Below are positions 1 through 64,000 of a DNA stretch of 64,000 nt, piece by piece. Every line of letters begins with the position of its first letter. Position 1 is the first letter of the stretch. A program made the translations under genes and the position numbers. The notes under the pieces are model-generated. The model was given only the letters and a program-made list of their open reading frames with translations, ran no database searches and was not told the origin of the DNA. This DNA is from an uncultured cyanobacterium (GTDB lineage Bacteria; Cyanobacteriota; Cyanobacteriia; PCC-6307; Cyanobiaceae), in assembly GCA_913047395.1 (NCBI GenBank), contig CAJWUF010000002.1, forward strand, positions 1 to 64,000, in the 5' to 3' direction.

Positions 1-53
1 TATGCAGGCGTCAAAGGCAAGCCAATAACTCTCCCTTACAAGAAATAGTTGGC

Positions 54-524
54 ATGACAGACATCTCTTACTGGCTGATGAAAAGCGAGCCAGATGTATA
101 CGGAATCGACCACCTCAAAGAAGAAGGCACCACACTTTGGGATGGGATTCGCAATTACCAGGCCCGCAACTTCATGCGATCAATGGTCATTGGGGATAGA
201 GCATTCTTTTATCACTCGAACTGCAAACCTCCCGGCATCGTCGGGCTAATGGAGGTCACGGAAACGAGAATAATTGACCCAACACAGTTTGATCCAAAGG
301 CGAAGTACTACGACCCAAAATCACACCCAGACAAACCTCGCTGGGATTGCCCTCGCCTGCATTACCTCGGACGTTTTGACGAACTACTAAGCCTAGAAAA
401 GCTACGTGAAAAATACAGCGCAGAAGAGCTGCCAGTAGTTCGCAAAGGCAATCGCCTCTCAATCCTGCCGATTCCCAAAAGCACGGCTATGGACCTTTTG
501 CAATGGCTTGGACCACTCAACTAA
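54..524 (+). CDS. EVE-domain protein (thymocyte nuclear protein 1-like)
   Basis: Protein YWLMKSEPDVYGIDHL...WDGIRNYQARNFMRSMVIGDRAFFYHSN is typical of the EVE/PUA-like family. Confidence 0.9.
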   Translation: MTDISYWLMKSEPDVYGIDHLKEEGTTLWDGIRNYQARNFMRSMVIGDRAFFYHSNCKPPGIVGLMEVTETRIIDPTQFDPKAKYYDPKSHPDKPRWDCPRLHYLGRFDELLSLEKLREKYSAEELPVVRKGNRLSILPIPKSTAMDLLQWLGPLN

Positions 525-601
525 TCCTTAGCAGAAGTCCCTCAGCCTGAAGGCGTTGTCCCTAGTGCAACTAACGGAAGAACAATCGCCGCAATCACCA
601 A

Positions 602-904
602 TCAAAAGCCCTGCATCAATGAATCGCTACGGAACATATTGCCCACATAAAGACGGGTTAGCTCTCTGGAATCCATACCGTTTTGAACAAGAAAGCCAGC
701 CAGAGCAACCTTGATCAATCTGTACTGATCCCAATTAGGGCACTTCTCAATAAAACCCGTCATGGCCTCTTGAAGGGCCAGAGGCAACTCCGCCTGGAAG
801 CTGACGACACCATCACCAACCTCCTCACTGGCAGCCGGCTGGACTGTCAGCGGCGCCTCTATCGCCACTTCTAGCTCAGCCTCTTTGACATTCCCCACTG
901 ACAT
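602..904 (-). CDS. DUF2811-like conserved cyanobacterial protein
   Basis: ORF with ...VSFQAELPLALQEAMTGFIEKCPNWDQYRLIKVALAGFLVQNG...; recognised as a cyanobacterial conserved family. Confidence 0.7.
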   Translation of the reverse strand: MSVGNVKEAELEVAIEAPLTVQPAASEEVGDGVVSFQAELPLALQEAMTGFIEKCPNWDQYRLIKVALAGFLVQNGMDSRELTRLYVGNMFRSDSLMQGF

Positions 905-1218
905 TTTTTATCCGCTGAACAACACCAGTTCTCCACATGCAGACCGCCTACGTCAAGCACCAACCCAAAAGCGCATCCCAACCTGTCTCACAATGAGAAT
1001 AATGACCTGATGGCCTTCCAAGGGAAGGCCATCAGCATTTAATCGCTGATGGGGGGCAAGGCAATCTTCGTCAAGGGGGCATCTAACTCAAAGGCACTTT
1101 TTCCACATCTTTGAGTGCGTGTGGATGATCAAAGCTTGCAAGCTGTGGAAAAGCTGTGCATTACGTTGCGCAAGGCCGGGGAGAGATCAATGTTCCCTCT
1201 ATCGATCAGTCTCTCTAA

Positions 1219-1650
1219 TCATTGGTCAGAATCCCAAGCAGTTCTCATCGCTGCTGCCATGGCCTGCGCAGCAGGTGCTGGCCAGTACCCTTCAACCCCG
1301 CGAGCACTCTCCCCATCCCCCTGTAAAACCACCTGGAGACTCCAGTTTTGGCGATCACCATCAAGGCAGGTCCACCATGACTGGCGTTCCATCTCTAAGC
1401 AGACAGACTCCTCTGCAAGTAACTGAGCAACCAGCTGCTGATGCTGATCCGTTAGCTCAACGATCAGGGACAACAAAGCCTCCCATTCAGCTTGAGTGAG
1501 CTCAACAGCCCAACTTTCTCCTCCTATCAAAACGGGGAAGGCTTCCCTGGCAGGATCCCTGGCAAGTCGCCAACCAGGTCCCTCCTTTTGAATCATGGCC
1601 TCAGCCAGGCAACAGATCCGGTTGATCCTGCTCGTCGCTGAGTTCAACAA
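1219..1650 (-). CDS. DUF1818-like conserved protein (likely start at the internal Met of [14 protein letters not shown])
   Basis: [33 protein letters not shown]; overlaps the 3' end of rpoZ. Confidence 0.65.
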
Positions 1651-1831
1651 TGGCCCGCTGAACAGGCTTGACGCTCGATTCCTCTAGGAGGCCATCAAAA
1701 TCATCGAAGCGACGCTGCTTAGCTCTAAACGCAATCCGAACTGTTGTTAAGTAGCGGTTGGTCGACTTACGGATAAGGCTCTCCCCACGCTTGGCAAGCT
1801 CTTTGGGATCCACGCCAGATGTTGTGATCAC
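1601..1831 (-). CDS. rpoZ: DNA-directed RNA polymerase omega subunit
   Basis: [40 protein letters not shown] is cyanobacterial RpoZ-like. Confidence 0.85.
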
Positions 1832-1876
1832 AGAAAGACTTCTCGATTAGCTATTTGAGTTCAGTTTAGGCGAGCG

Positions 1877-2161
1877 CTAAGCAAATAGATCACTGTGAAA
1901 CGGCACATCCATCGGATAGGTCCGCTGCAGGGAACCCGGCACCCTCAACACAATCTGTCGACCAAGCCCCAAAGCAGCCAATGGAGGCCTCAGATGTTTC
2001 AGCAAGGCACTGACTTCTTCTAGATGCTCTTGATCAACACACTCAATCCGGATACTCCCCCAACTACGGGACATACGGCAATCAAGCAATGGTTCCAGCT
2101 CTGCCTCGATGCACGGGTCCTCTCGATAAAAAGAGAGCACCAGGCGCTGCAAGCGGTCCAT
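1877..2161 (-). CDS. conserved hypothetical protein
   Basis: 94-aa ORF in the gap between rpoZ and the divergent Hsp70-like gene. Confidence 0.6.
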   Translation of the reverse strand: MDRLQRLVLSFYREDPCIEAELEPLLDCRMSRSWGSIRIECVDQEHLEEVSALLKHLRPPLAALGLGRQIVLRVPGSLQRTYPMDVPFHSDLFA

Positions 2162-2207
2162 CGTGATTTCCTCTTAGCCTCGTGATGAACACAACCTGGC
2201 CATAGCA

Positions 2208-3836
2208 ATGGACATGCCCCCCGAGGGCGCAGGAAAGCTTCAGATTTCCCCACAATTATCCGGCACCCTTGCGATCGACCTCGGAAGCACCACAACAGTT
2301 GTGGCCTTCCAGGCTGAACATGCTCAAAAGCCTCAACTACTGGATCTGCCACCAATCAGCAGTCGTTGTGGTGAAGTGCCCAGCCTGGTCTGGGCCTACC
2401 AGGCCAAGGACTCCAATCCTCTAGTAGGACAGCAAGTAAACGATGCAGACCTGGCAGGTCAAGACCACCAAAACCTAAGTAGAGATTTCAAACGCTCGAT
2501 AGGCGCCCCAGCACCGTATCGAGCTAGCAACGATGGATCTGGGCTTACGCCAGAACAGGCCGGAGAGCTCTTACTTCAAGAGATCTGGCGACGTCTGCCC
2601 CCCCATATTGAGGTGCGACGTCTTGTGCTCACAGCACCAGTAGAAAGCTACCGCGCTTACAGGATCTGGCTGAATCGGGTCTGCACAACACTGCCGGTCG
2701 ATGAGATCGCCCTGGTTGACGAACCTACTGCCGCCGCCATGGGTGCAGGCCTGCCACCAGGATCAAAGCTGCTAGTGATGGACCTTGGTGGCAGCACAAT
2801 TGATCTTTCCCTAGTTGCTCTTGAAGGCGGAGAAGGACTCTCTGGCCCAATCGCACAATTACTCAGATTTGCCGGCCAAGACCTGCACAACAGCAGCAAA
2901 CAAATCCTTCGCTGCGCGCGCGTACTCGGCAAGGCTGGGCTAAAGCTAGGTGGACGGGATCTAGATCATTGGATTGCCAGTCATCTATATCCCGACGTTC
3001 CCCTCTCGGAAACACTCCTAAACAGCGCAGAGCGCCTTAAGTGCCGCCTTAGCAAGGATGAACTTAAAGATGATGAAAGCCAGCTGGAGATTGCCGTCGA
3101 GCCAGGAGATAATCAAATACTTCCTCTGCGGCTCTCTCGCCGGGAACTAGAGGAGATCCTGATTAGCAAAGGCTTCCTAAACAGCCTCGCCAGCCTGCTA
3201 GAGCAAACTCTGGCAAAAGCACAAGTCAATGGTTGCAGCCTCAAGGACCTTAAAGGCGTGGTGGCAGTCGGCGGGGGAGCACAAATCCCCTTAGTTCGTC
3301 GTTGGTTGCAGCAACAAACTCAGCCAGCCCCACTACTAACGCCACCACCAATAGAAGCCGTAGCAATAGGAGCCTTACAGCTCACACCAGGGGTCAAAGT
3401 TCGCGATCTGCTGCACCGGGGCGTATCTCTACGCTGCTGGGACCAAAGAAGCAATCGACATCATTGGCATCCGCTATTTATCGCAGGGCAACCCTGGCCA
3501 ACAACAGACCCGCTTGAACTAGTACTAGCCGCCAGCCAGATCGACCAACTTGAACTTGAGGTAGTGCTTGGTGAACCGGACAGCCAAGAGAGCTATGAAG
3601 TGATCTACATCGATGGCATGCCAACCCTACGAGCAAGCTCAGGTGAGCGTCGCATCCATCGCTGGCCCGAAACCTGCAACCCCGTCTGCCTTGCACTGAA
3701 TCCACCCGGGCAACCAGGGCAAGACTGTCTAAGGCTGCAGTTCAGCATCGACGACAACGCTCAGCTTCAGATGGAAGGGATGGATCTGCGCAGCGGCGAG
3801 CGGCTGAATAAGCAAAAGCTGGGCACCGTGCGTTAG
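2208..3836 (+). CDS. Hsp70/DnaK-like ATPase
   Basis: AIDLGSTTTVVAFQ, VDEPTAAAMGAG, VMDLGGSTIDLSLV and VVAVGGGAQIPLVRRWL are Hsp70 nucleotide-binding motifs. Confidence 0.85.
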   Translation: MDMPPEGAGKLQISPQLSGTLAIDLGSTTTVVAFQAEHAQKPQLLDLPPISSRCGEVPSLVWAYQAKDSNPLVGQQVNDADLAGQDHQNLSRDFKRSIGAPAPYRASNDGSGLTPEQAGELLLQEIWRRLPPHIEVRRLVLTAPVESYRAYRIWLNRVCTTLPVDEIALVDEPTAAAMGAGLPPGSKLLVMDLGGSTIDLSLVALEGGEGLSGPIAQLLRFAGQDLHNSSKQILRCARVLGKAGLKLGGRDLDHWIASHLYPDVPLSETLLNSAERLKCRLSKDELKDDESQLEIAVEPGDNQILPLRLSRRELEEILISKGFLNSLASLLEQTLAKAQVNGCSLKDLKGVVAVGGGAQIPLVRRWLQQQTQPAPLLTPPPIEAVAIGALQLTPGVKVRDLLHRGVSLRCWDQRSNRHHWHPLFIAGQPWPTTDPLELVLAASQIDQLELEVVLGEPDSQESYEVIYIDGMPTLRASSGERRIHRWPETCNPVCLALNPPGQPGQDCLRLQFSIDDNAQLQMEGMDLRSGERLNKQKLGTVR

Positions 3837-4148
3837 CCGATTCAATTCACACCAACCTCAAAGCAATTAGAAGAGAAAAGTGAACCTGGCATGCGATCAA
3901 TGCCTAGAGGACATTGACCATCCTGGATAATCCAGATGAATAGACAGAATCCAGATTTACACTGAGGAGAGAAGGCTTCTAATGCTGGTAAGAGCCACTA
4001 TCTGCAGATGGGCTGAACTAAATGAGCTGATGGGTTTTCACCCTTGCAATGGTTGATCATTTGGTCTTTGAGCATCGAACAAATGAGCTGCATCAGCGCC
4101 TCACCTGCCCTGCCGAGACGATCAGCTCACCAGCTCGCCTTGTATGCC

Positions 4149-4703
4149 TTAACTAGATAACTGGCGCAGATAAACACCCTCTTCTCCATCGACATCACAG
4201 AGGCGCAATTCAATACTTTCAGTGCGACGCGTTGGCACTTCTCGACCACAGAAATCAGGCTGAATAGGGACTTCCCGGTGACCACGATCCACCATCACCA
4301 ACAACATCACCCGCTGAGGTCTCCCCCAGGCCTGAAGAGCCTCAAGAGCAGCGCGCACAGTGCGGCCGGTAAAAATCACATCATCTACCAATACAACCTG
4401 TCTGCCCTCAACGCTGGTGGGGAAATTCGTAGGTTCCACCATTCGAGTACCGACCCGACCAAGATCATCACGATGGAAAGTGGGATCCAAACTTCCCTGG
4501 GCAATTTTTTGACCAGACAGGGATTCCAACTCTCTGGCAATTACACGAGAAAGATGCACCCCTCGAGTAGGAATCCCCAAAAGCAGCAACTCCTGGCTAC
4601 TGGATACTGACTCGAGCACTTGAGAAGCAAGGCGCGACAAGGTGCGGCCAAGTTCCTGAGCCGACAGGATCTCCACTCGTTCATCACTGCCGCTGTTGAT
4701 CAT
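4149..4703 (-). CDS. pyrR: Bifunctional pyr operon regulator / uracil phosphoribosyltransferase
   Basis: GIPTRGVHLSRVIA and the PRPP motif VVLVDDVIFTGRTVRAAL. Confidence 0.9.
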   Translation of the reverse strand: MINSGSDERVEILSAQELGRTLSRLASQVLESVSSSQELLLLGIPTRGVHLSRVIARELESLSGQKIAQGSLDPTFHRDDLGRVGTRMVEPTNFPTSVEGRQVVLVDDVIFTGRTVRAALEALQAWGRPQRVMLLVMVDRGHREVPIQPDFCGREVPTRRTESIELRLCDVDGEEGVYLRQLSS

Positions 4704-4860
4704 GGGAGTGAGTTATGAGGAGCTGAGTGTATGCCGATCCACTTGGGACTCCAAGCGCAAGGGATGCGTAAAAGCTGACGCAAGTCAGCACAAATGCAAA
4801 CCAAGCCCCAAGACAAAGTAAATTGAATGTTGGGAAGGCCTTAAGAAGGAATAGTCGCGT

Positions 4861-6489
4861 GTGAGCATGCCTAGCAGCAGTTCCGGAGACTCAAGGCATA
4901 TCGCCCAGGTAGCACCTGTAGTGCTGGCGATCCTTGATGGCTGGGGGCATCGTGAAGATAGAGAACACAACGCCATCCGATGCGCTGAGACTCCAATCAT
5001 GGATGCGCTCTGGCATGCCTACCCACACACCTTGATTGAAGCAAGTGGCGCCGCTGTCGGCCTACCTGACAACCAGATGGGCAACTCCGAGGTGGGTCAC
5101 CTAACTATCGGTGCAGGCCGAGTAATTCGTCAGGAACTAGTACGCATTAGTGAAACCGTACGAACTGGAAAGCTTGGGCAGACCCCTGCCTTAATTGGAC
5201 TAGGCAAACGGTTGCAGCAATCAGGCGGCACACTTCACCTATTGGGTCTCTGCTCCGACGGGGGTGTCCACAGCCATATAGATCATCTATGTGGACTGTT
5301 GCACTGGGCTGCCGCCGCTGGCCTCAAAAAGGTAGCGGTGCACGTGATTACAGATGGGCGAGATACTCCAACTCAAAGTGCAGCCAATTACCTACAACAA
5401 ATTGAAACCGCCATCACCGCAAGTGGAGTCGGGGAACTAGCCAGCATCTGTGGTCGTTACTGGGCCATGGACCGCGACCACCGCTGGGAGAGAACGGTTA
5501 AGGCTTATGACCTGCTCACCAACCAGAACCAACCGCTCAGTAAAACCTCTGCTGCAGAAGTAATCAGCGAAAGCTACGCCGCGGGCACCACCGACGAATT
5601 TCTCGAACCCTCGCGACTAACAAACAATTGCCTAAAAGATGGCGATGGCCTGGTGATGTTCAACTTCCGACCTGACCGCGCCAGACAATTGGTGCAAGCC
5701 CTCACACTTGCAAACTTCGATGGCTTCCAGCGAAAGCAACAGCCCCGCCTGGATGTAGTTACCTTCACCCAGTACGAACAAGATCTCCCCGTAGCAATAG
5801 CTTTTCCAGCCGAATCACTCGACCATCTACTTGGCCAAGTTGTATCCGAGCATGGCCTGCGCCAATACCGCACTGCGGAAACAGAGAAATATCCCCATGT
5901 GACTTATTTCATGAATGGCGGCATCGAACAGCCACTACCTGGAGAGGATCGTCATTTAGTACCTTCCCCCCGAGTAGCCACCTACGACCTGTCTCCAGCG
6001 ATGTCTGCAGAGACTCTTACCAAGAGTTGCCTTGCTGCTATTAAGAGCGGCTTGTATTCACTTGTCGTGATCAACTACGCCAATCCCGATATGGTCGGAC
6101 ACACCGGCGTAATGGGCGCCGCTCAAGAAGCCATCAGCACCGTAGACAGCTGTATCGGCCAATTACTTGCTTCGACGGGGCAGATGGGCGGCACCCTATT
6201 GATCACCGCAGACCATGGCAATGCCGAACTGATGCAAGGGCAAGATGGGCAGGCCTGGACAGCTCACACCACCAACCCCGTACCGGTAATCCTGGTAGAA
6301 GGTGAAAAATGCAAACTCGCTGGCCTGGGGAATGACATCCGCCTGCGAGAAGATGGCGGCCTAGCTGATATCGCGCCCACTTTGCTGCAACTGCTGGGCT
6401 TGCCCAAGCCAGATGCCATGTCAGGCTGCTCGTTAATTCAATCCATTGAGTCACCAACAATGTCAGCGCGACTACCTCAACCGGTCTAA
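4861..6489 (+). CDS. gpmI: 2,3-bisphosphoglycerate-independent phosphoglycerate mutase
   Basis: [40 protein letters not shown]. Confidence 0.97.
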
Positions 6490-6552
6490 AGCGCTGCAGT
6501 CAGACTCTGAATATCAAGACATGATCAATCAAATCATCCCTAGACTTAGCCA

Positions 6553-6783
6553 ATGATCACAACTGTTCTCTCCTGGGTCTGGGTCGCTTCTGGCGTTCTA
6601 TTGATGCTGTTGGTACTGCTACATAGCCCCAAAGGGGGTGGCATGGGAGGCATATCCGCTAGCGGCAGCTCCAGTTTCACAAGCACCAGCAGTGCCGAAG
6701 CCACGCTAAACAGAATCACCTGGATATGCCTAGCCATATTTATGAGTATTGCCGTGATTCTCAGCGCCGGCTGGTTGAACTGA
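6553..6783 (+). CDS. secG: Preprotein translocase subunit SecG
   Basis: 76-aa two-TM protein with LLVLLHSPKGGGMGGISASGSS. Confidence 0.9.
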   Translation: MITTVLSWVWVASGVLLMLLVLLHSPKGGGMGGISASGSSSFTSTSSAEATLNRITWICLAIFMSIAVILSAGWLN

Positions 6784-7863
6784 AATCAACCATCAATCCC
6801 AGCAAATAGGCGCGGCTGATCTTTGCCAATAAAAGATTCAGCGAAACCGTGGCAGAAGCCGCTAATCACAAACGTTAGCGATAAGGCATCACCTTATTTC
6901 TACACAGCAAACTTCAAGTTCTGCTCCTACTCGACACAGCAGTAGCTCTGCCAATTCAACACACCAGCATTATATTTAAAGGCCTGATAATGGCAAATAC
7001 CAGAGAAGGAATGGCACGGATCTAATGCTTTAGCCTAACCCAAAAGGCATAGTCAATAGCCTGCAATCAAATATTCACCGGCGGAATAGCAATTAACTAC
7101 ATAGTAAAGATCAAAGCTTTTAAAGCAACACTGCTCAACTTATGCCCAAATGCCTAAAATAAATCAGCAAAGAGTAAACCAACGTAGACTTAGTCAAAAG
7201 AGCTCTACAAGAGCTAATCGCCAAGCACGGCACAAGTAAGCTACATGACTTCTTCAATGAAGACGCAGCAATCCAAATAGATGAAAGTACCTACAAGGAA
7301 TTAATAAGACCAGCAGGCAATTGAATTAAATAAGAGATAACAGATCATCGGTGAACTTAAAAGTCCATCGCACATTCTTTTCAGGCGATCGTAGATTCAA
7401 CCATCACATCACCTCTCTCTACGACAAAATAGCAACTCTCCTCTAATAAAAGTATTTGGCTATATCGAAGTCAGAAGAGATAAGGTTTGCCTTTATGAAC
7501 ACGTCTCCATCGCACTAGATGGTAATAACAACTTGCCAGTAGCAACCTCTATTAATGATTAATTTCCACGCTAGCAAAGATCTTTTTATGCAATGGAGGA
7601 TGACAAGGCGCAAAGGCCTTGACGCTTGCAGCATCAAGGCAATAGCCACCAACTGTTAAGCCAGAACGAAGCCGGCGAAAGGAGCTCTGCAAAATTGATC
7701 TTGATAGGCAATCAGCGATCTACGCATACAACTGATACAACAACCCAAGCAAAACAAGGCCTGATCTCTGCTCAATAGACGATTCAAGCTATAATCCAAG
7801 TGTCGGCAACGACGACTTGCTCTACTTATCTCTTATCGACAAGACATTTATCGGAAACCCCAA

Positions 7864-8154
7864 ATGGCAAAGGTCCAAGAAGAGCAAATGACAAAGGCCC
7901 CGGAAGAGAAAATTACAACCGACACAGTTATCCTGCTTTTCGTAAGGGTTGCGTTGATATTATTTGATTCCTTGAAAAAGCTTTTCTCAATTCTTGATGC
8001 AGGGGTAACAAAAACAAATCCAGCAGAATCCATCCAATTATTACCCGACAAGAACTCCAACAACAAACTCAAGACAATGCTCAAAAAAGATTTAGTAGAA
8101 CTAGTAATTGCCTACCAGGAAGAGACCGGGATTAAGCATGAGAAAGTCAAATAA
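7864..8154 (+). CDS. hypothetical protein, orphan, one predicted hydrophobic segment
   Basis: 96-aa ORF in an AT-richer gap; no family recognised. Confidence 0.5.
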   Translation: MAKVQEEQMTKAPEEKITTDTVILLFVRVALILFDSLKKLFSILDAGVTKTNPAESIQLLPDKNSNNKLKTMLKKDLVELVIAYQEETGIKHEKVK

Positions 8155-8292
8155 TTCACCCAAATAATATTCCAGAGAAAAGCCATAAAGTATAGACTTC
8201 GGCTTACCATGCCGTGCAGAAATCAACTAAAGAAAAAGCATTTCAGCAAGGACCATCCCTTATAACCACAACCATCCCACTCTTGAAATCAA

Positions 8293-8793
8293 GTGAAGTC
8301 AACAGCATTAAAACTGGCAAGCGCAATAGGGAAGGCTTCTCCCTTATATGATTTCTGGAAATCTGAACAATGCGAGAATGACGAAGCCAAACGATTGCTA
8401 AAGGCAAATAGAGAAAGCCCAGCGTCGTATCTATTTAAAGCAGAGCCATACAAATGGGAAAATTTATACCAAAGCATCATAAGAGAAATCATCAAAGGTG
8501 ACAAAGATTCAATAAAAGGATTAAAAGTATTGCTCAGCACTATTAACACTGAAGAGAAAGAAAAGATGCTTAAAACACTTGGCGAGAGCGAGATCCTTGA
8601 TAGAGAGATGCTAAGCCTGGCAGCCATGACAGATACGGATAACGCAACAACAAAGAAAAATATATTCAGATTCGCAAGGATACTATTTACCATTTTCTTT
8701 AATCCATATGGCATTGAATTAAAGCGTGAAAAGAATCACATCTATGAGCATACTGGAGCTTTCTTCGGTGCATTTACAAAAGCAAAATATTGA
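8293..8793 (+). CDS. hypothetical protein (GTG start)
   Basis: 166-aa ORF in an AT-rich region, followed by a strong hairpin terminator. Confidence 0.6.
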   Translation: MKSTALKLASAIGKASPLYDFWKSEQCENDEAKRLLKANRESPASYLFKAEPYKWENLYQSIIREIIKGDKDSIKGLKVLLSTINTEEKEKMLKTLGESEILDREMLSLAAMTDTDNATTKKNIFRFARILFTIFFNPYGIELKREKNHIYEHTGAFFGAFTKAKY

Positions 8794-8908
8794 GAAATGC
8801 CATCCACGGTAATCAGCATTTAATTCATCATAGAAGTTTTCCATCGGCACATACTTCAAGTTCCGCAGTTATTTTCTATCTTCAATGCAGTGACAAACTC
8901 CGGCCAGT

Positions 8909-8935
8909 AAAAAAGCGCCTTATAGGCGCTTTTTT
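8909..8935. terminator. Bidirectional intrinsic terminator between the orphan ORF (+) and groEL (-)
   Basis: Perfect 12-bp stem aaaaaagcgcct-tat-aggcgctttttt with T-runs on both strands. Confidence 0.9.
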
Positions 8936-8981
8936 ATATGTTTTTGATGACCTTTGGGACTCCGAAGAGTCCCAGCTCTGA

Positions 8982-10631
<1,650 letters not shown>

Positions 10632-10672
10632 TTAAAGATGATTGGTTTGGTCAGTTAAAAGTCAGCGTCAGC

Positions 10673-10984
10673 TCAGTTGACGACAGCCAAGATGTCCTTC
10701 TCGGACAAAAGCACATACTCATCTGAGCCGAGCTTGATATCTGTGCCGGCGTACTTGCTGTAGAGAACGTTGTCGCCAACACCCACTTCAGGAGCCTGAC
10801 GAGATCCATCGTCATTGCGCTTTCCAGGGCCAACTTGAACCACCTCACCCACCTGTGGCTTTTCCTTGGCGGTATCAGGCAGCAAAATGCCGCCGGCGGT
10901 TTTCTCCTCTGATTCAGAGACTTTCACGAAAACGCGATCTCCAAGAGGCTTAACGGTGGAGACGCTGAGAGAAACAGCTGCCAT
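10673..10984 (-). CDS. groS: Co-chaperonin GroES
   Basis: [46 protein letters not shown]; start at the internal Met (MAAVSLSV) of the longer tracked ORF. Confidence 0.97.
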
Positions 10985-11038
10985 GGGTGAATGCAATACA
11001 AGAACTATGGCGCCGAAGCACCTCTTAAACGACCCGAA

Positions 11039-11065
11039 GTAGCACTCGAGGTCATTGAGTGCCAA
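11039..11065 (-). promoter_or_regulatory. CIRCE operator (HrcA binding site) upstream of groESL
   Basis: Minus strand reads TTGGCACTC-AATGACCTC-GAGTGCTAC, against CIRCE TTAGCACTC-N9-GAGTGCTAA; one mismatch per arm, correct N9 spacer. Confidence 0.9.
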
Positions 11066-11149
11066 CCTATGCGTATTGATGGTGCGTCGACTAGTGGATA
11101 GCTGTGCGGGTGACCGAACCCTTAGCAGCATTCACCATTGCAGTGGTAA

Positions 11150-12679
<1,530 letters not shown>

Positions 12680-12763
12680 AACCCAGCGGGGAGAGAGACA
12701 TCTCCCCGCTAATCACTTCCTCCCCAATTCCGTTTCTTTCCGTCAAACCCAAGCCCCCGAACC

Positions 12764-13165
12764 ATGTCTCTCACCCTCCGCGTGCTGGCACCTGACCAGA
12801 GCGTCTTTGACGGCACAGCTGAAGAGGTGATCCTTCCCAGCACCACCGGCCTAATCGGCATACTGCCTGGCCATATTTCGCTCGTGACGGCCCTAGACAC
12901 TGGGGTGATGCGTGTTCGAGCCAATGGATCCTGGAACTCCATTGCCCTAATGGGTGGATTCGCCGAAGTTGAAGCCGACGATGTCACCGTATTAGTTAAT
13001 GGTGCTGAGCTCGGCAGCAGCATTGATGCAACAACAGCCGAAGCAGAACTGGAAAAGGCCAAAGCCGAAGTAAGCCAAATGGAAGGGAAGGCAGCCTCAC
13101 CAGAAAAAATAAAAGCACAACAAAAATTCCATCGCGCTCGCGCACGAGTTCAAGCCACCAAATAA
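12764..13165 (+). CDS. atpC: ATP synthase F1 subunit epsilon
   Basis: [35 protein letters not shown]; directly downstream of atpD. Confidence 0.96.
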
Positions 13166-13197
13166 TCGAACAAATCTGCAGCGGCTCAGGAGGTTGA

Positions 13198-13866
13198 GTG
13201 TCTCTGCAGCTTTTGCTAGACAGCGCAGATCCGATTACCTGGCAAACCTGGTTTGCCACGGGACTTTTTGCTGGCATTACTACCAACCCAAGCCTGCTAA
13301 GACGAGCCAACCAGCCATGCAAGCTGGATCATTTAAAGCTTCTAGCCCTTAAAGCAGAACAGATTGGCTATCGAGAACTACATCTACAAGCTTGGGGAAA
13401 TGATGCCAATGAGCTAGCCGAATGTGGCACTGCCTTGGCCCAACTAACCACTCCAGGCCTGACTGTTCAGATCAAACTGCCAATTACCCAAACAGGAAGC
13501 CAAGCGGCACGCACACTGATCGCCGCAGAAATTCCCGTGACATTTACCGCCTGTTATGAGGCCCCCCAAGTACTAATTGCTGCAGCCCTGGGCGCTAAAT
13601 ACATCGCTCCTTATCTAGGACGCATTAACGATCAAGGTCGCGATGGCTATAGCGAACTAGTAGCAATGCAACGAGCCCTAGACGGAGTAGGCAGCAGCTG
13701 CAAGCTTCTTGTCGCCAGCCTGCGCCACAGCAATGATCTGAGCTATCTGGCGGCAGAGGGAATCAATACCTTCACGATCAGCCCTGTACTGGCTGCAGAG
13801 CTGTTTGACGTAGAGGCCACCTTGAAAGCTGCTGAAGCCTTCGAGAAGGACGCACGGCTTAACTGA
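13198..13866 (+). CDS. Transaldolase / fructose-6-phosphate aldolase-like protein
   Basis: LLLDSADPITWQTWFATGLFAGITTNPSLL...AKYIAPYLGRINDQGRDG. Confidence 0.85.
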   Translation: MSLQLLLDSADPITWQTWFATGLFAGITTNPSLLRRANQPCKLDHLKLLALKAEQIGYRELHLQAWGNDANELAECGTALAQLTTPGLTVQIKLPITQTGSQAARTLIAAEIPVTFTACYEAPQVLIAAALGAKYIAPYLGRINDQGRDGYSELVAMQRALDGVGSSCKLLVASLRHSNDLSYLAAEGINTFTISPVLAAELFDVEATLKAAEAFEKDARLN

Positions 13867-13914
13867 GGAGCCACTTGCCGCCCCTCAGCACACTGCCAGG
13901 ATCCTTATCCTTCT

Positions 13915-15338
<1,424 letters not shown>

Positions 15339-15405
15339 ATAAGTTGAGGCTGAACTGATTTAGATAATTGCTGATCAGCATGTTCACCAGCCTTTGAATG
15401 GGCTC

Positions 15406-15560
15406 TTAGCTAAAAGATAAGCAGAAATGATGCACAGTTTTAATGCAGCTTGCTGCAACATCAGCTCCTTCTAACTTGAGATTGCCTGTAGTGAGCTATC
15501 TCCTTGAACTTTTGCCAGGAAAGCTTTGAGTTGTTCTTCTGACAGACAGGTGAACTTTGC
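15406..15560 (-). pseudogene. Degenerate Nif11/ProcA-type lanthipeptide leader fragment
   Basis: Minus-strand translation LAKFTCLSEEQLKAFLAKVQGDSSLQA, then an apparent -1 frameshift into LKLEGADVAA...; matches the ProcA leader pattern MSEEQLKAFxAKVxxDTSLQxxLKxEGADV. Confidence 0.75.
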
Positions 15561-15568
15561 CAATTCTT

Positions 15569-16282
15569 CTATAGCTCACTATCGCACTGATGTTTACCCA
15601 GATGGAGATCGGCACTCTTTTCGCCAATGAACTTCTTAAGATCTTCTGGCGGCAGCCAACGTCTATTAGCCCCATTTTTAAACGCGAAGCGAAGGAATTC
15701 TGCTGCGTACTGGATGCGAAGTCGTCGACTTGTTGAACCGGGTTCTCCTCCGTGAAGTTCGACAAGTGTTTTTAAAAGCGTGTACCCGTTGGTTGGTCCG
15801 GGGTTGCTTGTGAGAATGAGCACTGTGCGTGCAATTGGTGTGCGGTAGTTACGGTTCCAAACCCTGGCTCCCTTCATGCTGTTGTTTGTTTTATGTGATT
15901 TGAATTTTCTTAGTAGTCGTTCCCAATCAAGTTCGCTACCGGAACCGGACTCTTTCCTCTGCTTCACGATCTCGTAAGCCTCAGCCAATCCCTTGCCCTG
16001 CTCTTTCATCACCTGCAAGATTTCACTCGACATGTTCACAATCCAGCCAGCGCTTGTTGCCGCCCACGGAATGAAATCGGGATCATTCTTTGCCTTGGCA
16101 CCAAGGATGATGCTGGTGCGGGTGCCATCGTCGAAACGAACAGTCAGCTGAACCCTTTGGACAAGGCCGTCACCGATGCCGCGAACCATCCAGCCATCCC
16201 CACAATCCCGTCTGACCCCGTCACGTAGAGCAGTGATCCATTTTGCTGACTTATCGGCCATTGAAATCCTGTCGGGCGACAA
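15569..16282 (-). pseudogene. Truncated tyrosine recombinase / phage-type integrase (N-terminal and core-binding region only)
   Basis: LDWERLLRKFKSHKTNNSMKGARVWNRNYRTPIARTVLILTSNPGPTNGYTLLKTLVELHGGEPGSTSRRLRIQYAAEFLRFAFKNGA resembles integrase SAM-like regions; no R..HxxR..Y catalytic domain follows. Confidence 0.65.
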
Positions 16283-16373
16283 GCTGTCGGAAATTTCTTG
16301 TCAATTCAACAGCCTCACTGCTGCTTACTCAAGTGTTGGGAATTTAGCTTTGGCCTAGTAAGCAGACTATTAA

Positions 16374-17843
16374 CTATCTTGCTGCCTGGGTTGCAAAGGC
16401 AATCGCAGCTTCCCCGCGCCGGTGGATCTCGGTAGCGTAATTGGTCCAGGTGCCCTGGCCCCAATAGCGAAAGCAACTGGTCTCCAGCAGTAGTAAATAG
16501 AGAAGAGCTTCCTGATAGTGAGAGGTTTGGGTTACCGCAGGATCTTGAATTAGCAAAGGATCAAATACCTGGTGAAATTTGGCGCTAAGTCGGTTTATCG
16601 GTTCTAGAACGTTCTCATAGCCTTCAACCCAGCTGAGGTTGTTGGTCCAAGAAGCTCCGGCCATCGAGAAGGAGGGATCCATAACTTTGAGTTCAGTGAT
16701 GGCCGCTTCGATTGATTCTGGGGTAATTGTGCTAGCGACTTTTTGCCACACCTTGTGTTGCTGTACCGCCTGAATCATCGGGTAATCAGCAGGCTTGACA
16801 CCAGCGGCCTCTAGCAATTCCAGATACTCAGTAGCGTTGATCGGAACTGTGCCCTCACCATCAGCCTTAGAAGCGATGGTCTGATGAGCTTGGATAAAGG
16901 CGTTTGGAAACTCATTCATCATTACGCCGCCATTTTCTCCATCAGCAATTTGAGAAACCAATGATGGAATCGTTGTCCTACCCAACGATTGCCTTGCCAG
17001 CCCTAATGCTTCGTAATAGGGCTGCATCTGCCCCACCAACTTGGTATCTGAGCCCTGGGTTTTAATCAGCGCCGAGATGCTTACTGTTTCCCCTCTGGAA
17101 TTGCGCGCCACAAGTTGATTAGGGACGTATTTCTGCTCGTGGCTAAGGCTTGAACCATCGAGTTGTTCAACGCTATCTTCTTGAACCAGTAGCCAACGGT
17201 ATCCACAATCATTGAGGGCCTTCACCAATTCATAGAGAGTGTCTGGATGGTTGGGAAGGTGCATCTCCGGGGGAGAGAAACCCTTCACCCGTTGCAATAC
17301 TTCTGACCCAAACATCTCAGCAAACTGATGTTGCCAAGCCAGGATCTGCAGCTTCAGATCTGGGATAGGAGTTGAGGGTGCAACAGCATGACTCCAGAAG
17401 GTGCCAAGCCATTCAACGTGGGGTTGTATGGAAGGATCGCAGGTGAGATATTTCAGCGCATCGAGAATGTCGCGTCGACCCATTTGCTCAACACCCCAGA
17501 GCAAATTACCTGAGTAATCCAGCATGATCCGAGGATTGCATCCTTCTCTAATCAGTTGGGGAATAATTTCAGCGAGGCGCTTATAGCAATTAGCAAAGGG
17601 CTCAGCGTTGTGATTATCGCCCTCTTCACTGTGCTCCAACATGTATTGCAGATGCGAGATAAGCTCTCCATTCGGCCCGGCTGGAATCGTGGGCTGATGC
17701 ATGTGCAGAGCGCAGGCAAAAGCTGACTGAAACTTCTCCAGGTTCAGATTGCTCTGCTTTAGGAAAACAGGACCGGCTTGCTTTACCAGGGCAAGAATCT
17801 CAGCTTCGCGGCCAGCTATCGGCGGCAGGGCATGACTGGCCAT
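16374..17843 (-). CDS. Glycoside hydrolase family 57-like protein
   Basis: ALHMHQPTIPAGPNGELISHLQYMLEH...LDYSGNLLWGVEQMG...EWLGTFWSHAVAPSTP...GFSPPEMHLP. Confidence 0.8.
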   Translation of the reverse strand: MASHALPPIAGREAEILALVKQAGPVFLKQSNLNLEKFQSAFACALHMHQPTIPAGPNGELISHLQYMLEHSEEGDNHNAEPFANCYKRLAEIIPQLIREGCNPRIMLDYSGNLLWGVEQMGRRDILDALKYLTCDPSIQPHVEWLGTFWSHAVAPSTPIPDLKLQILAWQHQFAEMFGSEVLQRVKGFSPPEMHLPNHPDTLYELVKALNDCGYRWLLVQEDSVEQLDGSSLSHEQKYVPNQLVARNSRGETVSISALIKTQGSDTKLVGQMQPYYEALGLARQSLGRTTIPSLVSQIADGENGGVMMNEFPNAFIQAHQTIASKADGEGTVPINATEYLELLEAAGVKPADYPMIQAVQQHKVWQKVASTITPESIEAAITELKVMDPSFSMAGASWTNNLSWVEGYENVLEPINRLSAKFHQVFDPLLIQDPAVTQTSHYQEALLYLLLLETSCFRYWGQGTWTNYATEIHRRGEAAIAFATQAAR

Positions 17844-18320
17844 CTACTTTTATCTACAATTTAATCATATCGCACCACATATAGTGCATTGTTCACTTGC
17901 ATTGCACTATCTATCACAAACTATTCAGAAGGCGATTGACTGAAGGCAAGCAGGCATGACTTGGCCAACAATGCTCCTCGTCGCTCGCGGAAACTACCGA
18001 TAGGGATATTAATTAACAGGCGGCAATAGCAAAATACTGGCTTCAGCATGATGGTGACATTCAGTACAGCCTTTAAGGATTGGCGAAAGAGATAGAGATA
18101 TTTTTAAGAGCCAAGAAGTTTATGATTGGATTTACCATATTGAGCAATGCTTGCCAAGATAGAAACCGGTCAATCGAAGGAGTATATGTATATTTAAGTC
18201 AAAATATTGATAGATTCTGATGGTCATTAAGACAGGATATCCTTGCAGCAGTGAGTCAACCTGACCCACTCAATCATCAATGTGAATTGAAGAATTCAAA
18301 TTAATATTTTGCAAATTGCT

Positions 18321-18587
18321 TTAATTAGTCGAAACATGACAACACCAGAAACTATCTCCCATATCGGTTATCCCTTCTACACATTTCCCACCACCAACTG
18401 CACTTTCAAGCTCCTTAGTTGAGAGCTCAGTTGAATGAGAGTCGATGTCTTCAGCTGTAATCGGAAATCCTGCCTCATTAGCGATTGCAATAGCTGAATT
18501 ACCATCCGAAGCAGCCTTTGGCTTTCCCTGCAGAGTGGTGTCTTGCTTAACCTTGGCGATAAATGCCTTGAGCTATTCTTCTGACAT
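18321..18587 (-). pseudogene. Prochlorosin-type (ProcA) lanthipeptide precursor with an in-frame TAG at codon 5
   Basis: Minus strand: MSEE*LKAFIAKVKQDTTLQGKPKAASDGNSAIAIANEAGFPITAEDIDSHSTELSTKELESAVGGGKCVEGITDMGDSFWCCHVSTN*; Nif11-like leader, GGG cleavage motif, Cys/Ser/Thr core. Confidence 0.88.
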
Positions 18588-18871
18588 CAGATATTGACTT
18601 CTAGCTCAATCTTTAGCTCTCCCTGGTTACTGCTCAAATGAAGTCTTTGAAACAGCTTACCGCAAAATGCAGGCAAATAAAATCAGCGTGGGTTGCCGCT
18701 AAGTAAAGACAGGAGTTTATTTTTAGAATAATGAAATTTGCACGCTATAGGCTTAGATATTGCCAAAAGGTATTTTGCAAGGTCGAAATAGAGGGATTAA
18801 ATGACAAGCAATCTTCACCATCTCCGCTCGCCGAAATCTCTGGTATTTAAAAGAATCAAAACCATTTGCGT

Positions 18872-20203
18872 CTAACTCTCCATCGCTTCAGTGCTTGATG
18901 CTGCTGCTGAGGTGAGCAGCTCATACCCCTGCTCACTCACCACCACATCATCTTCAATGCGGATGCCGATCCCCTTCCATCGCTCCTCAATCATTGGTTG
19001 CCCTTCGGGTGCTGGCAGACGATCACTGAGATAAAGGCCAGGTTCAACCGTTAGCACCATGCCAGGCTCAAGATCTACCGGGTGCTCACCCAAGCGATAG
19101 GCACCGACATCGTGAACGTCCAACCCCAACCAATGGCCAGTGCGATGCATATACATATGGCGATAAGCACCCTGCTCGATCAATCCATCAACACTGCCAG
19201 CCAATAAACCCAGTTCCACAAGTCCTTCGACAAGTACGCACACCGCCCGATCATGCACCTGTTCAGCAGTACCTCCCGGTCGCACCTCAGCGATCGCTGC
19301 CTGCTGTGCTGCTAACACCAGCTCATAGAGAGCCCGTTGCTCAGCATTGAAGCGACCATTAATCGGGAAGGTACGCGTGATATCGCCGTTGTAGTAATCA
19401 ACTAGCGAGCAGCCCGCATCAATCAGCACCAGCTCACCATCAACAAGTGGGGCATTGTTAGCCGTGTAGTGCAGCACGCAGGCGTTATCGCCACCGGCCA
19501 CGATTGATCCATATGCAGGGCCTCGAGCGCCTTGCTCAAGGAAATACTGCTCGATCACCGCCTGCAGCTGTCGCTCATTCATGCCCGGGCGCGCCAGATT
19601 CCTAGCCAGCTCATGAGCCTCTGCCGAAATCCGAGCCGCTTCACGCATCCGCTCTAGTTCCTCGGGCCCTTTTTGCAACCTCAACTGATGCAACAACGGG
19701 CAAGGGGCCACAAGGCCAAGAGCCGAAACGCCACTGCGCGGCGCCCGATCTAGCTGTTGAGCCCAAGCGCTCAGCACCAACGGCTCCACCTTCGGGTGCT
19801 TGCCCACTCTGAAACCAATAGCCTCAGCACCTTTGAGGTAGTCAGCTAGCAGTTGGGGTAATTCAGCCAAAGGATGAGCAATATCAGCCCCAAAGCGCGT
19901 CACCGCTCCTTCCGCACCCCATCGAAAGCCATTCCATACTTCTTTACTGGCCTGCTTGGCTTGCACGAAAAGCACAAAGCGCTCACCTTCAGGCCGATGG
20001 GGCAGAAACAAGGCCACCGCATCAGGCTCATCAAAGCCGGTGAGATACCAGAAATCACTGTTCTGGCGAAACGGATACTCACAATCAGCATGATGAGTCA
20101 CCAATGGAGCCGCCGGAATCACGGCTGCCACGCCCCCCAATTTCGCCAAAAAACGAAGCCGACGTTGATAAAAAATAGACAGATCGATCACGGCCAGAGA
20201 CAC
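18872..20203 (-). CDS. pepP: Xaa-Pro aminopeptidase (aminopeptidase P)
   Basis: PFRQNSDFWYLTGFDEPDAV; LIDAGCSLVDYYNGDITRTFPINGRF; HRTGHWLGLDVHDVG. Confidence 0.93.
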   Translation of the reverse strand: MSLAVIDLSIFYQRRLRFLAKLGGVAAVIPAAPLVTHHADCEYPFRQNSDFWYLTGFDEPDAVALFLPHRPEGERFVLFVQAKQASKEVWNGFRWGAEGAVTRFGADIAHPLAELPQLLADYLKGAEAIGFRVGKHPKVEPLVLSAWAQQLDRAPRSGVSALGLVAPCPLLHQLRLQKGPEELERMREAARISAEAHELARNLARPGMNERQLQAVIEQYFLEQGARGPAYGSIVAGGDNACVLHYTANNAPLVDGELVLIDAGCSLVDYYNGDITRTFPINGRFNAEQRALYELVLAAQQAAIAEVRPGGTAEQVHDRAVCVLVEGLVELGLLAGSVDGLIEQGAYRHMYMHRTGHWLGLDVHDVGAYRLGEHPVDLEPGMVLTVEPGLYLSDRLPAPEGQPMIEERWKGIGIRIEDDVVVSEQGYELLTSAAASSTEAMES

Positions 20204-20397
20204 AACAGCTTTGGGACGTCAGGATGGGAGAAGAACACCATGCAGGGAGAACCCTCCATGCCATCGTCCGCCATTAGCGGATCACCACTAATCCTGGCGT
20301 CAGAGAAGGTCACACTGCTGAGCCATTGCAAGGAATGGCAACAGCATTACCAACTTGTCGCCATCAACCACGCCATCCATAAATCCCCACACCAGGT

Positions 20398-21393
20398 ATG
20401 AGCAGCGACCTCCTGGTCCTAACGCTATTGGTAGTTGTTGTTATCACCGGTTCTGCCTTGTGCTCAGGCGTAGAAGCTGCCCTGCTCACGGTTAATCCCG
20501 TGCGAGTGCATGAGCTAGCAGCAAGGCACAAACCGGTCGCCGGTGCCCGACGCTTGGCTCAACTACGTCAACGGCTGGGGCGCACCCTCTCTGTACTGGT
20601 AATCGCCAACAACGGCTTCAACATCTTCGGCAGCCTGATGCTTGGCGCCTTTGCTGCTTTTGTCTTCGAGAAGCACAAGATCATCGAGGTGGGCTTACCC
20701 CTGTTTTCCGTTGGTCTCACCTTGCTGGTGATCGTGTTTGGCGAGATTCTGCCGAAATCATTAGGCAGCCGCCTGGCTTTACCAGTTTCCTTGGCCAGTG
20801 CCCCAGTACTGCATTTTCTTGGCCTGATGATGCGTCCGGTAGTGCTGCTGCTGGAGCGTTTACTACCAGCAATCAGCGCCGAAAACGAAATCAGCACTGA
20901 TGAGAATGAAATCAGGCTGCTAGCCAGGCTAGGTTCGCAAAAAGGGCAGATCGAAGCCGATGAGGCTGCCATGATTGCCAAGGTGTTCCAGCTAAACGAC
21001 CTCACGGCACGTGATCTGATGACCCCCCGGGTGGCAGCTCCCACCCTCGATGCTGCCGCCAAGCTTGAATCACTGCGCCCTGAACTGCTTACTCACAACG
21101 CAGAGTGGTGGGTGGTGCTAGGGAAAGAAGTAGATAAGGTACTAGGCGTAGCAAGCCGCGAAAGGCTGCTCACCGCCCTTCTTCAGGGACAGGGCCAACT
21201 GACACCTTTAGACCTCAGTGAGGCGGTGGAATTTGTACCAGAAATGATTCGCGCCGATCGTCTCCTCATTGGCTTCCGTCGCGACAACAGTGGTGTGCGA
21301 GTTGTGGTGGATGAATTTGGCGGGTTCGTAGGCGTGATCGGTGCTGAAGCGGTCTTGGCCGTATTGGCCGGTTGGTGGCAGAAGTCCAACTAA
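20398..21393 (+). CDS. CNNM/DUF21-domain hemolysin-like (CorC/HlyC family) membrane protein
   Basis: DUF21 transmembrane block with IVFGEILPKSLGSRLALPVS, then a CBS-like region DLMTPRVAAPTLDA. Confidence 0.85.
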   Translation: MSSDLLVLTLLVVVVITGSALCSGVEAALLTVNPVRVHELAARHKPVAGARRLAQLRQRLGRTLSVLVIANNGFNIFGSLMLGAFAAFVFEKHKIIEVGLPLFSVGLTLLVIVFGEILPKSLGSRLALPVSLASAPVLHFLGLMMRPVVLLLERLLPAISAENEISTDENEIRLLARLGSQKGQIEADEAAMIAKVFQLNDLTARDLMTPRVAAPTLDAAAKLESLRPELLTHNAEWWVVLGKEVDKVLGVASRERLLTALLQGQGQLTPLDLSEAVEFVPEMIRADRLLIGFRRDNSGVRVVVDEFGGFVGVIGAEAVLAVLAGWWQKSN

Positions 21394-22715
21394 TGAACCA
21401 CACTCCCTCTACACCAGAGCGCTGCCGCCTTCTGCTAGCCCAATGGCACAAGCAACTATCACTCAGCCAACGTGAAAACAACCAACTAGCTGGCGAACTA
21501 ATCGCCCTAAATCGCCAGCTAAAGCGATTGGAACAGCGACGCCTACGAGTAGCCGTTTTTGGTCGAGTCGGAGTAGGCAAATCAAGCCTTCTCAATGCAC
21601 TACTGGGACAGGATGTCTTTGCAACCGATGTAGCCCATGGCAGCACCCGTAACCAACAAGCCGTGGACTGGTGCCAACCAATCAACAACCTTGAGTCCAT
21701 AGAGCTAGTCGACACACCCGGAATCGACGAAATTGCCGATGCCGGCCGAGCACGACTAGCGGCAAGGGTGGCACTGCAAGCCGACCTGGTGCTGCTGGTT
21801 CTTGATAGCGACCTAACCAGTGTCGAAGAAGCAGCCCTGAAGGCCCTGCTCAAAAGTGGTCGGCCTGTAATGCTGGTGCTTAACCGCTGCGATTGCTGGT
21901 CACCAGAGCAGCGAAATGCACTGTTGGCAAGTATTCGTCGACGCCTGCCTGCTGCAGCTCGTCAACTTCAGCTTTTAGCCGTTGCGGCTGCGCCGCGTCA
22001 GGCCCAGCTTCGCGCTGATGGCATCGTGCGCAGTAAAGCCTGCCCTGCTCAGGTCGAATCACTACGTAAAACCCTTATCAACCTGCTAACAGAACAGGGT
22101 GAATTACTTCTAGCACTCAATGCCTTACGCCAAGCCGACCGTTTTTATCAGTCCCTAAAGCGAGGGCGACTACAACGAAGCAAAGCAGCTGCACAAGGCC
22201 TGATCGGACGTTTCGCCGCCATCAAAGCTTCTGGCGTAGCAGTAAACCCTCTAGTGCTACTAGATCTAGCTGGTGGACTGGCATGTGACACCGCTTTAGT
22301 AATGCAGCTTTGTCAGCTCTATGGGCTGCAGATCGGTGGTCCTGCAGCCCGGAAACTACTCAGTCGACTATCTGGCCACAATGCCCTTTTAGGCGGCGCC
22401 CAACTAGGCATTCAGTTAGCACTCGGGGCAGTGCGACAGCTGCTACTGCTAGCGGCACCTTTCACCGGCGGGCTCAGCCTGGCACCAGCAGCCCCAGTAG
22501 CCCTCGCCCAGGCAGCCCTCGCTGTACACACCACCCAACGTACCGGTCGTCTAACAGCACGCGAAATCCTGCGCAGCAGCCAACGGCACCAAATCCAACC
22601 AGGTGCCCTGTTAAGGCGCCTAGCTGCCAGTGATCCTCAGGTGCGACGCTGGCTGGTCGACTGGCCAGAGATAACGAGCAATGAACCGCGTCAGCTCCAG
22701 GCCCTGCTTCCATGA
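21393..22715 (+). CDS. Era/YcjX-like GTP-binding protein
   Basis: VAVFGRVGVGKSSLLNALLG (P-loop), VDTPGIDEI, LVLNRCD. Confidence 0.85.
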   Translation: MNHTPSTPERCRLLLAQWHKQLSLSQRENNQLAGELIALNRQLKRLEQRRLRVAVFGRVGVGKSSLLNALLGQDVFATDVAHGSTRNQQAVDWCQPINNLESIELVDTPGIDEIADAGRARLAARVALQADLVLLVLDSDLTSVEEAALKALLKSGRPVMLVLNRCDCWSPEQRNALLASIRRRLPAAARQLQLLAVAAAPRQAQLRADGIVRSKACPAQVESLRKTLINLLTEQGELLLALNALRQADRFYQSLKRGRLQRSKAAAQGLIGRFAAIKASGVAVNPLVLLDLAGGLACDTALVMQLCQLYGLQIGGPAARKLLSRLSGHNALLGGAQLGIQLALGAVRQLLLLAAPFTGGLSLAPAAPVALAQAALAVHTTQRTGRLTAREILRSSQRHQIQPGALLRRLAASDPQVRRWLVDWPEITSNEPRQLQALLP

Positions 22716-23296
22716 GCAATCATCAGGGCACAATCGCCCTGTTTGGTACGAGCGCCGACCCACCAACCTGTGGCCACCAAGCGCTAATAGAGGGATTACT
22801 GACCGTGTTCCCAACGGTCGCCACCTGGGCCAGCAACAACCCGATGAAACACCATGTTGCCTCACTAGAGAAGCGACAAGCTCTACTGGCTGCTCTGGTG
22901 AAAGCAATCGCCAACCCACAACTAGAACTGATACAGGAACTAAGTAGTCCATGGGCTATCAACACCCTGGAGCTAGCTGCCTCCCGTTGGCCTGAAAGTG
23001 AATTGGTTTTTGTAGTTGGCAGTGATCTGGCCGGCCAAATACCTCGCTGGAAACAAGCTCGGGCTTTGCTGCGACTTGCCCGCCTCGCCATTGCCCCACG
23101 TCAAGGTTGGCCATTGCAACTACAGCAACTAGAAGCTCTCGAATGCTTAGGTGCTCGTATCGAGCTGCTGCCCCTGCAAGTCCCCGCCACAGCAAGTTCT
23201 GAGGTACGTAATCAACCAAAACCGGCCCAGATTCCGGCAGCGCTATGGCCTTTGCTGCTGAAGCACAATCTCTATGGCCTCGCCACCGATACCTGA
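22712..23296 (+). CDS. nadD: Nicotinate-nucleotide adenylyltransferase
   Basis: IALFGTSADPPTCGHQALIEGLL; located directly before nadE. Confidence 0.88.
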   Translation: MSNHQGTIALFGTSADPPTCGHQALIEGLLTVFPTVATWASNNPMKHHVASLEKRQALLAALVKAIANPQLELIQELSSPWAINTLELAASRWPESELVFVVGSDLAGQIPRWKQARALLRLARLAIAPRQGWPLQLQQLEALECLGARIELLPLQVPATASSEVRNQPKPAQIPAALWPLLLKHNLYGLATDT

Positions 23297-24990
23297 TGCG
23301 CCTTGCCCTAGCTCAGATCAATCCAACTGTGGGCAGCCTGGCGAACAACGGCAAGCAGATTTTGGCGGCCTGTCGTGAGGCGGCAGATCTAGGTGCAGAC
23401 CTGGTACTCACGCCCGAGCTCTCGCTCTGGGGTTATCCACCTCGAGACTTACTACTCCGGCAAACCTATCTAGATCAACAGAACCAGGTGCTTGACGAGA
23501 TAGTCAGCGTCCTAAACCGCGAGATCCCTGAGCTGGCAGTACTAGTAGGCGTAGCCGAACAAGTCCACGATCCTCAATTACCACAGCTCTTCAATGCCCT
23601 AGCCCTGATCAAGAATTCTGGTTGGCAAGTTGTAGCTCGCAAGCAACTACTACCGACCTATGACGTCTTCGATGAGAAGCGCTATTTCCGCCCAGGAGAA
23701 ACTCCAGCGGTATTGGAACTTGAACTCAGTGGGCATTGCTGGCGTCTTGGGCTAACAATCTGCGAAGACCTCTGGGTGGATGAAGCTATACAGGGCCAAC
23801 GAATTAGCGGCCCTGATCCCGTCGCAGCTCTGCTGCAACAAAACATCGACCTACTCATCAATCTCTCGGCCTCACCTTTCAGTCAATCCAAAAAATCTCT
23901 GCGTCAGCAATTAGCCACCAAGGCGACGCAGCGACTCAGCTGTCCTGTGATCTATGTAAACCAAGTTGGTGGCAACGACGAGTTGGTATTTGATGGCGCC
24001 AGCTTCGTAGTCGATGAACGCGCTGAACTTGCCCTGCAATTACCCAGTTGTCGAGAAGCAATAGCCATATGGGATACAACTACTACTACCGGTCAGATCA
24101 ACGTGACCATTGAACAGCCGCAAGAACAGCTGTTCCGAGCACTGGTGCTAGGCGTTCGTGATTACGCCAGCAAATGCGGTTTTAACCATGCATTACTGGG
24201 CCTCAGCGGTGGTATCGACTCAGCCCTAGTGGCTGTGATCGCCGCGGCAGCCATAGGCGCCGAGCAAGTGACATCCCTCCTGATGCCATCGCCCTGGAGC
24301 TCAACTGGCTCAATTGATGACGCCATCGAGCTAGCTAAACGACTAGGGATAACAACTCACACCGTGCCAATCGCCGCCTTGATGAAGAGCTTTGATGTCG
24401 CCCTAATACCACCACTTGGCCAACCGCCTGCTGGCGTCACTGCCGAAAACCTCCAATCCCGCATCCGCGGCACCCTACTGATGGCATTAGCCAATCAACA
24501 AGGCCAACTACTTCTCTCCACCGGCAACAAATCAGAGCTAGCTGTGGGTTACTGCACCCTCTATGGCGACATGAACGGGGGCCTCGCCGTAATTGGGGAT
24601 GTCTACAAGACCAATGTCTTCGCGCTATGTGAGTGGCTCGACAGCCCCGCCGCCGAAACCTGCCGTAAGCAGCTCGGACTACCTGGTAAAGGCGAGCTGA
24701 TAGGCGCGGCAATCAGGCAAAAGCCCCCCAGTGCCGAACTACGACCAGACCAGCGCGATAGCGACTCACTACCTGACTACGCAGTTCTCGATCCCCTACT
24801 CAAAGCTCTAATTGAGGAGCGCCTTAGTACAGAGCAACTTATAGGCAAAGGGCATGAGCAAGCCCTAGTAGAGCGGGTGCAGCAATTACTAAGAAGGGCA
24901 GAATTCAAACGGCGGCAGGCTCCACCCCTGCTGAAAGTGAGCCCACAAGCCTTTGGCAGCGGCTGGCGGATACCCATCGCAGCCGAATAA
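23296..24990 (+). CDS. nadE: Glutamine-dependent NAD+ synthase
   Basis: N-terminal nitrilase domain MRLALAQINPTVGSLANN, C-terminal LGLSGGIDSALVAVIAAAAIG; start at the internal Met of the tracked ORF. Confidence 0.95.
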   Translation: MRLALAQINPTVGSLANNGKQILAACREAADLGADLVLTPELSLWGYPPRDLLLRQTYLDQQNQVLDEIVSVLNREIPELAVLVGVAEQVHDPQLPQLFNALALIKNSGWQVVARKQLLPTYDVFDEKRYFRPGETPAVLELELSGHCWRLGLTICEDLWVDEAIQGQRISGPDPVAALLQQNIDLLINLSASPFSQSKKSLRQQLATKATQRLSCPVIYVNQVGGNDELVFDGASFVVDERAELALQLPSCREAIAIWDTTTTTGQINVTIEQPQEQLFRALVLGVRDYASKCGFNHALLGLSGGIDSALVAVIAAAAIGAEQVTSLLMPSPWSSTGSIDDAIELAKRLGITTHTVPIAALMKSFDVALIPPLGQPPAGVTAENLQSRIRGTLLMALANQQGQLLLSTGNKSELAVGYCTLYGDMNGGLAVIGDVYKTNVFALCEWLDSPAAETCRKQLGLPGKGELIGAAIRQKPPSAELRPDQRDSDSLPDYAVLDPLLKALIEERLSTEQLIGKGHEQALVERVQQLLRRAEFKRRQAPPLLKVSPQAFGSGWRIPIAAE

Positions 24991-25052
24991 TCACCACAAA
25001 TTCTGGCCAGGTGCTGCTGAAGTGGCCACCCTGAAAGAACTTATTAGCGTCC

Positions 25053-26192
25053 ATGGCCTCCTCAGTTCTTTCGGCCCCGATGGCCAGCATCGGGGTGCCG
25101 AGCGAAATCAAAGCCGATGAGCAGAGAGTGGCTCTTACTCCTGATGGAGTGAAGGAGCTTGTTAGCCAAGGGCTGGAGGTAAGAGTTCAAGCTGGTGCCG
25201 GGGCTGGTGCAGGCATCAACGATGAGGCCTTCGCTGCCGCCGGTGCCAAGTTGGTGAACCGCGAGGAGGCCTGGGCAGCCCATTTGGTTGTGAAGGTAAA
25301 GGAGCCTCAGGAAGAGGAGTTCGGCCTATTGCGGCAAGACATGGTGCTCTTCACCTACCTGCACCTGGCTGCTTATCCAAAGGTAGGGGAAGCCCTGCTC
25401 GAAGCAGGCACCACAGGCGTCGGTTACGAGACGGTGCAACTGGAAAACGGCAGCCTGCCACTGCTAGCACCAATGAGCGAAATTGCTGGCCGCCTAGCTG
25501 CACAGGTAGGTGCTCATTTACTGGAGCGACCACACGGCGGGCGCGGGGTACTAATCGGTGGCTGCACTGGTGTGCGTCCTGCCAGGGTTGTTGTGCTCGG
25601 CGCTGGCACCGTGGGTTGGAATGCCGCCAGGCTCGCTGCCGCCATGGATGCTGAAGTGATGCTGCTAGATCGCTCACCCGAGCGCCTGCGCAGCCTTGAG
25701 GCTGGCCGCAGCGGTCGACTGATAAGCGTTGTAAGTAGTCGCGGCCTGCTGGAGCGACTGGTGCCGACAGCAGATCTGCTGATCGGCGCTGTACTTACCC
25801 CCGGTGGCCGAGCACCCACCCTCGTTGAGGAAGAGATGGTGAAACAGATGAAGCCCCACTCAGTGATTGTGGATGTAGCAATCGACCAAGGAGGTTGCGT
25901 GGCCACTAGTCAGGAGACAACTCACACCAACCCAACAGTGAACGTGCACGGTGTACAGCACTATGCCGTTAGCAATATGCCGGGAGCCGTGCCGTTCACC
26001 TCCACTGAAGCCCTGGTAAGCGTGACCCTGCCCTACATCCTTGGCATTGCTGGTCGAGGACTAGAAGAGGCGGTGACCGAGCGCCCCGAGCTGCTCTCAG
26101 GACTCAACACAGTGCAAGGCTCCGTTTGCCATCCAGGAGTCGCCAAGGCCCTGGGCATACAACCACGCCACCCAATGGCCTGTTTGCGCTGA
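25053..26192 (+). CDS. ald: Alanine dehydrogenase
   Basis: GVPSEIKADEQRVALTPDGVKELV; VVLGAGTVGWNAARLA. Confidence 0.95.
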   Translation: MASSVLSAPMASIGVPSEIKADEQRVALTPDGVKELVSQGLEVRVQAGAGAGAGINDEAFAAAGAKLVNREEAWAAHLVVKVKEPQEEEFGLLRQDMVLFTYLHLAAYPKVGEALLEAGTTGVGYETVQLENGSLPLLAPMSEIAGRLAAQVGAHLLERPHGGRGVLIGGCTGVRPARVVVLGAGTVGWNAARLAAAMDAEVMLLDRSPERLRSLEAGRSGRLISVVSSRGLLERLVPTADLLIGAVLTPGGRAPTLVEEEMVKQMKPHSVIVDVAIDQGGCVATSQETTHTNPTVNVHGVQHYAVSNMPGAVPFTSTEALVSVTLPYILGIAGRGLEEAVTERPELLSGLNTVQGSVCHPGVAKALGIQPRHPMACLR

Positions 26193-26588
26193 AGTAAATG
26201 AACCTAAACTAAGCATTGCAAGCAATAACCGTAAGATGATTGATTACAGGAAAGATTTACTGATCTCCCAACAAAAAAGCTTTAGCACACTCGTTAAAAA
26301 CAAAATGCAAGAAAGCCCTAATGATCTGTCTTGCCTCACATTATGTTCATCGATCGCGATAAATCTATTTACAAGTCGTTGTCAATAGCAGGCCTGATCA
26401 AACCCTTTCGATCGAAATCTGTACTTTCAATATTAAAAGAAACTAGATCTACAAATTTACCGATGAGATTCATGCTTCCATTAACAAGAGCAAATACAGA
26501 GCGGCAGCCCTGTGCAATCGCCTTTACCAAGAGTTTGAGCTATTGAGCAAATGGCGTATCATCACATAAATATAGTCGACAGTTAAAT

Positions 26589-27344
26589 CTATACAGGCTT
26601 TCGAGGGAAAGCATTGTGCCAACAGTGAGCTAAAAGTCCGAAGGCCATCAATGACTCAAAGACCTCTTCATTGCGTAAAGGGAGCCGACCTTGCCCTGAG
26701 GTAATGTCGAAGTAATCCCGAACCATTCTAATAATAAAGAAGCTAGAAGTATCCACTTCGGATATAGCATGATATGCGTAATAGAGCGCTACAGTTAAAA
26801 AGAAAAGGCTAAACCGCTTTGCAGGGAAAGCATCTATTTGTGGCCATACTCGCCAACCCACCCAACCGAAAAATAGGCCAATCAATATGAACGATGAATG
26901 AAGCAAATGATCCTGAATGAACTGACTATTGTGAAGGTTTGATTCACCCTGAGCATTTATATGCCGCAAAGAATCGGCCCCTATTCCAAAAACACGCTCA
27001 CCCCAACTGATCTCCTCACCTGCCACGAAAAAACAAATTAATGCCAGTCCCAACCAAATAAACCAAGTCTTTGTCAGCCCTGCATTTCTACGCCTCCAAA
27101 GCACTACACAGGCGCACAAAAATGCTCCTAAATAAGCCGCAAACTGCAACCATTCAAGAGGGCCATCTTCATAACCGAGCCACTTAAATACTCCTAAGGG
27201 AAGAAAATAAACAACGCCATACATTATTGCCAGGTATGCCAATGGAAAGATGTCTACACTTGGCTCCAAGCTCCCCCATGGAGTTTGGATCTTTTCATCT
27301 TGCAAGGGACCGAATGGATTAAGACGGGACAAAAATGATTTCAC
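26589..27344 (-). CDS. Multi-TM hypothetical membrane protein
   Basis: 251 aa, several hydrophobic segments, distinctive FFVAGEEISWGERVFG motif. Confidence 0.75.
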   Translation of the reverse strand: MKSFLSRLNPFGPLQDEKIQTPWGSLEPSVDIFPLAYLAIMYGVVYFLPLGVFKWLGYEDGPLEWLQFAAYLGAFLCACVVLWRRRNAGLTKTWFIWLGLALICFFVAGEEISWGERVFGIGADSLRHINAQGESNLHNSQFIQDHLLHSSFILIGLFFGWVGWRVWPQIDAFPAKRFSLFFLTVALYYAYHAISEVDTSSFFIIRMVRDYFDITSGQGRLPLRNEEVFESLMAFGLLAHCWHNAFPRKPV

Positions 27345-27437
27345 TAGCCAACAAAGTCCTTAGCTTTTCTTAGTTTAAGCATCAACAATCACTGAAGCTG
27401 AAGTCAAAAAACTATTGCGTAATGATTTTGCTAGCGA

Positions 27438-28526
27438 CTACAAAGCTGGCAACGGTCGTTGCAGAGCAGCAGCCGCAATCCCCTCCCTCAGAGCCAATAA
27501 CAATCCTGCTGCCTCCGTATAACTGCGAGCTCTCTGCACCCTAGAAGTGATACCCAGCTGCTCTGATGTCACCTCCAGAACGCTTTGATTAGCAACAGCA
27601 ATCAAAGCTACGCCCCGCTCCAGGCAAGCCAGCACAGCTTCCCCACCGAGGGCACCCTCAGGGGCCACCACAGCACCAAGCTGCCCAGCACTCAATAGAT
27701 CTGCTCCTGCCGGTAGTGCTGCTTCAGAGGTGAGCGGCACAAGATCCGGAGCACGACTGAGCCCTACCAGCACACAAGCTAAAAAGCTGTACCCCAACTC
27801 CTCACCTGCTGCACGAGGATCTAGAAGGGGATCGAATGGAAGTGGTAACAACGCTGGTGCATGAGCACAAGGCAAGCCGAGATGATGCACTAGTAGATGG
27901 CTTATCACCGCCTCGGCACCAGCAAGTGCATCAACACCACTGCCCTGGCGATAGGCGCTAAGCGCATCATTTTCAGAATCCTCCGGGAAACGAGCCACCA
28001 CCGCGATCGCGGTAGCACCGGCATCACGAAGACGCTCACCAGCCTGCAGCAGCGCATCGGGCTGGCCCAGCTCACCCCAGCTAGCGCCACTATTCCCCCG
28101 ACATAAATGCACCTCCAAAGGAACATCGCTCGTAACCACCGGGCCTATGTCCAAACCAAGGGTTGCTCGGCAGCCCTGTGCTACCTGCAATTGACGCTGC
28201 CTCAACTCTGGCTCAATACCTACATCCAGAAGTAGGCCAATCCGTTGCTGCCGCACAGCTCGCAAAGCAAGCTCACCAGCCGCGAAACGATCCAAGCTAT
28301 AACCCTCTACGTATTGAATGCGCGGGTCGCTCCAATAAAGAGCCGCCCCATTCATCACATTCGGATGAGTGATCAGGCAACCACTTGCCGCAGCCAATAA
28401 TCGAGCACTAGGCAAAGCATCGCCGGCATAGCCGCCGATGGCACAGCCAATCCCCGTAGGCACCACCAGCAAGGTAGGCAATGGGGGTGCAATACACGCA
28501 GCTGCAGAAGAAAAAGAAGGAGCCAT
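27438..28526 (-). CDS. DUF3326 family protein
   Basis: LLVVPTGIGCAIGGYAGDALPSARLLAAASGCLITHPNVMNGA. Confidence 0.85.
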   Translation of the reverse strand: MAPSFSSAAACIAPPLPTLLVVPTGIGCAIGGYAGDALPSARLLAAASGCLITHPNVMNGAALYWSDPRIQYVEGYSLDRFAAGELALRAVRQQRIGLLLDVGIEPELRQRQLQVAQGCRATLGLDIGPVVTSDVPLEVHLCRGNSGASWGELGQPDALLQAGERLRDAGATAIAVVARFPEDSENDALSAYRQGSGVDALAGAEAVISHLLVHHLGLPCAHAPALLPLPFDPLLDPRAAGEELGYSFLACVLVGLSRAPDLVPLTSEAALPAGADLLSAGQLGAVVAPEGALGGEAVLACLERGVALIAVANQSVLEVTSEQLGITSRVQRARSYTEAAGLLLALREGIAAAALQRPLPAL

Positions 28527-28540
28527 TAAAACGTCAATCC

Positions 28541-28741
28541 CTACTCCTGAACATTGAGCAACACCGCCTCAATCTTCAATTGGCGACGATGATCACCAAC
28601 GGGTTCGATCGCTGTAATCGCCCATCGCAATGGATGGCCATGGATAGCGAGCTGATCTCGCAACCAAGGCCGCAGCTTATTAACGGGCAAATCCACAGGC
28701 CAGCTCAGCTCCAGCTGCATCACCCGCAGGCTCAGGCTCAC
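28541..28741 (-). CDS. conserved hypothetical protein
   Basis: 66-aa ORF overlapping by 4 nt with the ferredoxin gene on the same strand. Confidence 0.6.
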   Translation of the reverse strand: MSLSLRVMQLELSWPVDLPVNKLRPWLRDQLAIHGHPLRWAITAIEPVGDHRRQLKIEAVLLNVQE

Positions 28742-29088
28742 TTCAAATGCTCACCGAACTGAGCTTCATAGAGAGCATCCTCCTGCCCAGCCAGGACCTT
28801 CAAATCCGACCTGGGATAGGCCACGCAAAGCAGGGCGTATCCCTTTTCCCGCATCTCCTGATTGACCCCCATCGCATCTGCTTGATCCACACTGCCATCA
28901 ATAATCTCAGCCGCGCAATTGGTGCACATACCCGCACCACAAGAACTTGGCAGAGGCACACCTGCATCTTCAGCGGCATCCAACACTGTCTGATCGGACC
29001 GGCAAGCAAAGCTGTGCTGCGCACCATCAAGCTCAATGTTTATTGCGAAAGTACCAACAGCCGAAGCAGAGTCAGTCATCCAGATCAA
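28738..29088 (-). CDS. Plant-type [2Fe-2S] ferredoxin
   Basis: PLPSSCGAGMCTNCAAEIIDGSVDQ...LLCVAYPRSDL (CxxxxCxxC...C). Confidence 0.9.
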   Translation of the reverse strand: MIWMTDSASAVGTFAINIELDGAQHSFACRSDQTVLDAAEDAGVPLPSSCGAGMCTNCAAEIIDGSVDQADAMGVNQEMREKGYALLCVAYPRSDLKVLAGQEDALYEAQFGEHLK

Positions 29089-29215
29089 GACACAGCATTC
29101 CTATTCATCCTCTCAGGGAACAAGCCCCAAGCTATGGCCCTGAGTTACTTGCGAAAGGCATCTCTACGCTCACCCCTAAGCCGTTAAATAACAAAACCGC
29201 AAAAAGGCAACAAAA

Positions 29216-29239
29216 AAACCGGTCCCAAGGGACCGGTTT
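29216..29239 (-). terminator. Intrinsic terminator of the atp operon (after atpG)
   Basis: aaaccggtccc-aa-gggaccggttt; the minus strand continues into a 7-T run. Confidence 0.88.
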
Positions 29240-29263
29240 GCATTGATTAACGCAAAAACAACG

Positions 29264-30214
29264 CTAGGCACAAGACCCACCGACAACCTCAAGAATCTCC
29301 TGAGTAATTGCTGCCTGACGAGCTTTGTTGTAATCAAGTGTCAAGGTCTTAGCCAATGCCTTGGCGTTATCGCTGGCATTGTTCATCGCCGTCATCCGAC
29401 TAGCTAACTCAGAAGCAGCAGCTTCTTGCAAGGCACGCAACATCTGATTCTGCAAATAGAGAGGCAACAGCGCATTTAATAATTGCTCTGGGCTCTGCTC
29501 AAAAACGATGTCCGATGGCAAGGGCGGCTGCTCATTGCCAGGGCCAACACCCTTTTCAACAGTGAGGCGACTGTCTTTAGTAGTGAGCCTAAAGATCTCA
29601 TCGTCAGCTTCAGCGATGCCCTGAGGATCAAGCGGCAACAGGGTTTGAACCACAGGATTACAACTCACCAAGTTAATGAACTTGGTGTAGATCACCTCGA
29701 TTCGATCTGTACTTTGCGACAGGAACTCAGCCAAGACTTCACTAGTAATTGACTCTGCGTCTTCAGAAGTTGGCACCTGCTCGAGATCTGTGAAAGTGGC
29801 TCGAATGGTGTACTGACTTGCTCGGTTATTGAAGTAAGTAATTGCCTTACGACCAATCAAGACAAGATCAACCATGTATCCCTGGCCTTTCAGCTCGGCA
29901 TAACGTTGCTCTGTGCGCTTGATGATGTTGGTGTTGTAGCCACCACAAAGCCCTCGATCACCAGTAACGGCAAGCAGGGTGATGTTCTTCAGATCGTGAG
30001 TCTTTAATAGGGGCGCATCTGCAATCTCGAAGCGCATGCGCGATTGGATGTTCTCCAACACTCGCGCCAATCGGTCAGCAAATGGGCGACTTCGCAGCAC
30101 CTGCTCCTGAGCTCGACGCACTTTCGCAGCAGCAACGAGGCGCATAGCCTCAGTGATCTTTCGGGTGTTCTTAACAGAAACAATCCGGTCGCGGATGTCC
30201 TTTAGGTTCGCCAT
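29264..30214 (-). CDS. atpG: ATP synthase F1 subunit gamma
   Basis: [36 protein letters not shown]. Confidence 0.98.
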
Positions 30215-30244
30215 GGATGGGGTTCTCCGGGGTTACCGTCAGGA

Positions 30245-31777
<1,533 letters not shown>

Positions 31778-31811
31778 TTAGGGAGAGGGTGAGAAGAGAG
31801 AGGGTAGGGAG

Positions 31812-32360
31812 CTAGCTCACCTTGGCCAGAGCCAGACCGAGGCGTCGCACCTGACCTGCAAGGCTGGCGTCGATCACCTTGGATCCGACGTTGACGACGA
31901 AGCCGCCGATTAAATCGGGATCAATCTTAAGGTTGATCTCTAACTTATCGGTCTCGGCTACAGCCTGAACTTTCTTTTGCAGCGCAGCCTGTTGCTCCTC
32001 ACTTAGTTCAGAAGCAGAGGTAACTGTGGCCAGAGCAATGTTGCGCTGCTCGCGATAGAGCTCAATAAGACGCTCAAGCACTGCATCTAAAACTCCAATT
32101 CGCTGACGATCTGCAAGCAGCTTCAGCAAGTTAAGGAAAGAAGGTGTGACCTGACCAGCAAAAAGCTTTTCTAGAACAGCCTTTTTGGAATCAACTTCCA
32201 AAACTGGTGATGACATTGCTCCACTTAAATCAGGGCAATCGTTCCATAAAGCCAAAACGGCTTTGGCCTGATCAACTACCTGATCAACTTCCTTGCGGCT
32301 TTCTGCCACCTGTAGGAAGGCTTCGGCATAAGGGGTAGTAATGGTATTTAGTAGTGGCAT
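31812..32360 (-). CDS. atpH: ATP synthase F1 subunit delta
   Basis: Position in operon and PDLIGGFVVNVGSKVIDASLAGQVRRLG. Confidence 0.95.
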   Translation of the reverse strand: MPLLNTITTPYAEAFLQVAESRKEVDQVVDQAKAVLALWNDCPDLSGAMSSPVLEVDSKKAVLEKLFAGQVTPSFLNLLKLLADRQRIGVLDAVLERLIELYREQRNIALATVTSASELSEEQQAALQKKVQAVAETDKLEINLKIDPDLIGGFVVNVGSKVIDASLAGQVRRLGLALAKVS

Positions 32361-32878
32361 CAGGCTTTCCCAAGGTTTTTGATGGATTGACTCACTAACT
32401 TGGTTTGAGCCTCGGCATTGAGCTTCCCAGGCAGAGCTGATAAAGCATTCTCAATCGCCATACGCGCAGCTTCTCTACGCAGCTGAGCACTGGCTCGACT
32501 GGCTTCAGCATTTAAATCAGCTGTAGCGCCCTGTTTAACGCGTGCCATCTCCTCAACGGTGCGCTTTTCACTTTCAAGGCGGATGGCCTCAGCTCGAACC
32601 TTGCAATCCTTGCGAATCTGCTCGGCTTTCTGATGGGCTGCAGCTAAATCCTTCTTGGCATGAGCCAAGGCATCGGTGGCCTTAGCGAGTCGCTCCTCAG
32701 CATCCTCAAGATCAGCGAGGATGGTGGCACGTCGGCGCTCAAGGATCCCACCCACAAAAGGAGGTAGGAATTTGTAGAGAGCAAAAATAACAATCGCCAG
32801 ATTGACGATGTTTGCGTCAAACAGGTCTAAGTTCAGTCCGAACCCACCTTGATTGGCAAAAAACAAAGGGCTAATCAT
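32360..32878 (-). CDS. atpF: ATP synthase F0 subunit b
   Basis: [45 protein letters not shown]. Confidence 0.95.
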
Positions 32879-33330
32879 TGAGCTGCCAGCAGACGGTTGA
32901 CGATGAGATCACCAAGCTGCTTGGCATCACCTTCTAATTGACTAAGGGCAGAATCCCTTTGAGCATCAATCTCTTGCCGAGCCTTCTCCCTGGCAGCATT
33001 GGCATCAGCAGTTGCGACCGCCAGAGCCTCGCGGTAAAGCTGATCAGAGTCCTGTTCCGCCTCTTGAATCAACTTCTGGGCAGCCAAACGGGCAGCCTTG
33101 AGCTGTTCCTTGAGATCTGACTCAAGCTTCTCTGCCTCAGCAAGCTTTTGCTTTGCCTCAGCGCGACTGGTCTTTACATAGCCCTCTCTTTCCTCAACAA
33201 CCCGACCGACGGGTTTGAAGAAAAGAGCATTGAGAACAAAGGTGAGGAGCACCACCTGCAACGCCATAAGCGGCAGGGTGGCATCGAAGTCAAATAGACC
33301 TCCAGCACCGAACAGGAGCAAGCTGGTCAT
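32875..33330 (-). CDS. ATP synthase F0 subunit b' (second b-type subunit)
   Basis: [38 protein letters not shown]; 4-nt overlap with atpF. Confidence 0.94.
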
Positions 33331-33472
33331 GAGGCGAGGGTGATAGCAGAAGAAGCAGGCCTCAGAGCGAAGTAAATGCTGACCGGCGAAGATCGCCGCA
33401 AAGAGTATTTCTGATCACCTGACGAACATTGCCGTGAGGTGATGAAAATACAATCAGCAACTCCGATCTGGA

Positions 33473-33772
<300 letters not shown>

Positions 33773-33887
33773 TTAATACCAGCGCTGGGACATCTCGGAG
33801 ATCCTGAGATGGGCCCGATAGAAAACGGACCTGCGCGCATGGAGTTTGCCAGATCGACGGTTTCGATCTGGCTTGACCAGAATTTGA

Positions 33888-34613
33888 TCAGTGGTGCTCT
33901 TCTACCGCTTCACCGATGTAATAGGCGGCGAGAGTGGCGAAGATTAGAGCCTGAATGGCACTGGTGAACAGGCCAAGGAACATTACTGGGACTGGCAGGA
34001 ATAGAGGTACTAGAAAAACTAGAACCGCAACTACCAATTCATCAGCAAGGATGTTTCCAAACAGACGAAAGGAGAGTGACAAGGGCTTGGTGAAGTCCTC
34101 CACGATCTTGAAAGGAATCATGATCGGGGTGGGATGGACGTAGTACTCGAAGTACCTCAAGCCCTTACGACTCAAACCCGCATAGAAGTAAGAGAGTGAC
34201 ACAAGCAAAGCAAGTGCCACGGTGGTGTTGATATCAGCTGTGGGAGCACCTAATTCACCACTAGGGAGGTGGATCAATTTCCATGGGACCAACGACCCCC
34301 CCCAGTTGCTCACAAAGATGAACAAGAAAAGGGTGCCAATAAAAGGCATCCAATCGCGATAAGCCTTCTCACCAATCTGCGTACGAGCTAAATCTCGGAT
34401 GTAATCCCAGAGGAACTCAAGAAGGTTTTGAACACCGCGAGGATCGCGTTCCATCTTGCGTGTGCCCACAACAACAAGGGCAAGAATGGCGCCAATCACT
34501 ATCCAGGAGGTCATAAAAACCTGACCGTGGAGCTGGAGATTCCCTAGCCGCCAGTAAAGGTGTTGGCCCACCTCCAGTTCGGCAAAGGGAAGAGCAAATG
34601 GCAAGAAACCCAT
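33888..34613 (-). CDS. atpB: ATP synthase F0 subunit a
   Basis: [50 protein letters not shown]. Confidence 0.97.
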
Positions 34614-34695
34614 CAGGCTGGAAAAGTCGGTGTCGCGTTAACGACGGTTTGAGAAGACGCCGGCAAGCCGGCAATTCAGTTGATCCAGTTCACGC

Positions 34696-35076
34696 TCAAG
34701 TTCGTGACTCGAGCAGAACCTGCAGGATCATGGCGGGCTTGTAGAGCAGGAAACCGAACAATGCCGGCAAAAGCTCAAGCTCAGGCAAACGTGAAACCGC
34801 TAGGACAAGCAAGACTGGAACGAGAAGCTGAATCTTGCTTACAGACTTCGAAGCTTTACCGAGCTTTCCAACACTGCGAGCTAAAAGTCGCAGGTAGAGA
34901 ACTCCGCAAACAGCACCAACTAGCAAACTGCTAGCGATGTGGAGGTCGAAGACAAGCGCGGTAACCGACACCGCAAAAGCGGAAACGGCCAACGTTGCCA
35001 GGATGAAGCGCCGCTGAAGCTGCGCATATTCGTCGTCTGAAGTCGTAGAAACTTCAGTAGACGAATCAGGATCCAT
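34696..35076 (-). CDS. atpI: ATP synthase protein I-like membrane protein
   Basis: Position at the head of the atp operon; FILATLAVSAFAVSVTALVFDLHIASSLLVGAVCGVLYLRLLARSVGKLG. Start chosen at MDPDSS; the ORF extends to 35178. Confidence 0.8.
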   Translation of the reverse strand: MDPDSSTEVSTTSDDEYAQLQRRFILATLAVSAFAVSVTALVFDLHIASSLLVGAVCGVLYLRLLARSVGKLGKASKSVSKIQLLVPVLLVLAVSRLPELELLPALFGFLLYKPAMILQVLLESRT

Positions 35077-35217
35077 AGAGAGCTCAGTGTTTTGGCTGGA
35101 CTCCACAGCTGTTTCCAGTCCACCCTGTCCCCCCTTAGGAGGGTCAATTTCAGGCTGGAGCAGCGGGGATGCCAGCAAGGGCGCCGAGGCTCTTTGGATA
35201 AAGGCCCGCGGAATCTA

Positions 35218-36474
35218 TCATGTAGTTGGGGATTTACCTCTCGAGAGCAAAAGCACCTGTTGCCGCTGCAAATCTCTTGCCAAAGAAGTGATCCGAGTCG
35301 AATCCCAACCAAGCGGCAAGCATCCAAGGGGTGTACCAGGTGCCAATTCGACTGCCTTGAGCAACTCAACTTGATCGATGCTCAGCTCTAAAGCAGTCAT
35401 CTCAAAATCAAGCAGATAATTGCCAGGCCAACCTTTTAAGCACCTAGAAAGCTGACCTGTAGCAGCAAGTAGTTCACTGTCATCAATCCAATCCTGACGA
35501 AAGTGCTTTCCCTTGGAGAGGAAGAACTCAAAATGACTGATATCTGGATCAAGATCTTCTACTAACTGCCACTGCTGACGCTGCGGTAATGCCAGAGCTC
35601 TCTCGAGCAATTCACCCTGCAACAACCTTGCTGGATCCCAAATTTTGCAATTAGAGAAACCGGCAAACTCCAAATCAGCTGAAGCTATAAATGCAAAAAG
35701 GCGATCAAGGTTGTAACTGGTCTCTTGGGGATGAAGGTACATATCGGCAAAGTTCACATCAGCTGAACAATCGATTGCCCAGCGCTGCTCATGATTACGC
35801 CTGAGACGGTTGTCCTTAGGCAGAGTTTCAAACAACTGCCGGGCCAATTTCAGCCCCTGCTCATCAGTTTCAACTCCCATTGCCATAAGCACACGCTGGG
35901 TGCGGTGAATTTCCCAACGGCCGCCATCGGCATAAAGGAACAAATGCAGCAAAGCTCCTGGCTTGAGAAGGGAGGCCAAAGCTTTAAGACCAGACTCCGG
36001 CTCTCTCAAGTGATGAAGCACACCGACGGAGTTGATGTAGTCAAATGGTCCCTCCCCCTCAAGCTCGAGCAAGCTGCGGTTCTCGATGCGAACCTGAACC
36101 TGGTCACTACCTCCAGAACGCTGCAATCGATCTCGAGCTACCTCAAGCGCACCTGAAGAAATATCCACAGCCAGAATCTCCGCGCCGGGATTTAGGTGTG
36201 CCAAGTAATCGGTACTAACCCCCGTACCGCATCCAGCATCAAGAATTTTCAACGGCTCGCCGTCAGCACACCTTGAAGGGACCGCGCCAGTAGAGGCGGC
36301 GTAGGCAGTTTCTACGCACCATCGCCAGTTGTATCCAGGTGGTGGGCCATCCTGCGAAGGATCTCCTGGATAAGGGAATCGGTCATAAAAAGCGCTAACA
36401 ATCGGAGTCGCCGCATCACATGATTGAAGAGCTGAAGACATCGACACGTAGGGGCAACTAATTGAGCATTTCAT
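35218..36474 (-). CDS. SAM-dependent class I methyltransferase
   Basis: LKILDAGCGTGVSTDYLAHLNPGAEILAVDISSGALEVAR. Confidence 0.85.
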   Translation of the reverse strand: MKCSISCPYVSMSSALQSCDAATPIVSAFYDRFPYPGDPSQDGPPPGYNWRWCVETAYAASTGAVPSRCADGEPLKILDAGCGTGVSTDYLAHLNPGAEILAVDISSGALEVARDRLQRSGGSDQVQVRIENRSLLELEGEGPFDYINSVGVLHHLREPESGLKALASLLKPGALLHLFLYADGGRWEIHRTQRVLMAMGVETDEQGLKLARQLFETLPKDNRLRRNHEQRWAIDCSADVNFADMYLHPQETSYNLDRLFAFIASADLEFAGFSNCKIWDPARLLQGELLERALALPQRQQWQLVEDLDPDISHFEFFLSKGKHFRQDWIDDSELLAATGQLSRCLKGWPGNYLLDFEMTALELSIDQVELLKAVELAPGTPLGCLPLGWDSTRITSLARDLQRQQVLLLSRGKSPTT

Positions 36475-36829
36475 GGCTGCCTCCGAGGTAATTAATGATC
36501 TCTACCTCCTGCACAACTTCTATGCCCCTGGGAATTGCTCCCTCAAGCTGAGCTACAAAACACCCAACTTTTTAATCAATTGGCGGCCTTATAAAAGCTG
36601 GTTTGATGATCAGCAGTGAATTAAAACAGGGATGGATGCATCCTCAAAGTCGAACTCTGCAGCCAAACGAAGTTTATGAATGCCGGAAACTAAACCACAA
36701 AGGTCTCCTAGACACCCTTAACTTCTACTGTCCAGCCTGGCCTCTGACCAATTTTTTTTGTTGTCAGTAAGACTTGGCAAAATGCCTTCAAGACGGCTGA
36801 ATAGGGAAACTTGACTAGAACGCCTCCCC

Positions 36830-38077
36830 TTGAGCAGCACCTCCGTCCTATCTCGCCGGAGTCGCAAACAACGGCAAGAGACATTGCGGCATAGCCGCAA
36901 TGACGGAATCGAGCAGCTGCCGTTCTGGCAACAGCGTCTTCCTCTCCCCTGGGCCCTCTGGCCTGCAGAAGGCCGACTACTGCTTAGCCTTTTCGCTTTC
37001 TGGTGCCTTGCAGGCCTATTGGTGCTGGGCTCAGCCAGCTGGTGGGTTGCTGCACGGGAAATGGGAGAAGGCGCCTATTACCTCAAACGCCAACTGATAT
37101 GGATGGCCGCCAGCTGGAGCCTGCTTGGCCTAGCTGTTTCTACAAATCTGCGGCGGTGGTTGAAGTTGGCGGGCCCAGCCCTATGGATAGGTTGCCTACT
37201 AGTAGCTGCCACTCTGGTAATCGGGAGCACCGTAAATGGTGCTAGTCGCTGGCTAGTCATCGGTCCCATCCAAATCCAACCTTCGGAGCTAATCAAACCC
37301 TTTGTGGTGCTCCAAGCTGCCAACCTCTTTGCCCATTGGCATCGCATTAGGACCGATGAAAAATTGCTATGGCTGACTAGCTTCGGGGCCCTACTTCTAC
37401 TAATTCTCAAACAACCAAACCTCAGCACCGCCGCTCTGACGGGAATGTTGCTCTGGCTGATGGCGCTAGCAGCCGGCCTTAGGTTGCGCAGCCTGCTAGC
37501 TACTGCCTTAGCAGGCGGCCTGCTTGGAACCGCCAGCATCCTGATCAATGAGTATCAGCGACTACGGGTGGTCTCTTTCCTCGACCCCTGGCAGGATCCA
37601 CAAGGCAGTGGCTACCAGCTAGTGCAAAGCCTTCTTGCTATTGGCTCCGGGGGATGGTTCGGCGAGGGCTTCGGCCTTTCAACCCAAAAACTTCAATACC
37701 TACCAATTCAGAGCACCGACTTCATTTATGCAGTTTTTGCCGAGGAATTTGGCTTCGTGGGTTCGGTGATGATGTTGATCTTCCTGATGCTGGTGGCCTT
37801 CCTTGGATTACGAGTGGCTCTGAGTTGCAGAAACAACCAATCACGGCTTGTTGCCATCGGTTGCACAACGATCCTTGTAGGCCAGGCCGTGATCAATGTT
37901 GCTGTTGCTTCCGGCGTCATGCCCACGACGGGCTTGCCCTTACCAATGGTGAGCTATGGAGGCAATTCCCTTATCTCGAGCGTGTTAATTGCTGGTCTAC
38001 TTATCCGCTGTTCCCTCGAATCCACAGGTCTAGTCGGTGGACGCACCGGCCATAAGCGACGTAAGTCGATAGGGTGA
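36830..38077 (+). CDS. ftsW: FtsW/RodA/SpoVE-type cell division protein (TTG start)
   Basis: LVIGSTVNGASRWLVIGPIQIQPSELIKPFVVL; GVMPTTGLPLPMVSYGGNSLISS. Confidence 0.93.
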   Translation: MSSTSVLSRRSRKQRQETLRHSRNDGIEQLPFWQQRLPLPWALWPAEGRLLLSLFAFWCLAGLLVLGSASWWVAAREMGEGAYYLKRQLIWMAASWSLLGLAVSTNLRRWLKLAGPALWIGCLLVAATLVIGSTVNGASRWLVIGPIQIQPSELIKPFVVLQAANLFAHWHRIRTDEKLLWLTSFGALLLLILKQPNLSTAALTGMLLWLMALAAGLRLRSLLATALAGGLLGTASILINEYQRLRVVSFLDPWQDPQGSGYQLVQSLLAIGSGGWFGEGFGLSTQKLQYLPIQSTDFIYAVFAEEFGFVGSVMMLIFLMLVAFLGLRVALSCRNNQSRLVAIGCTTILVGQAVINVAVASGVMPTTGLPLPMVSYGGNSLISSVLIAGLLIRCSLESTGLVGGRTGHKRRKSIG

Positions 38078-38833
38078 CTACCTTCAGTTGATCCGGCAGA
38101 GCCGGCTCTGCCCATCCCTGCCCTGAACCTGGCGCTATCCGATCTAGCCCGCAACAGCGAGCAGCTGCTCAGCAACGGACTCAGCCATCAAAGTCCGCTC
38201 ACACTGGTTCTTGTCTTCGCTGCTGGTCTACTCACCAGCCTGGGACCTTGCTCCCTTTCGCTTCTGCCCGTCACGCTGGCCTATCTGGCAGGTTTTGACA
38301 GCCAGCAAGCCCCATGGCAGCGAAGCATGGCCTTCTGCGCAGGCATTGTGGGTGCCCTTGTCCTACTAGGCAGTCTCAGTGGCCTAATCGGACGGATCTA
38401 CGGTCAGGTGCCTGGAATAGTGCCCACTTTCGTGGCACTGCTAGCCGTCGTAATGGGTCTAAATCTCTTAGGCCTACTAAAGCTGCCCCTACCAACAGGA
38501 CCAGATCCCAACCTTTGGCGGCAACGCGTACCAGCACCCCTGGCCCCGATAGCAGCAGGCCTGGCCTTTGGTCTAGCTGCCTCACCCTGCACCACACCTG
38601 TATTGGCTGTTCTGCTGGGGTGGATCGCTCAAAGTGGCCAACCTTTGGCCGGAATCGTGCTGCTCACCTGCTTTGGACTAGGGCAGGTTCTTCCGCTGCT
38701 ACTGGCAGGAGGCGCCGCCGCCAGTGTCCCCAAGCTACTAGCGCTGCGACCACTAGGTCGCTGGATCCCACCTATCAGCGGAGCAGTTCTACTGACAACA
38801 GGCGTGCTGAGCCTTTTGTCCCGCTGGAGCTGA
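38078..38833 (+). CDS. ccdA: Cytochrome c biogenesis CcdA/DsbD-type transmembrane protein (real start unresolved)
   Basis: In-frame coding upstream of the tracked ATG: LTLVLVFAAGLLTSLGPCSLSLLPVTLAYLAGFDSQQAPWQRSMAFCAG; coordinates are the maximal open stretch. Confidence 0.85.
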   Translation, partial: LPSVDPAEPALPIPALNLALSDLARNSEQLLSNGLSHQSPLTLVLVFAAGLLTSLGPCSLSLLPVTLAYLAGFDSQQAPWQRSMAFCAGIVGALVLLGSLSGLIGRIYGQVPGIVPTFVALLAVVMGLNLLGLLKLPLPTGPDPNLWRQRVPAPLAPIAAGLAFGLAASPCTTPVLAVLLGWIAQSGQPLAGIVLLTCFGLGQVLPLLLAGGAAASVPKLLALRPLGRWIPPISGAVLLTTGVLSLLSRWS

Positions 38834-38836
38834 CCT

Positions 38837-40126
38837 ATGGCCACCTTTCAGCGTTTCCTTGCTTGGATCTCCGACCTGCGAGTAGCCATAGGCCTACTAC
38901 TAATGATCGCAATTGCAAGCGCCATAGGCACTGCAATACCTCAAGGAGAACTCAACAGCAGCTACCTGGAGCGTTATGACGCCAATCCCTGGCTAGGAGT
39001 GATAAACGGTTCAACGCTGCTGCGACTGCAGTTGGATCATGTGTACAGCAGCAGCTGGTTCCTAGTGATGCTGGCCTGGCTTGGACTTGCTCTGATCCTC
39101 TGCAGTTGGCGGAGGCAGTGGCCTGCCCTAAAAGCGGCTCTTCAATGGATCGACTACAAGGAGCCACGTCAATTAAGCAAACTTGCCATCGCCGAAACCA
39201 TCCCGAGCCCCGACAAAGGGAAAGGCGTCGAAACCCTGGCCGCCCATCTCAATCAGCAGGGCTGGCAAGTACAACAACAGCCAGGAAGATTGGCAGCCCG
39301 TCGGGGAATCATCGGGCGTGCGGGGCCTTTGCTGGTACATGTTGGGCTGGTATTGCTGATGATCGGTGCAGCTTGGGGGGCGCTTGCGGGACACCAGCTA
39401 GAGCGCTTCCTTGCCCCAGGGAATTCCCTTGAACTGTTGAACCGCGATGACAGCAGCCATCTCACTGTCACGTTGACGAACTTTGGGATTGATCGAGATC
39501 CCGCAGGTCGACCCGAGCAGTTCCGCTCACAACTTGAACTACAAGAACCTGGTCAGGAAACGGGCAAAATACGCGAAATAAGTGTTAATCATCCGCTGCG
39601 GTTCCATGGCTTAACTATCTATCAAGCAGACTGGTCGCTAGCGGCAATAACCTTGCAAATTGGTCGCAGCCCTCAACTGCAGCTACCCCTTCGCAGTTTT
39701 CCCGAGCTGGGAGAACAAATCTGGGGATTAGTCCTGCCTACTCAGCCTGATGGCAGCGAGCCTGTACTGCTGAGCCTTGCCAACGAAACTGGACCGGTGC
39801 AAGTTTTCGATGCTAACGGCGAACGATTGGCCAGCCTGCGCCCCGGAGGACCAACGGCAGAGGTAAAAGGTTTACCAGTACGAGTGAACTCGATTCTTCC
39901 CGCTAGCGGCCTTCTACTCAAGCGCGATCCGGGAGTACCTCTGGTCTATCTCAGCTTCTTGATTACCCTGCTTGGAGGTGGACTAAGCATGATCGCTACA
40001 CGTCAGCTATGGGCTGTTGCCGATCCTGAAAATGATTGCCTACATGTTGGAGGTCTCTGCAACCGCAACCTGAGCGGCTTCGCCAATGAGCTACCTAACT
40101 TGCTTGCGGCCATAGCCCAGCAATAA
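38837..40126 (+). CDS. ccs1: Cytochrome c biogenesis protein Ccs1/ResB
   Basis: [60 protein letters not shown]. Confidence 0.93.
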
Positions 40127-40297
40127 GAATCTATATTCTGCGCATGAGTAGTTTTTGACCCTATCAGCTATTTGGGCATTAATCATAGTGGATACATTTA
40201 AGCCATTGTAGAATACAATAGCAGAACTTTTTAGATCACATAACACTCAACAGGTGAGAAAGTATGTTAATCCTAAGAGGACTAAAACGATAGGCAA

Positions 40298-40954
40298 TTA
40301 CTCAGATTTTTTCGCCTTAGGATCAGCGGCGGGCTCAGGGAGTCGATAATCAATTGCATCCCAAACAGGTATTCCTAGATAAGCAGAGAGGTCGTGAGCA
40401 TCCTCCCTGATAGCACGTAGTGATCCGTGATCTGTGACATTAAGACGAGTTCCGTCACTCATAATCAAGTTCAATTCATAACTATAATAGGAATGCTTGT
40501 TGCCCGAAACGTATTCTCGGACAAGCTGAATTGCATGAAGACTTGAAGCATCATGACGGACCCCCGCCCTGAGGTAATAAGCAGATGACCGACAAAAAGA
40601 GATTTCCTTTCTTTTCATCCACCAGAGCATTCCCGCTCCTACTGCCAAGAAAATCAAAAAGAACCATCCCGACTCATCACCCGATAATAATAATGCGACG
40701 AAAAAGCCAACGAATCCTACAATTGCAAAAACTATGCAGAACAAAAAAGCTACGAATGTAACTTTAAAGCATGCCAAGTCCTCTGTAAAAGAGGAGGTTT
40801 TGCGGAGCCGGTGCGTGCAAAAGTTGGAGCCACCACCAACTAAAGGCTTCCAATCAATAGATAGCGCCAATGGATCATTAAAGCTAGATAAATCAAGCAC
40901 CTCCCGCCTGTCCTTGAATAAACCAAAAACCGAGTCAATTAAACCCATCATCAA
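40298..40954 (-). CDS. Hypothetical membrane protein (possibly DUF6232-like)
   Basis: Two adjacent TM segments followed by a soluble domain (SFCRSSAYYLRAGVRHDASSLHAIQLVREYV); AT-richer than neighbours. Confidence 0.6.
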   Translation of the reverse strand: MMMGLIDSVFGLFKDRREVLDLSSFNDPLALSIDWKPLVGGGSNFCTHRLRKTSSFTEDLACFKVTFVAFLFCIVFAIVGFVGFFVALLLSGDESGWFFLIFLAVGAGMLWWMKRKEISFCRSSAYYLRAGVRHDASSLHAIQLVREYVSGNKHSYYSYELNLIMSDGTRLNVTDHGSLRAIREDAHDLSAYLGIPVWDAIDYRLPEPAADPKAKKSE

Positions 40955-41113
40955 TGACTGGCTTTAGGCATTCTTCCAAAATACAAGCAAGAAGTCCATT
41001 TTCGCAAAGTAAAGATAAATTCATTGCAGCAGATCACAGCTTTAATCGATCAAAAGTGATGCGAATTGTCTTTATCTTGTTTACCTAGATATGTATGGCC
41101 ATCACAATCCAGC

Positions 41114-41521
41114 TCAACAGGGCTGGCGATTTCCATGGCTAACCCGCACCACCGTATGCACATTGCCGCGGGGGTTGAAATCTGCTTCCAGTTGCATCCA
41201 GGCCGGGTCACAGGCGATAACCAGATCATCCAAGATCTTATTTGCGACTTCCTCATGTGAAATAGAACGATTCCGATAACTATTCACATAGAGCTTGATC
41301 GCTTTGAGCTCAACTACCCTCGGGCCTGGCTGATAAAGAAGACGCAGCACAGCAAAATCTGGATAACCAGAGAATGGACATTGACAGGTGAACTCAGGCA
41401 GCTCGATGGAAATCTCGTAGGGCCGCTCAGGCTTGGGATTATCGAAACAAATCAACTCAGCATTGGCGATCGTCCGTTCGCCATAGAGGGGTGTGGAAGT
41501 CTGTGCCTCAGTGCTGCTCAC
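41114..41521 (-). CDS. queF: NADPH-dependent 7-cyano-7-deazaguanine reductase
   Basis: EFTCQCPFSGYPDFAVLRLLYQPGPRVVELKAIKLYVNSYRNRSISHE. Confidence 0.96.
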   Translation of the reverse strand: MSSTEAQTSTPLYGERTIANAELICFDNPKPERPYEISIELPEFTCQCPFSGYPDFAVLRLLYQPGPRVVELKAIKLYVNSYRNRSISHEEVANKILDDLVIACDPAWMQLEADFNPRGNVHTVVRVSHGNRQPC

Positions 41522-41734
41522 AGGTGTAAACCGATGCCTGAAAACGACCCTAGATCTCGACTCATGATGCGGCCTTGCCGAAAACCCTCTAAAGGCTCAA
41601 CAAAAACCGCAAAATCACCCACCTAAAGAAAGCTTAAGATTTTCTCTAGGCAATAAAGCTAAAAGTGTTCACCATGAACAGCGCAATCAGCGTAGAAAGG
41701 TATTGAAGGACAAAACGTTGAGCTGGGTCGTCGC

Positions 41735-41790
41735 ATCGTCGTTGATCCCTTAGCTGGAAGTAGCCCACCGCAAGGCGAAGCAACGCTCCT
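41735..41790 (+). promoter_or_regulatory. Putative glutamine riboswitch (glnA RNA-type aptamer)
   Basis: CGTTG-ATCCCTTAGCTGGAAGTA-GCC-caccgcaa-GGC-GAAG-CAACG: P1 CGTTG/CAACG, P3 GCC/GGC, conserved GGAAGUA and GAAG at expected spacing; lies 64 nt upstream of the DUF4278 ORF. Confidence 0.8.
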
Positions 41791-41853
41791 TCCCGCGAAG
41801 CGGCTCCTCTGCCATCGGGGCAGAAAAAGACATCCCTTCGAGGTTTATCCCAA

Positions 41854-42072
41854 ATGACCACTCAAGAACGTACCTATCGCGGCATTGCCTACAAAGCCGC
41901 AGACCACGAGCAGCTCAGCAGCAGCAACGTAGAACACATCTACCGCGGCCATCGTTATGAGGCACCCCTTAAACACGAAGCTGTGCCCGCTGACACCAAA
42001 GTTGAACTCAACTATCGCGGCAAGGTTTACCAACACCGCAAAAACGACGCCACCAACTGCTGCAACAATTGA
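41854..42072 (+). CDS. DUF4278 small protein, PirA-like candidate
   Basis: Repeated YRGxxY motifs (TYRGIAYKA, IYRGHRYEA, NYRGKVYQH); riboswitch upstream and glnB downstream. Confidence 0.75.
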   Translation: MTTQERTYRGIAYKAADHEQLSSSNVEHIYRGHRYEAPLKHEAVPADTKVELNYRGKVYQHRKNDATNCCNN

Positions 42073-42141
42073 TTTTGTAGCAACAGCCACAACTAAGGCC
42101 CGTCAAAAAAGCCCTAATGGGTGCACAAACGGGCCTGTTTC

Positions 42142-43548
<1,407 letters not shown>

Positions 43549-43646
43549 TTCTTCATAAAAGCAGAGCTGAAAACGGAACAAAACCTTTTAACCAGGGCTA
43601 AAAGCCAAAGCTTCCGAGAAAATCACCGCAACTCGCCCGCAAGGAC

Positions 43647-43913
43647 GTGTCTCAACAACAACCTCCACAGCCAAGTTCTAGCAATCGGCACCCAAGCCGC
43701 AGACATCTGCATGTTGTTCCTCAAGCAGAACTGCTAGCCACAGTGCTCGAACTGATCCCTCCAGGCAGCTTTGTGACCCTTGAAGATCAACCTAATGACT
43801 TGCCACCATTCCAACTGATCCAATGCAAAGGTGGCCGCTGCTGGGTGCGTCAGCAGGCCTGGGGACAGCATGTTCATTGGGAGGTGGAGCACTGCCGTCT
43901 TAAGTCGGCCTGA
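43647..43913 (+). CDS. conserved hypothetical protein
   Basis: 88-aa ORF just upstream of purB; FVTLEDQPNDLPPFQLIQCKGGRCWVRQQAWG. Confidence 0.65.
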   Translation: MSQQQPPQPSSSNRHPSRRHLHVVPQAELLATVLELIPPGSFVTLEDQPNDLPPFQLIQCKGGRCWVRQQAWGQHVHWEVEHCRLKSA

Positions 43914-43958
43914 TCCAAAGAACTAAGTTCAAGATATCCACCGCCCATCTAAGAGCAC

Positions 43959-45254
43959 TTGATCGAGCGCTACACACTGCCCGAAATGGGCGAGATCTGG
44001 ACCGACCGGGCCAAATATCAAAGCTGGCTAGATGTAGAAGTGGCTGCTTGTCAAGCCAACTGCCAGCTAGGAAGGATCCCAGCAGCTGAAATGCAGCAGA
44101 TCCATCAGCGGGCAGCCTTCGAGCCGGAGCGGATCTTGGAGATCGAGGCTGAAGTGCGCCATGACGTAATCGCCTTCCTAACCAACGTGAATGAACACGT
44201 TGGAGATGCGGGCCGCTATATCCATGTCGGCATGACCAGCAGCGACGTACTAGATACAGGCCTAGCCCTGCAACTAAAAAGCTCGGTAGCCCTGCTGAGG
44301 CAAGAACTCAGCGCGCTTCAAGAAGCGATCCGCAACCTGGCAAAAGAACATAAAGGCACGGTAATGATTGGCCGCTCCCATGCCATCCATGGCGAACCAA
44401 TCACCTTTGGCTTCAAACTGGCTGGTTGGCTGGCGGAAACAAACCGCAATGCCGAGCGACTCGAGCGACTCGAGCAGGATGTGGCTATTGGTCAGATCAG
44501 CGGGGCCATGGGCACCTACGCAAATACAGATCCAGAGGTTGAGCGACTCACCTGCGACCTCCTCCAGCTGATGCCCGACACCGCCAGCACCCAGGTAATC
44601 TCTCGCGATCGTCATGCCGATTATGTGCAGACCCTTGCGCTAGTAGGAGCTTCTCTAGATCGCTTCGCTACAGAGATCCGCAACCTACAGCGAACTGATG
44701 TACTCGAAGTGGAAGAAAGCTTCGCAAAGGGCCAAAAGGGAAGTTCGGCAATGCCCCACAAGCGAAACCCGATTCGAGCTGAACGAATCAGTGGTCTGGC
44801 ACGGGTACTGCGTAGCTATGTAGTCGCAGCACTTGAGAACGTAGCTCTTTGGCACGAGCGTGATATCAGTCACAGCTCCACTGAGCGAATGATGCTGCCT
44901 GATTGTTCTGTCACACTCCACTTCATGTTGAGAGAGATGACCGAGGTAATCAGAGGCCTTGGCATCTACCCAGAAAACATGCTTCGCAACATGAATATCT
45001 ATGGCGGAGTGGTCTTCAGCCAGCGCGTGCTTCTAACACTTGTAGAAAACGGCATGAGTAGAGAAGACGCCTACAAAGTTGTACAGCGCAATGCTCATTC
45101 TGCCTGGAATAGCGAAGGCGGTGACTTCCGCGCCAATCTTGAAGCCGATCCAGAAGTCAATAGCCGTCTTAATGCCTCAGCACTAGCTGAATGCTTCAGC
45201 ACCGAACTGCATCAAGCCAACCTGCACGTGATCTGGCAACGACTAGGTCTATGA
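43959..45254 (+). CDS. purB: Adenylosuccinate lyase
   Basis: KGSSAMPHKRNPIRAERISGLARVLR; HVGMTSSDVLDTGLALQL. Confidence 0.97.
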   Translation: MIERYTLPEMGEIWTDRAKYQSWLDVEVAACQANCQLGRIPAAEMQQIHQRAAFEPERILEIEAEVRHDVIAFLTNVNEHVGDAGRYIHVGMTSSDVLDTGLALQLKSSVALLRQELSALQEAIRNLAKEHKGTVMIGRSHAIHGEPITFGFKLAGWLAETNRNAERLERLEQDVAIGQISGAMGTYANTDPEVERLTCDLLQLMPDTASTQVISRDRHADYVQTLALVGASLDRFATEIRNLQRTDVLEVEESFAKGQKGSSAMPHKRNPIRAERISGLARVLRSYVVAALENVALWHERDISHSSTERMMLPDCSVTLHFMLREMTEVIRGLGIYPENMLRNMNIYGGVVFSQRVLLTLVENGMSREDAYKVVQRNAHSAWNSEGGDFRANLEADPEVNSRLNASALAECFSTELHQANLHVIWQRLGL

Positions 45255-45316
45255 ACTCCCAGTTCGCATGAAAATAAAAGCGCCAATGTGATTTTCCTCT
45301 ACCACTTGCCAAGGAC

Positions 45317-46717
45317 GTGATGACTGACCTGGTGCGTATCGAACACGACAGCATGGGAACTGTTGAGGTACCTGCCGATGTTCTCTGGGGCGCCCAAACC
45401 CAGCGATCGCTACTGAACTTCGCTATCAGCGATGACCGTATGCCGGCTGAACTCATCCATGCTTTGGCATTAATCAAACAGGCTGCCGCCAGCGTGAACT
45501 TTCGCCTAGGTGTACTCGATGAAACCCAGCGCGATCTAATCATCAACGCAGCATCAGCTATTGCTGCCGGTCTCCATGACGACCAGTTTCCATTGAGAGT
45601 CTGGCAAACCGGTAGCGGCACCCACACGAACATGAACGTCAACGAGGTGATTAGCAACCTGTCATCTCAGGCGAGCGGCGAGCCCCTAGGCAGCCATAGG
45701 CCGGTGCATCCAAACGATCATGTCAATCGATCCCAGTCCACCAATGATGCATTCCCTAGCGCTATTCACATCGCCGCAGCAGAGGGGATCACTAAACAAT
45801 TGCTGCCTGAACTGGAGCGATTAATCGAAGCCTTTAACAATAAAAGTAATGCCTGGAGCGAAATCATCAAAATCGGCCGAACTCATCTACAAGACGCCGT
45901 ACCTATCACCCTTGGACAGGAGGCCTCAGCCTGGCGAGATCAAATCGTCACAGCCCGTGGCCGTATTCAGGCAAGCCTTGTAGAGCTCTATCCCCTGCCG
46001 CTTGGAGGCACGGCCGTAGGGACTGGCCTCAATGCCTCAGCTCGCTTCGCTGAAGAAACAGCTGCAGAGCTTGCCCTGCTCACAGGCCTGCCCCTTAGCT
46101 CCGCTGTGAACAAGTTCGCCGTGATGGCGAGCCATGACGGATTGGTAAATGCAATGGCCCAACTGCGCATGTTGGCGGTCACCCTTTTAAAGATCTCCAA
46201 TGATCTGCGTTTACTGGCCTGTGGTCCAAGAGCCGGCCTTGCCGAACTGCATCTACCTGAGAATGAACCCGGCAGCTCGATCATGCCAGGCAAAGTAAAC
46301 CCCTCTCAATGCGAGGCCATGGCCATGGTCTGCACACAGGTTCTCGGGCTGGATTCAGCCGTAGCCATGGCAGGTAGTGGCGGCAATCTGCAGATGAACG
46401 TCTACAAACCCCTAATTGGTTTCAACCTGCTGCATAGCATTTCATTGCTTCACGACGCCTGCTACAACTACAGGGTTGCCATGGTGCAAGGCATCGAACC
46501 AAACAAGAACAAGATCAAGCGGGATCTTGAACAGTCGCTAATGCTGGTGACGGTATTAACCCCAGAAATCGGTTACGACAAGGCCAGTGAGATTGCCCAC
46601 CTAGCGCATAATCAGGAGGTAAGCCTGCGTGAAGCCGCCCTAGAACTCGGCTATGTAAGTGCAGCGGAGTTCGATCGCATTGTCGACCCGGCATCAATGA
46701 CTAGTCCTCGACCATAA
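45317..46717 (+). CDS. fumC: Fumarate hydratase class II
   Basis: EPGSSIMPGKVNPSQCEAMAMVC; GSGTHTNMNVNEVISN; VHPNDHVNRSQSTNDAFPSAIHIA. Confidence 0.97.
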   Translation: MMTDLVRIEHDSMGTVEVPADVLWGAQTQRSLLNFAISDDRMPAELIHALALIKQAAASVNFRLGVLDETQRDLIINAASAIAAGLHDDQFPLRVWQTGSGTHTNMNVNEVISNLSSQASGEPLGSHRPVHPNDHVNRSQSTNDAFPSAIHIAAAEGITKQLLPELERLIEAFNNKSNAWSEIIKIGRTHLQDAVPITLGQEASAWRDQIVTARGRIQASLVELYPLPLGGTAVGTGLNASARFAEETAAELALLTGLPLSSAVNKFAVMASHDGLVNAMAQLRMLAVTLLKISNDLRLLACGPRAGLAELHLPENEPGSSIMPGKVNPSQCEAMAMVCTQVLGLDSAVAMAGSGGNLQMNVYKPLIGFNLLHSISLLHDACYNYRVAMVQGIEPNKNKIKRDLEQSLMLVTVLTPEIGYDKASEIAHLAHNQEVSLREAALELGYVSAAEFDRIVDPASMTSPRP

Positions 46718-46800
46718 GCCGCGTATAAAACAAAAGCGAAGCGGATCAATATTCCAGGAAGACACCCAGAAACAAATCATTAGCCATCACCATCGAGCAC

Positions 46801-47231
46801 GTCGACACTGGCGAACCTGGGGCCTTTTCTTATTACCTACCTTTTCTATTCCTACGAGTTCTTCGCACAAGTAGCACCTGGCGTACTTCAACCCAAGTTA
46901 ATTCAAGATACCAGTACTAGCCAAGGAGAATTTAGTCTTAGCCTGGGAATATATTTTCTCGCCTACTCTCTCTGGTAGCTCCTTATCGGCCGCATCTTCG
47001 ATCACTTTCGGGTTAGGTACCGTTGTTGCCTCAGCGGCAGTTGTCGTAGCGTTGGTTTATCTACTTTTTGCAATCATTAACAATTTTGCGATGATGAAAC
47101 TAGGCAGATTTTGCAAGGGTTAGGCAATTCCGTCGCTTATCTCGGCGGCGTCTATCTTGCCTTGACCTGGTTTCCACCACGACGTCACGAGATAATCCCT
47201 GACTTAGATGAGCTCGTCATGTCCCACTAAC
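46801..47231 (+). pseudogene. MFS (phosphate/sugar-type) permease remnant, multiply frameshifted and truncated
   Basis: Three frames carry consecutive MFS N-terminal segments: YSYEFFAQVAPGVLQPKLIQDTSTSQGEFSLSLGIYFLAYSLW*LLIGRIFDHFRV / VASAAVVVALVYLLFAIINNFAMMKLGRFCKG / QGLGNSVAYLGGVYLALTWFPPRRHEIIPDLDE. Confidence 0.8.
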
Positions 47232-47331
47232 TACAGAAGCAATGCAACATCACAAAGGGGATTGTTCGTATAACTCATGAGGGCAGGGCTTGACTATCCC
47301 AGGCGACTGACTGAGCCAGCCAGCCCCTTGA

Positions 47332-50109
47332 TCAAGCCGCCCGTTCTGTAGCGGGATTCAGTCCTCCATCTTCAATTGCAGCTGCTTTCAATAGATCCTC
47401 TGCCTCACAGACGGGGAAACGATTGATCGCTTTCAGCGCCAAGCGTGCATTACTACGCAATTGCTCACTAATCGCCTCGCAGTAAGGCACCTGTGCAAGC
47501 AGATCCACTGTGCGACGGAGTATCCGCACGACATCTCCCTCATCCAATGACGTATTTGCAATCAGATCACTCCAAGCTATTCCTCGCGCCCAGGCATCTA
47601 CCAAGCCCATTAACTCTGGTTCCCACCATGCAGGGACAACGACTTGCCTGCGCTCCTGCGCTCGCATTAATTCTCGGCGGATACCAGCTAAATCATGCAA
47701 AGCCTCCTCCGCAGTAGCAGTAGGAGGAAAACCACTCCAAAGATCAGGACGATTCACCTCCGTGCTAATCGCCTCGAATACTGCCGCTAGATCTGGCGGG
47801 CACAGTTCATCCAAATGGCCACTCATTAACGCCAGGCCTAGCCAGAGTTCGTTATCGCCCCGCAGAGCCGCCACAGTGCGACCGATCTCCGTGGGATCTA
47901 GATCATCAAGACAACCAAAATGCTGAAGTATCTTGATCAGGCTCAAAAATGTCTCCCAGTGACGGTTGGCACGCTGGTGAAGCAACTGCTGTCGTTCACG
48001 GATCTCAAGCTCAAGTTCTTCCATGCGTCGACGGTGTTTCTTGAGTTGTTTGCGATCCCCCCAACGGTGAGCAGGTTGCTGCTCTAACTCTTCCTCAAGA
48101 CCACGAACCAGCTGCGCCTGGGTTAGCACCTCACCCGCCAGGTCGTACTGAGGAGTAGTCATGTCGTGGCGCTTAGCGATATGGGCTATAGCCAGAGCAA
48201 AACCTCCACTCTGCTGATCACCATGGCGAAGTTCACCAGCACGTTGCAGACTCGGCTCAACCAAACCACTCACTTGTAAGCAACTCAATTCCGCATGCAG
48301 GCTTACCACCGCCTGACAAGGAAGCAGCAGCCAAACGTTCTCATCTGTTAGGCAAAGCAAAAGCGGAAACTGGCCTGGGCCCTCAAGCTTGTCGACGATC
48401 ACCGCCGGGGTAACTCGTCCGCGCAACTGGGGAGCCTTTAGGCTTACTAACGTGCCCACACTGGCAAACTGCAATGCAAGGGTGAGCTCATTAGCCAGAG
48501 TCTCTTCCGCCTGTTGTTGCAATATCCGCAGCAAACGTCTCTCTTCTCTAAGACGACTACGTCGCTTCTCGTAGTCCTCAAAGTCTTCCCATGGGACATC
48601 ACCAGCCACCCCCTGCAACTGCCCTAACTGAAGCCGCAATTGCTCAAGCGACTCCTCATCATCCACCAAATCCAGGCTGGCTAAATAGCGTCCAAAGCTG
48701 CGTTCTACAAGTTCCCTTGCCTTCTTGAGGTCATGGCGTTGCAACAAGTTCAACACCATGCCATAGCTAGGAGTGAACTGACTGACAAGGGGATCAGCTG
48801 GGCTAGTAGCCAGCTGACCTGCCTCACGTACACCCTCGAAGCGACTCTGCACCGTGACCACATAGCCCTCAGAATCCAAACCACGCCGACCAGCACGTCC
48901 GGCCATCTGCAGAAATTCACTCCCCATTAGTGGTCGGTGGCCACGCTCAGTGCGCTTGGATAACGTCGAAATCACAGTGCTACGAGCCGGCATATTTATC
49001 CCTGCCGCCAAGGTTTCAGTAGCAAATACCACCTTCACAAGCCCTTGCTGAAATAACTCCTCGATCAATTCCTTCCAAGCAGGCAGTACACCGGCGTGAT
49101 GCGCGGCGATCCCCCGCAGCAGGGCATCAGCATGTATGCCATCACGTACTGCCTCCGGATTGGCCTCGCTATAGACCCGAAGACGCTGTTGAATCTGATC
49201 TTGCTGCGATGGCGAGACCAAACACTGGGAACCAAGATCCCTTACAGCCTTGTCACAGCCACGGCGACTAAAGATGAAATAAATCGCCGGCAACATCTCG
49301 CGTTCTGCCATCTGCGCAATCACAAAGCTGATCGGCGGTGGTTCTGGCTGAGGAGGCTTAGGAGAGCGACCCTTGCGCTTGTAACCCTTGGGAGCACGCC
49401 ACACCTTGCTGTTGGGATGCAACCCTGTGCCCGCATCGTTGAGTAGAGGATGCAATCCCTTGGCACTGCAAAAGCTGAAATGCAGTGGTACTGGCCGAAA
49501 GTCACTAAGTACAAGCCGCGTAGGGCCATGCACCTGCTCGATCCAGTCGGTTAGCTGCCCAGCATTAGCCACCGTCGCAGAAAGTGCCACCAACTGCACA
49601 GATGATGGACAGTGAATGATTGACTCCTCCCACACCGTGCCGCGCTGTGAATCATTCATGTAATGGCACTCATCGAGCACCACCGCTTCCACATCAGCCA
49701 GCGGATCATCATCTTGGTCGGCTTCCGCATAAAGCATGTTGCGGAAGATCTCGGTAGTCATCACCACGATCGAGGCCTCCCGGTTAACACTTAAATCACC
49801 GGTCATCAGCCCCACGTTCTGCGAGCCAAACTGCTCGCGAAAATCTCGCAGCTTCTGATTTGAAAGAGCCTTTAAAGGCGTGGTGTAAAAGACCTTCCGC
49901 TCATGAGAAATAGCCCTGTGGATGGCGTATTCGCCCACCAATGTTTTACCGGACCCAGTTGGAGCACTAACAACAACAGAATGCCCTTGGTTAAGGGCTT
50001 CAATAGCCTCAAGCTGGAATTCATCCAGCGGGAAAGGAAAGATCGCTGATGGATCCAAATCAAACTTGGCGACGTCGGAGGCAGTCGTGACGCGCGCCAC
50101 TGAATTCAT
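47332..50109 (-). CDS. DEAD/DEAH-box RNA helicase, Ski2/Mtr4-like with DSHCT C-terminal region
   Basis: VVSAPTGSGKTLVGEYAIHRA; VVLDECHYMND; FLQMAGRAGRRGLDSEG. Confidence 0.93.
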   Translation of the reverse strand: MNSVARVTTASDVAKFDLDPSAIFPFPLDEFQLEAIEALNQGHSVVVSAPTGSGKTLVGEYAIHRAISHERKVFYTTPLKALSNQKLRDFREQFGSQNVGLMTGDLSVNREASIVVMTTEIFRNMLYAEADQDDDPLADVEAVVLDECHYMNDSQRGTVWEESIIHCPSSVQLVALSATVANAGQLTDWIEQVHGPTRLVLSDFRPVPLHFSFCSAKGLHPLLNDAGTGLHPNSKVWRAPKGYKRKGRSPKPPQPEPPPISFVIAQMAEREMLPAIYFIFSRRGCDKAVRDLGSQCLVSPSQQDQIQQRLRVYSEANPEAVRDGIHADALLRGIAAHHAGVLPAWKELIEELFQQGLVKVVFATETLAAGINMPARSTVISTLSKRTERGHRPLMGSEFLQMAGRAGRRGLDSEGYVVTVQSRFEGVREAGQLATSPADPLVSQFTPSYGMVLNLLQRHDLKKARELVERSFGRYLASLDLVDDEESLEQLRLQLGQLQGVAGDVPWEDFEDYEKRRSRLREERRLLRILQQQAEETLANELTLALQFASVGTLVSLKAPQLRGRVTPAVIVDKLEGPGQFPLLLCLTDENVWLLLPCQAVVSLHAELSCLQVSGLVEPSLQRAGELRHGDQQSGGFALAIAHIAKRHDMTTPQYDLAGEVLTQAQLVRGLEEELEQQPAHRWGDRKQLKKHRRRMEELELEIRERQQLLHQRANRHWETFLSLIKILQHFGCLDDLDPTEIGRTVAALRGDNELWLGLALMSGHLDELCPPDLAAVFEAISTEVNRPDLWSGFPPTATAEEALHDLAGIRRELMRAQERRQVVVPAWWEPELMGLVDAWARGIAWSDLIANTSLDEGDVVRILRRTVDLLAQVPYCEAISEQLRSNARLALKAINRFPVCEAEDLLKAAAIEDGGLNPATERAA

Positions 50110-50232
50110 CTTCTCAATTCTAAAGAGCCCTTAAATTCAACCTTTACTGCGCTGGCGCCAACGCGATGCCAGCACAGCAAGATCATGTCAAAGAAATCGT
50201 CCTGAACTGCGCCTGGCTTCAAACTGGAACAC

Positions 50233-51375
50233 ATGCAGAGTCCTCCCCCTGCCCGCCGTCGCCAACTGCGCACCTGGTATCCAGGCCCAGGGCCGACTGA
50301 ATTAAAAGCAGTTACACCGCATGGCAAATCAGAACCCCTGCTAGACCTAGCCAGCAACGATTACCTTGGCCTGTGTCGGCATCCTGAGCTGATCAAAGCT
50401 GCCCAGGCAGCCTTGCACTCAGAAGGTGTTGGAGCAGGTGGATCCCGACTGGTAACCGGCAGTCGACCTGTACATGTAGCGCTAGAAGACGCCCTTGCTA
50501 AATGGTTAGGCCGCGAGCGTGTCTTGCTTTTCCCGAGTGGATTCCAGGCAAACCTGGCCGCCGTCATTGCATTGGCCAACCGCAATACCCCGGTACTAGC
50601 TGACCGTCTGGTTCACCATTCTCTATTGGTAGGCGTCAAGGCCAGTGGCGCCAGGCTGCAGCGTTATGCACACAATGACCTAGCTGATCTAAATCATCAG
50701 CTAGAGCGCTGCAGACACCAACAACCAAATCAGCCACCGCTTGTACTTACCGAAAGCCTGTTCAGCATGGAGGGCACCAGCCCACCACTAAAGGCAATGG
50801 CTGAGCTCTGCGAGATGCATGGTGCCAGGCTGCTAGTGGATGAAGCCCATGCCCTGGGCGTAATCGGACCTCAAGGGAGAGGCCTATGCCATGGGCTCTC
50901 TGCACCAGTGACGATAATCAGCGGCACCTTCGGCAAAGCATTCGGCAGCGGCGGTGCCTTCCTAGCTGGCGATTCCGCTATGGGCGAACACCTTCTGCAG
51001 AACAGTGGCGCCTTTCGTTACACAACAGCACTTGCACCACCCCTAGCAGCAGCAGCACTAAGCGCCCTAACACTGATTGAGGCTCATCCGTACTGGGGTG
51101 AGCAACTGCAGCAGCATGCCGAGCAATGGCGCTCTCAACTAGCAGCCAAGGGATGGACACGGCCTCCAGGACATGGGCCAATCCTCTCTTTGATAATCGG
51201 TGCCGACCAACAAGCTCTTGATCGCCAAAGTCAACTAGAAGAAGCAGGATTGCTCAGCATTGCAATCCGTCCACCTACTGTTCCAGAAGGGACAGCACGT
51301 CTTCGGCTTGTACTGCGCAGAGATCTACCCAATGAGACATTGGGAAGGCTGTTAGCCGCCCTGGATGCTCAATGA
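50233..51375 (+). CDS. bioF: 8-amino-7-oxononanoate synthase
   Basis: LDLASNDYLGLCRHPELI; LLVDEAHALGVIGPQGRG; SGTFGKAFGSGGAFLAG. Confidence 0.95.
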   Translation: MQSPPPARRRQLRTWYPGPGPTELKAVTPHGKSEPLLDLASNDYLGLCRHPELIKAAQAALHSEGVGAGGSRLVTGSRPVHVALEDALAKWLGRERVLLFPSGFQANLAAVIALANRNTPVLADRLVHHSLLVGVKASGARLQRYAHNDLADLNHQLERCRHQQPNQPPLVLTESLFSMEGTSPPLKAMAELCEMHGARLLVDEAHALGVIGPQGRGLCHGLSAPVTIISGTFGKAFGSGGAFLAGDSAMGEHLLQNSGAFRYTTALAPPLAAAALSALTLIEAHPYWGEQLQQHAEQWRSQLAAKGWTRPPGHGPILSLIIGADQQALDRQSQLEEAGLLSIAIRPPTVPEGTARLRLVLRRDLPNETLGRLLAALDAQ

Positions 51376-52088
51376 AGCAAGTGATCGCCATGCACGGCTG
51401 GTGTGGCGATAGCAACACCTGGCAGCTCTGGAAGCGTCACTTTCAAGCACATGACTGGTTATGGCAGAGCAACGAACAGGGCTACGGAGCACTACCGCCC
51501 CTAAAAGCCGCATGGCACAACGAACCTGAACCTCAAACAAAGCAGCGGCAAGTGGTAATCAGCCATTCTTTAGGTCCACACCTGCTGGCCAGCGAGGTGC
51601 TCAGGCAAGCCACCGATCTGGTGTTGCTAGCAAGCTTCGGGCGTTTCTTACCAAAAGGACCAGCGAACCGTGCCCTACGCACTGGCCTACGGGGCATGCA
51701 AGAGCGTCTCGGCTCAACAGATGAAAGCGCCATGCTCCAAGCTTTCCTCGCTAGAGCCGCCCAGCCCAGTCCTATCAGCGCCATACCCGCCGGCCCCATC
51801 CAGCAAGGCCTCTCCTTAAACGGTCGCAAGCAACTACAGACTGATCTTGAGCTACTAATCAAAACTGATGGTTTACCAGCAGGACTTCCTGCCAAGGCAA
51901 GGGTGCTGGTAGTCGAAGCTGAGCAAGACTCGATCGTGGTTCCAGCTGCCCGAACCTCCTTAATCGACGCCTTGCTGAAACACCTGAAAAGTCCCCCTTG
52001 CCATTGGAAACTGCCCGATGCCGGACATGCCTTACTGGTACCAGGACTAATCGAGCGCGTACATGATTGGTTGGAGTCAGCCCAATGA
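51372..52088 (+). CDS. Alpha/beta hydrolase, probable pimeloyl-ACP methyl ester esterase (BioK/BioH functional class)
   Basis: IAMHGWCGDSNTWQLWKRHF; nucleophile-elbow-like VVISHSLGPHLLASEV; DAGHALLVPG; embedded between bioF and bioC. Confidence 0.75.
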   Translation: MKQVIAMHGWCGDSNTWQLWKRHFQAHDWLWQSNEQGYGALPPLKAAWHNEPEPQTKQRQVVISHSLGPHLLASEVLRQATDLVLLASFGRFLPKGPANRALRTGLRGMQERLGSTDESAMLQAFLARAAQPSPISAIPAGPIQQGLSLNGRKQLQTDLELLIKTDGLPAGLPAKARVLVVEAEQDSIVVPAARTSLIDALLKHLKSPPCHWKLPDAGHALLVPGLIERVHDWLESAQ

Positions 52089-52840
52089 GCAGTGGCTGGT
52101 CCAACCTGGTGCTGAAAAACTTTGACCAGGCTGCAAGCACTTACAACGGCCAAGCACGATTACAGCGTGCCGTGGCCTGGCGGCTCGCTAAACACTGTGC
52201 CAAGCATCAGATCCCAGAAGGTCTCTGGGTGGACCTCGGTTCTGGTACGGGCCATATAGCTAATGCTCTAGAGACCTGCATGCCTCAGCGACAAGTGCTC
52301 AGGGTGGATGGCTGCTCCGAAATGCTGACGCTCCATCATCGACACAGACCCTCACAGCTATGGGATCTCAATCTGGGGCTTCCACCTTTGCCTCAGCCAC
52401 CTAGCTTGCTGGTTTCAAGTTTTGCCCTGCACTGGCTAAGCAATCCTCAAGCCCGACTGAAGGAATGGTTAGCGGCTCTAGCGCCTGGTGGCTGGATGGC
52501 ATTGGCTTTACCAGTACATGGAAGTTTCCCCCAGTGGCACCATGCTGCCGCTGCCGCAGGCGTGACATGCAGTGCCATGCCATTACCCTCTCAATCTTCA
52601 TTACTGGAAGTCCTCCCCCCTGATTGCATCCGCTATCAACAACTGCACCGCTTCACCCAAAAAAGTGCTGAAGTGTTTTCGCTGTTAAGACCCATGCGCC
52701 AAATGGGCGCCCACTCCAGCCCTTACCCCGCCATGGGGATTAGCAAATGGCGTCGTCTTAAACAAGCCTGGCCTAGTCACCAAGAGAGTGGTGTTGCAGA
52801 GCTCACCTGGCTGATCCAGCTACTACTAATCCAGCGATGA
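52085..52840 (+). CDS. bioC: Malonyl-ACP O-methyltransferase
   Basis: NFDQAASTYNGQARLQRAVAWRLAKH...LWVDLGSGTGHIANAL; between the esterase and bioD. Confidence 0.88.
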   Translation: MSSGWSNLVLKNFDQAASTYNGQARLQRAVAWRLAKHCAKHQIPEGLWVDLGSGTGHIANALETCMPQRQVLRVDGCSEMLTLHHRHRPSQLWDLNLGLPPLPQPPSLLVSSFALHWLSNPQARLKEWLAALAPGGWMALALPVHGSFPQWHHAAAAAGVTCSAMPLPSQSSLLEVLPPDCIRYQQLHRFTQKSAEVFSLLRPMRQMGAHSSPYPAMGISKWRRLKQAWPSHQESGVAELTWLIQLLLIQR

Positions 52841-53502
52841 CGACTGAAATACCCCGCCTAATCGTCTGCGGCACCGACACCAACGTGGGTAAAACAGTAG
52901 TCAGTGCATTACTAGTGCAAGGCCTAGGCGCCACCTACTGGAAACCAGTACAAAGCGGCCTAGAGGGAGGTAGTGATCGTGAGTGGCTTTGTCGACTCCT
53001 AAATCTGCCCAGCGAACGATGGATACCAGAGGTCTATAGATTCCAGGCCGCTGTATCACCCCACTGGGCCGCAGAACAGGAAAACTGCTGCATTGACTCC
53101 GACCAACTCGACCTACCTGCCGTATCAAGTCCACTGGTAGTGGAAACTGCAGGCGGGCTAATGGTTCCACTAAACCGCCAATGGCTGCAACTCCAGCAAC
53201 TACAGCGTTGGCAACTACCTGTAATCCTCGTGGCACGCAGTGGACTGGGTACCATCAATCACACCCTGCTAAGCCTTGAAGCCCTGCGCTTGCGCAAACT
53301 GTCCGTATTGGGACTGATCCTCAATGGTGAAATTCATCCTGACAACCCTGAAACCCTGGAACAATTCAGTGGAGTACCTGTAATCGCCCAGTTGCCTCAC
53401 CTAACCAATCTCACAGCAACAGCACTTGCAGAGCAGTGGCATCTGCAGGATCTGAACCTTAACCTCAAACGACTACTGAAAAACTGGAGTGAACACCAAT
53501 GA
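52837..53502 (+). CDS. bioD: Dethiobiotin synthase
   Basis: LIVCGTDTNVGKTVVSALLVQGLGATYWKPVQSG. Confidence 0.95.
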   Translation: MTTEIPRLIVCGTDTNVGKTVVSALLVQGLGATYWKPVQSGLEGGSDREWLCRLLNLPSERWIPEVYRFQAAVSPHWAAEQENCCIDSDQLDLPAVSSPLVVETAGGLMVPLNRQWLQLQQLQRWQLPVILVARSGLGTINHTLLSLEALRLRKLSVLGLILNGEIHPDNPETLEQFSGVPVIAQLPHLTNLTATALAEQWHLQDLNLNLKRLLKNWSEHQ

Positions 53503-53654
53503 ACAAAAATCAATCATGGGCCGCCGTCGCAGTTGTTTTGCTCTGCGGAGGGATCCTGGTGCTATTCACCGATATTGAAGTCAATATGGTGCGCTGGTTC
53601 AATTGCGGCCCACTCGCCACCCAGGGAGAACAACAAAGTGAAGTTTGTCGCTAA
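53499..53654 (+). CDS. 51-aa single-TM small protein overlapping the bioD stop
   Basis: MNKNQSWAAVAVVLLCGGILVLFTDIEVNMVRWFNCGPLATQGEQQSEVCR*; ATGA overlap with bioD; below the ORF-track size cutoff. Confidence 0.7.
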   Translation: MNKNQSWAAVAVVLLCGGILVLFTDIEVNMVRWFNCGPLATQGEQQSEVCR

Positions 53655-53903
53655 ATCAATCTTCTCTGCTCACTGCAAGAAATTGGAGCAATACAGATAA
53701 CGCCATTGCTTATTTTAAAAACCACACAACTGACAACCTCATTCAGCTATAGAAACTTCCTGACAGGCATATAAAAATAATCAGAGCGCGAAATTTACCG
53801 AAAGGTGTATACAACACCTCTAGCCAAAGGCTTGCTAACAGTCTTGAAGATCGGTTCATGCCGCAACAACAAGATCCAACATGACAAAACCGCCAACCGG
53901 GCC

Positions 53904-55208
53904 ATGGATTGCTTAGAGCCACTGTCTGCACATGACTCAAATAGTTGGCATCCTCATCTCTGGCCTCCGTTCACCCAGATCGCATCGGCAACCCCACCGC
54001 AACGTGTAATAGCGGCCGATGGAGCTCTATTGATCTTGGATGGTGCACCTCCTCTCATTGATGCAATCAGCAGCTGGTGGGTCACTCTTCACGGCCACGC
54101 CCATCCAAGTATCGCCGCGGCTATCGCAAACCAGGCTCAGCAGCTAGAGCAGGTGATCTTTGCAGATTTTGTTCACCCCCAAGCTGAGCAACTAGCAGCG
54201 CGCCTCAGTTCCCTTACGGGACTTGAACGCCTCTTCTTCTCTGATAACGGCTCCACCGCAGTAGAGGTAGCACTCAAGATCGCATGTCAGTGGTGGCATA
54301 ACCGCGGCGAACCTAGGCAACAACTGATCGCCTTCAACGGTGCTTACCACGGCGACACTTTCGGGGCGATGGCAGTGGGAGAGCGCAACCTATTCAATGC
54401 CCCATTTGAGGGAATGATGTTTCCAGTAGCCCGAGTTCCCTGGCCCGCCACCTGGTGGGGCGATGAAGAGGTTGAATCACGTGAACGGATCGCTCTAGCT
54501 GAACTAGAACGAAGTCTTAAAACCCCAACAGCGGCAGTAATCCTCGAGCCGTTGGTCCAAGGAGCGGGAGGTATGGCCATGGTGCGAGCTGAGTTCCTAC
54601 AGGAAGTCGAGCAGCGAGTGCGGGAAGCAGGAGCCTTGCTTATTGCTGATGAGGTACTCACAGGCTTCGGACGCTGTGGAGCACAATTCGCCTTTAAACG
54701 CGCTGGACTTAAGCCCGATCTAGTCGCTCTCTCCAAAGGACTCACCGGCGGATTTCTACCAATGGGCATAACCATGGCCCGCGAAGAAATTTTTGTTGAT
54801 TTTGTAGGAGATGATCCATGCCTCACCCTCTGGCACGGCCACAGCTTCACGGCCAATCCACTGGGCTGCGCCGCCGCAAACGCCAGCCTGGACCTGCTGG
54901 AGAGCAACCCCAAAAGCTACGAAGGCTTTGAAGCCAGGCATCGGCCTCATCTCGAAGCCCTAGCGAAACATCCAAAAGTTCAGCGGCCACGACTTGTAGG
55001 AACCATCGCCGCATTCAACCTCGCGGTAGATGATGAGCATGGCTACCTAAACCCGGCAGGCCACATCGTCAAGCAAGAAGCCATCAACAATGGCGTGTTC
55101 CTGCGGCCTCTAGGTGAGGTCGTTTATCTACTACCGCCGCTCTGCCTCAACGACGCTCAGTTGGAGCAATGCTATGTAGCTATCCATGCAGGATTAGAAG
55201 CCCTCTAA
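53904..55208 (+). CDS. bioA: Adenosylmethionine-8-amino-7-oxononanoate aminotransferase
   Basis: LIDAISSWWVTLHGHAHPSIAAAI; LLIADEVLTGFGRCG; LSKGLTGGFLPMGITM. Start at MDCLEPL chosen; ORF open from 53805. Confidence 0.95.
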   Translation: MDCLEPLSAHDSNSWHPHLWPPFTQIASATPPQRVIAADGALLILDGAPPLIDAISSWWVTLHGHAHPSIAAAIANQAQQLEQVIFADFVHPQAEQLAARLSSLTGLERLFFSDNGSTAVEVALKIACQWWHNRGEPRQQLIAFNGAYHGDTFGAMAVGERNLFNAPFEGMMFPVARVPWPATWWGDEEVESRERIALAELERSLKTPTAAVILEPLVQGAGGMAMVRAEFLQEVEQRVREAGALLIADEVLTGFGRCGAQFAFKRAGLKPDLVALSKGLTGGFLPMGITMAREEIFVDFVGDDPCLTLWHGHSFTANPLGCAAANASLDLLESNPKSYEGFEARHRPHLEALAKHPKVQRPRLVGTIAAFNLAVDDEHGYLNPAGHIVKQEAINNGVFLRPLGEVVYLLPPLCLNDAQLEQCYVAIHAGLEAL

Positions 55209-55243
55209 ATGCATGCCATTTACCAAAGTCAGAACGGCCGTCG

Positions 55244-55510
55244 TCAAGGTCCCGCCGAAAGGGTGGCTTCCACATCGCAGCGTGGAAGGCAATAAGAAAG
55301 ACAGCTTTGGCTACGCTGACCATCCTGTTGCCAAATGACCCTCAACTCCTCTTGCTCAAGGAGTATCTCGGCTGACCATTGAGGTAGAAACCAAATCCAT
55401 CGACAGGGGTTGCTGCTACTGCGCTCAGCACCTAGCTGCTGAAGCCAACTCTCCAAAGAAGCAAGGGAGTGACGGTCCAAAGGCGTCTGCTCTGGAGGCA
55501 ATAACGACAT
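55244..55510 (-). CDS. DUF3143 family protein
   Basis: [60 protein letters not shown]. Confidence 0.75.
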   Translation of the reverse strand: MSLLPPEQTPLDRHSLASLESWLQQLGAERSSSNPCRWIWFLPQWSAEILLEQEELRVIWQQDGQRSQSCLSYCLPRCDVEATLSAGP

Positions 55511-56069
55511 TGATAACAGGCAATGTTGAAGTGCTACCAAGAGTCTGCTCACCGGTGAGCCAACTTGGCCAAACTTGTAGTTCCCGCCCCTGTAGCAAAA
55601 CCATGCCTAATCCCAACAGCAAACTAAATAGCAAAGCAAGGCTCAGTAGCATCAGGGAAAACCACTCCCCCCCGGAGAGGGGGCGGCGCGCGCCCATCCC
55701 CTTTGCGGCACCAGATGACTGAGAAGAGAAATGCTCAGGTCCTTGATTGGAGCTCGTTGCTTCCAACAATGCAGCTGCTACCAGACTGGCGTCATACGCC
55801 CGACGTCGCTCCGGGTCGGAAAGGAGCTCATAGGCCTCATACAACAGCTGAAACTGCTGAGCAGCCTCTGCAGCAGGAAGCTCAGCAGTATCTGGATGGA
55901 GAGCCTTGCTGCGTTGGCGAAAGGCACTATGAATGGTTTCGACATCTGCTAAGCGAGCAACTCCCAAGCGGTCGTAATGGCTCTTTAAAGAGGTCACAAC
56001 CAATAGAAGATCATCAGCTCTTCTCCTCCACAATTCCATCCTAAAGAGAATTAGTCGCTGGTTGCCCAT
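55425..56069 (-). CDS. DnaJ-domain membrane protein
   Basis: [64 protein letters not shown] (HPD motif), then one TM segment. Confidence 0.88.
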
Positions 56070-56811
56070 GCCAAATCAGAGCTGCTTTACGAACTCAAAT
56101 GCAGAGCTCTGGCAGGCCCTTGATTGGCAGCCCTCCAATGAACAGTTGGAGCAAATGATCACCCTGCAAGTGCTCTTACGTCAATGGAATACCAGGGTCA
56201 ACCTCACCCGCCTAGTCGAAGGGGATGACTACTGGATCACTCAGGTGTTCGATAGCCTCTGGCCGATAAAACGCGAACTGGAGAACCCTCAGCAACTCCG
56301 CTATTGCATCGACGTAGGCACTGGCGGTGGCTTCCCTGGTCTAGCGGTAGCAATTGCGCTGCCTGGAGCAAATGTCACATTGGTGGATTCAGTAAGCCGC
56401 AAAACAGCTGCTGTTACTGCGATAACGGAAACTCTGGGACTAACCTCCCGTGTCAAGGTACGTACCGAGCGGGCAGAACTCACCGGACAGGATCCCTCCT
56501 GCCGCGGCTTGTTTGATCTAGCCATGGCTCGTGCAGTGAGCACAGCACCGGTGATCGCCGAATACCTTGTCCCACTGTTAAAGCCTGACGGGGAAGCTCT
56601 GCTATTTCGAGGCCAGTGGAACTCCGAGGACAAACAAGATCTTGCCAAAGCCCTCAGGTTGCTAAAAGCAGATCTAATCAAGGTGGAACGTCGCGAGCTC
56701 CCTGGCAATCGTGGGGTTCGACATCAACTGCGCCTGCGGCCATCACTCCCATGCCCAGCAACATATCCACGTCGAGTTGGCATACCTACCAAGAACCCGC
56801 TCGGGGCTTAG
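56062..56811 (+). CDS. rsmG: 16S rRNA (guanine527-N7)-methyltransferase
   Basis: [62 protein letters not shown]. Confidence 0.93.
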
Positions 56812-58031
56812 GCACTAGTCAGTCGCTGCCCAGGTAATCCCCCGAGACGTTTGTGCAGGCCCCTTAGCAAACTTGGAATCTGATCACACCAAGGGCTATT
56901 CACCAAAGCTTCCCGCAAGGACGCCTCACTGACATCGCCATCCAATGCTTCGGCATTCGCTCCAGGGAACCAGTGACTTCCATTACCAAGTAGCCCGTAA
57001 CGAGCTTTGGCATACCCCTCCATACCCCAAGCCTCCACCAAGTTATGAAGCCAAAGCAAAGTCTGAATATTGATCTGACCTGGAGTCTCGTGCCAATGCG
57101 GCAAGCCCTGCTGCCAAGTAGCCAGCCAATCATCCCCTAAAGCCACCAATTGAGCATCAGCGAGTCGTTGCTGAATTGGTGGAAGCAACTCAACCGCCCT
57201 CTGCAAAAGGCCAACTGCCTCAAGATGTCGATCAAGGTCACTCGGCTTAGCAGCACCAACACTGATCGTGTGGACCCGTGGATCCTGCAAGCAGAAAAGA
57301 TCGTTAAACACAATCGGATGAAGAGGAGCACAGAGCTCTAAAAGCTGAGCCGAAGGACTATGCAGATGACCGCCTTTATCCGTTGGGCTAATAATAAAAA
57401 CACCAAGGTCATGACTTAGCGCAGCATCTAGTGCAGGGTCGTTGTCCTGACGGATGAAATACCAGTGCAGATTCACATAATCAAAGACATCTGTCTCAAT
57501 CGCCTGCACGATTAGCTCTGTAGGGCCATGGCTGGAAAAACCCACATGACCTATACGCCCATCAGCCTGCCAACGACGCACCACTTCAAGGCAACCGCCC
57601 GGCCGCATCGTGTGCTCAAGATGCTCTGGAAGATTGAGACCATGAATAGCAAAGAGATCCAGCCGTTCACATTCCAATCTTTCAAAGCTCAAGGCCAACT
57701 CCGCCTCAAAGACTTTGGGATCTTCTCGAGGAGGGACTTTGCTCTGCAGCAACCGCAACGGATCCGAAACAGACGCTAAAGCCCATCCCAACTGCCGCTC
57801 AGAACTGCCGTAATGGCGTGCCGTTTCAACATGATGAAGCCCGCAGCCCACGGCTTGCTTCACAGTTTCCTCTAACTGTTGCTGCGACTCACGAGTGATT
57901 GCCTCCGCCTGCAGATCCGTCCAGCTCTGCTGAAAACGCATCCCCCCCAACGACAACACAGGCATAGCCAAACCAGTGCGGCCAAAGCGACGGCAAGGTA
58001 ACGAGCTCTGCAACAAAGAAGACTCCATCAA
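56808..58031 (-). CDS. Aldo/keto reductase
   Basis: [47 protein letters not shown]. Confidence 0.9.
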
Positions 58032-58414
58032 CCCTGAGGAGGCTTGGTTCGGCGACGACGAGAAGAGCTTTGCAAGCCGAGGGGAAGCAATTCCAGAGCG
58101 GCTAAGTGAGCACGTAGTTCATCTAGCTGCTCAAAATGGACCCATTGAATGCAATTCACAGGGCAAGTAGCAATAGCTTCCTGGATGCGTTCAGTACTAT
58201 CCCCGTTCTGCCTGATAGCTCGCGAACGGCCCAAAGTTGGCTCAATTACAAAGGTATTTGTTGCCACATGAGCGCAATAGCGACAACCGATGCATAACGA
58301 CTCATCAACCCAGACGGCCTTTTCCGACAATTGCCCACCAAGCAATGGCTCCAAACCATTCGGCCCTTCTTCAAGCTGAGCCGGTACTCGAAACGCTGCT
58401 GATGGATCAATCAA
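58028..58414 (-). CDS. 4Fe-4S ferredoxin
   Basis: WVDESLCIGCRYCAHVATNTFVIEP...IATCPVNCIQWV. Confidence 0.88.
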   Translation of the reverse strand: MIDPSAAFRVPAQLEEGPNGLEPLLGGQLSEKAVWVDESLCIGCRYCAHVATNTFVIEPTLGRSRAIRQNGDSTERIQEAIATCPVNCIQWVHFEQLDELRAHLAALELLPLGLQSSSRRRRTKPPQG

Positions 58415-58430
58415 TAGTCAACGGAAGATG

Positions 58431-58826
58431 TCAAGAGTCCCAGCGTGTTACCACCAGTTCTATAGAGCCATCTTCTGCTCTGCACTGCTCAGCCACCTCA
58501 AACCCTTCCTTAGCCGTAGCCGCCAAAATGGTATTCAAGGCATAACGCTGAGTTAGCTGGGCAAGAAAACGCTCCATCGGTACAGATTGCCTCCAGAGAT
58601 CCAGGTCAGTCACCAATTCGTAGGCTCCGGTGTCGCCATTTAAACGGAAACCTATATCTCCACCTTCAGGCATGATCACAGCTAATTCAGTGGTGACTGT
58701 TTGTCCGCGATAGCCGCGCACCAAACGCTCACCTTCTTCAGGGACATAACCAAGATCCTTCAGCGCCTGTACAAGAGGCTCTCGCTGACGCAGTTGTGTC
58801 TTAACGGTGCTGAAATGCGACATCAA
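58431..58826 (-). CDS. ycf35: DUF1257 (Ycf35) family protein
   Basis: MSHFSTVKTQLRQREPLVQALKDLGY. Confidence 0.88.
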   Translation of the reverse strand: MMSHFSTVKTQLRQREPLVQALKDLGYVPEEGERLVRGYRGQTVTTELAVIMPEGGDIGFRLNGDTGAYELVTDLDLWRQSVPMERFLAQLTQRYALNTILAATAKEGFEVAEQCRAEDGSIELVVTRWDS

Positions 58827-59083
58827 AAAAGTTCCGCCGGAATAGTTTGAGACTGATCCTGTGGACGAAGGAACGCTTCTGCAGTAGGCCTGCTTTGCTC
58901 AACAGCACCAAGGGCAGCCTCAATTCGCTCAGTGAGTTGCTGACAGCTCTCTCCAACAACTCCCTCAACACTCTCTTCTACACGGCCATCTTGAAAAATC
59001 CGGAACCGCAGAGTGCGTTGAGGCATCCACTTCATCGCGAAGGACTCGAATGCTAGTGGCCTTAAGCCAAAGCTGACTTCCAA
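58823..59083 (-). CDS. DUF2997 family protein
   Basis: TLRFRIFQDGRVEESVEGVVGESCQQLTERIEAALG; 4-nt overlap with ycf35. Confidence 0.8.
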   Translation of the reverse strand: MEVSFGLRPLAFESFAMKWMPQRTLRFRIFQDGRVEESVEGVVGESCQQLTERIEAALGAVEQSRPTAEAFLRPQDQSQTIPAELF

Positions 59084-59135
59084 CTTTTCACAAGGCTGTG
59101 CAAATCATCAGCCATAGAGACGCCCCAAAACAACA

Positions 59136-60128
59136 TCAAGCCAACAGTCCTGAATCCATAAGGGTTCGAAGCCGCTTCATAACCTCTTGGTTCTCCAACT
59201 GCTCAAGGGCAATGCGAGCCTCATCACGCACAGAAGACTCTCCATCGTTCAGCAAAGCATTAATAAAAACCTCCACCAACTCCTGCCGACGTGGTTCTTC
59301 CAACATTTCGTAGAGACGTCCTAAGGCCCAGATGCAGTTACTACGAACAACGGACTCACCGTCGATCTGCAAACTCATCAACAATTGACCTGCTGCGATA
59401 TCAGCATTGCCAGCAGACGTGCTGCCGACTTCCGCTACTGAACCGGTGGCCCAAAGACGCACTGCAGCAACATCATTCTGAAGAGCATGAATGAGTGGTT
59501 TAAGTACCCGAGCATCGGCGTAATTCCCCAAACTCCAAGCGGTTGCCTTACGCACATAGGCGTTACTGTCTGCTTGCAACAACTGCAAGAGGGGCTCTAA
59601 AGCTGGCGGAGAAGGATTACGACCAAGGGCATAAACAGCACTCATCCGTTCAACTGGACAAGACTCCTGCAACAAGGGCAACAACAAAGCTACGGCCCTG
59701 GGATCCCTATGTTCGCAAAACACCCTTAGCCCCTGCAGGCGCTCTTGGTGGCCTTGCTTAAGCAAGTTGAGGCCTGAATCACAAACAAGTGCAATATCTG
59801 AATCATCTTGATTGATCTCGTCTAACGGATCACCAAGCTGTTCAGCAGCCAATTCCTTTGCCAATACATCAGGGTCAACCGCCAAATTGGCCAGACCCTC
59901 TTTCCATGGCTTATTGATCTCGTCTAACGGATCACCAAGCTGTTCAGCAGCCAATTCCTTTGCCAATACATCAGGGTCAACCGCCAAATTGGCCAGACCC
60001 TCTTTCCATGGCTTTCTAAAAGCATCATTCATGGACTTGATCGTAAAGGCAATAGGCCAACTGATCTCAACCGATTGGGGCAGGTGCGAGCATGTCCCCA
60101 GGCAGCCAGATGCGAGCCGTAACAGCAA
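59136..60128 (-). CDS. HEAT-repeat protein (phycobilin lyase/NblB-like superfamily)
   Basis: Repeated HEAT units (DPRAVALLLPLLQESCPVERMSAVYALGRNPSPPALEPLLQLLQADSNAYVRKATAWSLGNYADARVLKPLIHAL). Confidence 0.82.
   Translation of the reverse strand: MLLRLASGCLGTCSHLPQSVEISWPIAFTIKSMNDAFRKPWKEGLANLAVDPDVLAKELAAEQLGDPLDEINKPWKEGLANLAVDPDVLAKELAAEQLGDPLDEINQDDSDIALVCDSGLNLLKQGHQERLQGLRVFCEHRDPRAVALLLPLLQESCPVERMSAVYALGRNPSPPALEPLLQLLQADSNAYVRKATAWSLGNYADARVLKPLIHALQNDVAAVRLWATGSVAEVGSTSAGNADIAAGQLLMSLQIDGESVVRSNCIWALGRLYEMLEEPRRQELVEVFINALLNDGESSVRDEARIALEQLENQEVMKRLRTLMDSGLLA
59811..60014 (-). repeat. Perfect 2 x 102-bp in-frame tandem duplication
   Basis: 59811-59912 and 59913-60014 are identical base for base; encode (KPWKEGLANLAVDPDVLAKELAAEQLGDPLDEIN)x2. 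Confidence 0.97.
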
Positions 60129-60315
60129 GCAAAGCCACCCCGAACAAGGCCAGAATTAGGGCCGGCATCACAGTGGAACGGAAAAAATTCAAGGATTGTT
60201 GATCAATAACGCCATTCTGCTGTCCAGCCCAATACAACGGCAGCCACGGTAGTGAGTGAAATAACTGAATCCAATTACATACAGACCAGCTCAGCATCGC
60301 CAAGCTGAGCTGCAA
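60067..60315 (-). CDS. Small membrane protein, conserved hypothetical
   Basis: 82-aa ORF with hydrophobic VMPALILALFGVALLAVTARIWLPG; overlaps the 5' end of the HEAT-repeat ORF. Confidence 0.55.
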   Translation of the reverse strand: MQLSLAMLSWSVCNWIQLFHSLPWLPLYWAGQQNGVIDQQSLNFFRSTVMPALILALFGVALLAVTARIWLPGDMLAPAPIG

Positions 60316-60480
60316 CTGTCTGCTTGCTGTTCAGCTTGCCTGCGTTCGAAAGCCACCCAAACCACAAATACCCTGAGGCCAGCTCTGAGCAGGCAAGATT
60401 TAGGACGGGGAAAAGAGTGGAGGGAGCGAAGAACAAATTGGCATGCTTTCAGCCATTGTTCTCGAATTCGCTCTGATCTG

Positions 60481-61764
60481 ATGAGAGGAAGCATCAGGGA
60501 AAACTCATCCGGAGCCTGGCGACGCACTCTCACCGTTGGCCTGGAAGGCTTCGCAAGCGGCCTGCCATTGATGTCAATCAGTAGCTTGCTTCAAGGCTGG
60601 CTGACCTCCAGTGGAATCCCAGTGGGGATGGTTGGTCTGCTCGGTCTTTCAGAACTGCCTTACACCCTCAAGCTGTTCTGGGCTCCGCTGATGGACCGCT
60701 GGGCGATCCCTTGGCCAGACCGACGACGGGGCTGGATGGCCCTACTGCAGCTACTGATAGGAGTAGCACTGCTTGGATTCACCTTCCTTCATCCAGGTGC
60801 TGCTCCCTCTGAGCTGCTGCTGATAGGTCTAGCCGCAATCTTGGTAGCGGTACTCAGCGCCTCTCAGGATGTAGTACTGGATGCTTACCGAACCGACCTT
60901 TTACCAAGTACCGAGCGTGGAGTCGGTGCCGCAGCAGCCACGCTCGGCTACCGCGGAGCGATGCTGTTCATCGGAGCCGGTGGCTTCGTCATCGCCGGAA
61001 AGTTCGGCTGGCGAATCGCTTTTCTCACAGCAGCTGTACTGATGCTGGCAATTGCCCCTTTAACCCTGCTGGCTCCCAAGTTGGCAAAGATCCAACATCC
61101 TGTTCCCAACCTCAAGGAAGCGGTAATTGGTCCAGCTAGAGAATTTCTCGGCCGCACCGGCGGGCGCAGAGCATTACAGATCCTGATACTTGTCATGCTC
61201 TACCGCTGGCCAGACGGACTGCTGAGCATGATGGCGGTTCCCTTTCTGATTCAAAGCGGATTTGCCCCCGAAGTGATCGGAACAGTTCAAGGGGGCTGGG
61301 GCATCGGTGCAGCAATGCTGGGTACAGCAATAGGTGGCCTGTTCTTCTCCCGGCTCGGCCTTAACCGTGCTCTTTGGATTTATGGAATTATTGGTGCCAT
61401 TAGCAACCTCGCTTACTGGGGTTTGGCCCGATTTGGGGGTGGTTTCAAAGGTCTACTAATAGCCGTCAGCGTGGAAAACTTCTGCAGCGGAATGGTCGTA
61501 AGTGCATTCTTAGCCTTATTAATGAGCCTCTGTAATCCACGATTCTCCGCTGCCCAGTACGCACTCTTCTCAGGGGTCTATGCACTTAGTCGCTCAGTAC
61601 TTTCAACACCAGGGGGACTAGTAGCAGGTCAGGTTGGATGGAGCACATTCTTCGCCCTGACCATTGCAGCCGCCGTACCATCCCTCTTATTACTAACGGT
61701 TATAGCTCCCTGGAAGGAGAACCTTCCTCGTGGAGCATTCGATCCAAGCCGCGATGCGACTTAA
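60481..61764 (+). CDS. AmpG-like MFS permease
   Basis: EGFASGLPLMSISSLLQGWLTSSGIPVGMVGLLGLSELPYTLKLFWAPLMDRW; SASQDVVLDAYRTDLLP. Confidence 0.87.
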   Translation: MRGSIRENSSGAWRRTLTVGLEGFASGLPLMSISSLLQGWLTSSGIPVGMVGLLGLSELPYTLKLFWAPLMDRWAIPWPDRRRGWMALLQLLIGVALLGFTFLHPGAAPSELLLIGLAAILVAVLSASQDVVLDAYRTDLLPSTERGVGAAAATLGYRGAMLFIGAGGFVIAGKFGWRIAFLTAAVLMLAIAPLTLLAPKLAKIQHPVPNLKEAVIGPAREFLGRTGGRRALQILILVMLYRWPDGLLSMMAVPFLIQSGFAPEVIGTVQGGWGIGAAMLGTAIGGLFFSRLGLNRALWIYGIIGAISNLAYWGLARFGGGFKGLLIAVSVENFCSGMVVSAFLALLMSLCNPRFSAAQYALFSGVYALSRSVLSTPGGLVAGQVGWSTFFALTIAAAVPSLLLLTVIAPWKENLPRGAFDPSRDAT

Positions 61765-61788
61765 GCCACTACAAGTCAACACCTTTAA

Positions 61789-62856
61789 TCATTGCGGCTG
61801 ACTCTGGCGGCGTAGCTGACCACAGGCAGCATTCTGATCCAACCCTCGACTTGCACGCACACTAACGGCCACCCCACGCCGCTCCAATACACGCCGGAAA
61901 GCCTCAATCGTCCCCAAAGTGGGTCGTTTAAAGGGCTCATCGTCGATAGGGTTGTAGGCAATCAGATTCACATGGCTCTGAAAGCCCCCAACCCGGTCTG
62001 CTAATTCTTCAGCATGCTGAGGCTGGTCATTTAGGCCTCCCAGCAAGATGTATTCAAAACTTACCCGCCGTCCTGTCACCGCCAAATAATGACGACAGTC
62101 TTCAAGTAAAGCGTCTAAAGGATAAAAGCGAGCAGCTGGAATCAAACTTTCTCGCAACTCTTGGTTAGGAGCATGAAGACTCACAGCCAGGGTGAATTGA
62201 GCACGACCAAGACGTTTCAAGGCTAACTCTGCTAACTGGGGCAGGGTGTGGGGCACCCCTACGGTGCTCAAGGTGATACGACGCTGACCAATACCCAGAT
62301 CAATATTCAAACAACGAATAGCCGCCAGTACCGCTTCGGTATTGAGCAAAGGCTCACCCATGCCCATGAAGACAACGTGAGAGGGACGGCGATCCATCGC
62401 CTCACGAATACTCAGAACCTGATCAATGATCTCGTGGGTTGCCAGCGAGCGTTGCAACCCACCTTTGCCGGTTGCGCAAAAGCGACAAGCCATTGAACAA
62501 CCCACCTGACTAGAAAGACAAACAGTGAGGCGCTGCTGCGTTGGGATGCCAACTGTCTCAATTGTTTCGCCATCAACTGTTGATAGCAGCAATTTTGTAG
62601 TGGAATCCTCAGCGACAGCGCGGCTTAGCTCCCGCAACCTCCCTACCGTGATTCCTCGCTGTTGCAAAGAGATGCGCCATGCCTTTGGCAACACCGTGAT
62701 CACCTCCAGACTTCTGGCCCCTTTGGCATAAAGCCAATCATGCAACTGACGACCCCGAAAAGCCGGCTGGCCTTCTGCTACCGCCCAATCTTCCAACTGT
62801 GCAGCACTACGACCCAGTAACACCTGATAGCCACCAGACAGATAGGTGGAGCTCAC
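61789..62856 (-). CDS. rlmN: 23S rRNA (adenine2503-C2)-methyltransferase
   Basis: [57 protein letters not shown]. Confidence 0.96.
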
Positions 62857-63005
62857 CAGGTCAACAGTCCATGCCTGAGTATTGCCTCCAACACCATTAA
62901 GACAACAAAGCTCAGCATCGCAACACGGCCATTGAGCTTCTCTGTATGAGTATGGAATCCGTAGCGAGGCTTTCGCCGTTGCGGAATAATTGTGGGCTCA
63001 AGCAT
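62853..63005 (-). CDS. hli: High light-inducible (Hli/SCP) chlorophyll-binding-like protein, 50 aa
   Basis: [51 protein letters not shown]-x-x-N-G-R-x-A-M signature; absent from ORF track (<60 aa). Confidence 0.92.
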
Positions 63006-63063
63006 GTAGTCGACCTCAAACAAGCGTTGGCGTAGCAGAAAAAAGAACGTTCAAAAAAGCCAC

Positions 63064-64000
<937 letters not shown>

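Follow-up and report, generated by a model that had tools for sequence, protein, structure and literature searches.

A short sequence on the minus strand between an HAD gene (14544-15338) and pepP (18872-20203) raises the question of whether it is a dead copy of procA and, if so, what became of the peptide system to which it belonged. Prochlorosins are cyclic peptides produced by some ocean cyanobacteria, and ProcM is the prochlorosin synthetase, the enzyme that modifies ProcA peptides. The locus lies in a window of 64,000 nucleotides, the whole stretch of DNA that was analysed (contig CAJWUF010000002.1 of assembly GCA_913047395.1), and a preliminary description had interpreted 15406-15560 as a decayed ProcA leader fused to the end of an integrase fragment. 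We favour, with a probability of about 87%, the reading that the sequence is a recently dead, 3'-truncated procA, that it is one of several substrates decaying after loss of ProcM and that a rearrangement joined it to the neighbouring ORF237 (Table 1).

Table 1. Features around the procA relic and the other procA copies of the genome
Feature	Coordinates	Strand	Remarks
No procA homology detected	15340..15450	-	nothing left of the second leader half, GG motif or core
ProcA leader relic (Nif11-type, TIGR03798)	15451..15542	-	leader codons 2-32; profile, TIGR03798 and DNA matches
Lost start codon	15543..15545	-	CTG; ATG, GTG or TTG in intact copies
Retained procA upstream (promoter-like) DNA	15546..15593	-	ungapped match; CTATAG box
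ORF237	15569..16282	-	stand-alone conserved protein; matches N-terminal ~215 residues of tyrosine-recombinase-like proteins
Permuted-pair junction	16343..16373	-	single hybrid, degenerate copy of 26-nt direct repeat
ORF489 (489-aa gene)	16374..17843	-	GH57-like by eye; no Pfam or NCBIfam match
Second ProcA pseudogene	18321..18587	-	complete leader with GGG and core (KCVEGITDMGDSFWCCHVSTN), interrupted by TAG at codon 5
Third procA pseudogene	C4:564 (L083 564-752; contig C4 of this genome)		ATA for ATG, TAG in leader, TAA soon after GG

Identity of the relic and its lesions

At the DNA level, positions 15456-15544 find matches in dozens of procA loci across three sister genomes, G001, MIT 0701 (G002) and AG-412-I05 (G003), the best of which is an intact sister procA (86% identity over ~90 nt, E 3.2e-21). 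When aligned locally, with frameshifts allowed, to a profile made from the ProcA proteins of sister genomes (37 intact sequences), the relic scored 73.1 bits (64.5 bits without a frameshift), and the NCBIfam model TIGR03798 (Nif11-type RiPP leader) recognized both the first frame alone (E=1.3e-5) and the two frames joined (3.1e-6). This similarity covers the N-terminal half of the leader only. Like the ProcA precursors of Prochlorococcus MIT9313, the relic combines the leader pattern SEEQLKAFxAKVQxDxSLQxxLKxEGADV with the procA upstream DNA and with scattered loci; unlike them, it is frameshifted, has no start codon, GG or core and lies in a genome in which ProcM was not found. Judged by these comparisons, the stretch is a ProcA/Nif11-type leader, the front end of procA, in a dead copy, and the profile, TIGR03798, Nif11 and DNA matches all bear out its original identification as a ProcA leader relic.

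Several independent inactivating changes in a sequence of this family mark the copy as a procA pseudogene. First, CTG occupies 15545-15543, the position at which intact sister copies start with ATG, GTG or TTG. Second, the leader frame is interrupted: from 15542 to 15451 the minus strand encodes SEEQLKAFLAKVQGDSSLQA followed by NLKLEGADVAA, one nucleotide having been deleted near 15481, after leader codon ~21, so that the reading passes from LAKFTCLSEEQLKAFLAKVQGDSSLQA to LKLEGADVAAS... only with a change of frame. Third, procA homology ends at ~15451, and neither the double-glycine site nor a core with Cys, Ser or Thr follows. The missing ATG, the single-nucleotide frameshift and the lost GG motif had each been anticipated correctly. 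Single-base lesions could individually reflect sequencing or amplification errors; against such a reading, the relic carries several independent lesions and has lost its 3' half. It makes no prochlorosin. No homology was demonstrated for 15406-15450 (SCIKTVHHFCLSFS), which may not belong to the procA gene, and the idea of a core hidden within it was rejected for want of homology in sister DNA.

Homology also extends upstream of the leader. Positions 15593-15482 align without gaps to intact procA and its upstream DNA on contig C7 of AG-412-I05 (L051) and contig C36 of MIT 0701 (L054), and the upstream DNA common to the relic and these intact genes includes ACATCAG..CTATAG. The interval first assigned, 15406-15560, does contain the relic; its borders require correction, since upstream homology reaches 15593 and procA homology stops at ~15451.

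procA copies and ProcM in the genome

A DNA search with intact procA revealed exactly three procA-leader loci in the assembly, and all three are broken. The ProcA-like neighbour already noticed at 18.3 kb is a full-length copy with TAG at codon 5, which resembles the relic in family, strand and broken state but retains, unlike the relic, the full leader, GG and core, and has a leader of a different subtype (AASDGNS versus EGADV). The genome's remaining genes with a Nif11 domain (C43, C51 and C4:6002) have open frames and belong to other kinds. That the two relics form a cluster, as had been suggested, found no support: they lie on either side of a cassette of two genes, in an interval that has been rearranged, and the third dead procA sits on another contig.

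In this assembly (86% complete, 151 contigs), ProcM was found neither with PF13575 (DUF4135) nor by tblastn with the ProcM of G001, and the procM surroundings of G001 (~23 kb) have almost no counterpart in it. These genome-wide statements on procA and ProcM rest on sequence searches of the assembly. ProcM is present in G001, MIT 0701 and AG-412-I05, and leader matches without internal stop number 38 in G001 and 21 in MIT 0701, both near-complete sisters. The core peptides of G001 include AACHNHAPSMPPSYWEGEC, which we take to be prochlorosin 2.8 of MIT9313. The ProcM of MIT9313 has been described as modifying 29 ProcA substrates (PMC10783134). On the basis that three of three procA loci are broken and that ProcM went undetected, the simplest reading is that the three loci are orphans which have decayed because ProcM was lost or absent, and the earlier proposal of a decayed orphan is strengthened accordingly. 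We infer the following course of events: this low-light, LLIV-type Prochlorococcus genome would have lost its ProcM synthetase, upon which its procA substrates would have decayed. Of the copy studied here, the leader survives as far as codon ~32, along with the DNA upstream of it; the rest of the leader, the cleavage site and the core are gone.

As the assembly is 86% complete, ProcM or an intact procA could lie in the missing part, and the prochlorosin system might still work with a ProcM and other procA genes encoded in the unassembled 14%, the relic being a casualty of routine birth-and-death turnover. Leader matches containing internal stops in AG-412-I05, which carries ProcM, and the scattering of procA copies over variable islands would fit such turnover. 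We nevertheless consider a working system unlikely, because three of three procA copies are broken here versus 0 of 38 (G001) and 0 of 21 (MIT 0701) with an internal stop, and because the procM island is almost without counterpart.

A literature search, whose hits did not include a 2017 PNAS study reportedly devoted to prochlorosin evolution, returned no paper on procA pseudogenes or on procM loss. Taken alone, the relic is an ordinary pseudogene. Three dead copies together with a missing ProcM would offer an example, found in nature, of a prochlorosin system being lost by a strain closely related to a producer, and such a loss could be used to ask whether precursors decay without the synthetase and hence were under selection.

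Residual coding capacity of the relic

Over 19 in-frame codons the relic departs from the intact copy closest to it (L041, 4679) at seven sites, six of them third positions, which for a stretch this short suggests that the relic was constrained until recently and that its death is recent. The prevalence of third-position substitutions, the retained upstream DNA and the GTG and TTG starts of sister copies at the same position could also be taken to mean that the remaining open reading frame is translated from TTG at ~15560 or CTG at 15545 into a Nif11 leader-like peptide of 25-30 aa with a role of its own. We regard this as very improbable, as such a peptide would have neither GG nor core, its frame stops at ISS* directly after the frameshift and no orthologue of the short form was found. 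That the resemblance reflects chance or a generic helix motif with no relation to procA, a suspicion that the mere 20-32 matched residues and a Pfam Nif11 score of 23.1 for the first frame alone (slightly below the curated cut-off) might raise, is ruled out for practical purposes by the DNA identity of up to 86% over 90 nt, the upstream DNA in common and 150 dinucleotide shuffles, which scored 12.8 ± 1.9 bits against the ProcA profile (maximum 20.8), so that the relic clearly surpassed the shuffled sequence proposed beforehand as its yardstick.

ORF237 and the rearranged HAD-pepP interval

The frame of ORF237 (roughly 217-244 codons) has conserved counterparts in 30 further genomes of the family, at 63-81% identity (E<1e-90), and comparison with MIT 0701 gave dN 0.11, dS 0.59 and dN/dS about 0.19. 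By these measures ORF237 is under purifying selection and of normal length for its family, so that, of the label "integrase fragment", the notion of a decaying truncation falls. What remains is a match to the N-terminal half of tyrosine-recombinase-like proteins of 412-450 aa: distant relatives are mostly 412-460 aa long, and in the four long relatives that were read (e.g. L123, L124 and L126) the N-terminal ~215 residues align with ORF237 at 29-38% identity. The C-terminal part of these proteins contains GLRxxEL, SLRHxxA, MGHS and Tyr motifs, which on visual inspection point to a tyrosine recombinase; Pfam gave no integrase match for the long relatives and NCBIfam only weak tyrosine recombinase matches. 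Unlike them, ORF237 is without the C-terminal motif part and conserved as such. ORF237 and its relatives L111-L122 and L128-L131 keep the N-terminal half, devoid of the catalytic domain, as a stand-alone gene; ORF237 may possibly be a domesticated integrase half. A phage gene was also considered and rejected (phage records gave no match and PHROG none that was convincing). The structural model of ORF237 had low confidence (pLDDT 57), and Foldseek searches were uninformative.

The fusion between ORF237 and the relic is real. Homology of ORF237 to its sisters runs as far as 15605, and the match to procA upstream DNA sets in at 15593; the last ~9 codons and the TAG stop of ORF237 have therefore been replaced by procA upstream DNA, which now supplies them. 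The surrounding HAD-pepP spacer is rearranged, and in that rearrangement the relic became attached to ORF237 at its 3' end. In G001, HAD and pepP lie side by side, 1.2 kb apart, and everything corresponding to ~15341 to 18790 is different; in MIT 0701 and AG-412-I05 the two genes sit on different contigs. The syntenic comparison that had been recommended yielded no intact allele of the relic in any of the three sisters, the G001 spacer being without procA. That spacer encodes a 70-aa Cys-containing small ORF (L065 2246-2458; MSTNLLGQPLSQALLRQINGG...) with no NCBIfam match, possibly another peptide precursor.

All three sister genomes pair ORF234 with a following ORF490, the counterparts of ORF237 and ORF489; in G001 and AG-412-I05 the pair has arsR and a GAPDH-type gene beside it, and in MIT 0701 it is flanked by a 26-nt direct repeat (92%). 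Here the order is reversed, 489 preceding 237, such that the pair is circularly permuted relative to the sisters. The permuted order and the single repeat copy at the junction match the outcome expected if the repeats had mediated an excision or a duplication. The ORF489-ORF237 cassette has a procA copy on each side, both in direct orientation, which suggests insertion by crossover at procA, and the relic shows that procA copies occur at rearrangement borders. A more far-reaching and quite unlikely scenario is that scattered procA leaders act as recombination sites and that an ORF489-ORF237 circle, formed across the 26-nt repeats, entered the HAD-pepP spacer by a procA crossover, which would leave the permuted pair between two procA pieces in direct orientation. 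After the HAD gene, a 14-nt inverted repeat, CAAAGGCTGGTGAA, occurs at 15326-15339 and 15383-15396, and the segment between its copies resembles the HAD downstream sequence of G001 in inverted orientation, a possible micro-inversion.
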